From: Aliiroseovarius marinus
Lineage (GTDB): Bacteria; Pseudomonadota; Alphaproteobacteria; Rhodobacterales; Rhodobacteraceae
Direction: 5' to 3'
Assembly (NCBI RefSeq): GCF_004360145.1
Contig: NZ_ML178714.1
Location: forward strand, 141,474 to 205,473
DNA length: 64,000 bases
Shown here in pieces: positions 1 to 64,000 of this stretch; position 1 is the first letter of the stretch; each line of letters opens with the position of its first letter. The notes beneath the pieces were generated by a model. The model made no database searches. It was given only the letters and a program-made list of their open reading frames with translations, and was not told the origin of the DNA. A program made the translations under genes and the position numbers.

Positions 1-734
1 TTTATATCCGCTATCGCCTGATCGCGGATGAACTTTTGTCGGTCGGAATCGACGGCAACTGTGCGCCGCTGGCCGACATTGCCACGGGTGAGACCCATCC
101 GATCCTGCATAACCGCTGCTACGGCGAAGACGTGGTCAAAGTGGCCGAACGCGCTGCAAGCGTGGCACAGGCCTTGCTGGATGGCGGCGTGCTGCCTGTG
201 GTGAAACACATCCCCGGGCATGGCCGCTCGACGATGGACAGCCATTTGGAGCTTCCGCGGGTCAAGACCAAGGCCAAGGAACTTGGCTGGACCGATTTCA
301 TGGCCTTCGAGCCGCTGGCCGGGCTGCCCTTGGGCATGTCAGCCCATATCGTTTTCGAAGACATCGACCCCGACCATCCCGCGACCCAAAGCCCCGAGAT
401 GATCGCGCTGATCCGTGACAAGATCGGCTTTGGTGGGCTTCTGATGACCGACGACATCTCGATGAAAGCATTGTCCGGCGCGCTGTCCGTGCGATCCCGC
501 GCGGCATTGCGGGCCGGTTGCGACATCGTTCTGCACTGCAATGGCGTGCTTGAGCAGATGGAAGAGGTCGCCGACGCCTGCGGAGATCTGACCGGAGAGG
601 CGCTTTCACGCGCCGAAACCGCGCTTTCGTGGCGCAAACCGCCCGTTCCCATTGACATTGATGCCTTGGACGCTGAATTTCAAAGCCTGATGACTGGTGA
701 GACAGTAATACAGGCAGGCGATGAGCGAGACTGA
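1..734 (+). CDS. nagZ: Beta-N-acetylhexosaminidase NagZ, 3' part
   Basis: Cytosolic GH3 enzyme that removes N-acetylglucosamine from muropeptides during cell-wall recycling. The open frame runs in from the left edge (first complete codon at base 3), so the N-terminus is missing. Visible GH3/NagZ signatures are KHIPGHG followed by the His-containing loop (codons near 210-245), and TDDISMKAL near 450-475, where the first Asp of the pair is the expected nucleophile. The C-terminus ends GDERD and overlaps the scpA start by 14 bases. The nagZ-scpA-scpB order is usual in Rhodobacterales, which supports the call. The remaining uncertainty is only how much is lost off the edge. Confidence 0.93.
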   Translation, partial: YIRYRLIADELLSVGIDGNCAPLADIATGETHPILHNRCYGEDVVKVAERAASVAQALLDGGVLPVVKHIPGHGRSTMDSHLELPRVKTKAKELGWTDFMAFEPLAGLPLGMSAHIVFEDIDPDHPATQSPEMIALIRDKIGFGGLLMTDDISMKALSGALSVRSRAALRAGCDIVLHCNGVLEQMEEVADACGDLTGEALSRAETALSWRKPPVPIDIDALDAEFQSLMTGETVIQAGDERD

Positions 735-1515
735 AGAGTTTCAAGAAGATGCAATGTCAGTGTCCGAGCGGTTGGCCGCCGAGGCGCTGATCGTTGACGT
801 CGAGGGGTTCGAAGGCCCGCTCGATCTTCTTTTGACTCTGTCCCGTACCCAGAAGGTGGATCTACGCAAAATCTCGGTTCTGGAACTGTCGGTACAATAT
901 CTGGCCTTTGTGGAACGCGCGCGGCACCTGCGGATCGAACTGGCCGCTGACTATCTGGTGATGGCGGCGTGGCTTGCCTTCTTGAAATCGCGCCTGCTTC
1001 TACCACCAGATCCCTCAGAAGAAGGCCCGTCAGGCGAGGAACTCGCCGCCCACCTTGCCTTCCAGCTGGAACGCCTTCAGGGCATGCGTGATGCCGCTGC
1101 CAAGTTGATGGCCCGCGACCAGTTGGGGCGAGATTTCTTCGCCCGTGGCGTGCCCGAAGACGTGACCCGCGTGCGCCGCGTGACCTATACCGCGACGCTT
1201 CTAGACTTGATGCAGGGTTACGCGCGGATCCGCACCAAGGACGAATTCCGCCCCTTTGTCATGGACCGCGATGCGGTGATGACGATGGAGCAGGCACTGG
1301 ATCGAATGCGCGGGCTGATCAACTATGCGGGCGACTGGACCGAGCTGACGTCCTACCTGCCCGAAGGGTGGGAGGTCGAACCCGCCAAGCGCCGCTCGGC
1401 CATGGCCGCGAATTTTGCCGCCACGTTGGAAATGGCCAAACGGGGCGAGCTTGAACTTAGACAGGGCGACACGTTCGCGCCCATTCAAATCCGCAGGAAA
1501 ACGCATGACGGATGA
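721..1515 (+). CDS. scpA: Segregation and condensation protein A (kleisin)
   Basis: Kleisin subunit of the SMC-ScpAB condensin complex, which compacts and segregates the chromosome. It is 264 residues, normal for the family. The N-terminal motif FEGPLDLLLTLSRTQKVDL, which follows a short acidic leader, is diagnostic; the C-terminal winged-helix end binds the SMC head. ATG 721 lies inside nagZ, and an alternative ATG at 751 (MSVSERL) is possible but shorter than usual. It overlaps scpB by 11 bases, so the two are probably translationally coupled, consistent with the fixed stoichiometry of the complex. Confidence 0.95.
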   Translation: MSETEEFQEDAMSVSERLAAEALIVDVEGFEGPLDLLLTLSRTQKVDLRKISVLELSVQYLAFVERARHLRIELAADYLVMAAWLAFLKSRLLLPPDPSEEGPSGEELAAHLAFQLERLQGMRDAAAKLMARDQLGRDFFARGVPEDVTRVRRVTYTATLLDLMQGYARIRTKDEFRPFVMDRDAVMTMEQALDRMRGLINYAGDWTELTSYLPEGWEVEPAKRRSAMAANFAATLEMAKRGELELRQGDTFAPIQIRRKTHDG

Positions 1516-2185
1516 TGTGATCAGTGACACGCCCCAAGAAGGGCAGGACGCGCGCGAGGAAAGCCTGTTCGAGGCCCCGCCGATGGGCGAACAGGAACGG
1601 ATGGTCGAGGCCATCCTTTTTGCCTCTACCGAGGCCGTCAGCGTGAAAGAACTGGAAGACCGGATGCCTCATGGCTGCGATGCGGCCGAGGCTCTGGTCC
1701 ACCTGCGCAAACGCTATGAAGGGCGCGGTGTGTCGGTTGTCAAAGTGGGCGACGCATGGGCGATCCGCACCGCACCCGACCTTGGTTATCTGATGCAGAA
1801 AGAAACGGTCGAGCAGCGCAAACTGTCACGTGCCGCGATCGAGACCTTGGCAATTATCGCCTATCATCAACCAGTTACACGGGCCGAGATTGAAGAGATC
1901 CGCGGCGTGTCCGTCAGTCGCGGCACCATTGATCAGTTGATCGAGATGGAGTGGATCCGCTTTGGCCGCCGCCGCATGACGCCGGGCCGCCCGGTCACCT
2001 TCGTGGTCACGCCGGGCTTCTTGGATCACTTCGGTTTGGAAAGCGCCCGTGACCTGCCGGGGCTGAAAGAGCTGCGCTCGGCCGGTCTGCTGGAAAGCCG
2101 TCCGCCCCCCGGCGCAATGCCCGGACCCAACAGCGACGACGAGGACGAAAGCCCCGAAGGCCAGTCCGAACTGTTCGAGGATTGA
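1505..2185 (+). CDS. scpB: Segregation and condensation protein B
   Basis: Partner of ScpA in the SMC condensin complex; it dimerises and binds the kleisin linker. I start it at ATG 1505 (MTDDVISD), inside the scpA end, rather than at an upstream in-frame codon at 1415, because the upstream part only re-reads scpA. The product is 226 residues. Recognisable are VEAILFASTEAVS in the first winged helix and ETLAIIAYHQPVTRAEIEEIRGV, the conserved ScpB core around residues 115-140. The acidic tail ending QSELFED is unstructured-looking. Confidence 0.95.
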   Translation: MTDDVISDTPQEGQDAREESLFEAPPMGEQERMVEAILFASTEAVSVKELEDRMPHGCDAAEALVHLRKRYEGRGVSVVKVGDAWAIRTAPDLGYLMQKETVEQRKLSRAAIETLAIIAYHQPVTRAEIEEIRGVSVSRGTIDQLIEMEWIRFGRRRMTPGRPVTFVVTPGFLDHFGLESARDLPGLKELRSAGLLESRPPPGAMPGPNSDDEDESPEGQSELFED

Positions 2186-2189
2186 TGCC

Positions 2190-2399
2190 ATGAATGCCAA
2201 TCAGCTGATTAATATGGTCATCCGCATGGTGACGCGCCGCCTGATCAACAAAGGTGTGAACACCGGGATCGACATTGCGGCCCGGAAAGGTAAACGGGTT
2301 GAAGACATGACCCCGGAAGAGCGCCAAGAGGCTCGCAAAGCACGCGAGCTTGCCAACCGTGGGCGGAAGTCCATGCGGATAGGGCGGCGGCTGTTTTAA
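2190..2399 (+). CDS. Small basic conserved-looking protein of unknown function
   Basis: A 69-residue ORF five bases after the scpB stop, same strand, with base composition like scpB, so it is probably the last gene of the nagZ-scpA-scpB operon. The sequence is amphipathic at the N-terminus (NQLINMVIRMVTRRLINKG), then strongly basic (ARKGKR, KARELANRGRKSMRIGRRLF) around a short acidic stretch EDMTPEERQEARK. There is no signal peptide or clear membrane segment. I do not recognise a characterised family. In several relatives the tat genes follow scpB; this is not TatA, as it lacks the FG hinge and transmembrane helix. Confidence 0.7.
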   Translation: MNANQLINMVIRMVTRRLINKGVNTGIDIAARKGKRVEDMTPEERQEARKARELANRGRKSMRIGRRLF

Positions 2400-2416
2400 G
2401 CTGGTGTTGTTGTGCC

Positions 2417-2833
2417 GTGAATATCTACGAATTTGTAGTTGAGAAGCTGAAAACTCACGGTGTCGAAAAGTCGAGTCGTGGGAAACGAGTACTGCAAGAT
2501 CAGAAACTGCTATTGATGTTTATTGATCTTGAAAGAGCTGTTCGTAACCGCAGTTTTGACGCTGTTCTCGCTGCAGCAAATTCTATCGAAGACTACCTAG
2601 AGGCAATCGACGAACGACCATTGCTGGTCTTTGTCTACATGTATCTATGGCTTTCTGATCTTACTCCGAAGATGACGGAGGTGGACAAGGAACTCTCAGA
2701 CGGGCGTGTTCGGAAGACGTATATCTTTGCGAAACAGATCACAGATGAAGAACGGTTAATCGGTCTTTGGGCGAAGGTAAAATATGAGGAAGTGGGCAAT
2801 TCTCTTCTGGGGGCCTTGCATTCTAAGAGCTAG
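2417..2833 (+). CDS. Hypothetical protein, low-GC orphan
   Basis: A 138-residue protein with a GTG start and no convincing Shine-Dalgarno sequence; the start is uncertain. Two sampled 60-base stretches are 43-45% G+C, against about 60% in neighbours, and codon use differs visibly, so recent acquisition is likely. It is predicted all-helical and soluble (KRVLQDQKLLLMFIDLERAVRN, FDAVLAAANSIEDYLEAID, RPLLVFVYMYLWLSDLTPKM), with a charged C-terminus. No known motif is seen. It sits alone between the scp operon and convergent dcd. Confidence 0.6.
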   Translation: MNIYEFVVEKLKTHGVEKSSRGKRVLQDQKLLLMFIDLERAVRNRSFDAVLAAANSIEDYLEAIDERPLLVFVYMYLWLSDLTPKMTEVDKELSDGRVRKTYIFAKQITDEERLIGLWAKVKYEEVGNSLLGALHSKS

Positions 2834-2935
2834 TTTTCTTGGGCTGAATGAGAGACTGATCCCCCTGCTATCGTTACGATCCTAAGTCAAAAGGATCTGA
2901 CTGCAGCGAGCAGGAAACTAAGGCGTGAGTGCATC

Positions 2936-4009
2936 CTACTTAAAATGCTTCGACAGCTTCAGCCCTTGGCCCTGATAGTTCGACTTGATGTCGACACCGT
3001 AAAGCGCCTCGGGGATTTCGCTCATTTTTTCATAGACCAAGCGACCGACGACCTGTCCGTGTTCCAGCACGAATGGGGCCTCGTGACAGCGGACTTCCAG
3101 CACCCCGCGCGAGCCTGATCCGCCAGCGGCATCATAGCCAAAGCCGGGATCGAAGAAGCCTGCGTAATGCACGCGGAACTCGCCGACCATCGCCAGATAG
3201 GGGGCCATTTCGGCGGCGCAATCGGGCGGGATGGCGATGGCTTCGCGGCTCACCAGAATATAGAACGCGCCGGGGTCCAGGATGATCCGGCCTTCGGTGG
3301 TGCGGACCTCTTCCCAGTACTCAGCCGGGTCGTAATGGGCCAGTTTCGACAGGTCTACGACACCGGTGTGGCGCTTGGCGCGATAGCCGACCAGATCGCC
3401 GTCAGCAGGCTTCAGATCGACCGAAAAGCCAAGCCCGTCTGAAATCACTGGCTCGCCCGAGACGATGGGGCTGCGGGCATGCACATCGCGCAGTTCATCG
3501 TCGGATAGAATCGTTTTGCCTTGCCGGAAGATGATCTGGTTCAGCAGTTGGCCGGGCTGGGCGACAACGGAAAAGCTCTGCGGGCAAAGCTCGGCATAAA
3601 GCGGGCCGTCATAACCTTCGGGCACGCGGTCGAACTCGATCCCCTGATCGGTGATCACGCGGGTCATCAGGTCGACGCGCCCGATTGAGCTTTTTGCGCT
3701 GGCAGCGGCGGTCATGCCTTCAGGTAGGTTCAGCTGTTCCATCAGGGGAATCACATAGACGCAGCCCTTTTCCAGCACCGCGCCGCCAGTCAGAGACAGC
3801 TCGTGCATGGTCAGTTCCGAGAGGCGATCAGCCACGGTGGCATCTTTCCCCGGCAGGAAGGATGCGCGCACGCGATAGGCTTTTTCGCCCAGTCGCAGAT
3901 CAAGCGAGGCCGGTTGGATCTGTTCGTTCAGGATGGGTGAGGACGCGGAAATACCGCCTTCCGTGATCATCTGCCGGATCTGATGATCGGCCAGCACACC
4001 GGATTTCAT
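2936..4009 (-). CDS. dcd: dCTP deaminase, double-length alphaproteobacterial form
   Basis: Makes dUTP from dCTP for thymidylate synthesis. At 357 residues it is nearly twice the ~190-residue E. coli enzyme and appears to contain two dCTP deaminase/dUTPase-like beta folds. The first half has IQPASLDLRLG (about residues 31-41), SAKSSIGRVDL and AQPGQLLNQIIF. The second has LDPGAFYILVSREAIAIP, FFDPGFGYD, GVLEVRCHEAP and LEHGQVVGRLVYEKM. The SSxxR motif is kept only in the first half. ATG 4009 has an excellent GGAGGAA ribosome site eight bases upstream. Transcription is toward the scp operon. Confidence 0.9.
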   Translation of the reverse strand: MKSGVLADHQIRQMITEGGISASSPILNEQIQPASLDLRLGEKAYRVRASFLPGKDATVADRLSELTMHELSLTGGAVLEKGCVYVIPLMEQLNLPEGMTAAASAKSSIGRVDLMTRVITDQGIEFDRVPEGYDGPLYAELCPQSFSVVAQPGQLLNQIIFRQGKTILSDDELRDVHARSPIVSGEPVISDGLGFSVDLKPADGDLVGYRAKRHTGVVDLSKLAHYDPAEYWEEVRTTEGRIILDPGAFYILVSREAIAIPPDCAAEMAPYLAMVGEFRVHYAGFFDPGFGYDAAGGSGSRGVLEVRCHEAPFVLEHGQVVGRLVYEKMSEIPEALYGVDIKSNYQGQGLKLSKHFK

Positions 4010-4065
4010 GGCGTTCCTCCTTCGGCGCGGGCCGCCGGGATGCCGCCCGCGCTGCCTGTTAGATA

Positions 4066-4102
4066 CAAAAACACCCGCCCGAAACCCGGGCGGGCGTTTT
4101 TT
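4066..4102 (-). terminator. Rho-independent terminator after tRNA-Pro
   Basis: A GC-rich inverted repeat (CGCCCGCCCGG with GGGCGGG) flanked on the minus strand by a run of T residues, directly downstream of the tRNA CCA end and upstream of dcd. A-runs on one side and T-runs on the other mean it could work in both directions. Confidence 0.8.
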
Positions 4103-4106
4103 GAAT

Positions 4107-4183
4107 TGGTCGGGCTAGCAGGACTCGAACCTGCGACCTTCCGTCCCCCAGACGGACGCGCTACCAGGCTGCGCCATAGCCCG
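4107..4183 (-). tRNA. tRNA-Pro (anticodon GGG)
   Basis: Read on the minus strand, 77 nt including an encoded CCA. Acceptor arms CGGGCTA and TAGCCCG pair perfectly, with A as discriminator. The anticodon arm has GTC-T-GGG-GGAC, giving anticodon GGG (reads CCC/CCU), and the T-arm has GGTTCGAGTCC. It is followed by a terminator and is therefore an independent unit between merR and dcd. Confidence 0.97.
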
Positions 4184-4283
4184 ACTGAGGCCCTTACATA
4201 GTGATTTTCACGGGCAGGGCAAGCGAGAAAAGAGCGGAAAATGCGCATTCTTTCCAAAGACGTTGCCCAAGCCTGTTGCAGGG

Positions 4284-5309
4284 TCATTCTGCCTGCCCAT
4301 TGTCCGAAGGGGCAGGGGCCATGCGCGCCGCCAGATCGGATAGGCGCGCGGTCAGATTGCGCAGGGCATCTTCCGGCAGCGGCGTGCCTGCGGCACGGAG
4401 TACGCGAAGACGTGTGACAGCCAAAGCGTCCGGCGCGGGGGGGAAGGCGTCGTCTGACACATCCGCCGCAACATGCGAGATGTCGATGGGGGACGGCGCT
4501 TCAGGGACGGGATCAGGCTCTGCTACGGGCTCTTCCTCTGCGGGTTGTGCGACCTCGGGCTCAGGCGTATCTTGCGAAACTGCAGCGTCGAAAACCGTGT
4601 CGTCGTCGACGGGGCTCGAGACGTCTTCTTCCGGATGCGACGCGGCGATGTCGGCATCAAGCTCAGTCGGTTCGATATGGTGTTCGGGCGCGGTGGGTTC
4701 TGGCTCGTGCTCCGATTCTTCAACCATTTCCGCGACTTGCAGAAACTCGGGGGCGAACAGATCCGGTTCGGCAGGGCCGTCGTCAACGGGGTCTTCGGGG
4801 GCCGCATCCATGCTGGCTGCGTCTTCTGCCGCATCGGTCAAAGTCGGCGGCGTCTCGTCAATGGCGGCGTCCTGCGGTGCTTCCGTAGCCTCTTGCGGCA
4901 CGGGCGGTGTTTCTTCATCTGCAGGCCCTGCAGAGGTCAGCGCGTCGTTTGTCTCTGGTTCTTCGACAGCCTTGGATGGCGGTGTCAGCGGGACGACATT
5001 CGACCCGTCAGAGTTCCGCATTTCGTTGCTGTCCAGCGGAGGCGACATGGCCGCCACATGCTTCACGCCTTTTTCGCGCAGCAGTTTCTGGACGCCGCGA
5101 ATGGTCATGCCGTCTTCGTGCAAAAGCTTCCGAATGCCGCCCAAAAGCTCCATATCCGCGGGGCGATAATACCGCCGCCCCCCGGCACGTTTGACAGGTT
5201 TGACTTGGGTAAACCGGCTTTCCCAGAAGCGCAGAACATGCGTGGGCACACCCAACCAATCGGCCACTTCGCTGATGGTGCGAAACGCGTCCGGAGACTT
5301 CTTGTCCAT
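4284..5309 (-). CDS. MerR-family regulator with long acidic tail
   Basis: The first ~85 residues form a MerR winged helix-turn-helix: [60 protein letters not shown]. The remaining ~250 residues are low-complexity, rich in Glu, Asp, Pro and Ala, up to a short more ordered C-terminus ([36 protein letters not shown]). There is no cysteine set for metal sensing. Its place directly after ihfA, at the end of the fabH/ihfA string, is common in Rhodobacterales. The target is unknown. The acidic region gives rise to long meaningless frames on the other strand. Confidence 0.9.
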
Positions 5310-5361
5310 GCGTGTGCCTGCCTTCTACTCTGTGCCGCGTGGGTGCCGTCAGAGGCCCCGT

Positions 5362-5664
5362 TTAGCGCTTGTTGCCATCCGCAACGCGATCTTTCATCAG
5401 ATGCGAGGGGCGGAAGGTCAAGACGCGCCGCGGCAGGATCGGCACCTCTTCCCCTGTCTTGGGGTTGCGGCCAACGCGCGCCGCTTTATCGCGGACGGAA
5501 AATGTTCCGAATGACGAGATTTTGACGCTTTGGCCAGATACCAGCGCGTCCGAGATGTGGTTCAAGACGTTTTCAACCAGTTGCGCGCTTTCATTGCGCG
5601 ACAGGCCGACCTCGCGAAACACGGACTCGCTAAGGTCCATGCGGGTCAAAGTCTTTTCACTCAT
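5362..5664 (-). CDS. ihfA: Integration host factor subunit alpha
   Basis: DNA-bending nucleoid protein that heterodimerises with IhfB. It is 100 residues, as usual. The HU/IHF fold is clear: [29 protein letters not shown], then [34 protein letters not shown] with the DNA-contacting arm RNPKTGE and the intercalating Pro region near residues 65-75. It lies downstream of fabH with a 186-base gap that could hold its own promoter, and upstream of merR. Confidence 0.96.
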
Positions 5665-5850
5665 ATTGTCCCCCCAGAATGGCTTTAACTGCCCTTTTTA
5701 TGGGTGCATGGGCACCGGGCATGATCAGTTATTGAAGCGAGCATGGAATTTTTGAAATTCCGAGTCAATATCAATGGCTTGCGAAAGCAGAAGCTTGCCT
5801 GCGCAATTCAGGGGGAAAATGGGGATGTGGGACGCAGGCAGGTAGGTGCT

Positions 5851-6825
5851 TTACCAACGGATAACCACGGCACCCCACGCCAAACCGCCACCAATGGCTT
5901 CTGCGACCAGAAGATCTCCGTCCTTGATCTTACCTTCAGCGCGCGCCACAGACATGGCCAGCGGGATTGAGGCCGCCGAGGTGTTGCCGTGATCCTGAAC
6001 GGTCACCACGACGCGCTCCATCGGGACGCCCAGTTTCTTGGCGGTGCCTTGGATGATGCGGATATTGGCCTGGTGGGGCACGATCCAACTCACATCGTCG
6101 TCGGTCAGGCCGACTTTCGACAGCGCCGTTTCGGCGGTCTGGGCCAGTTTTCCGACCGCTTGGCGGAACAGCGGGTTGCCCTGCATACGCAGGTGGCCCG
6201 AGGTCTGCGTGGTCGACACGCCGCCGTCTACATAGAGCATCTCGCGCAGACGACCGTCGGAATTCAGGTCCGCCGACAGGATGCCGCGATCGGTGTTTTC
6301 TCCGGCGCCTTCTTCAGCTTCCAGCACCAGCGCACCCGCGCCGTCGCCGAACAACACGCAGGTCGCGCGGTCTTTCATGTCCAAAATGCGCGAGAATGTC
6401 TCGGCGCCGATGACCAGCACGCGTTTGGCCTGACCCGATACGATCAGCGCATTGGCGTTGGTCAGGGCAAATACGAAGCCTGCGCAGACAGCCTGCACGT
6501 CAAAGCCGAAGCCGCGCGTCATGCCCAGCTCGTTCTGGATCATGGTGGCGACCGACGGGAAGGTCAGGTCCGGGGTCGAGGTGGCGACGACGATGGCGTC
6601 GATGTCATCCGGCTCCAACCCCGCATCCGCAAGCGCTGCCCGCGCTGCGTCGGCGCCCATTTTCGAGGTGGTTTCGTCTTCTGCAGCGAAATGACGACGT
6701 TCAATCCCCGAGCGGGTGCGAATCCATTCGTCCGATGTGTCTACAATGTCTTCGAAATACGAGTTCGGAACCACGCGTTCGGGCAGATAGTGCCCGACGC
6801 CTTTGACCACGGCGCGAAGTGTCAT
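5851..6825 (-). CDS. fabH: Beta-ketoacyl-ACP synthase III
   Basis: Condenses acetyl-CoA with malonyl-ACP to start type II fatty acid synthesis. At 324 residues it has normal family length. The catalytic Cys is in [12 protein letters not shown] (about residue 114), His in [10 protein letters not shown] and Asn in [12 protein letters not shown], giving the complete Cys-His-Asn triad. The start overlaps the plsX stop by 4 bases, so the two are translationally coupled. The DUF177-rpmF-plsX-fabH order links ribosome assembly to lipid synthesis as in many Proteobacteria. Confidence 0.97.
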
Positions 6826-7910
6826 TCTGGCTGCTTACCTTCCGGTTTTTGAGTTTTTTGATCTTGGCTTGGCGTACCGGCGGATGCAACCCGCGCGGCC
6901 AGCTTCTGCGTGAAGCCGCTTTCAGCCAAGCGGAAGGCCAGTTTGACGGCGGCAGACATGCCTGTCGCATCCGCCGAGCCGTGGCTTTTGACCACGGTGC
7001 CGTTCAGGCCAAGGAACACGCCGCCATTGTTGCGGCGGGGGTCCACACGTTTGCTGAGGCGCCGCAGCGAGGTCAGCGACAGAAGCGCTGACAGCTTGGA
7101 CAGCAGGGTCGCGTTGAAGGCATCGCGCAAAAGGCCCGAGACAAGGCTGGCCGTGCCTTCGGCGGTCTTCAGCGCCACGTTGCCAGTGAAGCCATCGGTG
7201 ACAATCACGTCCACGCGGTCCGAGGGGATATCGCCCCCTTCGACAAAGCCGACATAGTCGATATTGGCGCGATCCGCGGCCTCTGCGATCAGTTCATTGG
7301 CGCTTTTCAGCTCGGGACGGCCTTTGTGCTCTTCCGTTCCGACGTTCAGCAGGCCGACTCGGGGGCGTTCCAGCCCAAGACCGTTGCGTGCATAGGACGC
7401 GCCCATCATGGCGTATTGCAGAAGGTCGGTGTCATCGGCGCGAATATCCGCGCCCACATCCAGCATCACATTGAAGCCTTCAGGGTTGCGCGAGGGCCAG
7501 AGGCAGGCAATCGCCGGACGGTTCACGCCGGGCAGCTTGCGCAGGCGGACCATCGACAACAGCATCAAGGCGCCGGTGTTGCCGCAGCTAACGGCCACAT
7601 CGGCCTCGCCATTGCGCACCGCGTCAATGGTCGACCACATCGAGGTGTTCTGACCGTTTCGCATCACAAAGCTGGGCTTGGCGTCCATCGTCACGACCTC
7701 GTCGGCGTGACGAATGTCACAGACCTCGGCCAGACCTTTGGTCCGTGCGACCAGTTTTTCCAGTTCGGGTTTATTGCCATGCAGAATGAACCCGATATTC
7801 GGGTTCTTGTCTGCAGACAGCGCAAGACCGGCAACCACGGCTGCCGGTCCAAGATCTCCGCCCATGGCGTCGACCGATACGATTGTGCGTTTGGGGGCGT
7901 TCATTGTCAT
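6822..7910 (-). CDS. plsX: Phosphate acyltransferase PlsX
   Basis: Converts acyl-ACP and phosphate to acyl-phosphate, the donor for glycerol-3-phosphate acylation by PlsY. It has 362 residues. Family signatures are [12 protein letters not shown] at the N-terminus, [17 protein letters not shown], and [20 protein letters not shown] in the core. It is a peripheral membrane protein with no signal sequence. It lies between rpmF (gap of about 56 bases) and fabH (4-base overlap), on the minus strand. The C-terminal [14 protein letters not shown] tail is low-complexity. Confidence 0.97.
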
Positions 7911-7966
7911 TCTTTATCCCATGCTCGGGGATTTTCTGACATGCCCACCCGCGCGGGGCAAGTGCC

Positions 7967-8176
7967 TTACGCTGCGTCCTCGTCGTCCAGGTCGATTTCA
8001 TCGGCCATGGCAACAACTTCACGGTCGTCATAGTGACCGCAGGACGGGCACACGTGGTGGGGGCGCTTCAGCTCGCCGCAGTTCGAACATTCGTTCGGGT
8101 TCGCAGCAACCAGAGCGTCATGTGCGCGGCGGTTGTTGCGGCGCGACTTGGATACTTTGTTCTGTTGGACGGCCAT
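7967..8176 (-). CDS. rpmF: 50S ribosomal protein L32
   Basis: A 69-residue ribosomal protein. The start is the ATG at 8176 ([20 protein letters not shown]), the invariable L32 N-terminus; the longer frame upstream is spurious. It is the zinc-binding type, with two Cys pairs in [20 protein letters not shown] (about residues 30-49). The acidic tail [11 protein letters not shown] is typical of Rhodobacterales. A plausible sigma-70 promoter lies 90-120 bases upstream, and plsX follows. Confidence 0.97.
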
Positions 8177-8266
8177 GGTCTCAACCTTCGATTTTGGGGG
8201 CACATGGCCCGGTGAATTCTTTAGACTTCGGGGAAGCCTGCTTATCCTCGTGTCTGAGTCTGGCGC

Positions 8267-8296
8267 CTCATACGCTGTTTGCGGGGCGCTGTCCAA
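8267..8296 (-). promoter_or_regulatory. Candidate sigma-70 promoter of rpmF-plsX-fabH
   Basis: In the 244-base gap between DUF177 and rpmF, the minus strand carries TTGGAC (8296-8291) and TATGAG (8272-8267) with an 18-base spacer, leaving a leader of roughly 85 bases before rpmF. Otherwise the gap shows no ORF. This is a pattern match only. Confidence 0.4.
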
Positions 8297-8420
8297 CCCA
8301 TCTTGTGGAAGAAGCCGGGAAAATACTGGGATTCTTCTTTCTTGCAAGTGCAGATTGGGCCGATTTCGCCGAAAACTGCGGTTTTTCGGGGGTATTTCCG
8401 CGTGATACGCCCCAGTCGGC

Positions 8421-9017
8421 TTATTTGCCGTCGTCGTCCGAGTCGCTTTTGCCTGCCAGTTGATCGCGCAGGGCAGACAGTCCCGCAAACGGCCTTGCAT
8501 CCTCATCGCTCATTGGGGCCACGCCGGGGGCAGCAAAGTTGCTCTGGTCCAATTCGGCGCCGTCTGCACGCGGAAACAGCGGCAGGGCGAGCGCAAGGGA
8601 TTCGGTCAGAACTTCACCCAGATCGATCTCGGGCCCAAGCTGTTCCAAGGTTTCATCATCCGGCATTTCAATCTCGTCCCCGGCCTCAAGCTCGGGCAGA
8701 TCACGGACCCAGCGACGGCTGACGGGTTCTTCGATCCGCGTGGTGACGGGATCAAGTGTCACAACGCAGTCCTGCACCACGGTCGCGCCCAGCTGCGCTT
8801 TCAGCTGCCAGTCCCGCTTGCCGCGTGCCACCAACGTGCCCTTGAACCGGACCTTGCGCAGAGCCGGTAGCCCAAGATCATCGGCAATCGCTTTGCACTC
8901 TGCCGCTGTCGGGATCAGTTCGAACGAGGTCTCTGCGCTGGTCGACAGATCTGCCACGCGCAACACGTGCTGATACACAGGCGCGTCTTGGCCAGTGTTG
9001 GGCGTATCGGTGCTCAT
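8421..9017 (-). CDS. DUF177 (YceD-like) 23S rRNA accumulation protein
   Basis: A YceD/DUF177 protein, a family tied to 23S rRNA and L32-dependent 50S assembly and nearly always upstream of rpmF, as here. I start it at ATG 9017 ([10 protein letters not shown]), which has AGGAGA seven to nine bases upstream; an in-frame ATG at 9035 is the alternative. The product is 198 residues. The core [33 protein letters not shown] and an acidic stretch [15 protein letters not shown] are family-like; the single Cys in QDCVVTL is conserved in the family. Confidence 0.87.
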
Positions 9018-9160
9018 GGCGGTGTCTCCTGACATTAAGTTGCGCGGTATATGGTGGGAATCCCCACCGCTGGATACAAGATCGGTTTCGTTTCTTGAAC
9101 CAAAGCCGTTCCTGAGATAAGCCGATACCCAGAAGCAAGGGAAAAACGCAAGGGGAGCAT

Positions 9161-9634
9161 ATGTCTTATCTTTCGGATAGGGTGAAACGCGCGGGCAAGG
9201 CTGTTGCCGCTGTGACGCTTGCGATCGCCTTGACGGCTTGTTCCGCAACCTACCGCAATCACGGCTATATGCCGGTGAAAGAAGATGTGGATCTTCTGGT
9301 GGTTGGCAAAGATACCCGTGAAACCGTGACCGAGGCGATTGGCAAGCCGGGGACCGCAGGATTGCTGTCTGACAGCGGGTTTTACTATGTCCGCTCGCGC
9401 TTCGAACACTACCTCTACAATGCCCCGAAAGAGATCGACCGCGAAGTTCTGGCGATCAGCTTTGACGGCAAAGGACGCGTCGAGAATATCGAGCGGTTCG
9501 GTTTGGAAGACGGGCGCGTCATTGTGCTTGAGCGCCGCGTGACCGCCAGCAACATCAAGGGCGTCAGCTTCCTGCGTCAGCTCTTTGGGTCGTTCGGCCG
9601 AATCGACTTGGCAGAACAGCTGGGCGGAAACTAA
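9161..9634 (+). CDS. bamE: SmpA/OmlA (BamE-like) outer-membrane lipoprotein
   Basis: A 157-residue lipoprotein with signal peptide and lipobox LTAC (Cys about residue 27). The mature part has the BamE pattern: YMPVKEDVDLLVVGKDTRETVTEAIGKPGTAG, FYYVRSRFEHYLYNAPKEIDREVLAISFDGKGRVENIERF. BamE is a small subunit of the beta-barrel assembly machine on the periplasmic face of the outer membrane. ATG 9161 is preceded by AGGGGAG. It is divergent from DUF177. It is followed by a terminator, so it is a single-gene unit. Confidence 0.88.
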   Translation: MSYLSDRVKRAGKAVAAVTLAIALTACSATYRNHGYMPVKEDVDLLVVGKDTRETVTEAIGKPGTAGLLSDSGFYYVRSRFEHYLYNAPKEIDREVLAISFDGKGRVENIERFGLEDGRVIVLERRVTASNIKGVSFLRQLFGSFGRIDLAEQLGGN

Positions 9635-9657
9635 ACCTTTCCAAAACCTCGCAAATT

Positions 9658-9683
9658 GGCGTCGGTCTTCCGGCGCCTTTTTC
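9658..9683 (+). terminator. Rho-independent terminator of bamE
   Basis: Stem GGCGTCGG / CCGGCGCC (one G-T wobble), loop TCTT, followed by five T. It lies 24 bases after the bamE stop. Confidence 0.75.
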
Positions 9684-9808
9684 ATGTGCGGGGTAGGGGG
9701 CACAGCTTTCGCTTTCGCAACGTCACCGCTCTGTCATATCTTGTTGCCAGAAGGGCGCATGCGCATATGAATGCAATGGCATTCGCGTGAACCAAGCGGA
9801 GGCACCAC

Positions 9809-10549
9809 ATGCCGATCGGGACGACACCCCGCTATCAAGCGCGGTTTGACGAAACACAGGCTGACATTCTGGCCGCCCAAGCCCTGCGCCATCGGTGTTT
9901 TCGTGGCGGCGAGGGGCTGGACGCTGATCCTTATGACGATATGTGCCGTCACATGCTGGTGGAAGAGGTCTCGACTGGTAAACTTGTCGCCTGCTTCCGG
10001 CTGATGCCCTTTCAGAATGGCACGTCTATCGGTGACAGCTACTCTGCCCAGTTCTACGAGCTGTCGGCCCTGCGCGACTACGACAGCCCGATGATCGAGA
10101 TGGGCCGCTTCTGTATCGACCCAGACGCCCAAGACGGCGCGGATATCCTGCGCGTCGCATGGGGGGCAATGACGCACTATGTGGATCAAGAAAACATCGG
10201 GCTGATGTTCGGCTGTTCGTCTTTTCAGGGCACGGACGAGGCACGCTATCTGGACACATTCGCGCTGCTCCGGGATCGCCATATCGCCCCCAAACGCTGG
10301 TTGCCGCGTGTCAAAGCCCCCAAGGTATTTCGCTTTGCGCAACGCCTGCGCCGTACCCCTGACGCCAAACGCGCCATGCTGGGCTTGCCGCCGCTTCTGC
10401 GCACTTATCTGATGATGGGCGGCTGGGTCTCGGACCATGCGGTGGTGGATCACGACCTGAACACGCTGCATGTGTTTACAGGGGTCGAGATCGCCTCGGT
10501 CCCGCCTGCACGCGCCCGACTTTTGCGCGCGGTGGCCGCGCCCGCTTGA
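9809..10549 (+). CDS. olsB: OlsB-like GNAT acyltransferase (ornithine N-acyltransferase)
   Basis: A 246-residue GNAT-fold protein resembling OlsB, which acylates ornithine from acyl-ACP to lyso-ornithine lipid, and related to autoinducer synthases. Visible landmarks are RYQARFDETQADILAAQALRHRCFRGG at the N-terminus, LVACFRLMPF, the core EMGRFCIDPDAQDGADILRVAWGAM and LMFGCSSFQGTD. A GGAGG ribosome site precedes ATG 9809. The usual partner olsA is not adjacent; uup follows at 31 bases. Family is fairly certain, exact substrate less so. Confidence 0.78.
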   Translation: MPIGTTPRYQARFDETQADILAAQALRHRCFRGGEGLDADPYDDMCRHMLVEEVSTGKLVACFRLMPFQNGTSIGDSYSAQFYELSALRDYDSPMIEMGRFCIDPDAQDGADILRVAWGAMTHYVDQENIGLMFGCSSFQGTDEARYLDTFALLRDRHIAPKRWLPRVKAPKVFRFAQRLRRTPDAKRAMLGLPPLLRTYLMMGGWVSDHAVVDHDLNTLHVFTGVEIASVPPARARLLRAVAAPA

Positions 10550-10580
10550 CCCCAAAGGCACAAGCCCGTAACCCGGCCCT

Positions 10581-12401
10581 ATGGCACGTGTACCCCTTTT
10601 GCAGATGAACGATATCGCTCTGACCTTCGGCGGCGATCCTATCTTTGACGGTTTGGACCTTGTGGTGCAGCCCGGCGACCGCGTGGCGCTGGTGGGGCGC
10701 AACGGGTCGGGCAAGTCGACCCTGATGAAGATCATGGCTGGCATGGTCGAGCCCGACACCGGCACCCGCGTTCTGTCGCCGGGCGTCACCGTGGGCTATA
10801 TGGACCAGCACCCGGACCTGTCCGCTTTCGAGACACTGGGTGAATTCGCTGCCTCGGGCCTTGAGCCGGGACATGACTATCTGGTCGAGCGTGTCGCCGA
10901 AGGGCTGAAAATGAAGCTTGATACGCCGGTCGCGACCGCCTCGGGCGGGGAACGCCGCCGCGCGGCGCTGGCCAAGCTGCTGGCGGAAGCGCCGGAACTC
11001 ATGCTGTTGGACGAACCGACCAACCACCTCGACATTCAGGCCATCGAATGGTTGGAAAACGAGCTGCAACAAACCCGTGCGGGCTTTGTTCTGATCAGCC
11101 ACGACCGCGCCTTCCTGCGCGCGCTGACCCGTGCCACGCTCTGGGTCGACCGGGGGCAGGTGCGCCGTCAGGAGAAGGGGTTTGAGCACTTCGAGGCATG
11201 GCGTGACAAGGTCTGGGAAGACGAAGATCTAAACCGCCACAAGCTGAACCGCAAAATCAAAGCCGAAGCCCGCTGGGCCGTCGAAGGCATCTCGGCCCGG
11301 CGCAAACGCAACCAAGGCCGCCTGCGCGCGCTGCACGCGATGAAAGACGAACGTGCTGCGCAGATAAAACGGCAGGGCACCGCTGAAATGGCGCTGGAAG
11401 CCGGTCCGAAATCTGGCCGCAAGGTGATCGAAGCCAAGGGGATTTCAAAGTCTTACGGCGACAAAGTGATCTTGAAACCCTTCGACCTGCGCGTCATGCG
11501 CGGCGAAACCATCGCCTTTGTCGGCCCTAACGGCGCAGGCAAAACCACGCTTCTGAAAATCCTGACCGGGCAGGAAGACCCGGACACGGGCAGCGTCTCG
11601 CATGGCACGGGTATCGAGATGGCGGTCTTTGACCAAAACCGCTCAACGCTCGACGACAATGCCAGCCTGTGGGAGAACCTAACCTCGGACCCGGAAATGC
11701 GCATCTCGGGCAAATCCGATCAGGTGATGGTGCGGGGCAACCCGAAACATGTGGTCGGCTACCTGAAAGAGTTCCTGTTCTCGGATGAACAAGCCCGCGC
11801 GCCGGTGCGCTCGCTGTCCGGCGGCGAGAAAGCCCGCCTGATCCTTGCCCGCATCATGGCGCGGCAATCCAACCTTCTGGTGCTCGACGAACCGACCAAC
11901 GATCTGGACGTGGAAACGCTGGACCTGCTGCAAGAGCTGATCTCGGGCTTTGATGGCACCGTGCTGGTCGTCAGCCACGACCGTGATTTCCTGGATCGCG
12001 TGGCTGAGCGTACGATTGCAATGGAAGGCAACGGGGTCGCCACGGCCTATGCGGGCGGCTGGTCAGATTATCGTGCGCAACGTCAGGAAGACGAGGCTCC
12101 GGCAGCGAAGAAATCTGAGAAACCCAAAGCGCCTGCGAAAGACAAACCCAAGATCCAGCAAGCCGCTTCCGGCCTTAGCTTCACCGAAAAACACCGGCTC
12201 GAAGCGCTGCCCGGCGAAATGGACCGTCTGACGGCCGAGATCGCCAAGCTGGAAGAGTTCCTGATGGACCCGGATCTATTCACCAAGGAACCCGTGAAAT
12301 TCAAGAAAGCCTCGGAAGGTCTGGCCGAACGCCAACAGAAACTTGCCGCCGCCGAAGAAGAATGGCTTGAACTTGAGGAAAAAGCCGAAGCGGCCAGCTA
12401 A
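10581..12401 (+). CDS. uup: ABC-F ATPase, Uup type
   Basis: A soluble ABC-F protein of 606 residues with two nucleotide-binding domains and no membrane segments. Domain 1 has GRNGSGKST, SGGERRRAAL and LLDEPTNHLD; domain 2 has GPNGAGKTT, LSGGEKARL and VLDEPTNDLD. A basic linker and a C-terminal coiled coil (about residues 530-606) mark the Uup subgroup, linked to ribosome function and to transposon precise excision. It follows olsB closely and may be co-transcribed. It ends just before a repeat element and the convergent mttB. Confidence 0.93.
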   Translation: MARVPLLQMNDIALTFGGDPIFDGLDLVVQPGDRVALVGRNGSGKSTLMKIMAGMVEPDTGTRVLSPGVTVGYMDQHPDLSAFETLGEFAASGLEPGHDYLVERVAEGLKMKLDTPVATASGGERRRAALAKLLAEAPELMLLDEPTNHLDIQAIEWLENELQQTRAGFVLISHDRAFLRALTRATLWVDRGQVRRQEKGFEHFEAWRDKVWEDEDLNRHKLNRKIKAEARWAVEGISARRKRNQGRLRALHAMKDERAAQIKRQGTAEMALEAGPKSGRKVIEAKGISKSYGDKVILKPFDLRVMRGETIAFVGPNGAGKTTLLKILTGQEDPDTGSVSHGTGIEMAVFDQNRSTLDDNASLWENLTSDPEMRISGKSDQVMVRGNPKHVVGYLKEFLFSDEQARAPVRSLSGGEKARLILARIMARQSNLLVLDEPTNDLDVETLDLLQELISGFDGTVLVVSHDRDFLDRVAERTIAMEGNGVATAYAGGWSDYRAQRQEDEAPAAKKSEKPKAPAKDKPKIQQAASGLSFTEKHRLEALPGEMDRLTAEIAKLEEFLMDPDLFTKEPVKFKKASEGLAERQQKLAAAEEEWLELEEKAEAAS

Positions 12402-12404
12402 CGC

Positions 12405-12455
12405 ATTTTCTTGTCAAAAATATCCTGCGGGGGCCCGGGGGTGCAAAACCCCCGG
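12405..12455 (+). repeat. Intergenic repeat family, copy 1
   Basis: The end module ATTTTCTTG (12405-12413) is followed by AAAAATATCC and G-rich sequence. Then comes a hairpin with perfect 7-base arms, CCGGGGG (12435-12441) and CCCCCGG (12449-12455). It fills most of the convergent gap between uup and mttB, where a two-way terminator would fit. Confidence 0.7.
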
Positions 12456-12478
12456 TCCTGATCTTGCATATTCGGCGC

Positions 12479-14017
12479 CTACTTCGGCAGATGGATATTG
12501 AACCGCGCGCGGATTGCCGCGTCCACCTCCGGGTCCAGATGCGCACGTGAACGTTCCGCCAAGATGGCCTCTTTCCGCGCCTTGGCCGCCTGCACCAGAT
12601 CGGGCTTGCCGACCTCGGCCCATTCCTTGGGCGACGTGCGGTCGCCAAGGGTGGGATAGACATATTCCGTCTGCATCAAGCTTAGCGTCTGATCCTCGCC
12701 CAGATAATGCCCCGGCCCGCCCAGACAGACCGACCGCATCATATCCAGACTAACCGCATCCTCGGTCACCTCGATCCCGCGCACACAGCGCAAGGCCTGC
12801 CCGATGATATCGTCCCCAAGGATCAGGCTTTCATGGCAAAAGCCCAGAAGGGACGCGTGCATGCCCGCGGCCTCGTAGACCATGTTCAGCCCCGACAGAC
12901 CGGCCATCACGTTCGAGCACATCTGCTCCCACCCGGCTTGCATGTCGGGCAATTTCGCGTCCGAGAACCCGGCAGCCGCGCCGCCTGGCAGGCCATAGAA
13001 CTGATGCATCTGCGCGCAACCCGCGGTCATCAACGCCTGTTCGCCCGATCCGCCGGACATTGCGCCAGACCGAAGGTCGACCACGAAGGGCCAAGTGCCG
13101 AAGATCGCCGGATGCCCCGGTTTGATCGCGTTCACATAGACCACGCCCGCCAAGCATTCCGCCACGGCCTGCACGATCGCGCCTGCCAGCGTGGGCGGGG
13201 CGGTGGCGGTGGCCATGCCAGCGGACAGCAGCAAGACAGGCATGCCTGCGGCGATGACCTTCTCCATCACCTCGCAGCTTTCGGTGGCGAATTTCATCGG
13301 CGGAACAACGAAACAGTTGGAGTTCGACACGAAGGGACGCGCGCGCCAATTGTCTTCGCCGCCAGCGATCATGTGCAACAGCTCGATCCCGTCATCGACG
13401 AAATCCGGCTCGGTGAAGGACACGCCGATGTGTTTCTTGGTCCCGGTCACGCTGGCATAGATCGAGTTCAGGTCCATTTCCCGGTTGTCGGGAATGTCGC
13501 GGCACACCATTGGGCGCTGCAGAAAGTGGATGTTGTCCAGCTGGTCCACGATCCGCGCGGCGTCGTGCAGGTCTTGCACGGTGCTGTCGCGGTATTCGCG
13601 CCCGTCCACATCGACCATATGCACCGCTGCCCCCGCCGTGCCGTAATGCACGCGAGACCCTGCCAGGTTCAGGTCATGCTGCGGATCGCGCGCGCAGAGG
13701 GTGATGTTCTTGGCGGCCTTGGACAGCATGTCCTCGACCAAGGCGCGGGGGAAGCGTAGACGCCCGTCATCGCCCAGAATGGCGCCGGCTTTGGTCATAA
13801 TCTCGACGCCGGACGGGGGGGCGTCGGCCAGACCGATCTGCTCGAGCGCGTCCAGGGCGGCTTGGTGAATGCGCTCCATGCCTTCCGGGGTGAGGGGCTT
13901 ATATGTGCCGCCTTCAAGGCCGGCGCGTACGGGGCGCGAATCCTTGGCCAAAGGCGCTGCGCGAAGGGCTTGGCGGGCCTGACGGCCGCCCGCGCGGCGC
14001 GAAGTTCTTGCTGTCAT
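12479..14017 (-). CDS. MttB-family (non-pyrrolysine) methyltransferase
   Basis: A 512-residue member of the trimethylamine methyltransferase MttB superfamily (COG5598), TIM-barrel corrinoid methyltransferases. Recognisable blocks are PLTPEGMERIHQAALDALEQIGL, TYGTAGAAVHMVDVDG-like barrel strands and VYEAAGMHASLLGFCHES. The frame has no internal TAG, so it lacks the pyrrolysine of true MttB; such homologues demethylate other quaternary amines such as glycine betaine. No corrinoid protein gene is adjacent. The soxBDAG operon 25 kb away would fit methylamine or betaine catabolism, but the substrate is not shown by sequence. A short Arg-rich ORF lies 47 bases upstream. Confidence 0.88.
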   Translation of the reverse strand: MTARTSRRAGGRQARQALRAAPLAKDSRPVRAGLEGGTYKPLTPEGMERIHQAALDALEQIGLADAPPSGVEIMTKAGAILGDDGRLRFPRALVEDMLSKAAKNITLCARDPQHDLNLAGSRVHYGTAGAAVHMVDVDGREYRDSTVQDLHDAARIVDQLDNIHFLQRPMVCRDIPDNREMDLNSIYASVTGTKKHIGVSFTEPDFVDDGIELLHMIAGGEDNWRARPFVSNSNCFVVPPMKFATESCEVMEKVIAAGMPVLLLSAGMATATAPPTLAGAIVQAVAECLAGVVYVNAIKPGHPAIFGTWPFVVDLRSGAMSGGSGEQALMTAGCAQMHQFYGLPGGAAAGFSDAKLPDMQAGWEQMCSNVMAGLSGLNMVYEAAGMHASLLGFCHESLILGDDIIGQALRCVRGIEVTEDAVSLDMMRSVCLGGPGHYLGEDQTLSLMQTEYVYPTLGDRTSPKEWAEVGKPDLVQAAKARKEAILAERSRAHLDPEVDAAIRARFNIHLPK

Positions 14018-14064
14018 ATGTGGGGTGTCCTTGCTGCAGTATTGTCAATTTCTGGGAAAAGACA

Positions 14065-14151
14065 TCAGCAGGGGCGGCCACGTGCTGCACGACCACGCTC
14101 GGCGCCAATGGTGCGCACAACGATCGAGATTTTCCAATCCAGTCGATCCAT
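14065..14151 (-). CDS. 28-residue Arg-rich upstream ORF (possible leader peptide)
   Basis: A short reading frame in the 242-base gap upstream of mttB. ATG 14151 is preceded by a near-perfect GGAGGA seven bases away, better than the site of mttB itself. The peptide starts MDRLDWKISIVVRTIGAE and ends RGRAARGRPC, with six Arg in its second half and a terminal Cys, then TGA. The stop is 47 bases before mttB. It could be a regulatory leader peptide or a small protein. No attenuator hairpin is obvious. Confidence 0.45.
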   Translation of the reverse strand: MDRLDWKISIVVRTIGAERGRAARGRPC

Positions 14152-14259
14152 AGGGTTCCTCCACAGTGTTAACTATCGAAGACGAAAGCCGGGGATTCTA
14201 TTCCGTTTGCGTCATTCAATATGCCGCTTTCTGAACCCAATCGGGTGGTGAGGAAGTGG

Positions 14260-14994
14260 TCAGGACCACGCGACCATCACAACGGCGGCATAGTGGGCAG
14301 CGGCCCCCAGAAGAACATGAACATGCCAGATCGCCCGGTTGAAAGGCCAATGCTCGCGCAGGTGAAACAGCGTGCCGATGGTGAACAGAAACCCTCCGCC
14401 CACCAAAAGGATCAGCACCCCAAGGCTGACGCTGGCCAGAAGCGGACCGATCATCAGAACGCCCATCCAGCCCAGCATCAGGGTCAGCATGAAGCCCGTC
14501 CGTTCGAACCGGCAGAGGAAAAAGAGCTTTAGCGTCATGCCAAACAGCGCCACCGTCCAGATCAGGGCCGCCCAAGCCACGCCGGTGGTCCCGCCGATCC
14601 CGATTAGCGCGATGGGCGTATAGGTGGCCGCGATAAAAAGAAAAATCGCCGCATGATCAAAGCGGCGAAGGACGGAACGGGCGGATGTGTGCAGGGTCAT
14701 GTTATAGGCAGCGGACAGGCCAAAGCTGGCGACCATTCCGATGCCATAGACCAAAAGCGGTGGCAGATGCCCCATCGGCGCGTCGCCCGAGGCCCAAAGG
14801 ATCAGCGTGATCGAGCCGATCAGCGCAGCGATCACCCCCAGCCCATGCACGACCCCATCGGCGACGTATTCGCGAAAAGTGAAGTGCTGCCCGAAACCAT
14901 GACGCTCGGGCAGAGTGTCAGTGTGGTGGGCGGTACAGCTGTCCGACAGGTTTTCAGTGTAGCGGCCCAGAAAATGTTCACGGAAACGATCCAT
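14260..14994 (-). CDS. Hemolysin III / PAQR-family membrane protein
   Basis: A 244-residue inner-membrane protein with about seven hydrophobic helices, preceded by a polar ~40-residue N-terminus. Family features are the motif SAAYNMTLH, HAAIFLFIAATYTPIAL, and the C-terminal HxxxH-like WHVHVLLGAAAHY that forms a metal site in the PAQR/CREST superfamily. The activity in bacteria is not settled; the haemolysin name is historical. ATG 14994 has GAGAGGG upstream. It lies between mttB and the PLP decarboxylase, same strand, with wide gaps on both sides. Confidence 0.88.
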   Translation of the reverse strand: MDRFREHFLGRYTENLSDSCTAHHTDTLPERHGFGQHFTFREYVADGVVHGLGVIAALIGSITLILWASGDAPMGHLPPLLVYGIGMVASFGLSAAYNMTLHTSARSVLRRFDHAAIFLFIAATYTPIALIGIGGTTGVAWAALIWTVALFGMTLKLFFLCRFERTGFMLTLMLGWMGVLMIGPLLASVSLGVLILLVGGGFLFTIGTLFHLREHWPFNRAIWHVHVLLGAAAHYAAVVMVAWS

Positions 14995-15140
14995 GTGAAT
15001 ACCCTCTCTCGCTTGCCTCTAATATAAGGGGCGATACAGGCTTGGGTGTGCCGGGCTTTGGTCAATAAAATGTCAGATGCCCGTGACACCAGCCTCTATA
15101 GGATAGAGCATAGTCACGAAAATGTAAAGATTTCCTGACC

Positions 15141-16538
15141 TTACAGATCGTGCGCGAGTTCGGACAGAACCGCGGGGATGGTCATCACATCCTCTCGCGT
15201 GCAGGTGAACTGTCCTACAGAGACGCGAATGACGAATTGTCCGTCGTGATGTGTCTGGGTCAGATAAATGCGCCCATCGCGGTTTACACGCTCTAACAGC
15301 TCGGCGGTATTGGCGTCATCCTTGTAGCGGAAGCTAAACAGCGAGAGGATCGGGGGCGTAGTGATCTCGAACCCGGGCAGGGCGGAGATGGCATCGCAGG
15401 CCTCGTTCGCCCACGCGACGTGATTGCGGATGCGGGTGCGCAGGCCGGACAGGCCTTCGGCGCGCAAGAGGAACCAGATTTTCAACGCGCGGAAGCGGCG
15501 GCCAAGGGGCAGGGTCCATTCGTTATAGTTCACGATCTCGTCCGCGCCTTGGGTCTTCAGATACTCAGGCCGCAGCCCCATCGCGCCGATCTGCGGTCCG
15601 GGGTTGCGCAGGAACTGCACGGCGCAATCGAACTGCGCACCCAGCCACTTATGCGGGTTGAAGATGATGCTGTCCGCATCCTCGATCCCGGCCCAGAGGT
15701 GGCGGAATTCCTCGCAGATCATCGCGGACCCGGCCCAGGCTGCATCCACATGAACGGTCAGCCCGTGGCTGTGGGCCACCTTGATACAGGCCGCAATGTC
15801 GTCACACGCCCCGATCGAGGTGCCGCCTACGCACAGTACGACACCAGCAGGTTTGCGCCCGGCAGCAATGTCTTCGCGGATCAAGCGATCCAGTGCGTCT
15901 GGATCCATTGACCATGTGGGGTGGCCAGGAATTGTTGGCACCTTCACCAAATTGTCCTGCCCGATCCCGGACAAGCGCACCGCCTTGTCGACGCTGGAAT
16001 GGGTCTGCGCGCTGGCATAGATACGCAGCTGCGGCGCGCCCGACAGGCCTTTGGTGATGCCGGTGTGTCCTAGCGCCAGCTCACGCATCGTCGTCACGGC
16101 GGAAAACGTCGCGGTCGTCGCGCTGTCATGGATGGTGCCGGTGAAGTCAGCGGGCAATCCAAGCCCGTCGCGCAGCCAGCGGATCACCAGTTCCTCCATT
16201 TCATTGGCGGCAGGCGCGGTTTGCCACAGCATCGCTTGGGCGGACATGGCATTGGCCAGTTGCTCGGCCAGCATCGAGGCAGGCGCAGCATTCGCTGGGA
16301 AATAGGCAAAGAAACGCGGGTGCTGCCAATGGGTCATGGCGTCGGGCACAAGCTGGGTGAAATCGTCGAAAATGGTCTCGATCGCTTCCGGGGCTTCGGG
16401 CACAGGGGCTTCGATCTTGGCCAGAAACTCCCCCGGTGCAATGTCGGGGCGCACCGGGCGATCACGCAGGCCTGCATGATAGTCGCGCGCCCAATCGGCA
16501 GCGCGTTTTTGCCAGTCGGCCAGATCATCGTAGTTCAT
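15141..16538 (-). CDS. PLP-dependent group II decarboxylase, aromatic amino acid type
   Basis: A 465-residue pyridoxal-phosphate enzyme of the DDC/tyrosine decarboxylase group. The PLP lysine is in SIIFNPHKWLGAQFDC (about residue 297), the ring-contacting Asp in VHVDAAWAGSA, and the N-terminal HPRFFAYFPANAAPASMLAEQL and SATTATFSAVTTMREL blocks match the aromatic-L-amino-acid decarboxylase family. The likely reaction is decarboxylation of an aromatic amino acid to its amine, but substrate cannot be read from sequence. ATG 16538 has GGGAGCTCC just upstream. A palindrome lies in the promoter region. It is not in a biosynthetic cluster. Confidence 0.88.
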   Translation of the reverse strand: MNYDDLADWQKRAADWARDYHAGLRDRPVRPDIAPGEFLAKIEAPVPEAPEAIETIFDDFTQLVPDAMTHWQHPRFFAYFPANAAPASMLAEQLANAMSAQAMLWQTAPAANEMEELVIRWLRDGLGLPADFTGTIHDSATTATFSAVTTMRELALGHTGITKGLSGAPQLRIYASAQTHSSVDKAVRLSGIGQDNLVKVPTIPGHPTWSMDPDALDRLIREDIAAGRKPAGVVLCVGGTSIGACDDIAACIKVAHSHGLTVHVDAAWAGSAMICEEFRHLWAGIEDADSIIFNPHKWLGAQFDCAVQFLRNPGPQIGAMGLRPEYLKTQGADEIVNYNEWTLPLGRRFRALKIWFLLRAEGLSGLRTRIRNHVAWANEACDAISALPGFEITTPPILSLFSFRYKDDANTAELLERVNRDGRIYLTQTHHDGQFVIRVSVGQFTCTREDVMTIPAVLSELAHDL

Positions 16539-16554
16539 CGGGAGCTCCTGCGCT

Positions 16555-16574
16555 ATTTAATTGCGATGTTAAAT
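16555..16574. promoter_or_regulatory. AT-rich palindrome upstream of the decarboxylase
   Basis: Arms ATTTAA (16555-16560) and TTAAAT (16569-16574) with an 8-base centre, 17-36 bases before the decarboxylase ATG, where promoter or operator elements are expected. No regulator gene is adjacent. Weak evidence. Confidence 0.25.
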
Positions 16575-16599
16575 ATATGGGCTGCTCTGTCAAGATATG

Positions 16600-16625
16600 A
16601 AAAACCCCGACGCGAGGGCCGGGGC
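16600..16625 (-). terminator. Rho-independent terminator of tpiA
   Basis: On the minus strand CCCCG pairs with CGGGG around a GC-rich loop, followed by five T. It lies about 25 bases downstream of the tpiA stop. Confidence 0.65.
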
Positions 16626-16650
16626 TTGGACATCTGATGTGTGTCGCGGA

Positions 16651-17397
16651 TCAGGCTGCGGACAGTGCCGTGATGATCTGGCCGAAATCCTCGGCCTTCA
16701 GACTAGCGCCACCCACAAGCGCGCCGTCTACGTTCGAGACACCAAAGATCTCGGCCGCGTTGCTGGGCTTCACCGAACCACCATAAAGGATGCGGGTCGA
16801 CAGGCCGACGCCATCGCCAAAGCGGCGCACCAGACGGTCACGGATGAAGTCATGTACTTCGCCGATCTGATCCAGCGTAGGCACTTTCCCGGTGCCAATC
16901 GCCCAAATGGGTTCATAGGCGACAATCAGGTTCTCGGCTGTCACCTGATCTGGGATCGAGCCCGCCAGCTGTCCGCCAATGATATCCAGCGTGTTGTTCG
17001 CCTCGCGCTCTTCCAAGCTTTCGCCGCAGCAGATCACAGTCTTCAGGCCGGCCTCGATGGCGGCGCGGGCTTTCTGGCGCACGTCTGTGTCGCTTTCATG
17101 GTGATCTTCGCGGCGCTCCGAATGGCCTAGGATCACATAGCTTGCGCCCGCGTCCTTTAGCATCTGGGCCGAGATGTCGCCCGTATGCGCCCCGGTTTCT
17201 GCTGCGTGGCAATCCTGCCCGCCGATGGCGATGGTGTCGCCGCTGGCCGAGGCTGCGCGGTGGATCAATGTGGCAGGGGGGCAGATCAGGATATCGCAAT
17301 TGGCCTCCCCGAAGCCCTGCGCCAGCGCGTCCAGCTCGGCCAGGTTGCCCTGCAGGCCGTTCATTTTCCAATTGCCTGCTGCCAGTTTCCGCCGCAT
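16651..17397 (-). CDS. tpiA: Triosephosphate isomerase
   Basis: Interconverts dihydroxyacetone phosphate and glyceraldehyde 3-phosphate. I start it at ATG 17397 ([14 protein letters not shown]), which has GAGGGAG upstream and the canonical TIM N-terminus; the frame open further upstream is not coding-like. It has 248 residues. The catalytic residues are visible: Asn-Lys in GNWKMNG, His in ILGHSERR and Glu in [12 protein letters not shown]; the phosphate loop is [15 protein letters not shown]. It has its own terminator and is a single-gene unit. Confidence 0.97.
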
Positions 17398-17528
17398 GTC
17401 GATCTCCCTCGTCTTGTTCGGTCCGTTTTCCATTGCGGCGCGCGGGGCGTCAAGCCCTGCGGCTATTTTGCCGTTGAACCGTGGGGAGTGTGCTGTAGAA
17501 GCGGGCAAGTTTATTCACGAGGTCCCCG

Positions 17529-18446
17529 ATGATCCCCAGATTGGACGCTGCCCTGATTGATGCCCGCGACCCCGCCACGATGGCCGAGCTGTTGCGTGGG
17601 GTGCAGGAGGTGGGCTTTCTGACCGTGCACAACACGGCGATTAGCACAGATGAGCTGGCCGAGACGATTGCGATGTATCGCGCATTCTTTCACCAGCCCA
17701 AGGACGTGAAGGACGCGGTGAACATGGCGCGGACGGGTGCCAATCGCGGTTGGGGCGCTGCGGGCAGCGAACAGGTGGACCCCGACGCCAACCCGGATTT
17801 CAAAGAGGTCTTTGATTGTGGGTTTGAACTGGCCGCAAATGACCCGCTGCGCGCCTTTAACCTGTCGGTCTACGGCGACAATCAATGGCCTGAGCTTGAG
17901 GGTTTTCGTGAAGCCATTCAGGCCTACTATGCCAAGGCGCTGGGGGTTGCGATGGGGGTTCTGCGCGGGATTGCTGCTGCGATTGGCGAGGATGAGAGCT
18001 ATTTCGACGCGGCCTTTACGCGCCCGATGGCGCTGCTGCGTGGGAACTATTATCCACCGCGTCCTGGCTGGGCCGGGGATAAGGATTTCGGCATCGCCGC
18101 GCATACGGATTACGGCTGCGTGACGCTTCTGGCGTCCGACGGCGTGGCCGGGTTGGAGGTGCTGGGGGCAGACGGCGACTGGCTTCCGGTCAATGCGCAG
18201 CTGGGTGACTTCGTCATCAATTTCGGCGAGATGCTGGAGATGTGGACGGAAGGCCGTGTAAAGGCCACCTTGCACCGTGTGGTTGGATCAGGGGATGAGC
18301 GGATCTCGGTCCCGATGTTCTTTAACCCCAACCACGACACCAATGTGGCCCCGCGCGGATCAGGGCAGGTGATCATGGCGGGTGATCATATGAAGAAACG
18401 GTTTGACGAGACCTATCTGCACCTGATGGCGCAGACGGGAAGCTGA
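17529..18446 (+). CDS. 2-oxoglutarate/Fe(II) oxygenase, isopenicillin-N-synthase-like
   Basis: A 305-residue soluble oxygenase. The iron facial triad is visible: His and Asp in AAHTDYGCVTLLASD (about residues 191-193) and the second His in KATLHRVVGSGDERISVPMFFNP, whose RxS motif binds the 2-oxoglutarate carboxylate. The N-terminal part has the DIOX_N pattern (LLRGVQEVGFLTVHNTAIS, AFFHQPKDVKDAVN). The substrate is unknown; relatives include ethylene-forming and flavonoid-type enzymes. It starts 131 bases from the divergent tpiA and ends before a repeat element and convergent sufA. Confidence 0.88.
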   Translation: MIPRLDAALIDARDPATMAELLRGVQEVGFLTVHNTAISTDELAETIAMYRAFFHQPKDVKDAVNMARTGANRGWGAAGSEQVDPDANPDFKEVFDCGFELAANDPLRAFNLSVYGDNQWPELEGFREAIQAYYAKALGVAMGVLRGIAAAIGEDESYFDAAFTRPMALLRGNYYPPRPGWAGDKDFGIAAHTDYGCVTLLASDGVAGLEVLGADGDWLPVNAQLGDFVINFGEMLEMWTEGRVKATLHRVVGSGDERISVPMFFNPNHDTNVAPRGSGQVIMAGDHMKKRFDETYLHLMAQTGS

Positions 18447-18453
18447 ACGCGTC

Positions 18454-18528
18454 GGTGGCTCACGTTGTGAGCCTGGGGGCGCTGCCCCCGCGCTGCGCGC
18501 TCCCCCGGGATATTTGTGACAAGAAAAT
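18454..18528 (-). repeat. Intergenic repeat family, copy 2
   Basis: Inverted orientation. From its left it has the hairpin GGCTCAC-GTT-GTGAGCC, then GGGGGC/GCCCCC arms, then CTCCCCCGGGATATTTGTGA and the end module CAAGAAAAT (18520-18528). It occupies the convergent gap between the oxygenase and sufA and closely resembles copy 3. Confidence 0.75.
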
Positions 18529-18546
18529 GCGCGCGCTTGGGCGTGC

Positions 18547-18939
18547 TTAGAACTTGGGAGGCGCGTTCAGGTCGGTGGGCGCGGCCGAGAGGGCATCGTC
18601 GAACTTGATCGACTCGCCACAGCCGCAGGCCTCGGTCACGTTGGGGTTGTTGAACTTGAAGCCGCTTTCCAGAAGCGAGACCTCATAGTCGATTTCGGTC
18701 CCGAACAGGAACATCTGCGCCATAGGGGCGATCATCACGCGGGCATCGCCCTGTTCGACGACCTCGTCATGGGGTTCGACCTCGTCCACGTAATCCATCG
18801 TGTATTCCATCCCCGCACAGCCGCCTTTCTTGACGCCGATGCGCAGGCCTTTGTGGCCGTCTTTCTCCATCAGCTTAGCGATTTGTGCTTCGGCTGCTGG
18901 GGTCATGGTGATGGGTGATTTGCCGGGAATACCGAACAT
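18547..18939 (-). CDS. sufA: A-type Fe-S carrier/scaffold protein (HesB/IscA/SufA)
   Basis: A 130-residue A-type carrier that takes nascent Fe-S clusters to apoproteins. The three conserved cysteines are in KKGGCAGMEYTM (about residue 41) and in EACGCGESIKF near residue 107. It has a normal core and a slightly long C-terminal tail (ALSAAPTDLNAPPKF). In many Rhodobacterales it follows sufT directly at the end of the suf operon. Here satD and a DUF3307 gene separate them, with 29 bases between DUF3307 and this gene. Confidence 0.92.
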   Translation of the reverse strand: MFGIPGKSPITMTPAAEAQIAKLMEKDGHKGLRIGVKKGGCAGMEYTMDYVDEVEPHDEVVEQGDARVMIAPMAQMFLFGTEIDYEVSLLESGFKFNNPNVTEACGCGESIKFDDALSAAPTDLNAPPKF

Positions 18940-18968
18940 GTCTGTGATCCTTGTCGCTTGTCCCTAAT

Positions 18969-19676
18969 TTAGGGAAGCAGAACGGCAATCTCAAGCGGGG
19001 GCAGAAGCGAAAGCAGGGCTTGAGTGGCAAAACCTGCAAGGATGGCCCAGCCGAAGCTGGCAAGCGTGCCGATGATCACGTATTCGGCGGTGCGCTGATC
19101 GCGGCTGGCCGTGCCGAAGCGTAGGATGGATTTGGCGGCGACCAGAAAGCCCACGCCGAGTGGCAGGTCGGCAAGGATCAGAACGAAGACCAGCCCGCGC
19201 TCCAGAATGCCAATGGTCCAGCCGCCGCCCTTCAGCCCGTTGTTGCGGATGCGCAGGGAATGGGGCTGCATGAGGAGCCCGATGGCAAAGCCGCCGGCGC
19301 GGGTGGCGACGATGGCGCCTGCGGCCACTGCCAGAAGGGGCAGGGCGGTGTCGGGCCATGTGTCCCAGAGCGTCGGGGCATAGGCTGCGACGGCGATGAT
19401 GGTCACAAGATGTGCCGCCTGATCCCAAAGAAATCCCGAGAGCTTCCGAAATCCGCCAAATGACTTCACGGCGTCGATGATCAGGTGCGCGAAGGCCAGA
19501 ACAAGCAGTTCGGGCGCATCGTAGGTGCCCAGCGCGGCCTGTGCGGTGACAAGGACGATCAGCGCGTGCAGAAGCAGGACTTGGGGGCGCCGCTTGTTGT
19601 CGGTGATCCAATTGGTTTGAAAGACAAAATCAGCAAGCACATGGGCGAAGAGGAGGGCTGTGAAGGTTTCAATCAT
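18969..19676 (-). CDS. DUF3307 integral membrane protein, SatD partner
   Basis: A 235-residue polytopic membrane protein with about six or seven hydrophobic segments. The N-terminal FAHVLADFVFQTNWI is the DUF3307 hallmark with its HxxxD pattern; a second His-Asp set is in FAHLIIDAVKS. Its start overlaps the satD stop by 8 bases, so they are co-translated; SatD and DUF3307 genes often pair in other bacteria. Function is unknown. I infer it is the membrane output of a SatD-controlled module. Internal GC is like neighbours. Confidence 0.85.
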   Translation of the reverse strand: MIETFTALLFAHVLADFVFQTNWITDNKRRPQVLLLHALIVLVTAQAALGTYDAPELLVLAFAHLIIDAVKSFGGFRKLSGFLWDQAAHLVTIIAVAAYAPTLWDTWPDTALPLLAVAAGAIVATRAGGFAIGLLMQPHSLRIRNNGLKGGGWTIGILERGLVFVLILADLPLGVGFLVAAKSILRFGTASRDQRTAEYVIIGTLASFGWAILAGFATQALLSLLPPLEIAVLLP

Positions 19677-20319
19677 CTTTGGCCTCTTCGTTCTCGATGT
19701 TTTCCAGCGCGGTCCAAACTGCGTCGAACCCCGCGCCCTCCAGTGCTTTCGTTACAGCCTGACGGGACTTGCCCAGCGCTCTTGCCACGTCGGTATGGCT
19801 TGGAAGCTTTCCCGGAGCCAGCATGAGAAGAATGGCAGTCGCTTGCGCCGGGGTCCAGCCCTGCGAGATGTGGTCGGCAAGCGCGAATGTTGCGCCGACG
19901 GCACTGATATTCAGGTGACCCATTCGCCGTTCGTTTGGATAGCGTTTAAGCACTTCAAGCAGGCGACCACTATCGACAAATGGCTGTTCAGTGAGTTGGT
20001 TCAGGGTTGTACCGCTGGGAATCGGAGAGGCTGGCCCCTCTGCCACCGCCATAAACGTCGAAAACTCTTTCCCCTCACAGCGCAACGCCGCGCGAAAGGC
20101 CAGCGCTGAGCGCAGCGCCAGTTCCGGACGGGCGAGCCTGACCTGCCATCCGTCTCCGCGCTGGCGGGTGAAATGCAGGTCTTCTCCGTGCCACTCGGCC
20201 TGAACCTCGGCAGAGGCAGACAGCGCGTCGAAGGCGCGTTCCAGATCCTCGGGCGTCATTTGGGTCGAGCCGATGATGTCCCCCGTCAGGACGACGATAT
20301 GGGATAGGTTTTCACTCAT
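19669..20319 (-). CDS. SatD-family protein with C-terminal helix-turn-helix
   Basis: 216 residues. N-terminal IVVLTGDIIGSTQ (residues 8-20), then QRGDGWQVRLARPELALRSA (53-72) and EQPFVDSGRLLEVLK (111-125), resemble in order the metal-Asp, GDG and late motifs of class III nucleotidyl cyclases, although full catalytic residues are not evident. Residues ~158-195 (TPAQATAILLML, SHTDVARALGKSRQAVTKAL) form a helix-turn-helix. SatD was named for acid tolerance in Streptococcus; its biochemistry is unclear to me. A regular array of inverted repeats covers its promoter, and no ribosome site precedes ATG 20319, suggesting autoregulation and a leaderless mRNA. Confidence 0.82.
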   Translation of the reverse strand: MSENLSHIVVLTGDIIGSTQMTPEDLERAFDALSASAEVQAEWHGEDLHFTRQRGDGWQVRLARPELALRSALAFRAALRCEGKEFSTFMAVAEGPASPIPSGTTLNQLTEQPFVDSGRLLEVLKRYPNERRMGHLNISAVGATFALADHISQGWTPAQATAILLMLAPGKLPSHTDVARALGKSRQAVTKALEGAGFDAVWTALENIENEEAKDD

Positions 20320-20322
20320 GGT

Positions 20323-20460
20323 GCAACCATAATAGGCTGCGAATGGTAAAGTGCAACCTTTTTAGGTTGCGATTGGGGGAATGCATCCGAAAATGATTGC
20401 GAAACGCAAAACGCAACCCGATTGGGTTGCGCTGGGCCGATCTGCGTCGACAGAAGTTGC
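20323..20460. repeat. 30-bp-period array of palindromic operator-like sites
   Basis: Four 18-base sites of form GCAACC-N6-GGTTGC start at 20323 (GCAACC/GGCTGC), 20353 (GCAACC/GGTTGC), 20383 (GCATCC/GATTGC) and 20413 (GCAACC/GGTTGC), exactly 30 apart with 12-base non-repeated gaps. A fifth half-site AGTTGC (20455-20460) keeps the phase. The array fills the gap between sufT and satD. The sites are best read as binding sites for a dimeric regulator, most simply SatD. Confidence 0.8.
20329..20356 (-). promoter_or_regulatory. Candidate leaderless promoter of satD
   Basis: On the minus strand TTGCAC (20356-20351) and TATTAT (20334-20329), with a 16-base spacer. The -35 lies in array site 2 and the -10 in site 1. 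Transcription would start 0-3 bases before ATG 20319, consistent with the absence of a Shine-Dalgarno sequence. Confidence 0.5.
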
Positions 20461-20473
20461 ACCGGGTGAGGGC

Positions 20474-20839
20474 TTACATGAATCCCAGTTCCAACCGCGC
20501 CTCGTCTGACATCATTTCCATGCCCCAGGGCGGCTCCCACGTCAGTTCGACATTCACCTGTTTGACGCCCGCAACGGGTTCAATCGCTTCGACCAGCCAG
20601 CCGGGCATGTCGCCTGCAACGGGGCAGCCGGGGGCGGTCAGGGTCATGATCAGGTCGACCTCGTTCTGGTCGTTGATCACGATCGTGTAGACAAGGCCCA
20701 GATCGAAGATATTTACTGGGATCTCAGGGTCATAGACGGTGCGGCAGGCCTCGACCACCGCGTCATAAAGCGGGTGCTCTACGCTGGACGGTTTGATCAG
20801 GGGTTCCCCTTCAATCCTTGTATCGGCTGTATCGGTCAT
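20474..20839 (-). CDS. sufT: SufT / DUF59 (MIP18-type) Fe-S maturation protein
   Basis: A 121-residue DUF59 protein that helps load Fe-S clusters when demand is high; it works with the SUF system. The motif VYDPEIPVNIFDLGLVYTI (about residues 35-53) and the conserved Cys in MTLTAPGCPVAGDMPG (about residue 72) are clear, followed by VELTWEPPWGMEMMSDEAR. It is the last suf-like gene before the satD promoter array. The core suf genes are not upstream in this window, since the adjacent + strand gene is unrelated, so it may be transcribed alone here. Confidence 0.92.
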   Translation of the reverse strand: MTDTADTRIEGEPLIKPSSVEHPLYDAVVEACRTVYDPEIPVNIFDLGLVYTIVINDQNEVDLIMTLTAPGCPVAGDMPGWLVEAIEPVAGVKQVNVELTWEPPWGMEMMSDEARLELGFM

Positions 20840-21082
20840 GCTGGTCTCGCTCTAATCCTGAGCGAACATATAGGGTTCTCGTGTCGCAAGGTCCAGAGGG
20901 GCAATGGCAGACAGGAAAAAATGCAGGCAGAAACCAAAGATCAAGCTTGGAAAAAGCCACCATAATTACAGCTATATATTGACGAAGTGGGGGCCAAATT
21001 TCGCCATAGTTGCAGGTCAGTTTCAGTTGGAAAGGCTCTGATGGGGGCTGTGCCCTTTTTAGGGTGAGGGGATCGAAAAGGG

Positions 21083-21346
21083 GTGCGTGGCGCGATGACC
21101 ACGGAGATGGAAGGCTTCCCGGAGCGGGGGGGCACTAAAGACAGGATTGCTCAGCTTTCCGATGCGGCGCAGATGGTGCAAGACTTCACCTATGACTTCG
21201 CCATGCATCTGGATCCGATCACCATGACGGAGCTGATGGTGACCAGCCGCCGGCTAGAGCGTCTGGCCCAGCGGTTGGCAGAGGATCCCAATATTCTCGC
21301 GGCCATTGCGCGAGAGGATGACGGGGAAACCCCGCCCGAGGGGTGA
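21083..21346 (+). CDS. Hypothetical small protein upstream of tgt
   Basis: An 87-residue ORF, mostly helical and acidic (MVQDFTYDFAMHLDPITMTELMVTSRRLERLAQRLAEDPNILAAIARED). The GTG at 21083 and the ATG at 21095 are both possible starts; GAGGGGA sits ~12 bases before the GTG and AAGGGG ~11 before the ATG. It lies 55 bases before tgt on the same strand. The preceding 243 bases, from sufT, contain an AT-rich stretch near 20950-20985 that could hold promoters, but no further gene. No known family recognised. Confidence 0.55.
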   Translation: MRGAMTTEMEGFPERGGTKDRIAQLSDAAQMVQDFTYDFAMHLDPITMTELMVTSRRLERLAQRLAEDPNILAAIAREDDGETPPEG

Positions 21347-21400
21347 GGTGATCTGACAATTGCCCTTGGCTTTCGGGCCGTGTTGGGCCACATCTCGGCC

Positions 21401-22543
21401 ATGACTGATCAAAGCACGACAAAGTTTTCGTATACGCTGAACGCAACCGATGGGCGCGCGCGTACCGGGGTGATTCACACGCCGCGTGGCGACATTCGTA
21501 CGCCCGCCTTCATGCCCGTGGGGACCGCGGCCACCGTAAAGGCGATGATGCCCGAAAGCGTTGCTGCGACCGGCGCGGATATTCTGCTGGGCAACACCTA
21601 TCATCTGATGCTGCGCCCGACGGCAGAACGGATCGACCGGCTAGGTGGGCTGCACAAGTTCATGAACTGGGACAAGCCGATCCTGACGGACAGTGGCGGG
21701 TTTCAGGTTATGTCGCTGGCAAGTCTGCGCAAGCTGACCGAGAAGGGCGTGACCTTCAAATCGCATATCGACGGGTCAAAGCATGAATTGACGCCAGAAC
21801 GCTCGATGGAGATCCAGAAGCTTCTGGGGTCAGACATCGTGATGTGCTTTGATGAATGCCCCGCGCTGCCCGCCGATCGCAAACGGATTGCCGAAAGCAT
21901 GCGCCTGTCGATGCGCTGGGCGCAGCGGTCGCGCGATGCGTTCGGGGACCGTCCGGGGCACGCGCTCTTTGGCATCATGCAGGGCGGGCTTGAGGCTGAT
22001 CTGCGCGAGGAATCGGCCAAGGCGCTTACCGATATTGGGTTTGACGGCTACGCGATCGGTGGCCTGGCTGTGGGTGAGGGGCAAGAGGCGATGTTCGACT
22101 GTCTCGATTATGCACCCGGCTATCTGCCGGAAGACAAGCCGCGTTATCTGATGGGCGTGGGCAAGCCCGATGACATCGTGGGGGCTGTGAAGCGCGGTGT
22201 GGATATGATGGATTGTGTGTTGCCGTCCCGCTCGGGCCGTACGGGGCAGGTCTGGACCCGTATGGGGGTTCTGAACATCAAGAACGCCCGTCACCAAGAC
22301 GATCCGCGCCCGATTGACGAAAACTGCACCTGTCCGGCCTGTACGAGCTATTCGCGGGCCTATCTGCACCACGTCTTCCGCTCGAACGAGATGATCTCGG
22401 GCATGCTGCTGACCTGGCACAATCTGCATTACTTCCAAGAGATTATGCAGGGGATGCGCGATGCGATCTCCGAAGGGCGCTTTGATGCGTGGGAGGCCGA
22501 GTTCCATGCAGGGAGGGCGCAAGGGGATATCGAGCCCTTGTAA
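21401..22543 (+). CDS. tgt: tRNA-guanine transglycosylase
   Basis: Exchanges guanine-34 for preQ1 in queuosine tRNAs. The start is ATG 21401 ([13 protein letters not shown]), giving 380 residues; a GTG at 21380 is in frame but too long. The catalytic core [11 protein letters not shown] holds the first Asp, and the nucleophilic Asp lies in [14 protein letters not shown]. The zinc site [17 protein letters not shown] plus a downstream His (WHNLHYF) is complete. queA is not adjacent. The stop is followed by a repeat element. Confidence 0.97.
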
Positions 22544-22553
22544 TATGGTGTTT

Positions 22554-22646
22554 GGTGGCTCACTTCGTGAGCCTGTTGGGGCTCTGCCCCCGCATGATTT
22601 TCCTGCGGAAGTTCATGCTCCCCCGGGATATTTTTGACAAGAAAAT
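22554..22646 (-). repeat. Intergenic repeat family, copy 3
   Basis: Inverted orientation: hairpin GGCTCAC-TTC-GTGAGCC, GGGGCTCTGCCCCC hairpin, an insert CATGATTTTCC...GGAAGTTCATG that is itself an inverted repeat, then CTCCCCCGGGATATTTTTGA and the end CAAGAAAAT (22638-22646). It is the only copy between co-directional genes (tgt and the flavodoxin-like gene). Confidence 0.75.
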
Positions 22647-22668
22647 GCGTGGGTTGGTATTGAAGGGC

Positions 22669-23154
22669 ATGGCTGAGCTTCTGATCATATGGCATTCGCG
22701 CACTGGCGGCTCCCAGCAAATGGCCGAGGCGGCGTATGATGCGGCCCGTGAAGAGGGGGCGGCGCGTATTTTAACGGCGGAGGAGGCCGAGCCCGATGAT
22801 CTGCTGGCCGCGAGCGGATATTTGTTCTGTGCGCCGGAAAACCTCGCCAGCCTGTCGGGGCAGATGAAAGAGTTTTTCGACCGCTGTTACTATCCTGTGC
22901 TGGGCCGGATTGAGGGGCGGCCCTATGCCCAGATGATTTGTGCGGGGTCGGACGGGGAAGGGGCTGCGCGGCAGTTGGCCCGGATCGCCACCGGTTGGCG
23001 CCTGCGTGAGGTGCAGCCGCCCTTGATCCTCTGCACCCATGCCCAAACGCCCGAAGCCATTTTGGCCCCGAAACAGCTGGATGCGGAGGCTTTGGCACCC
23101 TGTCGCGCGCTTGGGGCGGCGCTGTCTGCGGGTCTTGCGCTGGGCGTCTTTTAA
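22669..23154 (+). CDS. Flavodoxin-family NAD(P)H-reductase-like protein
   Basis: 161 residues starting at ATG 22669 (MAELLIIWHSRTGGSQQMA); GAAGG is just upstream. A frame open into the repeat and tgt is not real coding. The N-terminal IIWHSRTGGSQQMAEAA is a flavodoxin phosphate-binding loop, and YLFCAPENLASLSGQMKEFFDRCYYP is the second FMN loop. The protein is probably an FMN-binding reductase or quinone reductase-like protein of unknown substrate. It precedes lon by 219 bases. Confidence 0.8.
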   Translation: MAELLIIWHSRTGGSQQMAEAAYDAAREEGAARILTAEEAEPDDLLAASGYLFCAPENLASLSGQMKEFFDRCYYPVLGRIEGRPYAQMICAGSDGEGAARQLARIATGWRLREVQPPLILCTHAQTPEAILAPKQLDAEALAPCRALGAALSAGLALGVF

Positions 23155-23246
23155 ATCAGGCCCGAAATTCCTGTGGATAATTCCGCCCCCCGCCTTGTGG
23201 ATCGCGAAATTGCTGGTCACTATGGGGTGAAGCGCGCGTCGAACGC

Positions 23247-23276
23247 GGTTGAAAAACCAAAATCGCATCCCCATTT
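23247..23276 (+). promoter_or_regulatory. Candidate heat-shock (RpoH) promoter of lon
   Basis: GGTTGAA (23247-23253), a 15-base spacer, then CCCCATTT (23269-23276), close to the sigma-32 consensus CTTGAA-N13-17-CCCCATnT. Predicted start near 23283, leaving a ~90-base leader before lon. Confidence 0.5.
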
Positions 23277-23373
23277 CGGCGTGACAGGTCTGTGACACAG
23301 GCCGAATTCCAGGAGGACGTGTGATCTGCCGACATTCGGGGACATGCGGACTGCCCAACAATAAGGAAGATCC

Positions 23374-25779
23374 ATGAGTGAGCAACTGAGCCAATCCTTC
23401 CCGGTCCTGCCGCTGCGCGACATTGTGGTGTTCCCGCATATGATCGTGCCGCTGTTCGTCGGACGTGAAAAAAGCGTGCGTGCGCTGGAAGAGGTGATGG
23501 CAGATGACAAGCAGATTTTGCTGTCCAGCCAGATCGACCCGGCGATTGATGAACCGGACGTCGACGGTATCTATCAGGTCGGCGTGCTGGCCAATGTGCT
23601 GCAGCTTCTGAAACTGCCCGATGGCACCGTGAAGGTGCTGGTCGAGGGGCAGTCGCGTGTGCGCATCACTGACTATGTCGACAATGCAGATTACTTCGAA
23701 GCCTTTGCGGAAGTGATCGAAGAACGTCCGGGCGACCCGAACGAAATCGAAGCGCTGCTGCGCTCGGTCGGGGAAGAGTTCGAGCGCTACGCCAAGATCA
23801 AGAAAAACATTCCCGAAGAAGCGCTTGCCGCTGTCTCTGAAACCCGCGCACCTGACAAGCTGGCCGATCTTGTGGCCGGTCATCTGGGAGTCGAGGTTGA
23901 ACAGAAGCAGGAGCTTTTGGAAACCTTCACTGTGTCCGAGCGGCTGGAGAAGGTCTTTGGCCTGATGCAGGGCGAAATGTCCGTTCTGAAGGTCGAGAAG
24001 AAGATCAAGACCCGCGTGAAGTCGCAGATGGAGCGCACCCAGCGCGAGTACTATTTGAATGAGCAGATGAAGGCCATTCAGAAGGAGCTTGGCGACGGCG
24101 AAGAAGGCCAGAACGAACTGGCTGAGCTGGAAGAAAAGATCGAGGAAACAAAGCTTTCCAAGGAAGCCCGCGAAAAGGCGGATGCCGAGCTGAAGAAGCT
24201 GCGCAACATGTCGCCCATGTCCGCGGAAGCCACGGTTGTGCGCAACTATCTGGACTGGATGCTGGGTCTGCCATGGGGCAAGAAAAGCCGCGTGAAGAAA
24301 GATCTGAACAACGCCCAGAAAGTTCTGGATGCGGATCACTATGGGCTTGAGAAGGTCAAGGAACGCATCGTCGAGTATCTGGCTGTTCAGCAGCGCTCGA
24401 AGAAGCTGAAAGGCCCGATCATGTGCCTTGTTGGCCCTCCGGGTGTGGGTAAAACCAGCTTGGGTAAATCGGTTGCCAAGGCCACGGGACGCGAGTTTAT
24501 TCGCATCTCGCTGGGTGGCGTGCGTGACGAATCTGAGATCCGCGGTCACCGCCGGACCTACATCGGCTCGATGCCCGGTAAGATCATTCAGGCGCTGAAA
24601 AAGGCGAAAACCACGAACCCTCTGATCTTGCTCGATGAGATTGACAAGATGGGGCAGGATTTCCGTGGCGACCCGGCCTCGGCGATGCTGGAAGTGCTAG
24701 ACCCGGAACAGAACTCGACCTTTGTCGACCACTATCTTGAAGTGGAATACGACCTGTCGAACGTGATGTTCCTGACCACCGCGAACTCCTACAACATGCC
24801 AGGCCCGCTTCTGGACCGGATGGAGATCATTTCGCTGGCCGGCTACACCGAGGATGAGAAGCGCGAGATCGCCTCGCGTCACTTGCTGCCCCAGACCATC
24901 AAGGATCACGGGCTGAAGAAGGGTGAGTTCTCGGTCTCGGAAGGCGCTTTGACGGATGTGATCCGCTATTACACCCGCGAGGCGGGCGTGCGGAACCTGA
25001 AGCGCGAGCTGGCGAAACTGGCGCGGAAAGCCGTCACCAAGCTGGTGAAGAAAGAGGTCGAGACCGTCGATGTAACCCCCGATCTGCTGGACGAGTATCT
25101 GGGCGTGCGCAAGCACCGCTTTGGTCTGGCCGAGCAAGAGGATCAGGTGGGTGTAGTCACCGGGCTGGCGTGGACCAGCGTGGGTGGCGATCTTCTGTCG
25201 ATCGAAGCGCTGCGCCTGCCGGGCAAAGGTCGGATGAAGACCACCGGGAAACTGGGCGACGTCATGAAGGAATCGATTGATGCGGCCAGCTCCTATGTCC
25301 GCTCGGTCGCGCCTGAGATTGGCGTGAAGCCGCCCCAGTTCGAAAAGTGGGACATCCACGTGCACGTGCCGGAAGGCGCGACGCCCAAGGATGGTCCGTC
25401 GGCTGGTCTGGCCATGGTGACGTCCATCGTGTCTGTCCTGACGGGCATTCCGGTGAAAAAGGACATCGCCATGACGGGCGAGGTGACGCTGCGCGGCAAT
25501 GCGCTGGCCATTGGTGGCTTGAAAGAAAAGCTGCTGGCTGCGTTGCGCGGGGGCATCAAGACGGTTCTCATTCCGCAGGAAAACGAAAAAGACCTGCGCG
25601 AGATCCCGGACAACGTGAAAGAGGGGCTGACCATCATTCCCGTCAGCCATGTGTCCGAGGTTCTGGAACACGCTTTGGTGCGCAAGCCGGAAGCCGTCGA
25701 ATGGGACGAAGCCGCAGAAGAGGCCGCCGCCAAGGCGCTGGCTAAGGATGCGGGCGGATCGGGTGCCGTGGCGCACTGA
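23374..25779 (+). CDS. lon: ATP-dependent protease Lon
   Basis: Cytosolic AAA+ serine protease of 801 residues. The N-terminal substrate-binding LON domain starts FPVLPLRDIVVFPHMIVPLFVGRE. Walker A is GPPGVGKTS, Walker B ILLDEIDKMGQDF. The protease Ser-Lys dyad is in PKDGPSAGLA (Ser near residue 677) and GLKEKLLAALRGG. Full length, ATG 23374 with AAGGAAG upstream. A heat-shock-like promoter and a strong terminator bracket it as a single-gene unit. Confidence 0.98.
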   Translation: MSEQLSQSFPVLPLRDIVVFPHMIVPLFVGREKSVRALEEVMADDKQILLSSQIDPAIDEPDVDGIYQVGVLANVLQLLKLPDGTVKVLVEGQSRVRITDYVDNADYFEAFAEVIEERPGDPNEIEALLRSVGEEFERYAKIKKNIPEEALAAVSETRAPDKLADLVAGHLGVEVEQKQELLETFTVSERLEKVFGLMQGEMSVLKVEKKIKTRVKSQMERTQREYYLNEQMKAIQKELGDGEEGQNELAELEEKIEETKLSKEAREKADAELKKLRNMSPMSAEATVVRNYLDWMLGLPWGKKSRVKKDLNNAQKVLDADHYGLEKVKERIVEYLAVQQRSKKLKGPIMCLVGPPGVGKTSLGKSVAKATGREFIRISLGGVRDESEIRGHRRTYIGSMPGKIIQALKKAKTTNPLILLDEIDKMGQDFRGDPASAMLEVLDPEQNSTFVDHYLEVEYDLSNVMFLTTANSYNMPGPLLDRMEIISLAGYTEDEKREIASRHLLPQTIKDHGLKKGEFSVSEGALTDVIRYYTREAGVRNLKRELAKLARKAVTKLVKKEVETVDVTPDLLDEYLGVRKHRFGLAEQEDQVGVVTGLAWTSVGGDLLSIEALRLPGKGRMKTTGKLGDVMKESIDAASSYVRSVAPEIGVKPPQFEKWDIHVHVPEGATPKDGPSAGLAMVTSIVSVLTGIPVKKDIAMTGEVTLRGNALAIGGLKEKLLAALRGGIKTVLIPQENEKDLREIPDNVKEGLTIIPVSHVSEVLEHALVRKPEAVEWDEAAEEAAAKALAKDAGGSGAVAH

Positions 25780-25803
25780 TCCTGACCGGATCGGCAAAAT
25801 TCA

Positions 25804-25836
25804 GGGGCGCGGCAGGTATCTGTCGCGCCCTTTTTC
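25804..25836 (+). terminator. Rho-independent terminator of lon
   Basis: Stem GGGCGCG(GCAG) / (CTGT)CGCGCCC with a short loop, followed by five T, 25 bases after the lon stop. Confidence 0.85.
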
Positions 25837-25906
25837 ATTTACGCTGGATTTGGCTGCATTCTGCCTCTTGCACCCCCGACGCGGCGGCGCTACATAGCGT
25901 CCAGTC

Positions 25907-25982
<76 letters not shown>

Positions 25983-26016
25983 TTTATCTTTGAATACAAA
26001 GTGATGGCGCTCTTGA

Positions 26017-26781
26017 TTAAGAGGTGCTGCGCGCGCGTCTCTGGTCAAGATAGGCCTTCATGCGCTGCTTGTAGCGCGTCGAATTGCGCCCGATCAGGCC
26101 ATGCACGCCCCGCATCGCACCAGCTGACAGATCGTCTTCGATAAAGGTCCGTATAATATCGTGGATGACGCCCGTGCCATCCATATGCTTCAGCGCTGTG
26201 TGACCGCCAAAGGGCAGGGCGACCGGCTGAAGGTCTGGGTGCAGCGCGCGAATGTGGTCCGCATGCAGGCGATCCTGTGGAGCTTGCCTTGGATCATAGG
26301 CAATGATGCCCTGCAGACGGTGGCCCTCTTCCAAAGGCTCAAGTTGGTCCAGTGCAGGATCCAACAACGCTGCTTCTTCCTGATATCCTGCCTCGTAGGG
26401 CGCTTTCGATTGCATGATGGAATACTGCGGAGACAGCAGTAGAACCCGACGCAGGCGCAGCGCATTGGCGAACAAAAGCGCTCCATATCCCCCCATTGAG
26501 AACCCGACCGAGCAGCTTTCCTTTCCCTGACACAGCTCTGACAGAAACGCGCGCAATCGGGTGGTGTCTTGGTTCAGAAACCAGTCATTCTGGTCCGTTT
26601 GGACGTAGATATGCCCATAGCCGTGCTCCAGAGCGGTCTTGGAGGGTGTGTAGTCCGGGAATGACGCACGATGGCGCCGCCAATGGTCGAAAGTGACGAA
26701 CAGTTTTGGGCGGTCAACCGAGCTTCCAATGACCCGGAGAGAGGTGCCGTCAAAAAGAAGTTCGCTCAAACCGGGCCCCAA
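26017..26781 (-). CDS. Alpha/beta-hydrolase-like protein
   Basis: 254 residues. The nucleophile elbow GFSMGGYGALLFAN (Ser about residue 93) and a late His in ALPFGGHTALKHMDG give an alpha/beta-hydrolase fold; the acid residue is not obvious. No signal peptide. The C-terminus is basic and helical (RNSTRYKQRMKAYLDQRRAR). Substrate unknown; the sequence suggests a small-esterase or thioesterase-like role. It is convergent with tRNA-Val and divergent from speB. Confidence 0.7.
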   Translation of the reverse strand: MGPGLSELLFDGTSLRVIGSSVDRPKLFVTFDHWRRHRASFPDYTPSKTALEHGYGHIYVQTDQNDWFLNQDTTRLRAFLSELCQGKESCSVGFSMGGYGALLFANALRLRRVLLLSPQYSIMQSKAPYEAGYQEEAALLDPALDQLEPLEEGHRLQGIIAYDPRQAPQDRLHADHIRALHPDLQPVALPFGGHTALKHMDGTGVIHDIIRTFIEDDLSAGAMRGVHGLIGRNSTRYKQRMKAYLDQRRARSTS

Positions 26782-26811
26782 TACTCAGTCGTCATAGGTT
26801 GCAAACACGCG

Positions 26812-26845
26812 CGCCGCGCCGCTTGGACCAATCTAGGGCGCGGCG
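26812..26845. other. Strong hairpin in the speB leader region
   Basis: Perfect 9-base arms CGCCGCGCC (26812-26820) and GGCGCGGCG (26837-26845) with a 16-base loop, 127-160 bases before speB. No T-run follows. It is followed by GGTTCAAGCCC, which looks like a tRNA T-arm but has no matching tRNA around it. Role unknown. Confidence 0.35.
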
Positions 26846-26971
26846 GGTCCCCGGTTCAAGCCCAAGTGCACGCGAAACATAGGGTAAATGTATGCCAAGC
26901 TTCGGCGAATTTTGCTTTCCTCTTTGCAGGTTTTCCGGTTCACTTCTCCGGTCACGCAACAGGAGGAACGC

Positions 26972-27943
26972 ATGTCAGAACACGGCTATGCAGGCGGTCG
27001 GTTGAACCTGCCATTTGTCGGAATCGCCACCTTTGGCAAGAAGCCCTACGTAGAAAATTGGGATCAGATTGACGCCGATGTGGCCGTTCTTGGCGCTCCG
27101 TTCGATTTCGGCTGCCAATACCGGTCCGGCGCGCGGTTTGGCCCGAGGGCGGTGCGCGAGGCCTCGACCCTGTTCAGCTTCGGCCATGCGGGTGCGTATG
27201 ACCATGAAGATGACGCGACCTATCTTGGCAGTGACGTGCGGATCGTCGATCTGGGTGACGCGGATATCGTCCACACCATGACCGGTAAAAGCCACGCCAA
27301 CATCGAATATGGCGTGAAGAAGATTTTGGACGCAGGCGCGTTGCCGGTGACCATCGGCGGGGATCACTCGATCAACATTCCCTGTATTCGCGCCTTTGAA
27401 GAGGACTGCGCCGAAAATGGGCCGATTCACGTGGTGCAAATCGACGCCCATCTGGATTTTGTCGACGAACGCCATGGCGTGACCGAGGGCCACGGCAACC
27501 CAATGCGTCGCGCGATCGAGAAGGACTATGTCTCGGGCATGACTCAGCTGGGGATTCGCAACGTGTCCTCGACCGCGAAAGAAGGCTATGACGACGCGCG
27601 GGCGCGCGGCTCGGACATCCTGTCGGTGCGGCAGGTGCGCAAGCTGGGCACGGACGGCGTGTTGGAGCGTATTCCCGAAGGCGCGCGGTACTATGTGACA
27701 ATCGACATTGACGCGTTCTGCCCGTCGATTGCGCCGGGGACCGGCACGCCCAGCCATGGCGGTTTTGCGTACTATGACGTGCTGGAGATCCTACAGGGGC
27801 TCAGCAAGCGTGGCGATGTGGTCGGCATTGATCTGGTCGAGGTCGCGCCTGCCTATGATCCGACCGAAAGCACTCAGATTCTCGCCGCACAGCTATTGCT
27901 GAACTTCTTGGGGTTCATCTTCCACAACAAACAGGCCGGATAA
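26972..27943 (+). CDS. speB: SpeB-family ureohydrolase (agmatinase-like)
   Basis: 323 residues from ATG 26972, chosen because AGGAGG lies 6 bases upstream; the frame open earlier is noncoding. The binuclear manganese ligands are all visible: His in GGDHSINIP, three residues in IDAHLDF, and two Asp in TIDIDAFCPS. Agmatinase cleaves agmatine to putrescine and urea, but guanidinobutyrase, guanidinopropionase and guanidine hydrolase share these motifs, so substrate is open. It ends 4 bases from the convergent GlxA-type regulator. Confidence 0.9.
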   Translation: MSEHGYAGGRLNLPFVGIATFGKKPYVENWDQIDADVAVLGAPFDFGCQYRSGARFGPRAVREASTLFSFGHAGAYDHEDDATYLGSDVRIVDLGDADIVHTMTGKSHANIEYGVKKILDAGALPVTIGGDHSINIPCIRAFEEDCAENGPIHVVQIDAHLDFVDERHGVTEGHGNPMRRAIEKDYVSGMTQLGIRNVSSTAKEGYDDARARGSDILSVRQVRKLGTDGVLERIPEGARYYVTIDIDAFCPSIAPGTGTPSHGGFAYYDVLEILQGLSKRGDVVGIDLVEVAPAYDPTESTQILAAQLLLNFLGFIFHNKQAG

Positions 27944-27947
27944 AGCC

Positions 27948-28949
27948 TTATCCCCCGCCGGCCGAAAACCGGTGGGGGGACATGCCGAAGGTCTCGCGGA
28001 ACCGTTTCGAGAAATAGGCCGCAGAATCATAGCCACAAGCGATGGCCACATCGACCACCGGCATGTCCGTTTCCGCCAGAAGAATGCGGGCGCGTTGCAA
28101 GCGCAAATCCTGCAGGTATTTCTTCGGCGTCGTGTTCAGATGGTGGCGGAACAGGCGTTCCATTTGGCGGCGCGAGATGCCTAGCTCTTCGGTGACAATG
28201 TCCAGATTGACGCTGTCCTCGAGGTTTTCTTCGAAATAGGTCAGCACCCGCACCAGCTTGTCATTGCGCACCCCGATCGTGGCCGAGGTCGAGCTTTGCT
28301 GGCGATCGGTCTCGGACCGTTGGACGGTGTGCAGGCACATGTTCAACACAGCCTGCGACAGCACGGGCCCATGCGTGTCATAGATCAGCCGCAAAAACAG
28401 GTCGGTCGCCGCCGCTCCACCGCCGCAGGTCAGGACGCGATTGTCGATGGTGTAAAGCTGCTCGACCGGATCCAGATCCGGGAAATGCTCGCGAAAAGGG
28501 GCGATGTTTTCCCAGTGCAGGGTGAACTTATGTCCGCCTAGAATGCCTGCCTTCGCCAGCGTATAGGCCCCAGTGCAGAGCGACCCAACTGTGCGCCCCA
28601 AGCGCCACTGCAGGCGCACCCAGTCCGCGACCTTTGTCGACAGGGAACGTTCAGGCTGAACACCCGAGCACACAAAGACCCGACTGTTGGCGGGCGTCTC
28701 GCCAATGGGGCGATCAATGCCGATCTCGATCCCATTTGAGCAGCGCACATTTTCGCCATCTGCCGACATGGTGGTCCAGCGATACAGGATATGCCCTGTC
28801 AACTGGTTCGCAATGCGCAAAGGCTCGATGGCCGAGGTGAACGCCAGCATCGACAAGTTGTCCAGCAGCACGAAAACAATCGTTTCGGGCTCGGCCGGAG
28901 GGGTGACGACGACATGGGCAACGCCCTTTGGAACGACGGGTTCTTGCAT
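27948..28949 (-). CDS. GlxA-type AraC regulator with DJ-1/PfpI domain
   Basis: A transcriptional regulator with an N-terminal DJ-1/PfpI-like ligand domain (ETIVFVLLDNLSMLAFTSAIEPLR; VGSLCTGAYTLAKAGIL around a Cys) and a C-terminal AraC double helix-turn-helix (LGISRRQMERLFRHHLNTTPKKYL; DVAIACGYDSAAYFSKRFRETFG). It resembles GbdR/CdhR regulators of betaine and carnitine use. I use ATG 28949 (MQEPVVPK), which has CAGG seven bases upstream and gives 333 residues; ATG 28994 or 29000 would add 15-17. Convergent with speB. Confidence 0.88.
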   Translation of the reverse strand: MQEPVVPKGVAHVVVTPPAEPETIVFVLLDNLSMLAFTSAIEPLRIANQLTGHILYRWTTMSADGENVRCSNGIEIGIDRPIGETPANSRVFVCSGVQPERSLSTKVADWVRLQWRLGRTVGSLCTGAYTLAKAGILGGHKFTLHWENIAPFREHFPDLDPVEQLYTIDNRVLTCGGGAAATDLFLRLIYDTHGPVLSQAVLNMCLHTVQRSETDRQQSSTSATIGVRNDKLVRVLTYFEENLEDSVNLDIVTEELGISRRQMERLFRHHLNTTPKKYLQDLRLQRARILLAETDMPVVDVAIACGYDSAAYFSKRFRETFGMSPHRFSAGGG

Positions 28950-29107
28950 GGCAAACCTGATAGCTAACGAACGCAGTTTAGCGTGCTTTGCCATGCACAC
29001 AAAGTAACTCAGCGTCCAGTTTTAATGCGTGTGCGTCAGAAAATGAAAAAAGTGGATTTCACCTCTTGCCAAGCCCCGGCGAATAGCGATATGTCGCGTC
29101 CCACGGC

Positions 29108-29183
<76 letters not shown>

Positions 29184-29395
29184 TTCCTTCCCCAAAGCAT
29201 CGTATGTTGTCCCTACGCGGGGCATATGTGTTCAGACGCCCTGGCTGTTCGTCATACGCGGGCAGGGGGCATGTTTGGCCACGTTTCGCGCCAATGATCG
29301 GGTCATCAAAAAATAATTCGAAATCTGCAAAAGGCCGCTTGACGCCTCCGGTGGGTGCGAATAGAACGCCCAAACAGTCGCAAGACTGGCAGTGA

Positions 29396-29472
29396 GCGGT
29401 TGTAGCTCAGTTGGTTAGAGTACCGGCCTGTCACGCCGGGGGTCGCGGGTTCGAGCCCCGTCAACCGCGCCA
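29396..29472 (+). tRNA. tRNA-Asp (anticodon GTC), copy 1
   Basis: 77 nt with encoded CCA. Acceptor arms GCGGTTG and CAACCGC; anticodon loop CTGTCAC gives GTC; T-arm GGGTTCGAGCCCC. Followed by its own terminator. Identical to copy 2. Confidence 0.97.
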
Positions 29473-29488
29473 CCACTGCCCGAAAGAA

Positions 29489-29512
29489 GCCCCGCCTTTG
29501 GCGGGGTTTTTT
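29489..29512 (+). terminator. Rho-independent terminator after tRNA-Asp copy 1
   Basis: CCCCGCC-TTT-GGCGGGG followed by six T, 17 bases after the tRNA end. Confidence 0.9.
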
Positions 29513-29624
29513 CGTTGTTGGGGTGTCGAAATGCAGCCCCAGTCGACGCCGGAACTTTTTCAACCGAAACCGCATTTTTCCCCATTGACCCCCCGCGGGC
29601 CTCGGGCTATTCCCACCGCTACGC

Positions 29625-29701
29625 GCGGTTGTAGCTCAGTTGGTTAGAGTACCGGCCTGTCACGCCGGGGGTCGCGGGTTCGAGCCCCGTCAACCGCGCC
29701 A
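29625..29701 (+). tRNA. tRNA-Asp (anticodon GTC), copy 2
   Basis: Identical 77-nt gene 229 bases downstream of copy 1. The two are separated by a terminator and so are probably transcribed independently. CCA encoded. Confidence 0.97.
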
Positions 29702-29783
29702 CTTCACCACATTTCGTCAAATGCTTTGGCCTGTTAAGGCGGGTGAACCCGTGTGGTGTAACCCTTTGGATCAGGAGACCCTT

Positions 29784-29996
29784 ATGTCCTTCATCGACGA
29801 AATGCCCTTTTCCCTGATCTTGATTGCCTGCCTGACACTGGGACTAGCCCCCTTCGCCCCACCGCATATCTGGGAGAAGCTGGTGATGCTGGCCTCTGGC
29901 ACGCTGGTGAAGCCTGTCGATATCTTCGATTTGCTGCTGCACGGCGCGCCCTGGATCTTGTTGATTCTGAAACTGGTACGCCTGAAGCGGGCATAA
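29784..29996 (+). CDS. Small membrane protein of unknown function
   Basis: 70 residues from ATG 29784, with AGGAG eight bases upstream. The N-terminal SLILIACLTLGLAPFA is a membrane helix, and the C-terminal DLLLHGAPWILLILKLV a second, ending in a basic RLKRA. Similar tiny proteins are common in Rhodobacterales, sometimes loosely labelled RND transporter; I see nothing to support transport. It is followed directly by a terminator. Confidence 0.75.
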   Translation: MSFIDEMPFSLILIACLTLGLAPFAPPHIWEKLVMLASGTLVKPVDIFDLLLHGAPWILLILKLVRLKRA

Positions 29997-30000
29997 AAAA

Positions 30001-30030
30001 GCCCCGGAGCGCGGGAGCGTCCGGGGTTTT
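30001..30030. terminator. Two-way terminator between small membrane protein and M20 peptidase
   Basis: CCCCGGA and TCCGGGG arms, with an A-run before and a T-run after, in a 59-base convergent gap. Confidence 0.85.
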
Positions 30031-30055
30031 GGGTGTTTTCGCGATCTAGCTGAGT

Positions 30056-31432
30056 TTAGGCCAGTTCCGCCAGGATACGCGCCCAGCTGCGGATCCCTTT
30101 GTGGAAGCTCTGCAGGTCGTATTTTTCGTTCGGCGAGTGGATCTTGTCGTCGTCATTGGCAAAGCCCACCAGCATGCTTTCCATGCCGAGGATCGACTTG
30201 AAATAGCCCGCGATCGGGATCGATCCGCCCATACCCGCAAAGACCGCGTCGCGATTCCATTCGTCCGATAGCCCTTTCTGGGCGGCGCTGAATTCAGGGC
30301 GGGTGATATCCATAACGGCGGCGGGCGAGCCTTCCAGATCGTTGTCCCAAATCACTTTCATATCCGGCTTCAACTGCGCCTCGACATGGGCGCGCACGCG
30401 GTCGCGCAGCTTGTCAGGGTCCATATCGCCCACAAGGCGGCAGGTGATCTTGCAATGTGCTTCCGACGGAATCACGGTCTTCGAGCCGACGCCGTTATAG
30501 CCGCCCCAGATACCGTTCACTTCCAGCGTCGGGCGCGCCCATTGCTGTTCCAGACACGAGCGGTCTTTCTCGCCGTGGCTCTGCGTGTAGCCCGCATTGT
30601 CCAGATAAGCTTTCTGATCGAAGCCCGAGTTTTCCCATGCCTCCAGCTGATCCGCCGGAGTGTCATGGACTCCTTCATAGAAGCCCTCGACCGCGACCTT
30701 GCCGGTCTCGTCATCATAGAAGCTGGCGACAATGCGGGACATTTCGCGCAGCGGGTTCAGGCCCGGACCGCCATAGTGGCCCGAGTGCAGATCCAGCGAC
30801 GGTCCGACCAGCGTGAATTCGTCCTTCAGCATGCCGCGCAGCTGGCTGGCGATGGAGGGCACGCCGGGGCTGACCATCGAGGTGTCACAGATCAAAGCGA
30901 TGTCGGCGGTCAGCTCATCACGATTCTCTTCCATGAAGGGGACCAGCGACGGCGAGCCTGATTCCTCTTCCCCTTCAAGGAAGATGGTCAGTTTCGCAGG
31001 CAACGATCCATGCACTTCTTTCCATGCGCGGCAGGCCTCGATAAAGGTCATCAACTGGCCCTTGTCGTCCGATGCGCCGCGGGCGCGGATGATCTTGCCA
31101 TTGGGGGTGTCTTCGACAAACGGGGCGAACGGGTCGTGGTCCCACTTGTCCAGCGGATCGACGGGTTGCACATCATAGTGGCCATAGAACAGCAGGTGGC
31201 GATCCCCGTCGCCGCCATGCCCCACAACCATCGGATGGCCGGGGGTGTCGCGCCTATCTGCCTGAAAACCAATCGTTTTCAGATCATTTGCCAGCCAGTC
31301 AGCAGCGGTCACGCAGTGATCTGCAAAGGCGGGGTCGGTGGAAATCGACTGGATGCGCAGAAGCTCCATCAAACGGTCGAGTGCGTCGGGAAGGTCCGCA
31401 TCAATGCGGTCCAGAACTTGATCAAGCGACAT
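30056..31432 (-). CDS. M20 family metallopeptidase (dipeptidase-like)
   Basis: A 458-residue zinc peptidase of the ArgE/DapE/CPG2 family. Metal ligands and catalytic residues are in GHYDVQPVD (His, Asp), ASDDKGQ (bridging Asp), FLEGEEESGS (general base Glu and ligand Glu) and ALICDTSM. A lid domain covers roughly residues 195-340. Cytosolic, no signal peptide. Likely a broad dipeptidase; exact substrate unknown. ATG 31432 faces hemA across 270 bases that contain an FNR-like box. Confidence 0.9.
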   Translation of the reverse strand: MSLDQVLDRIDADLPDALDRLMELLRIQSISTDPAFADHCVTAADWLANDLKTIGFQADRRDTPGHPMVVGHGGDGDRHLLFYGHYDVQPVDPLDKWDHDPFAPFVEDTPNGKIIRARGASDDKGQLMTFIEACRAWKEVHGSLPAKLTIFLEGEEESGSPSLVPFMEENRDELTADIALICDTSMVSPGVPSIASQLRGMLKDEFTLVGPSLDLHSGHYGGPGLNPLREMSRIVASFYDDETGKVAVEGFYEGVHDTPADQLEAWENSGFDQKAYLDNAGYTQSHGEKDRSCLEQQWARPTLEVNGIWGGYNGVGSKTVIPSEAHCKITCRLVGDMDPDKLRDRVRAHVEAQLKPDMKVIWDNDLEGSPAAVMDITRPEFSAAQKGLSDEWNRDAVFAGMGGSIPIAGYFKSILGMESMLVGFANDDDKIHSPNEKYDLQSFHKGIRSWARILAELA

Positions 31433-31556
31433 GGTATGTCTCCGGTGTCGGGAAAATTTGAACCGAGCCTATCACTGCCGTCGCCGCTGTCCAGATACGA
31501 TCCTGTCCGAAGGTCCCATGGACGAGTTGTCGCGCTCGTGATGAAAAGGCTTTCGT

Positions 31557-31570
31557 TTGAGGTGGATCAA
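31557..31570. promoter_or_regulatory. Candidate FnrL site upstream of hemA
   Basis: TTGAG-GTGG-ATCAA differs at one base from the FNR consensus TTGAT-N4-ATCAA. It lies 133 bases before the hemA start in the gap shared with the divergent peptidase. hemA is a known FnrL target in Rhodobacter. Confidence 0.5.
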
Positions 31571-31702
31571 TGTAAAACCGCTCAAAGTCCCGGAGGATGG
31601 GTAAGCGAACAGGCGCGACATACGTTTTTTTGAATGTGTTTTGCGGGGGAATCCCTGTATAAGCTGCGCAGGGAACAGGATGAAACGGCCCGGGAGGGTA
31701 AA

Positions 31703-32926
31703 TTGGACTACGAAAACAAGCTGGACGAGGCGCTGTCGCGCCTGCATGAGGAAGGGCGCTATCGCACCTTCATCGAGATTGAACGCCGCAAAGGGCAGTT
31801 CCCTCATGCGACATGGACCAAGCCTGATGGCAGCGAAATGCCGGTCACCGTATGGTGCGGCAACGACTATCTGGGTATGGGTCAACATCCAGTTGTTCTT
31901 GAAGCCATGCACGAAGCCATCGACGCCACCGGCGCCGGTTCGGGCGGTACGCGCAACATTTCGGGCACCACGGTCTATCACAAGCGACTTGAGGCCGAGC
32001 TGGCCGACCTGCACCGCAAGGAAGCCGCGTTGGTCTTTACCTCGGCCTACATCGCCAATGACGCGACCCTGTCGACATTGCCCAAGCTGTTCCCCGGCCT
32101 GATCATCTATTCGGACGAGCTGAACCACGCTTCGATGATCGAAGGCGTGCGTCGCAATGGCGGTGCCAAACGTATTTTCCGTCACAACGACGTCGCCCAT
32201 CTGCGCGAGCTTTTGGAAGCCGACGATCCCGCCGCCCCGAAACTGATCGCCTTTGAAAGCGTCTATTCGATGGACGGCGATTTCGGCCCGATTGAAGAAA
32301 TCTGCGATCTGGCTGACGAGTTTGGCGCGTTGACCTATATCGACGAAGTCCACGCTGTAGGCATGTATGGCCCGCGCGGGGCAGGGGTCACCGAGCGTGA
32401 CAACCTGGCCCACCGCATCGACATCATCAACGGCACGCTGGCGAAAGCCTATGGTGTGATGGGCGGCTATATCGCGGCCTCGGCCAAGATGTGTGACGCG
32501 GTGCGTTCCTATGCGCCCGGCTTCATCTTCACGACATCTCTGCCGCCGTCGGTGGCAGCTGCGGCCGCGGCATCGGTTAAGCATCTGAAGACTGACCAGT
32601 CGCTGCGTGACCAGCACCAGACCCAAGCCAAGATCCTGAAGACCCGCCTGAAAGGGATGGGCCTGCCGATCATCGATCACGGCTCGCACATTGTGCCGGT
32701 GATCGTTGGGGATCCGGTACATACCAAGCAGTTGTCGGATATGTTGTTGGAAAACTTCGGGATTTACGTTCAGCCGATCAATTTCCCGACGGTTCCGCGT
32801 GGCACAGAACGGCTGCGGTTTACGCCCTCGCCAGTGCACGGTCCGGACGAAATGGACAAGCTTGTCCGCGCGCTGGACAGCCTGTGGTCGCATTGTGAGC
32901 TAAATCGTGCCGAACTGTCGGCGTAA
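31703..32926 (+). CDS. hemA: 5-aminolevulinate synthase
   Basis: Condenses glycine and succinyl-CoA to ALA, the C4 route of alphaproteobacterial tetrapyrrole synthesis. I place the start at the TTG at 31703 (read as [14 protein letters not shown]): GGGAGGG is 6 bases upstream, and the result, 407 residues, matches Rhodobacter HemA in length and N-terminus. An upstream ATG in frame at 31634 would add 23 poorly coding residues. PLP-lysine in [14 protein letters not shown] and the glycine-rich [12 protein letters not shown] are visible. Confidence 0.96.
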
Positions 32927-33033
32927 GCTGAAAGTTAATATACACAAATTTCCGTGATGTGTTACTTTCCCCACAGGGAAACGATGGACCACGAATCGTT
33001 TCCTAGGGACAAGAGGCATCAGGAGCAGTTGGC

Positions 33034-34242
33034 ATGATCGGGCGTTGGAGCACGTCTCAGGTCGAGGAAGAAGAACAACCTACGGGGTTCGATTCCTACG
33101 AGGTCCTGTTGGGCGATGTGATGCGCGGTGAACGTGCAACGCTTGGGAAGTCTCTTTTGGACGTTCAGCGCGAGCTAAAGATCAAAGCCAACTACATCGC
33201 AGCCATTGAAAACGCAGACCCCTCGGCCTTCGCGTCGCAGGGGTTCATCGCGGGCTATGTCCGCTCTTATGCGCGTTATCTGGGGCTTGATCCCGAATGG
33301 GCCTATTCGACCTTCTGCGCCGAAGCTGGCTTTGAAGTGGATCGCGGCCTGTCCAATGGTCTGGTCAGCGAGAAAAAGGCGTCGCCGGCCTCTGAACATC
33401 GCGGAGATCCCCTGTCCAATCCGAACGCAACTTGGGTCCCCCAAAAGGAAAGCATTTTCGCTGGCATCGAGCCGGGCGCAATCGGATCGATTTCGATGCT
33501 GCTATTGCTGATCGGTGGGCTGGGCTATGGCGGATGGGCTATGCTGAAGGAAGTTCAGCGGGTTGATTTCGCACCGATTGAACAGACGCCAGGGGTATTG
33601 TCTGAGCTGCCTGAGCTGGAAAACGCTCCCCTTGCTGCCGACGGTGAAAACACCCAAGTCGCCGCCGCTGGCCTGACCGCGCCGCCGACTGTCGAGGCTC
33701 TGGACCGCCTCTATCGCCCGCAGGCGCTGGACGTGCCGGTTCTGAACCATCGCGACGCACCGATTTCGACGCTGAACCCGAATTCTGTTGGCGTTTTGGC
33801 TGGGCTTCAAACGCCTGAGCTTCCTGTCATCGAAGAAAGCTTCCCGGAAAGCGATACGCGCCTTGCCAGCGCAGCGCCAGCCGCAGGTAAAGTTCAGGTG
33901 CTTGGGGCAGATGCCGCAGATGTGGCTGTGTTTGCCGTCCGCCCGTCATGGATCCGTATCCAGACCGCTGATGGCAGCGTGATCTTCGAAAAGATCCTCG
34001 ACGCGGGCGAAACCTATGTCCTGCCCAAGACCGAACAGGCGCCGATCATGCGGTCCGGCAATGCGGGATCAATCTATTTCGCGGTGAATGGCGCGGCCTA
34101 TGGTCCTGCGGGTGCTGGCGCGACCGTCGTCAAGAATATTGCCCTGTCTCAGGACGCGGTGCGTGAGAACTTTGCGCTTGCCGATCTGGACGGAGATGCC
34201 GATTTAGCAACTGTCGTGGCCGAGCTGCAAGCCGCCGAATAA
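33034..34242 (+). CDS. rodZ: RodZ-like protein (HTH, membrane helix, DUF4115)
   Basis: 402 residues. N-terminal Xre-type HTH (LLGDVMRGERATLGKSLLDVQRELKIKANYIAAIENAD; residues ~24-90), one membrane helix (SISMLLLLIGGLGYGGWAML, about 155-175), a Pro/Ala/Leu-rich periplasmic linker and a C-terminal DUF4115 domain (SWIRIQTADGSVIFEKILDAGETYVLP). RodZ tethers MreB in rod-shape control. It stands directly before ispG, as in many Proteobacteria. ATG 33034 has AGGAG ten bases upstream. Confidence 0.88.
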   Translation: MIGRWSTSQVEEEEQPTGFDSYEVLLGDVMRGERATLGKSLLDVQRELKIKANYIAAIENADPSAFASQGFIAGYVRSYARYLGLDPEWAYSTFCAEAGFEVDRGLSNGLVSEKKASPASEHRGDPLSNPNATWVPQKESIFAGIEPGAIGSISMLLLLIGGLGYGGWAMLKEVQRVDFAPIEQTPGVLSELPELENAPLAADGENTQVAAAGLTAPPTVEALDRLYRPQALDVPVLNHRDAPISTLNPNSVGVLAGLQTPELPVIEESFPESDTRLASAAPAAGKVQVLGADAADVAVFAVRPSWIRIQTADGSVIFEKILDAGETYVLPKTEQAPIMRSGNAGSIYFAVNGAAYGPAGAGATVVKNIALSQDAVRENFALADLDGDADLATVVAELQAAE

Positions 34243-34337
34243 TCACTTATTGAGCGATCTGTTTTAGGGCGCGCCTTGTCGCGGGTAGCAACGCGCGCTA
34301 TCTGTCTGAGCAAGAGAAGCCAGCTGGAATTCTACAC

Positions 34338-35453
34338 ATGTCTCACAATCCCATTCGTCCGTGGCGTGATATTGAGCGCCGGAAATCCCGGCAGATCATG
34401 GTAGGCAATGTGCCTGTAGGTGGCGGCGCGCCGATCGCGGTGCAGACCATGACCAACACAGACAGTTCGGACGTAAAGGCCACGCTGGGACAGGTGCTTG
34501 CTGCCGCAGAAGCGGGCGCTGACATCGTCCGCATTTCCTGCCCCGATGTGGGCTCGACCACCGCGCTGAAAGAGATTGTGGCCGAAAGCCCGGTCCCCAT
34601 CGTGGCCGACATCCACTTCCACTATAAACGCGCGATTGAGGCCGCTGAAGCCGGTGCTGCCTGCCTGCGGATCAACCCGGGCAATATCGGCGATGCAGGC
34701 CGCGTACGCGAAGTGATCAAGGCTGCCAAGGACCACGGGTGCTCGATCCGGATCGGCGTAAACGCGGGCTCGCTCGAGAAGCATTTGCTTGAAAAATATG
34801 GTGAACCTTGCCCCGAGGCGATGGTGGAAAGTGGGCTCGAGCATATCCGCATTCTGGAAGACAACGATTTCCAGGAATACAAAATCAGCGTGAAGGCCTC
34901 GGACGTGTTTCTGTCGGCCGCCGCCTATCACGGCATCGCCGAGGCCACCGATGCCCCCATCCATCTGGGGATTACCGAGGCAGGCGGGTTCGTCTCCGGC
35001 ACAATCAAATCGGCCATTGGTCTGGGCAACCTGCTGTGGGCCGGCATCGGTGACACGATCCGTGTCAGCCTGTCGGCGGATCCTGTCGAAGAGGTTAAAG
35101 TCGGCTACGAGATCCTGAAATCCCTTGGTTTGCGTCACCGTGGTGTCAATATCATCTCCTGCCCGTCCTGCGCGCGTCAGGGCTTTGATGTGATCAAGAC
35201 TGTGGCCACGCTGGAAGAACGCCTTGCGCATATCCATACCCCCATGAGCTTGTCGATCATCGGCTGTGTCGTAAACGGCCCCGGCGAAGCGCTGATGACC
35301 GATGTCGGCTTTACCGGTGGTGGGGCTGGATCTGGCATGGTCTATGTCGCTGGAAAACAGGACCATAAGCTCGACAATTACAAAATGGTCGACCATATCG
35401 TAGAGTTGGTTGAGAAACGCGCCTCCGAGATCGAGGCGGAAGCGGCAGAATAG
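34338..35453 (+). CDS. ispG: (E)-4-hydroxy-3-methylbut-2-enyl-diphosphate synthase
   Basis: Penultimate enzyme of the MEP isoprenoid pathway (GcpE), a [4Fe-4S] protein. 371 residues. Cluster cysteines are in [14 protein letters not shown] and [12 protein letters not shown]. The TIM-barrel start shows [20 protein letters not shown] and [24 protein letters not shown]-like (here [10 protein letters not shown]) is family typical. ATG 34338 lies 95 bases after rodZ. A repeat element begins at the base after its stop. Confidence 0.97.
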
Positions 35454-35566
35454 GGGGCTTTGCCCCCTCGAGCCAACTCAGGGCTCCGCCCGTTCTCAGG
35501 CGAAACTGTCTCCTAGACAGTTTCCGGGAAGCCCTCGAACCCCTAGGATAATTGCCGCAAGAAAAT
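35454..35566 (-). repeat. Intergenic repeat family, copy 4 (long form)
   Basis: Begins immediately after the ispG stop: GGGGGCTTTGCCCCC hairpin, AGGGCTCCGCCCGTTCTCAG, an ACTGTC...GACAGT hairpin, TTCGARGGCTT-like segment inverted, ending CAAGAAAAT (35558-35566). Its reverse complement aligns along its whole ~113 bases with copy 6 at 48388. Confidence 0.75.
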
Positions 35567-35595
35567 AAGAAATTGTTAACCTAGTCTTGTAAGAT

Positions 35596-35685
35596 TGGGG
35601 ACGCGGAACAGGCGGGGACGCCGATGGCCGTGCAAGGAAATGAGAAACTCATTTTCAGAGGGGGGCGGTTGGGGCCCCCCTTTTT
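35596..35685 (+). ncRNA. Candidate small RNA with three hairpins and terminator
   Basis: In the 355-base gap after ispG, between two repeat copies. Ordered elements: GGCG-GGGA-CGCC (35611-35622), AAATGAG-AAA-CTCATTT (35638-35654), then a terminator with 7-base GC arms (GGGGGGC 35660-35666, GCCCCCC 35674-35680) and five T. A -10-like TAAGAT lies at 35590-35595 but no good -35. No ORF of note. No Rfam family recognised by eye. Confidence 0.35.
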
Positions 35686-35686
35686 C

Positions 35687-35757
35687 ATTTTCTTGCTCAA
35701 AAATATCCCGGGGGGCATGAGTTTCCGCAGGAAACTCATGCGGGGCAGCGCCCCCGA
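35687..35757 (+). repeat. Intergenic repeat family, copy 5
   Basis: ATTTTCTTG (35687-35695), AAAAATATCCCGGGG, an inverted repeat CATGAGTTTCC/GGAAACTCATG (35716-35740) and GGGGCAGCGCCCC. Same module order as inverted copy 3. A further CCGGC/GCCGG hairpin follows at about 35758-35770. Confidence 0.75.
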
Positions 35758-35808
35758 CCGGCGCAGCCGGCCATCGCCTTGCTGGGCGCGAGGCATGGCC
35801 GAGCGCGC

Positions 35809-36177
35809 TTACTTGATTGGAATGATATCTCGTATGGGAAAGCGTAGTCCGTCTTCTGTGATCAGGATCATGCGCGTGCCGCTCTGGACGATCAGATCAC
35901 ATCGTGTGCTTCCAGTGACGAAAGTGGTGCAGGCAACGCCATCCTCTTTCAACTCGTAATGCCCCAGCCACGTGCCGCCTTCGCCATAGGTGTAGGAGTA
36001 TTCTCCATTCACCGCGTAGACGGACTGCCCATTGTCGAAAAAGACGAGAGTGTTCCCTACCAATTGTTCGCGCAATTCTGCCGTAGACAATGGCTGGTCA
36101 TCCGCGCGGGTGTTCCAATCGCTCGCCGCGACGAGCGTGGGAAAAGCGCAGAGTATGATGGCCAAGGGGGTTCGCAT
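35809..36177 (-). CDS. Secreted hypothetical protein
   Basis: 122 residues from ATG 36177 (MRTPLAIILCAFPTLVAAS), which has AGGAG nine bases upstream; the ATG at 36195 would spoil the signal peptide. Cleavage is expected after VAA. The mature part is beta-rich with a Cys pair in GVACTTFVTGSTRCDL and the phrases GNTLVFFDNGQSVYAVNGEYSY and GTWLGHYELKEDG, a pattern I associate with small periplasmic lipocalin- or invasion-like domains without certainty. Alone between DUF1289 and repeats. Confidence 0.75.
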   Translation of the reverse strand: MRTPLAIILCAFPTLVAASDWNTRADDQPLSTAELREQLVGNTLVFFDNGQSVYAVNGEYSYTYGEGGTWLGHYELKEDGVACTTFVTGSTRCDLIVQSGTRMILITEDGLRFPIRDIIPIK

Positions 36178-36256
36178 AAGACGCTCCTGAAACATGTCAG
36201 GACAGTCTAGCGTGCCGTGCCATGACGTGCTGTCACGTTGCGGTGAGGGGCAGTGA

Positions 36257-36490
36257 TCAGCCTTGGCTCAGGCGTGCTCGGCGTCCACCGCGCCGTTTGG
36301 TCAGGCTAGATTTGCGGGCGTCCAGCTCGCCCATGATGCGCGCGCGTTGGTCGTCCGTCATTCTGGACCAACCCCCGATTTCCTCGATCGTGCGATAGCA
36401 GCCGGTGCAGATCCGGGCCTCGGGATGGACCACGCAGATCTTCACGCAGGGGCTTGCGATTTCGTTTCTTTTCCAGACGTCGTCCGTCAT
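36257..36490 (-). CDS. DUF1289 small Cys-rich protein
   Basis: 77 residues from ATG 36490. DUF1289 signature: ASPCVKICVVHPEARICTGC followed by YRTIEEIGGWSRMTDDQR, with four Cys that may bind a metal or Fe-S cluster. The basic tail SSLTKRRGGRRARL is typical. Its start overlaps the ruvX stop (ATGA), making ccmI-ruvX-DUF1289 one translationally coupled unit. Function unknown. Confidence 0.9.
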   Translation of the reverse strand: MTDDVWKRNEIASPCVKICVVHPEARICTGCYRTIEEIGGWSRMTDDQRARIMGELDARKSSLTKRRGGRRARLSQG

Positions 36491-36954
36491 CCTAGATGCC
36501 TCAACCGATCCAATACACCTTGCAGAATATACCCGGCAGCGACGTGGTCGATGACCTCGGCGCGACGTTTTCGAGACGTATCCGCCTCGAGCAGGGCACG
36601 TTCGGCGGCCACGGTGGACAGCCGTTCGTCCCAAAAACCGATGGGCAGGTCCGTCAGTTTCTCAAGATTGCGGGCGAAAGCGCGGGTAGACTGGCAGCGC
36701 GGGCCTTCCGTTCCGTCCATATTGCGGGGCAGGCCCAGCACCAGTGCGCCCAACTGGCGGTCCTTGGCAATCTCGAGCAGGCGTTCGGCGTCCAGCGTGA
36801 ACTTCTTGCGCTTGATGGTTTCCAGTGGCGTCGCCACCTGACGGAAACTGTCCGAGACCGCGACGCCAATGGTCTTGGTCCCCAGATCGAGCCCGGCAAG
36901 GGCCGTCATGGGGGGCAGGGCAGCTGCAAACTCTTCGATGCTCTCATAGATCAT
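36487..36954 (-). CDS. ruvX: YqgF/RuvX Holliday-junction-resolvase-like RNase
   Basis: 155 residues from ATG 36954, which overlaps the ccmI stop by ATGA. The RNase H-like fold shows LAGLDLGTKTIGVAVSD (first Asp), LVLGLPRNMDGTEGPR, GFWDERLSTVAAE and a final Asp in EVIDHVAAGYIL. YqgF processes the 5' end of pre-16S rRNA. The longer upstream frame only overlaps ccmI and is not used. Confidence 0.95.
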   Translation of the reverse strand: MIYESIEEFAAALPPMTALAGLDLGTKTIGVAVSDSFRQVATPLETIKRKKFTLDAERLLEIAKDRQLGALVLGLPRNMDGTEGPRCQSTRAFARNLEKLTDLPIGFWDERLSTVAAERALLEADTSRKRRAEVIDHVAAGYILQGVLDRLRHLG

Positions 36955-38207
36955 TCCGCGATTCCCGCCTGTTGGGCCGCACGGGTCACGATGGTCAGGG
37001 CCTCGGGCTGGGTGGCAAAGACGGATTGCGCCTCGGCGTAGATCGCTGCGGCTTGGTCCGTCTCGCCCACGACGCTGAGCGCCATGATCAGGCGGGCCCA
37101 TTCCGCAGGCGTGCCGCCATAGGCTGCCAGCCGGTCGGAGAGGCGTGTGATCATGCCTTGGATCATCTCAGCCCGGTCTTCTTCGGACATGTCTTCTGCC
37201 GCCGCGATGTCATCAGCGCTGGGGCCGCTAAGGTCGCTTTCAGGGGCGGAGGGCGGGATGTAGTCTTCGCCCGCAAGGGCCGCGAGGTCACCGATCTGAT
37301 CGCGGATGGCAGGCCACCATTCTGCGTCGGTCGGACCTTCTTCCAACAGGCGACGCCACATACGGAACGCCAGATCCGGGCGGCCGTTCTGGGCGAACAT
37401 CAATCCAGTATAGAAACGGGCGAAGGCGTGGGTTGGGTCGCGTTCCAAGGCTGCACGCAGCATGGCTTCAGCGTCGGGCGAGACGAAGCCGCCAGCGGCA
37501 TTGATCATCAGCTCCGCCTGACGGGCGTAGTCATCCGGCGTGGCGGTATCGCCTTTGATCTCAAGCAGTTGGCTCATGGCCTTGCGTGCGGCAACCATGT
37601 TGCCAAGCGCCGCTTCATGGGTCGCCAGAAGGTCCAGCCCACGCGGGTCGTCAGGGCGCCCTTCGACGGCTTTGCGCAGCCCGTCGACCAGCTCAAGATA
37701 GTCAGCAGGCGCATCAATCGGAGGTCCACCCCAGACGGGCATCTGCGCTTCTGCCTGTTCTTGCGAAGGGCGGTTCTGGCGCACCTCGTCACTGATCGCG
37801 ATACGCTTGGCGCGTCCGTAATCCGGGGCGCCCGGCACACCGATGGTCCAGTAAAGGCCAAAGCTGCCAGCCGCCAAAATAATGGCGATAAGGCCCATCG
37901 TGACGCGGGTCAGACCTTTGGGCGTGTCCTGCGCGGCCTTCCGGGCTTTCGCGGCTTTATCGGCGTCCAGCAGACGGCGCGAGATTTCAACACGGGCGCG
38001 GTCGGCATCTTCTTTTGACACGGTGCCCCGAGCGATATCGCGATCCAGTTCAGACAGTTGGTCGCGATAGACCTTCATGTCTGACGTCATTTCGGCTTCG
38101 TCCTTAGACGTGTCGCCGGAAGATACCGCCAGCAAGCGCCGCGCCAGAACAAGGATGGTCGCCAAGGTGGCTGCGCCAATGATGGCCCAGAATGCCAAGT
38201 TATCCAT
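36951..38207 (-). CDS. ccmI: Cytochrome c biogenesis protein CcmI
   Basis: 418 residues. Two membrane helices (residues ~5-27 and ~104-124) enclose a cytoplasmic leucine-zipper-like part (DQLSELDRDIARGTVSKEDADRARVEISRRLL); the large periplasmic C-terminus carries TPR-like repeats (ARFYTGLMFAQNGRPDLAFRMWRRLL). CcmI chaperones apocytochrome c to the heme ligation complex CcmFH. Other ccm genes are not adjacent. Divergent from soxB over 222 bases. Confidence 0.92.
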   Translation of the reverse strand: MDNLAFWAIIGAATLATILVLARRLLAVSSGDTSKDEAEMTSDMKVYRDQLSELDRDIARGTVSKEDADRARVEISRRLLDADKAAKARKAAQDTPKGLTRVTMGLIAIILAAGSFGLYWTIGVPGAPDYGRAKRIAISDEVRQNRPSQEQAEAQMPVWGGPPIDAPADYLELVDGLRKAVEGRPDDPRGLDLLATHEAALGNMVAARKAMSQLLEIKGDTATPDDYARQAELMINAAGGFVSPDAEAMLRAALERDPTHAFARFYTGLMFAQNGRPDLAFRMWRRLLEEGPTDAEWWPAIRDQIGDLAALAGEDYIPPSAPESDLSGPSADDIAAAEDMSEEDRAEMIQGMITRLSDRLAAYGGTPAEWARLIMALSVVGETDQAAAIYAEAQSVFATQPEALTIVTRAAQQAGIAE

Positions 38208-38429
38208 GTATCCTCCGCGCGGCTTTTCATTCGTAGCTCACTCCATGTAATGCGCTACGGGCCGTCGCAAAACCCCAGATCAGGGCCTGCGACAATCGGC
38301 ATGCCGGAAAAGTGACGCGATTTGTGGATTATGTCGTCTTTTTCCGATCAAATGACGCTGATCTTGGATGGTGTCATGTCGCTTCGGCGTAAAACCGACA
38401 CAAACCGAAAACCCAGACAGGGGAATCGC

Positions 38430-39677
38430 ATGCGACGTTATTCGGCATTTGCCATTGCGCGGGAAGCTGCGCGCTATCACACCGGTTGGGAGCGGGCGTG
38501 GAAATCGCCCAAGCCCAAGAAGAAGTACGATGTGGTGATCGTAGGGGCTGGGGGCCACGGGTTGGCCACGGCATATTATTTGGGCAAGAATTTCGGGATC
38601 ACCAATGTGGCGATCATCGAAAAAGGTTGGCTGGGCGGCGGGAACACCGGCCGTAACACCACCATCATTCGCTCGAATTATCTGCAGGATCCCTCGGCGG
38701 CGATCTATGAAAAGGCACGTTCTCTGTATGAGACGATGTCGCAGGACCTGAACTATAACGTCATGTTCTCGCCCCGCGGCGTCATGATGTTGGCCCAGAC
38801 CGAGCACGAGGTGCGCGGGTACGAGCGCACGGCGCATGCCAACGCTCTGCAAGGCGTGAAGACCGAGTTCATCTCGCCCCAGCGCGTGAAAGAACTGGTG
38901 CCGATCATGAACATCAACGGCCCGCGCTATCCCGTTCTGGGTGCGCTGTGGCAGGAACGTGCGGGCACCGCGCGTCACGATGCGGTGGCTTGGGGCTATG
39001 CCCGTGCGTGTTCCGATATGGGCATGGACATCATCCAGAAATGCGAAGTGACCGGCGTGCGGTCTGAAAATGGCGTTGTCAAAGGCGTCGACACCACGCT
39101 GGGTCAGATCGATTGCGACAAGCTGGCGATGGTTGTCGCGGGCAACGCGGGTCACTTGGCCGACATGGCTGGCTTCCGTCTGCCGATGGAAAGTGTTGCC
39201 CTGCAAGCGCTGGTGTCTGAGCCGATCAAACCCTGCATCGACGTGGTCGTCATGGCCAACACCGTGCACGGCTATATGTCCCAATCGGACAAAGGCGAGC
39301 TGGTCATTGGTGGCGGCACCGACGGGTTCAACAACTACACCCAGCGCGGATCGTTCCACCACGTGGAAGAGACCGTCCGCGCACTGGTCGAGACCTTCCC
39401 GATCATCTCGCGCCTGAAAATGCTGCGCCAGTGGGGCGGCATCGTGGACGTGACCGGAGACCGCTCACCCATCATCGGTAAGACGCCACTGGGCAACTGC
39501 TTCATCAACTGCGGTTGGGGCACCGGCGGCTTCAAATCGATCCCCGGATCGGGCTGGGCCATGGCTGAAACCGTCGCGAAGGGCGAGCCGGGATCTCTGG
39601 CCGCCGAGTTCGGTCTAGACCGTTTCACCGAAGGACGCTTCATCGACGAAAGCGTGGCTGCGGGGGTGGCGCACTGA
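38430..39677 (+). CDS. soxB: Sarcosine oxidase subunit beta
   Basis: 415 residues from ATG 38430, preceded by AGGGGAA. It carries the covalent FMN and the sarcosine-oxidising FAD site of the heterotetrameric enzyme. The dinucleotide fold YDVVIVGAGGHGLATAYYLGK starts near residue 32; GGNTGRNTTIIRSNY and the C-terminal GWGTGGFKSIPGSG are typical. The enzyme demethylates sarcosine to glycine with 5,10-methylene-THF. First gene of the operon; the next ORF overlaps its stop. Confidence 0.96.
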   Translation: MRRYSAFAIAREAARYHTGWERAWKSPKPKKKYDVVIVGAGGHGLATAYYLGKNFGITNVAIIEKGWLGGGNTGRNTTIIRSNYLQDPSAAIYEKARSLYETMSQDLNYNVMFSPRGVMMLAQTEHEVRGYERTAHANALQGVKTEFISPQRVKELVPIMNINGPRYPVLGALWQERAGTARHDAVAWGYARACSDMGMDIIQKCEVTGVRSENGVVKGVDTTLGQIDCDKLAMVVAGNAGHLADMAGFRLPMESVALQALVSEPIKPCIDVVVMANTVHGYMSQSDKGELVIGGGTDGFNNYTQRGSFHHVEETVRALVETFPIISRLKMLRQWGGIVDVTGDRSPIIGKTPLGNCFINCGWGTGGFKSIPGSGWAMAETVAKGEPGSLAAEFGLDRFTEGRFIDESVAAGVAH

Positions 39678-39958
39678 TGGTGGGGCAAGAAACCAACAAA
39701 CTCCATCCGATGCATGGGGAACTCTTGAGCGGTGATCGCATCAAATACAAGGACGTTGTGAAGCGTCTAAGTAAGGGGTGGGATGCAGGTGAACCTGCGA
39801 CCTACGAGAACAATACGATGGTCTTCGAATACTCGCCCGAGACTGAAATGGTTACTGCGTTCATTTCGTTTGGTGATGGCGCAGATGAAGTCTGCCTAAC
39901 GCGGCCCGCTTTTTTGGCCGAGCTAGAGAAACACACGATTGGAGCTGCAAAATGCTGA
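39677..39958 (+). CDS. Low-GC ORF inserted between soxB and soxD
   Basis: 93 residues; ATG 39677 overlaps the soxB TGA, and its end overlaps the soxD start by 7 bases, so it is locked into the operon. A sampled stretch is about 47% G+C, clearly below its sox neighbours. The sequence (RIKYKDVVKRLSKGWDAGEP, NNTMVFEYSPETEMVTAFISFGDGADEVCLTRPAFLAELEKH) looks like a small alpha/beta cytosolic protein. I know of no sox subunit like it; soxB and soxD are usually adjacent. Function unknown. Confidence 0.7.
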   Translation: MVGQETNKLHPMHGELLSGDRIKYKDVVKRLSKGWDAGEPATYENNTMVFEYSPETEMVTAFISFGDGADEVCLTRPAFLAELEKHTIGAAKC

Positions 39959-40275
39959 TCCTTGAATGCCCATATTGCGGCGTGATGGCCGATGAAACGG
40001 ACCTGCATGGCGGCGGCGAAGCGCATCTGAAGCGTTTTGGCCCCGGCTCGTCCGATGATGAGTTCGAGACCTATCTGTTCCACCGCAAGAACCCGAAAGG
40101 CGTTCACTTTGAGCGCTGGCGGCATGTCTCGGGCTGCGGCAAGTGGTTCCACGCGGCGCGCAACACCATGACGCTTGAGGTTTACGGCACCTATCCGGCC
40201 CAGACCTATGAGCCGCCGAAAGAGCTGGTCGCCAAGATCAAGAAGAAACATCCTGAGTGGGGGGGCTACGAATGA
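39952..40275 (+). CDS. soxD: Sarcosine oxidase subunit delta
   Basis: 107-residue zinc-binding subunit. Zinc ligands: CPYCG (residues 6-10), an upstream-loop His in DLHGG, and a Cys in HVSGCGKWFHAARN. The body FGPGSSDDEFETYLFHRKNPKGVHFERWRH is the SoxD signature. The stop overlaps the soxA ATG (ATGA). Confidence 0.96.
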   Translation: MLILECPYCGVMADETDLHGGGEAHLKRFGPGSSDDEFETYLFHRKNPKGVHFERWRHVSGCGKWFHAARNTMTLEVYGTYPAQTYEPPKELVAKIKKKHPEWGGYE

Positions 40276-43200
40276 GCACCCGTCTGGCACAAGGCGGTCG
40301 CCTGATCGACCGTTCGAAACCGAAAAACTTCACCTTCAACGGCAAACGCATGAAGGGCTACGAGGGCGACACGCTGGCCGCAGCCCTTCTGGGCGAAGAC
40401 CAGATGCTGATGGGCCGGTCGTTCAAATACCACCGTCCGCGTGGCGTAGTGGCCTCTGGCGCGGAAGAGCCGAACGCCTTGGTTAATCTGGGGAAGGGCG
40501 AGCGCTTTGAACCCAACCAGCGCGTCACCACGACCGAGCTGTTTGACGGTCTGACCTGCACCTCGCAAAACCACTGGCCGAGCCTCGAGTTCGACGTGGG
40601 CGTGGTGAACAACTATGCTGCGCGCTTCCTGCCCGCTGGCTTCTACTACAAGACCTTCATGGCACCGGCTGCCGCGTGGAAACACGTGTTTGAACCGATC
40701 ATCCGTAAATCCGCCGGTCTGGGCCAGGTTCCGACCGAGGCCGATGCGGACCGTTACGAGCACTATTACCTCCACACCGATGTCGTGATCATCGGAGGCG
40801 GTGTGGCCGGTCTGGCCTCGGCTCTGGCTGCTGGCCGTTCGGGCGCAAAAGTGCTGGTGATGGAGCAAACCCACCACTGGGGTGGCCGTGCAGCAGTTGA
40901 TGGCGGCGAGATCGACGGTCAGTCGGTTGACGACTGGATCGACGCAACGCTGGCCGAACTGGAAGGCATGGAGAACGTCACCCTGCGCACCCGCATGATG
41001 GCCTCGGGCGTCTATGACCACGGCTACGTGCTGGGCTACGAACGCGTGGCCGATCACACCCCGGGCGACGGACGTCCACGTCACCGTCTGTGGCGCATCC
41101 GTACCAAGCAGATCGTGACCGCTACCGGAGCCATCGAACGTCCGCTGTCCTTCGCAGGAAACGACATTCCCGGCGTCATGCTGGCCTCGGCCGTGCGCGA
41201 TTACGTGGTGAACTGGGGCGTGTCGATTGGCGACCGCACTGTGGTCGTGACCAACAATGACGACGGTTATCGCACGGCGCTGACGCTGAAAGAGGCCGGG
41301 TTGGAAGTGCCCGTCGTTCTGGACGCCCGCGCGGAAGCCACTGGCCCGCTGGCCGAAGCGGCCCGTGCTGCTGGCATCCGCGTTGAGGCTGGCAAAGCCA
41401 TCGCCAAAGTGCATGGCGGCAAGCGCGTCACTGGCGTATCGGTTTGCCTGCAGGCGGGCGAGGGCTCGGCCTTGGAAGAGATCAAATGTGATGCAGTTGC
41501 CATGTCCGGCGGCTGGTCCCCGGTCGTGCACATGTGGTCGCATTGCGGAGGCAAGCTGATCTGGGATGAGGCGCAGGCCCATTTCCGTCCCGATCCGAAC
41601 CGTGCACCGACCAGCCATGACGGCGAAGCGTTTGTTGTGACCGCAGGCACGGCCTCGGGCGCGATGTCGCTGGCCGACACGCTGGAAGACGCTTATGCGG
41701 CCGGTAAGGCTGCGGGCAAAGCAGCTGGTGGCAAGGCCATCCGCAAGGCTGGCCCGAAAGCTGACGCTGAAAGCGAACAGCCGATGGCACCAGTCTGGAT
41801 CATGCCGCAGGGCGCAGGTCCGAAGAAGCGCATGAAGATGTGGCTGGACTATCAGAACGACGTGAAGGTGTCCGACGTTCAGCTGGCCGCGCGTGAAGGC
41901 TATGAAAGCGTCGAGCATACCAAGCGTTACACCACGCTGGGTATGGCGACCGATCAGGGTAAGCTGTCGAATATCAACGGCTTGGCGGTGCTTTCGGATG
42001 CTCTGGATCAAGAGATCCCGACCACCGGCACCACCACCTTCCGCCCGCCTTACACGCCGATCAGCTTCGGTGCGATTGCAGGCGAAGCGCGCCACGAAAT
42101 CTTCCAGCCGATCCGTCGCACGCCGATGCATCAATGGCATGAAGACGCGGGCGCGTATATGGAGCCCGTCGGCCACTGGCGTCGCCCCTATTGCTACGCC
42201 AAGCCGGGGGAAACCAACGAGCAAGCGGTGCATCGCGAAGTGCTAAACACCCGCGAGAACCTTGGCCTGCTGGACGCGTCCACGCTGGGTAAGCTGATCG
42301 TGAAAGGCCCCGACGCGGGCAAGTTCATGGACATGATGTACACCAACATGATGTCGAACCTGGCAATCGGCAAATGCCGCTATGGCCTGATGTGCTCGGA
42401 AAACGGGTTCCTGTCGGACGACGGTGTTGTGGCCCGTATCGACGAAGACACGTGGCTGTGCCACACCACCTCGGGTGGCGCCGACCGCATCCACGCGTGG
42501 ATGGAGGAATGGCTGCAGACCGAATGGTGGGACTGGAAAGTCTATGTTGCCAACGTGACCGAGCAGCTGGCGCAGGTCGCCGTGGTTGGCCCCAACGCCC
42601 GCAAGGTGCTTGAGAAGCTCAATGCACAAGCTGGCGGTGGCATGGATCTGTCGGCCGAAGCACTGCCCTTCATGCAGTGGGCTGACGGCAAGATCGGTGA
42701 CTTCGACGCGCGCGCCTACCGCATCTCGTTCTCGGGCGAACTGTCCTACGAGATCGCCGTACCTGCCTGCCAAGGCCGCGCCTTCTGGGATGCGCTGCTG
42801 GAGGCCGGTGAAGAGTTCGGTGTGATGCCGTACGGCACCGAGTGTCTGCACATCATGCGCGCCGAGAAGGGCTTTATCATGATCGGCGACGAAACCGACG
42901 GCACCGTGATCCCGCAGGATCTAGGGCTGAACTGGGCGATCTCCAAGAAGAAGGAAGACTTCCTTGGTAAACGCGCGCAAGAGCGCTCGCACATGACCGA
43001 TCCTGAGCGCTGGAAGCTGGTGGGTCTGGAAACGCTGGACGGATCCGTCCTGCCGGATGGCGCCTATGCAGTGGGCGAGGGCAACAATGTCCACGGCCAG
43101 CGCAACATGATCGGGCGCGTGACCTCGACCTATTATTCGCCGACGCTGAAAAAAGGCATCGCGATGGGTCTGGTTCTGCATGGTCCCGACCGTATGGGCG

Positions 43201-43304
43201 AGGTCATCGACTTCCCCACGGTGGATGGCTCGAACACGGTGATCAAGGCGCGGATCTGTGATCCGGTCTTCTATGACAAAGAGGGAGCGAAGCAAAATGT
43301 CTAA
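40272..43304 (+). CDS. soxA: Sarcosine oxidase subunit alpha
   Basis: 1010 residues from ATG 40272, in ATGA overlap with soxD. N-terminal 2Fe-2S-ferredoxin-like region (NFTFNGKRMKGYEGDTLAAALL), NAD-binding FAD/NAD domain (DVVIIGGGVAGLASALAAGRSGAKV near residue 175), a middle DUF1989-type linker and a C-terminal aminomethyltransferase (GcvT) domain from about residue 620 (LGLLDASTLGKLIVKGPDAGKFM) that binds tetrahydrofolate. It hands the sarcosine methyl to THF. Full length. Confidence 0.97.
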   Translation: MSTRLAQGGRLIDRSKPKNFTFNGKRMKGYEGDTLAAALLGEDQMLMGRSFKYHRPRGVVASGAEEPNALVNLGKGERFEPNQRVTTTELFDGLTCTSQNHWPSLEFDVGVVNNYAARFLPAGFYYKTFMAPAAAWKHVFEPIIRKSAGLGQVPTEADADRYEHYYLHTDVVIIGGGVAGLASALAAGRSGAKVLVMEQTHHWGGRAAVDGGEIDGQSVDDWIDATLAELEGMENVTLRTRMMASGVYDHGYVLGYERVADHTPGDGRPRHRLWRIRTKQIVTATGAIERPLSFAGNDIPGVMLASAVRDYVVNWGVSIGDRTVVVTNNDDGYRTALTLKEAGLEVPVVLDARAEATGPLAEAARAAGIRVEAGKAIAKVHGGKRVTGVSVCLQAGEGSALEEIKCDAVAMSGGWSPVVHMWSHCGGKLIWDEAQAHFRPDPNRAPTSHDGEAFVVTAGTASGAMSLADTLEDAYAAGKAAGKAAGGKAIRKAGPKADAESEQPMAPVWIMPQGAGPKKRMKMWLDYQNDVKVSDVQLAAREGYESVEHTKRYTTLGMATDQGKLSNINGLAVLSDALDQEIPTTGTTTFRPPYTPISFGAIAGEARHEIFQPIRRTPMHQWHEDAGAYMEPVGHWRRPYCYAKPGETNEQAVHREVLNTRENLGLLDASTLGKLIVKGPDAGKFMDMMYTNMMSNLAIGKCRYGLMCSENGFLSDDGVVARIDEDTWLCHTTSGGADRIHAWMEEWLQTEWWDWKVYVANVTEQLAQVAVVGPNARKVLEKLNAQAGGGMDLSAEALPFMQWADGKIGDFDARAYRISFSGELSYEIAVPACQGRAFWDALLEAGEEFGVMPYGTECLHIMRAEKGFIMIGDETDGTVIPQDLGLNWAISKKKEDFLGKRAQERSHMTDPERWKLVGLETLDGSVLPDGAYAVGEGNNVHGQRNMIGRVTSTYYSPTLKKGIAMGLVLHGPDRMGEVIDFPTVDGSNTVIKARICDPVFYDKEGAKQNV

Positions 43305-43851
43305 CGCAGTTTCCGCACTCCAAGGCGCGTCGTTTGACGGCTATTGCAAAGTCGAAGAGGCTGGCCTGACTGGCATGATCACCCTGCGTGGTGATCTGGC
43401 CTCGAAAGGTGTTGCCAAGGCGGTGAAAGCCGTCACGGGCGCCGCTATGCCGGGTCAGGGCGAAGTGACCGAAGGGGCCAAAGGCCGCGTGGGCTGGATG
43501 TCACCGGACGAGCTTTTGCTGATCGTCGATCACGCCGAAGCACCGGGCATTGTCGAAGCTGCGACGGCATCGCTGGGCGACGAGCATTCCCTGGTGGTCA
43601 ACGTCTCGGACGCGCGCGCTGTTTACCGCGTAAAGGGCACTGCCTGCCGCGAAGTGATCGCAAAGCTTGCACCTGCCGATACCTCGGTCATGCAGCCCGG
43701 CATGCTGCGCCGCACCCGCATCGCGCAGATCCCGGCGGCCTTCTACCTGGAAGATGACGAGACCGCGGTTCTTGTCTGCTTTCGATCGGTTGCCCAATAT
43801 GCATTCGATCTGCTGAAAGACGCGGCCCAGCCGGGTGGTGAGGTATTCTAA
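43297..43851 (+). CDS. soxG: Sarcosine oxidase subunit gamma
   Basis: 184 residues from ATG 43297, overlapping the soxA end by 8 bases. GcvT-related fold without catalytic features: GRVGWMSPDELLLIVDH, VVNVSDARAVYRVKG, PGMLRRTRIAQIPAAFYL. It completes soxBDAG. The purU or folD genes often found next are absent; a strong terminator follows 38 bases after the stop. Confidence 0.95.
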   Translation: MSNAVSALQGASFDGYCKVEEAGLTGMITLRGDLASKGVAKAVKAVTGAAMPGQGEVTEGAKGRVGWMSPDELLLIVDHAEAPGIVEAATASLGDEHSLVVNVSDARAVYRVKGTACREVIAKLAPADTSVMQPGMLRRTRIAQIPAAFYLEDDETAVLVCFRSVAQYAFDLLKDAAQPGGEVF

Positions 43852-43888
43852 AAACTGAATACCGCCCTCGTTTTAGGGTTGAATTCAG

Positions 43889-43934
43889 GCCTCAATCAAT
43901 CTAGCACACTGTTAGGTTGATTGAGGCTTTTTTT
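43889..43934 (+). terminator. sox terminator whose 3' arm holds the next gene's ribosome site
   Basis: Perfect 11-base arms GCCTCAATCAA (43889-43899) and TTGATTGAGGC (43917-43927), then seven T and immediately ATG 43935. GAGG in the 3' arm (43923-43926) is the only Shine-Dalgarno candidate for the following secreted protein. Confidence 0.85.
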
Positions 43935-44360
43935 ATGAAATTACTGGCGTCTACGCTGTTTTCATCCTTGTTTTTAACGTCATTTGCAGCGGCAGAATCG
44001 TATGATTGCAATTTTAAAGTGCGCGCCAATGATCGGAAGTGGGTTCCGTCTTCTCTGTCAATCAACGTAGATCGAAATGACCGCGTTTGGGTTCTGGGGA
44101 ACATCGTCAAAACCGATGATGGGCACCCGATCGAAGGCCGCGCAACCGACGACATAAGAACGCGCGACGTTTTTGAAGTTGAGACGGTAAATGAAAGCAT
44201 GCCAGTCGATTCCCGCCGCCCTTTGGGTGCCAGTTCGCGGCGCGTTCTCTATACCGTTTCCATCGATCCAGAAGATCTTACTGCCATTCTCAGGGCAGTT
44301 ACTCTTGTAAAGTATTTTGAACAATCCCGCCGCCTAACGGGGGCCTGCAAAATCCGGTGA
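43935..44360 (+). CDS. Secreted protein A of a tandem paralogous pair
   Basis: 141 residues. ATG 43935 gives a clean signal peptide (KLLASTLFSSLFLTSFAAA, cleavage after AAA). Mature landmarks: ESYDC, RKWVPSSLSINVDRND, DGHPIEGRA and a C-terminal GACKI, so two Cys that probably bond. A sampled stretch is about 45% G+C. It shares length, Cys positions and WVP / PIE motifs with the next gene, so they look like diverged duplicates. Function unknown. Its ribosome site is inside the sox terminator. Confidence 0.75.
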   Translation: MKLLASTLFSSLFLTSFAAAESYDCNFKVRANDRKWVPSSLSINVDRNDRVWVLGNIVKTDDGHPIEGRATDDIRTRDVFEVETVNESMPVDSRRPLGASSRRVLYTVSIDPEDLTAILRAVTLVKYFEQSRRLTGACKIR

Positions 44361-44419
44361 TGCACAGGGTGTGTATCACCATCAACTAATCTCACCCTTT
44401 CTGATTATGGAGTTTACCA

Positions 44420-44845
44420 ATGAACAAAATCTTCGCTGCCGTTCTTGCGATGAGCACGCTTGTCCCGCTGTCCGCACAAGCCACGGTCTATGTTTGCGAG
44501 CTTGCCCCGACTGGGGCGAATGACGGGGCCTGGATCCCACCCGAGACCGTGGTCGAGTTTGATCCGAATTCGGACAAGGCCATGGTGTTTGATGGGCTGA
44601 TCAAAGAGATCTACGGCAAGCCGATCGAAGCGAAGATCTCGGTGAACAACAACAAGCGTTACACGTTCTCTTGGAACGTGCGGAATGTGCCGATCACCAC
44701 GACGGAACGTAAGCAGATGCTGGTTAAGAATATGGTTTATCGTCTGACCGTCACCAAAGGAACGCTGCAAGCAACCGAAACCATGAAGCCCATTCGCTTC
44801 ACCAATACCTTCCGTGCGAAAGGGAAATGCGTCCAGAAGAAGTGA
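44420..44845 (+). CDS. Secreted protein B of a tandem paralogous pair
   Basis: 141 residues with signal peptide NKIFAAVLAMSTLVPLSAQA. Mature part: VYVCELAPTGANDGAWIPPE, VFDGLIKEIYGKPIEAKISV, and a C-terminal KGKCVQKK. The Cys near each end and the WIP and GKPIE motifs match protein A. Predicted beta-rich, periplasmic, unknown role. The 59-base gap from protein A shows no terminator, so the pair may be one unit. GGAG (44410-44413) lies before the ATG. Confidence 0.78.
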   Translation: MNKIFAAVLAMSTLVPLSAQATVYVCELAPTGANDGAWIPPETVVEFDPNSDKAMVFDGLIKEIYGKPIEAKISVNNNKRYTFSWNVRNVPITTTERKQMLVKNMVYRLTVTKGTLQATETMKPIRFTNTFRAKGKCVQKK

Positions 44846-44892
44846 GTAATGGGTCAGGGGATGCATGAAAGCGGCTGAAAAAATGCCTGCAA

Positions 44893-44925
44893 CCCTTGAC
44901 CATACCACCTTTGCTGCCCCATCTA
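44893..44925 (+). promoter_or_regulatory. Candidate RpoH (sigma-32) promoter of sodB
   Basis: CCCTTGAC (44893-44900), 16-base spacer, CCCCATCTA (44917-44925): one base off the -35 and a full match to the -10 of sigma-32 consensus. Predicted start near 44931, about 32 bases before sodB. Confidence 0.55.
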
Positions 44926-44962
44926 AGGGCAACGGAAACACGCATTGAACAGGGGGCCCAAA

Positions 44963-45562
44963 ATGGCTTTTGAACTTCCCGATCTTCCTTACGCTCACGA
45001 CGCACTGGCCGAGTTTGGCATGTCGGCTGAAACCATGGAGTTTCACCACGACCTGCACCACAAGGCCTATGTCGACAACGGCAACAAGCTGATCGCTGGC
45101 ACCGAGTGGGAGGGTAAGACCCTCGAAGAGATCATTGTTGGCACCTATGACGACAAAGCTGTCGCGCAGAACGGTATCTTTAATAACATCTCGCAGCTGT
45201 GGAACCACAACCAGTTCTGGGAAATGATGGGCCCGGGCAAGGTTGCCATGCCGGGTGAGCTGGAAAAAGCGATCACTGAAAGCTTCGGTTCGGTTGACGA
45301 ATTCAAGTCGCAGTTCTCGGCTGCTGGCGCGGGTCAGTTCGGCTCGGGCTGGGCGTGGCTGGTGAAAAACGCTGACGGGTCGCTGGCAGTGACCAAGACC
45401 GAAAACGGCGTGAACCCGCTGTGCTTCGGCCAGACCGCACTGCTGGGCTGTGACGTGTGGGAGCACTCGTACTACATCGACTTCCGCAACAAACGTCCGG
45501 CCTACCTGTCGAACTTCCTCGACAACTTGGTGAACTGGGAAAACGTGGCCTCGCGCCTGTAA
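44963..45562 (+). CDS. sodB: Superoxide dismutase, Fe/Mn family
   Basis: 199 residues from ATG 44963 (MAFELPDLPYAHDAL). Metal ligands: His in EFHHDLHHKAY (about residue 27), His in WNHNQFWEMM, Asp and His in CDVWEHSYYIDF. Gln in AGAGQFGSGWAWLV at the position seen in iron enzymes suggests the Fe type or cambialistic. Cytosolic, no signal peptide. It ends with a good terminator, and a heat-shock-like promoter precedes it. Confidence 0.96.
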   Translation: MAFELPDLPYAHDALAEFGMSAETMEFHHDLHHKAYVDNGNKLIAGTEWEGKTLEEIIVGTYDDKAVAQNGIFNNISQLWNHNQFWEMMGPGKVAMPGELEKAITESFGSVDEFKSQFSAAGAGQFGSGWAWLVKNADGSLAVTKTENGVNPLCFGQTALLGCDVWEHSYYIDFRNKRPAYLSNFLDNLVNWENVASRL

Positions 45563-45600
45563 CCCAAACGGGCGTGATGCCCGAGATCACAAGATTAGAT

Positions 45601-45630
45601 GCGGCTGCCCCTTGGGTGGCCGCTTTTTTT
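45601..45630 (+). terminator. Rho-independent terminator of sodB
   Basis: GCGGCTGCCC / GGGTGGCCGC stem with loop CTT and seven T, 38 bases after the sodB stop. Confidence 0.9.
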
Positions 45631-45664
45631 GTGCAAAGTCTTCCGGGAAGGGCAGGAGGGCCGC

Positions 45665-46579
45665 ATGAGCGACACAACCAAAGGCGTCATCGCCATTATC
45701 GTGGCCTGCACGGTCTGGGGTCTGTCTCCGCTCTATTATTACGCGCTGGCCGATGTGCCGCCGCTTGAGCTGCTCAGCCATCGCTCGCTCTGGTCACTGG
45801 TGCTTTTGGGGCTCTATCTGGCGCTACAAGGGCGGTTGAAAGAGTTGCCCGCGCTGATGACCGGCCGCACGGCGTTTCTGGTGCTTCTGGCATCGGTGAT
45901 GATCTCGGTCAACTGGGGCGGATTTATCCTGTCGGTACAGGTCGGGATGGTGGTCGAGGCCAGCCTCGGTTACTTCATCTTTCCGCTGATCATGGCGACG
46001 CTGGGTATGCTGTTCTTTGCAGAAGGGCTGTCCGCCAGCAAGCTGACCGCTGTGCTTCTGGCGACCGGAGCGGTCCTGACCCTGACCATCGGGTTAGGCG
46101 TTGCACCGTGGTTGGCGCTGCTTTTGGGCGGCACCTTCGCGACGTATAGCGTGATCAAGAAACTGATCGCGGCCGGCCCCGTGGTTACCGTCGTGGCCGA
46201 AGTGCTGTTTTTGGCACCGCTTGCGCTGATCTGGCTGTGGGGGACGCATACCCAAGGCTGGGAAGGGATCGTGGGTCGTAATGGCTCTGTGTTCGGCTCG
46301 GATTTTGTCTCCAGCGCGATGCTGATCGGATCTGGCCTTCTGACGGGTGGTCCGCTGATGCTGTTCAGCTATGCCTCGCGCCGCCTGAAACTGTCGACCG
46401 TCGGTGTGGTGCAATACCTGAACCCCAGCCTTCAGTTCCTCTGCGCGGTCGCCATTCTGGGTGAAACGATCACCATCTGGCACATGATCGCCTTCCCATT
46501 GATCTGGGCTGCCTTGGCCATCTACTCAGTGGGTGCCTATCGTCAGGACAGGGCGGTGCGCAAAGCGGCGACCGCCTGA
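45665..46579 (+). CDS. rarD: RarD-like EamA-family transporter
   Basis: 304 residues from ATG 45665 (MSDTTKGVIAIIVACTVWGLSPLYYYALA), with about ten membrane helices in two EamA repeats. The N-terminal TKGVIAIIVACTVWGLSPLYY and the LLSHRSLWSLVLL block are RarD features. Predicted drug/metabolite exporter; substrate unknown. Its last 37 bases overlap the end of the convergent LOG gene. Confidence 0.9.
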   Translation: MSDTTKGVIAIIVACTVWGLSPLYYYALADVPPLELLSHRSLWSLVLLGLYLALQGRLKELPALMTGRTAFLVLLASVMISVNWGGFILSVQVGMVVEASLGYFIFPLIMATLGMLFFAEGLSASKLTAVLLATGAVLTLTIGLGVAPWLALLLGGTFATYSVIKKLIAAGPVVTVVAEVLFLAPLALIWLWGTHTQGWEGIVGRNGSVFGSDFVSSAMLIGSGLLTGGPLMLFSYASRRLKLSTVGVVQYLNPSLQFLCAVAILGETITIWHMIAFPLIWAALAIYSVGAYRQDRAVRKAATA

Positions 46580-47100
46580 TCCACATTATCTACGACGGTG
46601 ACGAAGCCCTTCAGGCTGTCCTCGGCAAAGCCCTGATCGATCACGTGATCCAACAGTCCAACCAGCGGATCCCAGAACCCGTTCACGTTCAGCAGCAGGA
46701 TGGGTTTCTTGTGCAGGCCCAGCTGACGCCATGTCAGGATTTCGAAGAACTCGTCCAACGATCCAGCGCCGCCGGGCAGCACCACCACCGCGTCCGAGTT
46801 CATGAACATCACCTTTTTACGCTCGTGCATATTCTCGGTCACGATGAAGCTGGTAAGATCACGCTTGCCGACTTCCCAGTTCAAAAGGTGCTCGGGGATG
46901 ACACCAAAGGTGTTGGCACCTGCAACCTGCGCTGCCTTGGCGACTTCCCCCATCAACCCCACGTCTCCGGCCCCATAAACCAGCCGCCAGCTATTGTCGG
47001 CCAGCGCTTTACCCAAGCCTTCCGCACTGGCGCGATAAGCGGGGTCATTCCCCATGCGAGAGCCGCAGTAAACGCAGATCGAGGCTGTATGTTGTGTCAT
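46543..47100 (-). CDS. LOG-family protein (cytokinin riboside phosphoribohydrolase-like)
   Basis: 185 residues from ATG 47100 (MTQHTASICVYCGSRMG). The LOG signature VVVLPGGAGSLDEFFEILTW has the PGGxG and catalytic Glu motif, with CGSRMGNDPAYR and VYGAGDVGLMGEVA upstream. LOG-type enzymes cleave nucleoside 5'-monophosphates; the true substrate here is open. Overlaps the tail of convergent rarD by 37 bases. Confidence 0.92.
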   Translation of the reverse strand: MTQHTASICVYCGSRMGNDPAYRASAEGLGKALADNSWRLVYGAGDVGLMGEVAKAAQVAGANTFGVIPEHLLNWEVGKRDLTSFIVTENMHERKKVMFMNSDAVVVLPGGAGSLDEFFEILTWRQLGLHKKPILLLNVNGFWDPLVGLLDHVIDQGFAEDSLKGFVTVVDNVDQAVAALRTALS

Positions 47101-47208
47101 CAGGGTCTCCGGGTGCGAATATATCGGAATGATCTTTTGACCGGTGTTAGCGGTATTGTTAGGGTCGGGCAAGACAACGCGACAGTAAGATCGCAACAGG
47201 GGATGTAA

Positions 47209-48375
47209 ATGGCTGAAAACTCAGGCGGCGCTGCGGGCGTTGGCAAGATTTGGATTGGTGTCGGGGCTGCTGTCATTGTGGCTGCGCTTGGATATTGCAG
47301 CTTTGATCAGCGTGCTCAGGCGCCGGTGTCCGAACCGGTCGACACGCCACAGACCGCCCAAGACACCCCCGTTGTCGAGCAACCGGTCGCGCCGACGGCC
47401 GAGGATACGACCGCCGAGGCTGAAACGTCCTCCGATGCCGCCCCGACCAAGCCTTCAGGGTCTCCCAATGCGCCAGCCTTTGACGTCGTCCGTGTCGATC
47501 CCGACGGACGCGCTGTGGTCGCCGGGCATGCGGCGCCGGGTGCGAGCGTACAGCTGTCGTTCAATGGTGCGCCGGTTGAAACGCTGACCGCGGATGATGC
47601 TGGCAACTTCGTCGCCTTGCTGGATCTGCAGGTCACAGAGCCCGGCCAATTGAGCCTGCAGATGATGAATGACGCAGGCGAGGTAGTAGAAGATGCAGCC
47701 CCTGCGCAGACCGTTCTGATCGAACCGCGCATGCCAGCACCGACCGCCGCGCCAGAGGCGCCTGAGGTTGCCAGCGCTGAGGACGCCCCAGCACAGCCCG
47801 CCGCTCCGGAAACACCTGCCGCCCCGGAAGCTCCCGCCGCACCGCGTGTTCTTTTGGCGGATAACGATGGGATCACCGTCCTGCAGGACGATGCGGGCGA
47901 TCTGACCGTACAGAACGTCATCATCGACGCGATTTCCTATGATGATCAGGGCGAGGTCGCCTTGTCCGGCCGTGCCTCAGGGGGCGGGGCCTTGCGGGTC
48001 TATCTGGACAACGCGCCGATCAAAACCGCGCCCATTCCTCAAGACGGCCAATGGCGCCTGCCTTTGCCCGATGTCGCGGCCGGCATCTACACCTTGCGCG
48101 TGGACGAACTTGCCCCCGATGGCACTGTAACGTCGCGCACGGAAACCCCGTTCAAACGCGAAGAGGTTGCGCAGATCGCCGCCGCAACCGCCGCGGTGGA
48201 CACTCGCACCCGGGTCGAGGCAGTCACGGTGCAACCCGGCTCAACCCTTTGGGCCATCGCCCGGGACAATCTTGGGGAAGGGGTGCTCTATGTCCGCGTC
48301 TTTGAAGCGAACCGCGATCAGATCCGTGACCCGGACCTGATCTATCCCGGGCAGGTCTTCACGATCCCCGAGTAA
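47209..48375 (+). CDS. LysM protein with membrane anchor and Ig-like modules
   Basis: 388 residues: one N-terminal membrane helix (IWIGVGAAVIVAALGYC), a Pro/Ala/Glu/Thr-rich linker, a beta-sandwich-like part (DPDGRAVVAGHAAPGASVQLSFNGAPV), another Pro/Ala linker, a second similar part (DDQGEVALSGRASGGGALRVYLDNAPI), and a C-terminal LysM domain (VTVQPGSTLWAIARDNLGEG...DLIYPGQVFTIPE) for peptidoglycan binding. Periplasmic, envelope role likely. Divergent from the LOG gene; a repeat element follows. Confidence 0.9.
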   Translation: MAENSGGAAGVGKIWIGVGAAVIVAALGYCSFDQRAQAPVSEPVDTPQTAQDTPVVEQPVAPTAEDTTAEAETSSDAAPTKPSGSPNAPAFDVVRVDPDGRAVVAGHAAPGASVQLSFNGAPVETLTADDAGNFVALLDLQVTEPGQLSLQMMNDAGEVVEDAAPAQTVLIEPRMPAPTAAPEAPEVASAEDAPAQPAAPETPAAPEAPAAPRVLLADNDGITVLQDDAGDLTVQNVIIDAISYDDQGEVALSGRASGGGALRVYLDNAPIKTAPIPQDGQWRLPLPDVAAGIYTLRVDELAPDGTVTSRTETPFKREEVAQIAAATAAVDTRTRVEAVTVQPGSTLWAIARDNLGEGVLYVRVFEANRDQIRDPDLIYPGQVFTIPE

Positions 48376-48387
48376 AGCACTGCCCTC

Positions 48388-48500
48388 ATTTTCTTGTTGT
48401 AAATACCTTGGGGTTCGAAGGCTTCCTGGAAACTGTCCGGGGGACAGTTTCGCCTGAGAACGGGCGAAGCCCTAGCCAAGGGCGAGGGGCGACGCCCCTC
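48388..48500 (+). repeat. Intergenic repeat family, copy 6 (long form)
   Basis: ATTTTCTTG (48388-48396), TAAATACCTTGGGG, TTCGAAGGCTTCCTGGAAAC, an ACTGTC/GACAGT hairpin, CGCCTGAGAACGGGCGAAG, and a GAGGGGC/GCCCCTC hairpin ending at the arsR stop. It matches the reverse complement of copy 4 along its length and sits in a convergent gap. Confidence 0.75.
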
Positions 48501-48829
48501 TATACCTTCTGGGCGCGGGGCGCGATGCAGCCGGAAATCTCGGCAGCCCCAGCGCAGCAGTCGTTCAAAAGATAGGAAATGACACCCCCAAGGGCCGCCC
48601 GGTCCGCCGCATAGATCACATGCCGGCTTTCCTTGCGCGATGTCAAAAGCCCCGCTTGCTCCAATTGCGACAAATGAAATGACAGGCCCGAGGCGGATAC
48701 CCCCAGCGTTTGCGCAATGTCACCAGCACACAGCCCGTCATCGCCACGCGGCACCAGCAGACGCACGATCTCAAGCCGCGTGTCATGGGCCATGGCAGAC
48801 AGGGATTTCAGGACTCGACTCTGTTCCAT
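48500..48829 (-). CDS. arsR: ArsR/SmtB-family repressor
   Basis: 109 residues. Winged helix: SLSAMAHDTRLEIVRLLV, LCAGDIAQTLGVSASGLSFHLSQLEQAGLLTSRKESRHVIYAA. A Cys in the loop GLCAGDIAQ and a C-terminal NDCCAGAAEISGC cluster could bind a soft metal or arsenite. It is divergent from the ABC exporter with an inverted repeat between, so it probably represses that gene and itself until its ligand binds. Confidence 0.92.
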   Translation of the reverse strand: MEQSRVLKSLSAMAHDTRLEIVRLLVPRGDDGLCAGDIAQTLGVSASGLSFHLSQLEQAGLLTSRKESRHVIYAADRAALGGVISYLLNDCCAGAAEISGCIAPRAQKV

Positions 48830-48831
48830 GC

Positions 48832-48855
48832 TTCAACTATTGATGAAATGTTGAA
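48832..48855. promoter_or_regulatory. Candidate ArsR operator
   Basis: Arms TTCAAC (48832-48837) and GTTGAA (48850-48855) with a 12-base centre; an alternative TTCA...TGAA palindrome lies inside (48832-48847). It starts 3 bases upstream of the arsR ATG and 59 bases before the ABC gene, in a locally AT-rich promoter region. Confidence 0.45.
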
Positions 48856-48913
48856 ATAAAGCAAGACCGACCTTAGGTCGTTGCGAAATCGCACATCAGC
48901 AAGGAGCAGCCTT

Positions 48914-50740
48914 ATGGCGCCCAGCCGCATCACCTCGACCGAGCTTCCAGACAACAATTGGCGTACCATCCGGCGCGTCGCCCCCTATCTTTGGCCGGCC
49001 GAGCACCCCTGGGTGAAACGCCGCGTCGTGTTGGCCATGCTGGCGCTTCTGCTTTCCAAGATCGTCGCCGTGGCAACGCCGTGGTTCTATGGCTGGGCGG
49101 TGAACGAGCTGGCGGGCGACAGCACGGCGCCGGCCTATATGCTTGGGGCCGGGGCGGTCGGTCTGACCTTGGCCTACGGCATGGCGCGTCTGATGACCAA
49201 CGGATTTCAGCAACTGCGAGATGCAATCTTTGCCCGCGTTGGCCAGCGGGCCTTGCGCCAACTGGCGCTTGAGACCTTCACCCACATTCACCGCCTGTCC
49301 ATGCGCTATCACATCACGCGCAAGACCGGTGGCCTCAGCCGTATCATTGAGCGTGGTGTGAAGGGGGTCGAGTTCCTGTTGCGCTTCATGCTCTTCTCGA
49401 TGGGGCCGCTGATCCTTGAACTTGGCCTGATCGCACTGATCCTGTTTGTGACCTTTGACGTCTGGTACCTCGCCGTCGTTGTTGTGACGATCTGGGCCTA
49501 TGTCTGGTTCACCTTCAAAGTGACCGAATGGCGTGTGCGCATCCGCAAGGAAATGAATGATCAGGATACGGACGCGAACCAGAAGGCCATCGACAGCCTT
49601 CTCAACTTCGAAACCGTCAAATATTTCGGCGCTGAGAAACGCGAGGCCGAGCGTTATGACAGTGCGATGGCGGGCTATGAGCAAGCCGCGTTGAAAACCT
49701 CGTATTCACTGGCTTTCCTGAACTTCGGTCAAGCCTTTCTGATCACTGGCGGTCTGGTCGCGGTGATGGTTCTGGCCGCCATTGGCGTGCAGAACGGGCA
49801 GCTGACCGTGGGCGATTTCGTCATGGTCAACGCCTATATGATCCAGATCACCATGCCGCTGAACTTCCTTGGCACCGTCTATCGCGAGATCCGGCAGGCG
49901 CTGGTGGATATGAGCGAGATGTTCGACCTGCTGGAACAGCCCGCTGATGTGACTGACAAGCCCGATGCGTCCGAGATCGCCGTGACTGGCGGGGCGTTGT
50001 CTTTCAACGACGTGCATTTCGGCTATGACGCCGCGCGGCCCATCCTGAAAGGCGTGTCACTGGATGTGGGCGCGGGGAAAACCGTGGCCATCGTCGGCCC
50101 GTCTGGGTCAGGCAAGTCCACCATCGGGCGGCTTCTGTTCCGTTTCTATGACGTGAATGGTGGAGGTCTGTCCATCGACGGGCAGGACGTGCGCGACGTG
50201 ACGCAGGACAGCCTGCACGCGCAGATCGGCGTGGTGCCGCAGGACACAGTCCTGTTCAACGATACGGTGCTGTACAACATCGCTTATGGCCGCCCCGACG
50301 CGTCGCGTTCCGAAATCGAAGCCGCTGCCAAGGCGGCCAAGATCCACGACTTCATCATGGAACTGCCCGAGGGCTATGAGACCCAAGTGGGCGAACGCGG
50401 GCTGAAACTGTCGGGCGGTGAAAAGCAGCGTGTGGGCATTGCGCGGACGCTTCTGAAGAATCCGCCAATTCTGCTGCTGGACGAAGCGACCTCGGCCTTG
50501 GACAGCCAGACCGAACGCGACATTCAGGACAGCCTAAGCGAGATGGGGCAGGGGCGCACCGTGATCACCATCGCGCACCGCCTGTCGACCATCGTGGATG
50601 CGGACGAGATCGTGGTGCTGGAGGCTGGTGTCATTGTCGAACAAGGCACCCATGACGAACTTCTGGAGCATGGCGGCCGCTACGCCGCGATGTGGGCGCG
50701 TCAAGCCAGCGAGGAAGAGCCGCAAGCTCTAGCGGGCTGA
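48914..50740 (+). CDS. ABC exporter, Atm1/HMT1-type, single-chain half transporter
   Basis: 608 residues from ATG 48914, with AAGGAG ten bases upstream. Six-helix membrane domain (residues ~35-340) with RYHITRKTGGLSRIIERGVKGVEFLLRF, then an ATPase: GPSGSGKST, LSGGEKQRVGIARTLL, LLLDEATSALD. It matches heavy-metal/Fe-S glutathione-conjugate exporters (HMT1, Atm1), which work as homodimers. Control by the divergent ArsR fits metal detoxification, though a role in glutathione-persulfide export cannot be ruled out. Confidence 0.9.
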   Translation: MAPSRITSTELPDNNWRTIRRVAPYLWPAEHPWVKRRVVLAMLALLLSKIVAVATPWFYGWAVNELAGDSTAPAYMLGAGAVGLTLAYGMARLMTNGFQQLRDAIFARVGQRALRQLALETFTHIHRLSMRYHITRKTGGLSRIIERGVKGVEFLLRFMLFSMGPLILELGLIALILFVTFDVWYLAVVVVTIWAYVWFTFKVTEWRVRIRKEMNDQDTDANQKAIDSLLNFETVKYFGAEKREAERYDSAMAGYEQAALKTSYSLAFLNFGQAFLITGGLVAVMVLAAIGVQNGQLTVGDFVMVNAYMIQITMPLNFLGTVYREIRQALVDMSEMFDLLEQPADVTDKPDASEIAVTGGALSFNDVHFGYDAARPILKGVSLDVGAGKTVAIVGPSGSGKSTIGRLLFRFYDVNGGGLSIDGQDVRDVTQDSLHAQIGVVPQDTVLFNDTVLYNIAYGRPDASRSEIEAAAKAAKIHDFIMELPEGYETQVGERGLKLSGGEKQRVGIARTLLKNPPILLLDEATSALDSQTERDIQDSLSEMGQGRTVITIAHRLSTIVDADEIVVLEAGVIVEQGTHDELLEHGGRYAAMWARQASEEEPQALAG

Positions 50741-50766
50741 TCCTCCCAACAGCTAGAGACGAAAAA

Positions 50767-50790
50767 GGCGCGGATCTCTCCGCGCCTTTT
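50767..50790. terminator. Two-way terminator between ABC exporter and RND pump
   Basis: GGCGCGGA-TCTC-TCCGCGCC with A-run before and T-run after, in a 52-base convergent gap. Confidence 0.9.
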
Positions 50791-50792
50791 CT

Positions 50793-53700
50793 TTATTCTG
50801 CAGCGGCCTTGCCGCTGCCCGGTTTGGGGTCCGGTTCGGGTTGCAGCGCCTCGGCTGTGGCCGGGGGTGGGGTCTCGGTGACCACTGGCTCGGGGGTGTC
50901 CTCGGCAGGGGCCGGATCGTCCTCGACCCATTGCAGTTCGTGCAGTTCCTGTTTCTTGGCGGCCTTTTCCAACACCCTGTCACGGGCAATCTGGCCCGAG
51001 CTGTGTGCAAGACTTTCCAGAACCGTGAACGACCGATAGGCGCCCGCGGATACCCAGACCCGCAGGGCCAGCATGGACGGCGTGAAGACCAGCGTCAGAA
51101 CAGTCGCGATGCCCAGACCGAAGACCACGGCGGTCGCCAGCTGCTTCCACCACAGCGCGGTCGGGCTGTCGATCGAATAGCCGCCGCCAAAGAAGTCCAA
51201 CGACAGGCCGAACATCATCGGTGCCAGACCGGCCATCGTGGTGATGGTGGTTAGCAGAACGGGACGGATGCGCGCTTCGGCCGTGCGGGTGATCGCCTCT
51301 ATCCGGGGCATATGGCTGGCATAGTCCTGATAGGTGTCGATCAACACGATGTTGTTGTTCACCACGATCCCCGCCAGCGCAACGATCCCGGTCCCGGTCA
51401 TGATAATCGAGAACGGCTGTTGCATCACCATCATCCCGATCAGCACGCCCGTGGTGGACAGGACCACCGCCAAAAGCACCAGAACCGAGTTATAGATGCT
51501 GTTGAACTGCGCCAGAAGGATGATGAACATCAACCCAAGCGCGCCGATGAAAGCCTGCCCCAAGAAGGCTTGGCTTTCTGCCTCGTCTTCCTGATCGCCG
51601 GTCCATTCATAGCTGATACCATCTGGCAGGCCGGTCGTGTCGATCCAGTCGGTCAGCGTGGCAATACGCTCGGCAGGCGTGACGGGGGTGCGGGTTAGGT
51701 CCGCATTTTCGGCCATCAGCGCGTCGGCGTCTTCCAACGGGACGATCTGATCGAATCCACTGTCATCGGTCAGGCGCACGAGATCGCCGACCACAGCGGC
51801 TTTGATGTCGTAGTAGCGGCTTTGATCGACACGGTCGATTTGGGCGAAGCTTGGCACCGGCGTGCGGGTGACGAAGTTTGACAACGGCACCAACCCGCCC
51901 GGTGTGCGCAGACGTAGGGTGTCCAGTGTGGACAGCACGCGGTCTTCTTCTGGCAGGCGGACGCGGATCTCGATTTCCTCGTCCGAGCTGTCGACCCGCA
52001 TTGTATCCAAGAGGATCCCGTTGGTGATCAGCTGCACCATGCCGCCCACGGTGGCGACGTTGGTGCCAAAGCGCCCAGCCTCGGCCACGTCAACTTGAAG
52101 CTGCCAGTCGATTCCGGGCAGGGGCAGAGTGTCTTCGATGGCGTTCAGGCCGGGGGTGCTTTCGAACTTTGCGACTGCAACTTCAGTCGCGGCTTGCAGG
52201 ACCTCCCAATTGTCGCCCTTCAAGCGCAGATGCACGGGCTTGGCCGATGCCGGACCGCGGTTCAGGTTCAGAACTTCGATCCGAATGCCAGGGATGGTTT
52301 TCAGCGCTTCTTCCAGCCGCAGCATCACGGCATCGCCATCATATTCCGGGTCAATCTCGTGCGTTTTGAACGGGATGATGCCGAACAAAGGCGCGTCTTT
52401 CTCGATCGAGGGGCGGTCGGCCCAGGCGACAAGTTCGATCTGCAACTGCCCCACCGTGTCGCGCGGCCCCGAGGCGCCACCGGTGTTCTGGTTCAGACCG
52501 CCTGCGCCTGCAAAGGCAAAGACGCTTTCGATGCCCTTGGTGTTCAGCGCGATTTCCTCGGCCTGACGGACCATAGCGTCTTTTTCGGCCACACTCAGGT
52601 TGCCGCGTCCGCGCACGTACACGATGGCCTGTTCGGGCTCGCTGTCGGTGAAAAACTCGACCCCAAGGCTGTTGCGGCTGAAGGTGATGAAAGTGCCGAC
52701 CACGAAGGTGACGACCAACGCGATCGAGACAATCGGCATGATCGGATTGCCCGCGATGAAGTGGATCACACGGCCAAACGCGGTGCGCTGATAGCCGCCG
52801 TGGATGTGATCATCTTCACGGTGCCACGGCATGTGCCAGTCGATGGAGCCCATCGCGATGGACGTCCCCGACGCCCCGATCAGGAACATCAGTGCGCCCG
52901 GCAGAATGGCCATCGCGCCCTCGATCGGGCTAGTGCCGCCGAAGATATAACCGGGGTTCAAAAGCTGCAGGGCCGACAGGAACAGCACATAGGCGAAGAT
53001 CAGTGCCAGCGGCACCCGCACCCAGATCGGCGCGAATGACAGGGCTTTCGATAGTGTGCCAAACAGGCGGCTGATCCGGCCCGAAACCCCGCCGACCACC
53101 GGCAGATAGACCAGCGCCACCAGAAGCGAGGCAGAAAGCACGTAGATCAGCGTCTTGGGCAGCCAGCCCATGAACTGACCCGGAATGCCGGGCCAGAACA
53201 GCATCGGCAGGAAGGCACATAGCGTGGTCGCAGTCGAGCTGACGATGGGCCAGAACATCCGCTTGGCGGCCATCGTGTAGGCCTGCATGGGGCCGACTCC
53301 CAGCTTGATCTTCTTGTCCGCGTACTCAACCACCACGATGGCCCCGTCGACCAGCATCCCCACGGCCAAGATCAACCCGAACATCACGATGTTCGAGATT
53401 GTGACGCCAAGCGCGCCGAACAGGGCGAAGGTCAAAAGGAACGAGGTTGGGATTGCGAACCCCACCAGCAGGGCCGGGCGGGTGCCCAAGGCGCCCAGAA
53501 CCACGATCATCACCAGCGCAATCGCGGTCACGACCGAGCCTTCCAGCTGGCGCACCATGCTGTCCACGATGATGGATTGGTCGTTCGAGGTACCGACCCA
53601 GACGGCTTTTTGCAGCTCGGGCGGCCATTCTTCGCGGGTTTCATCCACGACGCGGCGTACCTCGGCGGCGGTGCCGATCAAGTTGAAGCCTTTGCGTTTG

Positions 53701-54551
53701 ACCACTTGCAGCGCCACGGTGGTGTCGCCGTTGAAGCGCGCCGTTCCTTCGCGGTCCTCAAAAGTCAGGCGGATCGTCGCCAGATCGCCCAGCGTGACGA
53801 CGCTGTCGTCGTTCACTTTGATGGGCAGGTCATAGATGTCCTGCAGCTCGTCAAACGAGGACGGGATCTTGACGGCGGTCGAGCCCGTGGGCGTCTTGAT
53901 ATCCCCCGCTGCGATCAGCTGGTTGTTGTTTTGCACAACCGAGATCAGCTCGCCCGCGGTGACGTTATAGGCTTCCAGCTTCAAGGGGTCGATTTCGACC
54001 TCGATCATCTCGTCGCGATAGCCAGCTAGCGAGGCTTCCAGCACGCTGTCCAGCGCCTCGAGCCGGTCTTGCAGATCGCGTGCGATTTGGACCAGCGTGC
54101 GTTCAGGCACATTGCCGGTCAGGTTCACGATGATGATCGGAAATTCCGAGAAGTTGATCTCGTTCACCGAATAGCTATCGGCCCCCATTGGGAAATCCGC
54201 TTCGGCGTTGTTCATCGCGTCGCGCACGTCCGCCATGACCTTGGTCTTGTCCCAGCCGAACTCGAACTCCAGCGCCACACCGGCATAGCCCTCGGCCGCG
54301 GTGGCGGACATGGTTTTCAAGCCATCAATATCGGCCAGCTCGGTCTCCATCGGGCGGACCAGAAGCTGTTCGGCATCTGCGGCGGAAATGCCGGGGAAGG
54401 GGACCGAAACGAACAAAGCCGGAATTTCGATATCCGGCTCGCCTTCTTTCGGCAGGCTGACATAGGCAATCGTGCCTGCCAGAACCGACAGGATCACGAA
54501 GGCTATGACCATACGGGCCCGTTCAGAGGCCCAGTCGATGATCGCGGTCAT
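50793..54551 (-). CDS. RND-family efflux transporter (AcrB/MdtB type)
   Basis: 1252 residues, somewhat longer than typical ~1030 RND pumps because of a loop insertion near mid-protein and a Pro/Glu-rich tail. Helix 1 IIDWASERARMVIAFVILSVLAG, the FPGISAADAEQLLVRPMETEL porter start, the helix-4 motif LILAVGMLVDGAIVVVEYADK with its proton-relay Asp, and the second-half VALAGIVVNNNIVLIDTYQ. Substrate unknown. Its start overlaps the adaptor gene end by 4 bases. No outer-membrane channel gene is adjacent. Confidence 0.93.
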   Translation of the reverse strand: MTAIIDWASERARMVIAFVILSVLAGTIAYVSLPKEGEPDIEIPALFVSVPFPGISAADAEQLLVRPMETELADIDGLKTMSATAAEGYAGVALEFEFGWDKTKVMADVRDAMNNAEADFPMGADSYSVNEINFSEFPIIIVNLTGNVPERTLVQIARDLQDRLEALDSVLEASLAGYRDEMIEVEIDPLKLEAYNVTAGELISVVQNNNQLIAAGDIKTPTGSTAVKIPSSFDELQDIYDLPIKVNDDSVVTLGDLATIRLTFEDREGTARFNGDTTVALQVVKRKGFNLIGTAAEVRRVVDETREEWPPELQKAVWVGTSNDQSIIVDSMVRQLEGSVVTAIALVMIVVLGALGTRPALLVGFAIPTSFLLTFALFGALGVTISNIVMFGLILAVGMLVDGAIVVVEYADKKIKLGVGPMQAYTMAAKRMFWPIVSSTATTLCAFLPMLFWPGIPGQFMGWLPKTLIYVLSASLLVALVYLPVVGGVSGRISRLFGTLSKALSFAPIWVRVPLALIFAYVLFLSALQLLNPGYIFGGTSPIEGAMAILPGALMFLIGASGTSIAMGSIDWHMPWHREDDHIHGGYQRTAFGRVIHFIAGNPIMPIVSIALVVTFVVGTFITFSRNSLGVEFFTDSEPEQAIVYVRGRGNLSVAEKDAMVRQAEEIALNTKGIESVFAFAGAGGLNQNTGGASGPRDTVGQLQIELVAWADRPSIEKDAPLFGIIPFKTHEIDPEYDGDAVMLRLEEALKTIPGIRIEVLNLNRGPASAKPVHLRLKGDNWEVLQAATEVAVAKFESTPGLNAIEDTLPLPGIDWQLQVDVAEAGRFGTNVATVGGMVQLITNGILLDTMRVDSSDEEIEIRVRLPEEDRVLSTLDTLRLRTPGGLVPLSNFVTRTPVPSFAQIDRVDQSRYYDIKAAVVGDLVRLTDDSGFDQIVPLEDADALMAENADLTRTPVTPAERIATLTDWIDTTGLPDGISYEWTGDQEDEAESQAFLGQAFIGALGLMFIILLAQFNSIYNSVLVLLAVVLSTTGVLIGMMVMQQPFSIIMTGTGIVALAGIVVNNNIVLIDTYQDYASHMPRIEAITRTAEARIRPVLLTTITTMAGLAPMMFGLSLDFFGGGYSIDSPTALWWKQLATAVVFGLGIATVLTLVFTPSMLALRVWVSAGAYRSFTVLESLAHSSGQIARDRVLEKAAKKQELHELQWVEDDPAPAEDTPEPVVTETPPPATAEALQPEPDPKPGSGKAAAE

Positions 54552-55774
54552 AACCCGGTCTCCTGATAGGTGATCGCAAGGGCAGATCCGTCAGTGACAT
54601 AATGGTGGCCGATGATGATCACGTCAGCGGCGTCCCCTAGGCCAGCGACCCAAACACCTTTCAGGCTGTCGCGCACAACGGTGATGGGCATGAAGCCCGC
54701 GATATCGCCGTCCAGTGCAACGCGCACGCCCAGATTGCCGTCGTCGTTCAGCGTCAGGGCGCTTTGCGGTAACAGATGCGCCTCGGTGCCTTGGCCGGTC
54801 GCCACGATCTCGGCAGTCTGTCCGGCGCGCACGGGCGCCTCGCCCTCGGCGGGGATCACTTCGACATCTACGCGGAAGGTGCGGGTAACGGGATCTGCGG
54901 TGTCGGCCACAAAGCTAACCGTGCCTTGCAGCATCCGGCCCGAGGCCAGACGGACAGTCGCCGTCAATCCGGTCGAGAGTTGGTCAACCAGAAGCTCGGA
55001 CACGAAGCCCACGACGCGCACGGGATTGTATTGCACCAAGGTGGCGCAATCTGCGCCGGGCTGCAGCAGGGTGCCGATGTCGGCGGTGTCGGTTTCCAAC
55101 TCGCCTGCAAAGGGCGCGCGGATTTCAAGGCGCTCGATCTCGCGCTCGGCGGCGGCAACAGCGGCGCTGGCCGACTGGATCGCGGCATCAGATGTGGCGG
55201 CGCCCGATTGGGCCGAAATGACGCCAGCCCGTGCAGCTTCCACGCCAGCACGGGCATTGGCGACGCGGGTGTCAGATGCAAAGCCACCTTCTGACAGTTT
55301 CTCGGCTGCTGTCAGATTGATGGTGGCCTCGTCCAACCGGGCTTGCGCCTCGATCACGCGGGCCTCGGCCTCGGGGGCGCGGGCCTTGGCTTCGGCCAGA
55401 CGGGCCTTGGCTTCGGCAAGGCTGGCATCCCGCGTGCCGGGATCAAGGCGGCACATCACGTCGCCCTTGGCAACGGTCGTCCCCTTGGCAAGCTTATCGG
55501 AAATGACCTGACCCGAGGTTTCGGCGCGCAGCTCAACCCGGCGCGTCGCTTCAGTCCGACCACGGATGACGATAGGAGTTTCAATCTCGCGTGCGATAGA
55601 CTTCAGAACGACAACCGAAAGGCCGGTTTGATCATCGTTGCTGTTCTTGGCTTCTGCCGTAATCTCGGCAGCCTCGGTCACACCGGCAGCTTCGTCTAAG
55701 GTATCGCGCTGGAACACAAGCATGAACAAGCCCGCAACGACCAGTAATGCGGTCAAAATAGGGAATAGGCGCAT
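54548..55774 (-). CDS. RND periplasmic adaptor (HlyD-like membrane fusion protein)
   Basis: 408 residues. N-terminal uncleaved-looking anchor (LFPILTALLVVAGLFMLVFQ), a lipoyl half (VVLKSIAREIETPIVIRGRTEATRRVELRAETSGQVI), a long Ala/Glu coiled coil (SLAEAKARLAEAKARAPEAEARVIEAQARLDEA, residues ~115-205), then lipoyl and beta-barrel parts. It bridges the RND pump to an outer-membrane channel. The first gene of the two-gene operon, on the minus strand. Confidence 0.92.
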   Translation of the reverse strand: MRLFPILTALLVVAGLFMLVFQRDTLDEAAGVTEAAEITAEAKNSNDDQTGLSVVVLKSIAREIETPIVIRGRTEATRRVELRAETSGQVISDKLAKGTTVAKGDVMCRLDPGTRDASLAEAKARLAEAKARAPEAEARVIEAQARLDEATINLTAAEKLSEGGFASDTRVANARAGVEAARAGVISAQSGAATSDAAIQSASAAVAAAEREIERLEIRAPFAGELETDTADIGTLLQPGADCATLVQYNPVRVVGFVSELLVDQLSTGLTATVRLASGRMLQGTVSFVADTADPVTRTFRVDVEVIPAEGEAPVRAGQTAEIVATGQGTEAHLLPQSALTLNDDGNLGVRVALDGDIAGFMPITVVRDSLKGVWVAGLGDAADVIIIGHHYVTDGSALAITYQETGL

Positions 55775-55975
55775 GACCCCTCCTGATGGGTAATGTTTTG
55801 CGGTTGAACATAGGTATTCCTGTTCGCGGTAACAAGCTTGCCCCTAGGTGAACTTGATCACGGTTTGTGATCGGAAAGATCGCCGAAACTGCTTTATCGC
55901 TCTGTCGGGTTGATGCCTCTTGGCATCGGGGCTTCGTTGGGGCAAAAGAAAGCGACTGAAATCGGAGGCAAACCC

Positions 55976-56614
55976 GTGAGCGACACAGACAGTTTCATTG
56001 ATGAAGTGAGCGAAGAGGTTCGCCGGGATAAGCTGTATGGCATGATGCGCCGCTATGGCTGGATCGCGGTTGTGGCCGTGGTCGCCGTGGTGGGCGGTGC
56101 GGCCTATAACGAATGGCGCAAAGCCAGCGCACAGACCGCAGCCGAGGCGTTTGGAGACGCCATTTTGGAAGCGGAAGGCATCGAAGATCCGCAAGCCAGA
56201 ATCGCAGCCCTTCAGGGGATCGCGGGCGAGGGCACACAAACCGCCATTCTGAACCTGCTGCTGGCGGGCGACAGTGGCGATGTTTCCGCCGATGCGCTGG
56301 GGCAGATTGCGGCTGATGCGTCGCTGCCCGATCATTTCCGCCATCTGGCAATGCTGCGCCTGGCGCAGATGCAGGATGATGCCGGATCGCTGGACGAGGT
56401 ACGCAGCCTGCTGGCGCCGGTCGTTGTGGCCGGTGCGCCTTACCGTGTGCTGGGCGAAGAGGCCTTGGCCCTGGCCGAGCTGCGCGCAGGGGACGAAGCG
56501 GCGGCGATTAGCCGATTGCAGGCGCTTCTGCTGGACGATGAGGCCACGACAGCCTTGCGTCGTCGGGCAACTCAGTTGATTGTGGCGCTAGGGGGCACGC
56601 CAGAGGCATCCTGA
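55976..56614 (+). CDS. YfgM-like TPR/DUF2133-type membrane-anchored protein
   Basis: 212 residues from the GTG at 55976 (MSDTDSFIDEVSEEVRRDKLYGMM), which has GGAGG eight bases upstream; the ATG at 55910 is poorly supported. One membrane helix (IAVVAVVAVVGGAAYNEW, residues ~30-48), then helical TPR-like repeats rich in Ala/Leu. The yfgM-bamB-der order is the same as in E. coli, where YfgM is an ancillary SecYEG chaperone partner. That role is inferred from synteny. Confidence 0.87.
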   Translation: MSDTDSFIDEVSEEVRRDKLYGMMRRYGWIAVVAVVAVVGGAAYNEWRKASAQTAAEAFGDAILEAEGIEDPQARIAALQGIAGEGTQTAILNLLLAGDSGDVSADALGQIAADASLPDHFRHLAMLRLAQMQDDAGSLDEVRSLLAPVVVAGAPYRVLGEEALALAELRAGDEAAAISRLQALLLDDEATTALRRRATQLIVALGGTPEAS

Positions 56615-56675
56615 TCGTCAGGTTTTGCCACAAGCCTTTGATGAAATTTATAAGAGTCCTTTTTGGGGGGTTAAC

Positions 56676-58025
56676 GTGAAATTCAAATTCAGCGCCGCGC
56701 TTCTTACCTCGATGAGCATTCTGGCAGCCTGTTCCACGCCGGAATACATCCTGCCGGGCGAGCGCGAGGATCTTCGCAGCCCGAACCCTCAGACTCTCGG
56801 GGCCGATGCCGCGGACGCGGCCATTGCTGCCCGCGCCGAAACCGAACAAGAGGACGGCCCGCGCCCCATCACTTTGCCCGCCACAGTGAACCACACCAGC
56901 TGGACCCATCTGGGCGGTTCGCCTTCGCATCAGGTGCAGCACGCATCATTGTCGGCCAATCCGCAGCTGATCTGGAGCGCGCCGATCGGGCAGGGCAATG
57001 ACCGAAAACACCGCATCACGGCCGAACCCGTCGTGGCGGATGGCCGGATCTTCACGCTGGACAGCCGCGCTCAGGTGGTCGCGACCTCGACTGCGGGGGC
57101 AAGCCTTTGGGCGCGGGACCTGACACCGGGCTCGGATCGTTCGGATGATGCCTCGGGCGGCGGTCTGGCTTATGCGAACGGCACGCTGTTCGTGTCCTCG
57201 GGCTTTGGCATCGTGTCGGCACTGGACGCCGCGACCGGCAACGTGAAATGGCAACAACGCATGGACGCGCCCGGATCGGGTGCACCCGCAGCCGTGGGTG
57301 GTCTGGTATATGTGGTCAGCCGCGACAACACCGCATGGGCGATGGACGCCGCCACCGGCAAGGTGAAATGGCGCCTGACCGGCACGCCAAGCTCGGACGG
57401 CGTTGTGGGCGTCTCGTCGCCAGCGGTGACCGAGCGCGTGGTGCTGCTGCCGTTTGGGTCGGGTGAAATCGTTGCTGCTCTGAAAAAGGGTGGGACACGT
57501 ACGTGGTCCAGCCTGATCGCGGGCGAACGCGTGGGCCGCGCCTATACTCAAGTCACTGATATCACGGGTGAACCCGTCGTGAAGAACGGCGTAATCTACA
57601 CCGGTAGCTCGGCTGGGCGCACCGTTGCCCTGAACCTGTCGGGTGAACGCCTGTGGACCGCGAAAGAAGGCGCCACCAGCCCTGTCTGGGTCACGGGTGG
57701 TTCGGTCTTCATGGTCTCGGACGAAAGCGAAATCGTGCGTCTGGACGCGACCACTGGTGAACGCATCTGGGGTACGCGCCTGCCGTATTTCACCAAGCGC
57801 CAAGCGCGCAAGATCAAGCGTATCCACGCCAATCTTGGCCCGGTTCTGGCCGGTGGAAAGCTGTGGGTTGCGTCTTCGGACGGGTTCATGCGTGGCTATA
57901 ATCCGGTGGATGGCAGCCTGATCACGCAGACCGCACTTCCCGGCGGCGCGGCTACGCGCCCGGTCGTCGTGAACGGTGTTGCCTACGTGGTCGCGCGCGA
58001 CGGCAAACTTCTGGCTTTGCGCTGA
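56676..58025 (+). CDS. bamB: Outer-membrane assembly lipoprotein BamB
   Basis: 449 residues from the GTG at 56676, preceded by GGGGGG; the ATG at 56625 gives no better signal. Lipobox SILAACS (Cys near residue 20). The mature protein shows repeated WxxxLxxxxG-like PQQ propeller blades (GIVSALDAATGNVKWQQRM, AWAMDAATGKVKWRLTG, IVRLDATTGERIWGTRLP). BamB scaffolds the BAM complex at the inner face of the outer membrane. der follows at 47 bases. Confidence 0.94.
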   Translation: MKFKFSAALLTSMSILAACSTPEYILPGEREDLRSPNPQTLGADAADAAIAARAETEQEDGPRPITLPATVNHTSWTHLGGSPSHQVQHASLSANPQLIWSAPIGQGNDRKHRITAEPVVADGRIFTLDSRAQVVATSTAGASLWARDLTPGSDRSDDASGGGLAYANGTLFVSSGFGIVSALDAATGNVKWQQRMDAPGSGAPAAVGGLVYVVSRDNTAWAMDAATGKVKWRLTGTPSSDGVVGVSSPAVTERVVLLPFGSGEIVAALKKGGTRTWSSLIAGERVGRAYTQVTDITGEPVVKNGVIYTGSSAGRTVALNLSGERLWTAKEGATSPVWVTGGSVFMVSDESEIVRLDATTGERIWGTRLPYFTKRQARKIKRIHANLGPVLAGGKLWVASSDGFMRGYNPVDGSLITQTALPGGAATRPVVVNGVAYVVARDGKLLALR

Positions 58026-58072
58026 CTTAAAAACCGTGTATGCGGGGCGCTTGATGTGACCCGGAGATCAAA

Positions 58073-59533
58073 ATGAGCTTCACCCTCGCCATTGTGGGGC
58101 GCCCGAATGTGGGCAAATCGACCCTGTTCAACCGACTGGTTGGCAAGCGTCTTGCGCTGGTGGATGACCAGCCGGGCGTAACCCGTGACCTGCGCGAAGG
58201 CGAGGCCCGGTTGGGGAACCTGCGGTTTACCGTGATCGACACGGCGGGTCTGGAAGAAGCGACGGATGAAAGCCTTCAGGGCCGGATGCGCCGCCTGACC
58301 GAACGCGCGGTGGAAATGGCTGACGCTTGCTTGTTCCTTGTGGACGGTCGCGCAGGGATCCTGCCTGCAGACGAAGTGTTTGCCGACATCCTGCGCCGCA
58401 AGAATGCCCACGTCATTCTGGCTGCCAACAAGGCCGAGGGCAAAGCCGCCGACGCTGGCGTGATCGAGGCCTATTCGCTTGGCCTTGGCGAGCCCGTGCG
58501 CATGTCTGCCGAACATGGCGAAGGCATGGGCGAGCTTTTGATGGCGCTGGAACCTATCGCCAAGGAATTCGAAGCCCGCGCGGCTGAATCCGCCCCCGAG
58601 ACCGAGGTCGAGATCGATGCGGACAGCGACGAAGACGCCCCGGTTCTGCCGACCCGTGACAAGCCGCTTCAGGTCGCCGTCATTGGTCGCCCGAATGCGG
58701 GCAAGTCGACGTTGATCAACAAGCTGATCGGCGAAGAGCGTCTGCTGACCGGACCCGAAGCGGGGATCACCCGCGACTCGATTTCGCTGAAGTTCGACTG
58801 GAACGGAACGCCGACCCGGATTTTCGACACTGCTGGGATGCGTAAACGTGCGAAAGTACAAGAGAAGCTCGAAAAGCTGTCCGTATCTGACGGTTTGCGC
58901 GCGGTGAAATTCGCCGAGGTGGTTGTGGTCCTGCTGGACGCCGCCATTCCGTTCGAACAGCAAGACCTGCGTATCGCGGATCTAGCGGAACGCGAAGGCC
59001 GTGCCGTGGTCATCGCCGTGAACAAATGGGACGTCGAGCCCGAGAAGCAAGCCAAGTTGAAAGGCTTGCTGGAAGCCTTCAATCGCCTGCTGCCACAGCT
59101 GCGCGGGGCGCCTCTCGTGACAATCTCGGCCAAGACAGGCCGGGGAATGGACCGCCTGCACGAGGCCGTCATGCGCGCCTATGACGTGTGGAACCGCCGC
59201 GTGAAAACCGCACATCTGAACGGCTGGCTGGCCGAGATGGTTTCGGCGCACCCGCCCCCCGCACCGGGTGGTCGCCGCATCAAGCTGCGCTATATGACTC
59301 AGGCCAAGACGCGCCCGCCGGGGTTCATTGTGATGTGTTCGCATCCCGACAAGCTGCCCGACAGCTATTCACGCTACCTGATCAATGGTCTGCGTGAAGA
59401 TTTCGACATGCCGGGCACGCCCATTCGCCTGACGATGCGTGGGCAGGGGGACAAGAACCCCTATAAAAACCGCAAGAAATCAACGCCCTCGCGGTTGCGG
59501 AAGCACCTTGGGAAAGGCCGTGCGGACGAATAG
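58073..59533 (+). CDS. der: GTPase Der (EngA)
   Basis: 50S subunit assembly GTPase of 486 residues with two G domains and a C-terminal KH-like domain. G1 of domain 1 is GRPNVGKST (residue ~8), its G3 DTAGLEE and G4 ANKAEG, which has Glu in place of the usual NKxD Asp, seen in this family. Domain 2 has [20 protein letters not shown] and VNKWDV. The KH part ends [18 protein letters not shown] 58073 has CGGAG upstream. Terminated by a strong hairpin. Confidence 0.97.
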
Positions 59534-59563
59534 ATCCTGCGCTGATCCTGCTGAAAACTACGA

Positions 59564-59600
59564 ACTCCGCCCGCGACCAAACGGGCGGAGTTTCGCTTTT
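59564..59600 (+). terminator. Rho-independent terminator of der
   Basis: Perfect 10-base arms ACTCCGCCCG (59564-59573) and CGGGCGGAGT (59582-59591), followed by TTCGCTTTT. Closes the yfgM-bamB-der unit. Confidence 0.85.
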
Positions 59601-59623
59601 CCGGGGAAAATGACTCTCGGTTC

Positions 59624-59641
59624 GCGTCATTTCTCTGTCAT
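59624..59641 (+). promoter_or_regulatory. PHO-box-like site upstream of cpdB
   Basis: GCGTCAT (59624-59630), TTCT, CTGTCAT (59635-59641): two direct repeats 11 bases apart, the second a full match to the PhoB half-site. A TAGCAT -10-like element follows 10 bases later (59652-59657), the spacing expected at PhoB-activated promoters. Confidence 0.55.
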
Positions 59642-59689
59642 GCTGAGACCCTAGCATTCAAAAAATCATACAACAGGACCGAGGTTCCC

Positions 59690-61648
59690 ATGCCTATTAC
59701 TCTGACACGCCGCGGTTTTCTGGCCAGCACCGCCGGCTTCATCGCGCTTCATCCATACTCTGTACAAGCATCTTCCAATCAGGCGCATCTGCGCATTATG
59801 GAGACAACCGACCTGCACGTGCATGTCTTCCCTTATGACTACTACTCGGATCGCGAGACCGATCGCGTCGGTCTGGCGCGCACAGCATCCCTGATCAATG
59901 ATGTCCGGGCCGAGGCAACCAATTCGCTGCTTCTGGACAATGGCGACTTTTTACAGGGCAACCCGATGGGCGACTATATCGCCTATGAACGTGGCATGAA
60001 GGAAGGTGATACCCACCCGATCATCAATGCCATGAACACGCTTGGCTATGATGCCTCGACGCTGGGCAATCACGAGTTCAACTATGGTTTGGATTTCCTG
60101 ATGAAATCTTTGGCCGGATCGAACTTTCCTGTGGTTTGTGCGAACGTCGCGAAACAGCTGGGCGCGACCCCGCGCGAAGACGACACGCTGTTGCCACCCT
60201 ATGTGATCGTCGAACGTACCATCACCAATGGCGCAGGCACCACGCAACCCATCAAGATCGGGTTCATCGGCTTTGTGCCGCCACAAGTCATGAACTGGGA
60301 CCGCCGCCATCTGGAAGGCAATGTGCAGGCGCGCGACATCGTCGAGGCCGCCAAGGCTTATATCCCGCAAATGCGCGAGGAAGGCGCAGATCTGATCATC
60401 GCGCTGTCGCATTCGGGCATCGGTGCGGCGGATCATTCGGATGGGATGGAGAACGCCTCGATCCCGCTGGCGGCCATTGATGGCATCGACGCGATCCTGA
60501 CCGGGCATTCGCACCTTGTCTTCCCGTCCTCGACTTATGCCGATTTCCCCGGTGTGGATGTGGACCGCGGCACGATCATGAGCACCCCCGCCGTGATGGG
60601 CGGGTTTTGGGGCTCGCATATGGGTCTGATCGACCTCTTGATCGAACACGATGGCGGCGCATGGCGCGTGGTGTCCCACACGTCCGAGGCGCGCCCGATC
60701 TATAAACGGAACGAAGATCGCTCGATCACGGCTCTGGTCGATAGCGTATCGGCGGTTCTGGCCTCGGTCCAAACTGATCACGACGAGACGCTGGCCTATG
60801 TGCGCCGCGCGGTGGGTAAGACAGACGCCCCGCTGCACAGCTATTTCGCGCTGGTGGCGGATGATCCGTCCGTCCAGATCGTATCCAACGCCCAAACCTG
60901 GTACATCCAACAGATGATGCAGGGGACAGAACACGAAGGTCTGCCGATCCTGTCCGCCGCTGCGCCCTTCAAGGCGGGTGGCCGGGGTGGTCCGGACTAT
61001 TACACCGATGTGGCTGTGGGGGATGTGGCGATCAAGAATGTCGCGGACCTGTACCTCTATCCCAACACGGTCCGGGCGGTCCGCATCAACGGTGCAACGG
61101 TGCGCGAATGGCTGGAACGGTCCGCGGGCATGTTCAACCAGATCGACGCGGGCAGCGAAGATGCTGTGCTTTTGAACCCTGACTTCCCGTCTTACAATTT
61201 CGACGTGATCGACGGCGTGACCTATGAAATCGATCTGAGCCAACCCTCGCGCTACAACAAGAAGGGCGAAGTTGTAGCCCCCGATGCCCATCGCATCGCG
61301 AATCTCAGCTTCAACGGGCAACCGATTGATGACGCGCAGGAGTTCATAGTTGCGACCAACAACTATCGCGCCGGAGGCGGCGGCAGCTTCCCCGGGGCGG
61401 ATGGCTCGACGACGGTATTTGAAGGGCCAGATACCAACCGTGACGTGATCGTGCGCTATATCGTTGAACAGGGCACCGTCAGCCCTAAAGCCGACGCCAA
61501 CTGGCGTTTTGCCCCGATGGAGGACACAACGGTCCTGTTTGAAACCGGACCCGCCGCAGCACCGCACGCGGGCAATGTGGAAGGCGTCACAATTGAAGAG
61601 GCAGGCACCAGCGATACGGGGTTTGCACTCTTCCGCATTACGCTCTAG
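59690..61648 (+). CDS. cpdB: Periplasmic 2',3'-cyclic-nucleotide 2'-phosphodiesterase/3'-nucleotidase
   Basis: 652 residues with a Tat-like signal [16 protein letters not shown]-terminal metallophosphatase: [58 protein letters not shown] supply the dinuclear metal ligands. C-terminal 5'-nucleotidase domain: [31 protein letters not shown] and [19 protein letters not shown]. Scavenges phosphate and nucleosides from external nucleotides. A PHO-box-like site lies 49-66 bases upstream. Confidence 0.94.
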
Positions 61649-61655
61649 CCACCAA

Positions 61656-61690
61656 AAAGGGCCGCCCGATACCGGCGGCCCTTATTTTCT
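61656..61690 (+). terminator. Rho-independent terminator of cpdB
   Basis: GGGCCGCC (61659-61666) and GGCGGCCC (61674-61681) around CGATACC, then TTATTTT, which merges into repeat copy 7. Confidence 0.8.
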
Positions 61691-61742
61691 TGCTCTAAAT
61701 ATCCTGGGGTGAGCCCCGGACGGGGCGAGGGGCAAAGCCCCT
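61684..61742 (+). repeat. Intergenic repeat family, copy 7
   Basis: ATTTTCTTG (61684-61692), CTCTAAATATCCTGGGG, GCCCCGGACGGGGC hairpin and AGGGGCAAAGCCCCT hairpin, ending four bases before the nlpD-like stop in a convergent gap. Confidence 0.75.
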
Positions 61743-61745
61743 GCT

Positions 61746-62924
61746 TCAGTTCAGATAAGGCATCGGGTCCACGGGTTCGGTGCCCTTGAAGACAAGGAAC
61801 TGGATCGCGTTATACCGGTTCTTGGTCGCCACGGCGATTTGCTGACCGCGCTTGACCTTCTGCCCCTTCTTCACCGTGATGCCGGAAATGAAGCTATAGG
61901 CCGTCTGGGTGCCATTGCCGTGGTCGATCACCACGATCTCTTCCCCTTCGACGTCCTTGGATACCAGCCGCACCGTGCCGCTGGCCGCGGCTTTCACCGG
62001 ATCGCCTGGCTTGGCCGAGATCAGGATGTATCCCGCTTTTTCGGCATCAAACGCGCTGGTCACCTTGCCCGCGACGGGCAGGGACATCTGGGCTGCGCTG
62101 GCCTTGGTGCGGGTGTCAGACAGTTTCGGGGCCTCAGGGGTCTTGGGCGCAGGTTGTTTCACCTCGTTCTTCGGCAGAGCCTCGGCCGCCGACGGCGGGG
62201 TCGGCGTGGCCGATCCCTGACCGGGCTGCGAGATTCGGGTCTCTTTCACCGGGGCGGCGACTTTCACGGGGATCAGCAGGTGCTGTCCTTCGCGCACCGT
62301 TAGGCTGGAACCCAGCCCGTTCCAATCGGCCAAGGACCTTACCGACACGCCATAGTTGCGTGCGATTGAATAGGCTGTCTCGCCGCGTTCAACGCGGTGG
62401 CGGACGGGCTGTTGTCCTGAGACTTTGGGTGCGGTCGTCTTCGCCGGCGTGTTGCCGGCCCGATCAATAGCATCGCCAGCCAGCGTGGTGATGTTAATCT
62501 CGCCCTCGGGCTTGATCACACCGCTGGCAGGTTCCGCTACCCGGCGGGGCAGGGCCAGAAGCTCGCCTTCGCGCAGGGGCGCGTCCAGTGCCAGACCGTT
62601 ATAGCGGCCCAGCTCGGCGGGGCTCATGCCGATACGGCTTGCAACATCGGCGACCGTGTCCCCGCGGTTGGCCAAGGCCACCTGATAGCCCGGATAGGAA
62701 ATCACGCCTCGGTTATCGGGTTTGGGGCGTTGGGCGGTGCCGACAGATTGCGCGGCGTGGGCGGTGGACAGCTCGCCCCCAGCCAGACCGCGGAAATCCA
62801 TGTCGAAATTCCCGCAGGCGGAAAGCGCCAGAAGCGATCCCAAAAGAAGTGTCGCGCGCGTTTTCGCCCCGCGACGCGTCTCGACATGCGGGGGCAGGCA
62901 CGCAAATGTGCTGTGGAGTGGCAT
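61746..62924 (-). CDS. nlpD: NlpD-like LysM lipoprotein with degenerate M23/LytM domain
   Basis: 392 residues from ATG 62924, with GAGGAAGAG upstream. Lipobox LLALSAC (Cys near residue 37). Two LysM domains (VALANRGDTVADVASRIGMSPAELGRYNGL; HRVERGETAYSIARNYGVSVRSLADWNGL), a Pro-rich linker, and an M23-like C-terminus (SLPVAGKVTSAFDAEKAGYILISA...IVVIDHGNGTQTAYSFISG). The catalytic His/Asp and HxH of M23 are missing (YSFI for YAHL; IQFLVFK for HLHFE), as in amidase activators EnvC/NlpD. Next to pcm-surE, as nlpD is in E. coli. Confidence 0.88.
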   Translation of the reverse strand: MPLHSTFACLPPHVETRRGAKTRATLLLGSLLALSACGNFDMDFRGLAGGELSTAHAAQSVGTAQRPKPDNRGVISYPGYQVALANRGDTVADVASRIGMSPAELGRYNGLALDAPLREGELLALPRRVAEPASGVIKPEGEINITTLAGDAIDRAGNTPAKTTAPKVSGQQPVRHRVERGETAYSIARNYGVSVRSLADWNGLGSSLTVREGQHLLIPVKVAAPVKETRISQPGQGSATPTPPSAAEALPKNEVKQPAPKTPEAPKLSDTRTKASAAQMSLPVAGKVTSAFDAEKAGYILISAKPGDPVKAAASGTVRLVSKDVEGEEIVVIDHGNGTQTAYSFISGITVKKGQKVKRGQQIAVATKNRYNAIQFLVFKGTEPVDPMPYLN

Positions 62925-63046
62925 TGCTCGTCTCTTCCTCAATTCATGGGCCTGTTTGTCAGGCTCTGCATGTGACCCTTTTTGTGGGCCTTGTCATGAT
63001 GTGGCTGGGATACCCCAACCGGACCCCGCCGTCGCGGGAAAAATCG

Positions 63047-63715
63047 TCACTCGCGCCCCAGCCCTTCCAAAAGGGGTACGAACCGCACCGGCAGCAGCTC
63101 TTCATAGTCAAATCCCGTCTCGGTTCTGGTGACCTTGATCAGGCTTTGTACGGCGTCAGACTGTCCGACCGGTATGATCATGATACCGCCAACCGCCAGC
63201 TGCGCCAAGAGCGGACTGGGCGGGTCTTCTGCAGCCGCCGTGACGATGATGCGGTCGAACGGGGCCTGATCGGGCAGGCCACGCGATCCGTCGCCCGTGA
63301 TGGCGGTGATGTTGTGCAGGTCCATCGCCTCAAAAAGCTCGCGTGCTTCGGCCACAAGGCGGCGGTGGCGGTCGATGGTGTAGACGCGGCGGGCGAGCTT
63401 CGACAGGATCGCGGCTTGATAGCCGGACCCGGTGCCCAGTTCGAGCACCTTGTCACGGGGCGAAATGTCTGCCGCCTGCGTCATCAGCCCCACGACCGAG
63501 GGCTGCGAGATCGTCTGACCGCAGGCAATCGGCAGCGGCATGTCTTCATAGGCACGCTTGGCAAACACGCCGCGCACAAAGGGGCCACGATCGATTTCTT
63601 CCATGGCCGACAGCACGCGCGGGTTCGTCACACCTTTTGAGCGCAGCGCGAACAGAAATTGCATCTTCTGTTCTGCATCCCAGGCAGCGGGGGCTTGTCC
63701 GTCGGCTTGGCTCAT
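63047..63715 (-). CDS. pcm: Protein-L-isoaspartate O-methyltransferase
   Basis: 222 residues. Repairs isoaspartyl residues using S-adenosylmethionine. Signatures: [19 protein letters not shown] and the SAM loop [18 protein letters not shown], then [13 protein letters not shown] and GGIMIIPVG. The start overlaps the surE stop (ATGA). The surE-pcm-nlpD order matches that of many Proteobacteria. Cytosolic. Confidence 0.95.
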
Positions 63716-64000
63716 TCAAACAGCCCTTCCAGCGTGGCCAGATGGTCATGCGCGGTCAGATCTGCCCGCATCGGGGTGACCGAGACGTAGCCTTCCAGAT
63801 TCACGGTCAGGTCCATGCCCGGCTCTGACGGGGTGGCTTGCGGCCCGCCCTTGATCCACAGGAACTTGCGGCCAGAGGGGCTTTGATGCGCCTCGGCCCC
63901 GAAAAACGCGTCGTGGCGCCAGCCTTGCGGCGCGGTGCGGATCCCCTTGACCAGATCGGCGGCGACCGGCGGGAAGTTCACGTTGTAGAAGATCGGATAG
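63712..64000 (-). CDS. surE: 5'/3'-nucleotidase SurE, 3' part
   Basis: The frame runs off the right edge, so only the C-terminal ~95 residues are present. NVNFPPV is the SurE signature (Asn of the metal site region), and [33 protein letters not shown] is the family's C-terminus. SurE is a survival-linked nucleotide and polyphosphate phosphatase. Coupled to pcm by a 4-base overlap. Confidence 0.92.

Follow-up and report, generated by a model that had tools for sequence, protein, structure and literature searches.

Four near-identical palindromes set at exact 30-base steps lie directly upstream of a satD-like gene in Aliiroseovarius marinus. Taken as a whole, this array is best explained as the operator of a local, self-regulating cassette made up of satD and a DUF3307 gene, a reading to which we give a probability of roughly 85% in the absence of any binding or transcription data. 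The array was first described in an earlier note on the window, by which we mean the whole stretch of 64,000 nucleotides that was analyzed. Within the 154-base gap between the sufT stop codon and the satD-like ATG, the motif GCAACC-N6-GGTTGC occurs four times on the plus strand, from 20323 to 20430. Site 1 (GCAACCATAATAGGCTGC, 20323 to 20340) has one mismatch and site 3 (20383 to 20400) has two; site 2 (20353 to 20370) and the distal site 4 (20413 to 20430), the one nearest sufT, are perfect. An additional half-site, AGTTGC, is located in phase at 20455 to 20460, with no matching left arm, so that it remains a half-site only. Positions, spacing and shuffles bear out the earlier description of four 18-base sites, two perfect and two with one or two changed bases, and the in-phase half-site that was said to end at 20460 is indeed present. 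The 30-base step is exact as reported, but its rendering as about three helical turns needs correction: taking 10.5 bp for each turn, 30 bases correspond to ∼2.9 turns, and among relatives the step is 28, 29 or 30.

With steps fixed at 30, 45 of the 48 half-site bases in the four sites agree with the consensus. When the letters of the 154-base gap are shuffled 20,000 times (mononucleotide shuffles), agreement never exceeds 32 of 48, and the best other place in the window scores 34 (37-base-step scan). Single degenerate sites occur in the window at chance level (45 matches with three or fewer mismatches versus 44 expected), and single sites are therefore not rare; the array stands out solely by its phasing and its near-perfect copies. 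Across the 3.13-Mb genome, perfect copies of GCAACC-N6-GGTTGC are confined to sites 2 and 4. A pattern composed of the palindrome and the next half-site at 30 bases, allowing up to three mismatches, matches the genome ten times: six matches are in the array with one or two mismatches, and four are elsewhere, each with three. No second array or genome-wide regulon was found with this pattern anywhere in the 3.13 Mb.

The comparison of satD upstream gaps among relatives, which the earlier note had named as a check, shows that palindromes and a 28- to 30-base step are kept in most of them. Relatives were drawn from 16 loci on named contigs and from genus, family and order genome samples, in which satD is present in 10 of 21 genus genomes, 85 of 394 family genomes match (one by a weak partial match) and 72 of 292 order genomes match (seven by weak partial matches). 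After removal of regions under 150 nt and of duplicates by upstream sequence, 105 nonredundant upstream regions contain 312 palindromes, defined as 6-N6-6 with at least five of six pairs, versus 84 in dinucleotide shuffles. Pairs of like palindromes at spacings of 28, 29 and 30 number 11, 52 and 31 in these regions, compared with 0.01, 0.01 and 0.02 in shuffles. In 2,100 mononucleotide shuffles the chain score has its 99.9% point at 6 and never goes above 7. This score exceeds 6 in 82 of the 105 regions and, with added loci included, in 101 of 142 upstream regions, versus 2 of 142 control stretches of 170 bases taken from within the same genes. In the 98 arrays used for layout counts, steps of 29 are most frequent (94), followed by 30 (55) and 28 (16), and the arrays are composed of two (46), three (37) or four (15) sites, making the window array, with four sites and a step of 30, a full-sized member of the set. 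The remaining 41 of 142 upstream regions score no array. Among the 141 loci left when L162 is omitted, 18 of the arrayless ones encode a recognition helix with the R-Q residues of array-bearing proteins, and several of these 18 show what by eye seem to be degenerate arrays. Two loci, L114 and L162, were excluded from the layout counts, from the tree and from the 188-column covariation scoring described below, but are kept, both listed as discordant, in counts of 142 loci and 100 arrays; L113 and L114, in which the helix-turn-helix (HTH) is cut or broken, were excluded from the 186-column scoring. L162 is counted both among the 142 relatives and among the 24 distant loci considered later.

The gene that follows the array encodes a regulator of 216 amino acids (19669 to 20319, minus strand), comprising a class III nucleotidyl cyclase fold at approximately residues 6-135 (19915 to 20304) and a C-terminal HTH. 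Its product was modeled with AlphaFold2 at a pLDDT of 93.3 and a pTM of 0.91, and the fold of the model matches the class III nucleotidyl cyclases Rv1625c (E 1.1e-4), Cya2 and Ma1120 over ∼100-175 alignment columns. A profile of orthologues finds Ma1120 by sequence as well (E 2.7e-05; E 0.0009 with a wider profile). This alignment to a PDB sequence is confined to the first part of the cyclase domain, which limits what it says about the transition-state Asn and Arg conserved in active enzymes. The HTH weakly resembles those of the MarR-type proteins ZitR and AdcR. In the alignment to Ma1120, residues D14 and D56 fall on what we take to be the metal-binding aspartates of cyclases, and each is conserved in all but one of 141 relatives. 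Less constant is the arginine position in the SGR motif, presumably that of the catalytic arginine on the basis of motif likeness without structural superposition: it holds R in 81 of 141 and otherwise mostly Q, H, D or A. The N-terminal cyclase fold suggests a nucleotide-sensing repressor, and a nucleotide is the natural guess for its ligand; that SatD binds nucleotide is nevertheless one of the less certain inferences, resting on the fold only. The name SatD used in the earlier note is partly justified. No match of the window protein to Pfam SatD (PF16264) is seen at E values up to 10, hence "SatD-like," whereas 2 of 24 orthologues do reach PF16264, with a best E of 4.9e-07.

Immediately downstream, and overlapping satD by 8 bases, is the DUF3307 gene (18969 to 19676, minus strand), encoding a multi-helix and presumably membrane protein. 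Its model is predicted to be all-helical (pLDDT 91.9), and searches against the PDB returned no fold match better than E 0.82 and no sequence match at E up to 5. Residues invariant in 34 DUF3307 sequences include H12, D16, Q20, H37, H64, D68, K71, D85, Q86 and H89, and H12, D16, Q20, Q86 and H89 remain invariant when four plasmid homologues are added. The invariant positions are of the types His, Asp, Gln, Glu, Lys and Arg. The protein may be a membrane enzyme.

Both genes occupy the same 10 of 21 congeneric genomes and behave as one cassette. The upstream neighbor sufT (20474 to 20839, minus strand) is found in all 21, including the cassette-free genomes. DUF3307 is located downstream of satD in 102 of 105 loci, with two lacking it and no data for one, and sufT is located upstream in 96 of 105. 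In seven of the nine loci whose upstream neighbor is not sufT, the array is still present. No array is found in the 11 congeners without satD, in which the best chain score is 5, from a lone site, and a sufA-type gene follows 182-280 bases after sufT. Two of these intervals retain apparent remnants: G017 (L190) has the distal site without any mismatch and, after it, 17 residues that match the DUF3307 tail exactly, whereas in G004 (L194) the distal site differs at one base and a short stub of the DUF3307 tail is left. Judging from their sequence, these remnants between sufT and sufA are scars of cassette deletions. Comparison of the genomes shows, within the limits of such data, that the array goes with satD and not with sufT.

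Half-sites differ between lineages, with GCAACC, GCACCC, GCAAGC, TCAAGC, GAAAGC and ACAAGT among the forms seen. Identity of half-sites is 0.85 within an array versus 0.69 between arrays, keeping in mind that arrays were chosen partly for such likeness. Variation at three of the six bases follows the recognition-helix region of SatD (residues 182-197; 19729 to 19776, minus strand), which contains the specificity residues R186, Q187 and K191. In 100 arrays, lysine at 191 is accompanied by C at base 5 in 27 of 27 and other residues by a base other than C in 72 of 73, giving 99 concordant cases. Arginine at 186 is found with G at base 1 in 81 of 83, and its absence with absence of G in 15 of 17 (96 of 100 concordant), and for glutamine at 187 and C at base 2 the corresponding numbers are 91 of 95 and 4 of 5 (95 of 100). 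Counted by half-site, C stands at base 5 in 153 of 166 cases where residue 191 is lysine and in 18 of 360 where it is not. When all 186 or 188 scored protein columns are compared, the best columns for bases 1, 2 and 5 are residues 186, 187 and 191, all of which are within the HTH recognition helix. Step length also differs by lineage, with 30 used in 49 of 56 steps of K191 arrays and 29 in 88 of 109 of the others. The pattern is not without exceptions. K184 and F89 also track base 5 closely, the best column for bases 3, 4 and 6 lies outside the recognition helix, and one locus (L082) has C at base 5 although its residue 191 is not lysine. On the supporting side, an array is missing for 18 of the 20 proteins that carry Q or K at 186.

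Part of the covariation signal is shared ancestry. A tree from which the HTH was left out has three changes of K191 and four of base 5. Most random pairings have all three independent K191 pairs in agreement with base 5, and some have two of the three; for R186 there are two supported pairs, both agreeing in most pairings. With only three and two events, respectively, significance by a sign test is out of reach. Nevertheless, that SatD itself binds the array, as the earlier note had supposed, gains support from conservation across lineages, from the likeness of half-sites within arrays and from the covariation of three bases with three residues, and further from the absence of an array where satD is missing or its helix has diverged. 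We conclude that SatD most likely recognizes its own array, on comparative evidence that is good yet short of proof without binding data. If so, R186 with base 1, Q187 with base 2 and K191 with base 5 would constitute a code of protein-DNA recognition that can be read from sequence and of which natural variants already exist.

Two promoter-like motifs coincide with the array on the minus strand. TATTAT (20334 to 20329) is contained in the N6 of site 1, which spans this candidate -10, and TTGCAC (20356 to 20351), a candidate -35 overlapping site 2, is supplied by the right arm of that site and the next two bases and lies 16 bases upstream of TATTAT. These motifs and their spacing are as the earlier note had given them; their status as the satD promoter is plausible and not shown, as no promoter emerged, and the -35 was missed, when 20250-20900 was scanned with a simple sigma-70 consensus. 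By reading, no Shine-Dalgarno motif precedes the satD ATG. In 73 of the 98 arrays the last site ends 0-5 bases before the assigned start codon, and an SD-like motif is seen in just six of these 73, an arrangement that suits a leaderless mRNA, as for AcuR in Rhodobacter. The N6 of the start-proximal site in these near-start arrays is TATA-like, with T as its third base in 63 of 73 and A as its fourth in 58 of 73. The proposal of a leaderless satD transcript fits most array-bearing relatives but not all of them, given that 24 of 98 arrays are more than 14 bases from the start codon (eight of these with an SD-like motif), and it remains plausible but unproven. In two relatives, L092 and L101, satD starts with a GTG inside the sufT stop, leaving no gap and no array; here satD is presumably cotranscribed with sufT.

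Based on this layout, we propose that SatD dimers, one on each 18-bp palindrome, would bind side by side at 28- to 30-bp steps, and that neighboring dimers would touch each other, because step length is so nearly constant, differing by a base or two at most. Such an assembly would repress satD by covering both the -35 and the -10 of its promoter, with transcription in the window expected to start at or just before the ATG. Repression rather than activation is an inference that follows from this geometry, without expression data. With less certainty, we infer that the N-terminal cyclase fold would make no cyclic nucleotide and would instead bind a nucleotide and tune assembly on the array. The regulated cargo would be the DUF3307 membrane protein, whose own role is inferred.

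Other explanations of the array can be weighed against this proposal. Any HTH dimer could use palindromes of this kind and, with no binding data at hand, a different, unlinked regulator might occupy the array, satD being merely its target. We regard this as very improbable, since bases 1, 2 and 5 covary best with the helix of SatD itself among 186-188 columns, and since no second array was found in the genome and the array is absent from the 11 congeners that lack satD. The reverse arrangement, in which SatD activates its own gene or is a still-catalytic nucleotidyl cyclase that also binds DNA, draws on the class III cyclase fold and the near-universal retention of D14 and D56 (140 of 141 each). 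Against it are the overlap of the operator with the candidate -10 and -35 and the variable arginine of the SGR motif (81 of 141), and we consider it unlikely.

The palindromes could also act in RNA, as hairpins that terminate sufT transcripts or give structure to a satD leader. Site 4 with its flanks (20410-20433, minus strand) scores as an intrinsic-terminator-like hairpin downstream of sufT and, in relatives, TTT occurs within 7 bases after 52 of 101 distal sites; where 7 bases follow the site, the corresponding counts are 29 of 72 for middle and 5 of 27 for proximal sites. Doubling of the distal site as a terminator for sufT is therefore quite possible. As an account of the whole array, however, we regard RNA hairpins as very improbable when set against the fixed 28- to 30-base steps, the TATA-like proximal spacer, the greater likeness within arrays (0.85 versus 0.69), the covariation with the HTH and the arrays that persist at seven of nine loci with no sufT upstream. 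A CRISPR-like array, iterons and transposon repeats were set aside by argument without a dedicated search, on the grounds that the array goes where satD goes, lies over the promoter region of that gene and changes along with the helix. The operator of a satD-DUF3307 cassette under its own control remains our preferred reading.

The cassette extends well beyond the close relatives. A profile run on a class sample found only short, weak partial matches outside the family, in eight genomes. Searches with PF16264 in a phylum sample and three order samples matched 3 of 249, 10 of 237, 1 of 32 and 3 of 226 genomes, yielding 14 distinct loci, three of which were found twice. Plasmid searches gave 16 records, 10 of which were opened; the unopened ones are five small Klebsiella plasmid records and one from Pseudoalteromonas. 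With the step allowed to range over 27-31 and the gap set to 5 or 6, likewise in shuffles, we found palindrome chains that are matched by no more than 2 of 300 shuffles at 19 of these 24 distant loci, with steps of 28 or 29 (one has a 27). Several of these loci are near relatives of one another, and therefore the number of independent cases is lower than 19. Distant half-sites, such as TGACCC, TTAGCC, GTAACT and ATCGAT, differ from those of the window, and in Segatella copri (Bacteroidota) the half-site is TTGATT and the array overlaps the annotated start. Of the five distant loci below the mark, L238 is borderline (12 of 300) and no array was found at L230, L232, L235 or L239. For the genome loci found with PF16264, the chain score is reached by at most 1 of 300 shuffles at 14 of 14.

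An annotated DUF3307 gene adjoins the SatD-type gene in all nine annotated plasmid homologues that were opened. In the Escherichia coli plasmid pEC34A (L237), which is only 3,770 bases in length, satD and DUF3307 (1792-3481) are two of five annotated genes, and a palindrome pair with a 29-bp step lies upstream of satD. When E. coli genomes were searched at near identity with the pEC34A cassette, 242 records matched, but 80% coverage of the query was reached in none of them, and the ten matches listed are to ∼80 bases at the query start. On a Sphingomonas insulae plasmid (L230, 4096-5642), the locus mentioned above as having no array found upstream of satD, the pair has as neighbors genes for a Pycsar-type effector, an E2-associated protein and a cyclase, and a TIR gene is close by. 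A single query with the L162 protein found no SatD in phages, whereas relatives of DUF3307 occur alone in 14 phage records, including Sulfitobacter phage pCB2047-A and Aeromonas phage Aeh1. PADLOC gave no match for the window SatD or DUF3307, and membership of the window pair in a PADLOC defense family was rejected for this reason; of nine proteins submitted, only the SatD of pEC34A matched, over its HTH part (best E 8.8e-05).

These distributions leave room for a broader idea, namely that SatD-DUF3307 is a widespread mobile stress or defense module in which a nucleotide-released repressor silences a harmful membrane enzyme, DUF3307. On this view a nucleotidyl cyclase domain would have decayed into the sensor of the repressor, which would fill its phased operator one dimer after another. 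We offer it as speculation that is possible but doubtful. According to the parts available to us of a Streptococcus pyogenes pangenome study with Tn-seq, satD is essential yet accessory: it is present in 178 of 249 genomes, and no other accessory gene has an essentiality score in the top quarter (PMC11323703). A repressor that guards against a harmful partner would be needed only where the partner is present, and so predicts a gene that is accessory but essential. Such a reading would explain the S. pyogenes puzzle, for which it gives a testable account, and, if true, would also explain the travel of the pair on very small plasmids; no streptococcal loci were included in our comparison. Apart from this speculation, the proposed operator reading would by itself give a poorly understood but broadly spread family a concrete molecular job.

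The earlier note knew of no described system with this operator layout, and that statement cannot be upheld in full, given that NrdR (paired palindromes) and AcuR (a leaderless transcript and an N6 palindrome) are precedents in kind. In those portions of the literature on SatD, DUF3307 and cyclase-HTH proteins that were available, we found no report of the operator described here, and we do not claim that it is absent from print. The core reading of the earlier note does hold, as far as comparative data can tell: the array is genuine, is kept across many lineages and most likely serves a cyclase-fold regulator of SatD type as its operator. The family for which PF16264 is named, that of the streptococcal sat operon, resembles the window group in having arrays at all 14 distant genome loci and in the order of a SatD-type gene followed by DUF3307, although this neighbor was left unchecked for most distant genome loci; it differs in that the window protein itself has no match to PF16264. 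In the accessible parts of the literature, SatD has been tied to acid tolerance, and no role as a repressor that binds DNA is described for it. The fold and the two aspartates are shared with class III nucleotidyl cyclases (Ma1120, Rv1625c and Cya2), and SatD is unlike them in its C-terminal HTH and its variable SGR-motif arginine. If SatD acts as we propose, a nucleotidyl cyclase fold takes part in controlling transcription from an operator with several sites.

AcuR of Rhodobacter sphaeroides, a member of the TetR family, is encoded by the first gene of the operon that it represses and has a leaderless mRNA, and its inverted repeat, TAATAGAC-n6-GTCTATTA, overlaps the promoter next to the ATG (PMC3017554). 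SatD would share with AcuR the combination of a leaderless autorepressor and an N6 palindrome over the promoter; AcuR is unlike SatD in its single palindrome, its family and its acrylate inducer, and the portion of that report available describes no phased array. The closest working analogue is NrdR, a nucleotide-sensing repressor with tandem palindromic boxes in promoter regions. In the sections available of the reports on it, these boxes are ∼31-32 bp apart and binding is by an oligomer and depends on box spacing (PMC2892513, PMC12051234). NrdR has a zinc ribbon and an ATP-cone, neither of which appears in the Pfam matches or the 50 listed fold matches of the window protein, and it uses two boxes to control ribonucleotide reductase genes, whereas SatD combines a cyclase fold with an HTH and has mostly two to four sites, none of which were found outside its own cassette. 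We claim no kinship between the two and regard NrdR, by analogy only, as a parallel to SatD and not as a relative.
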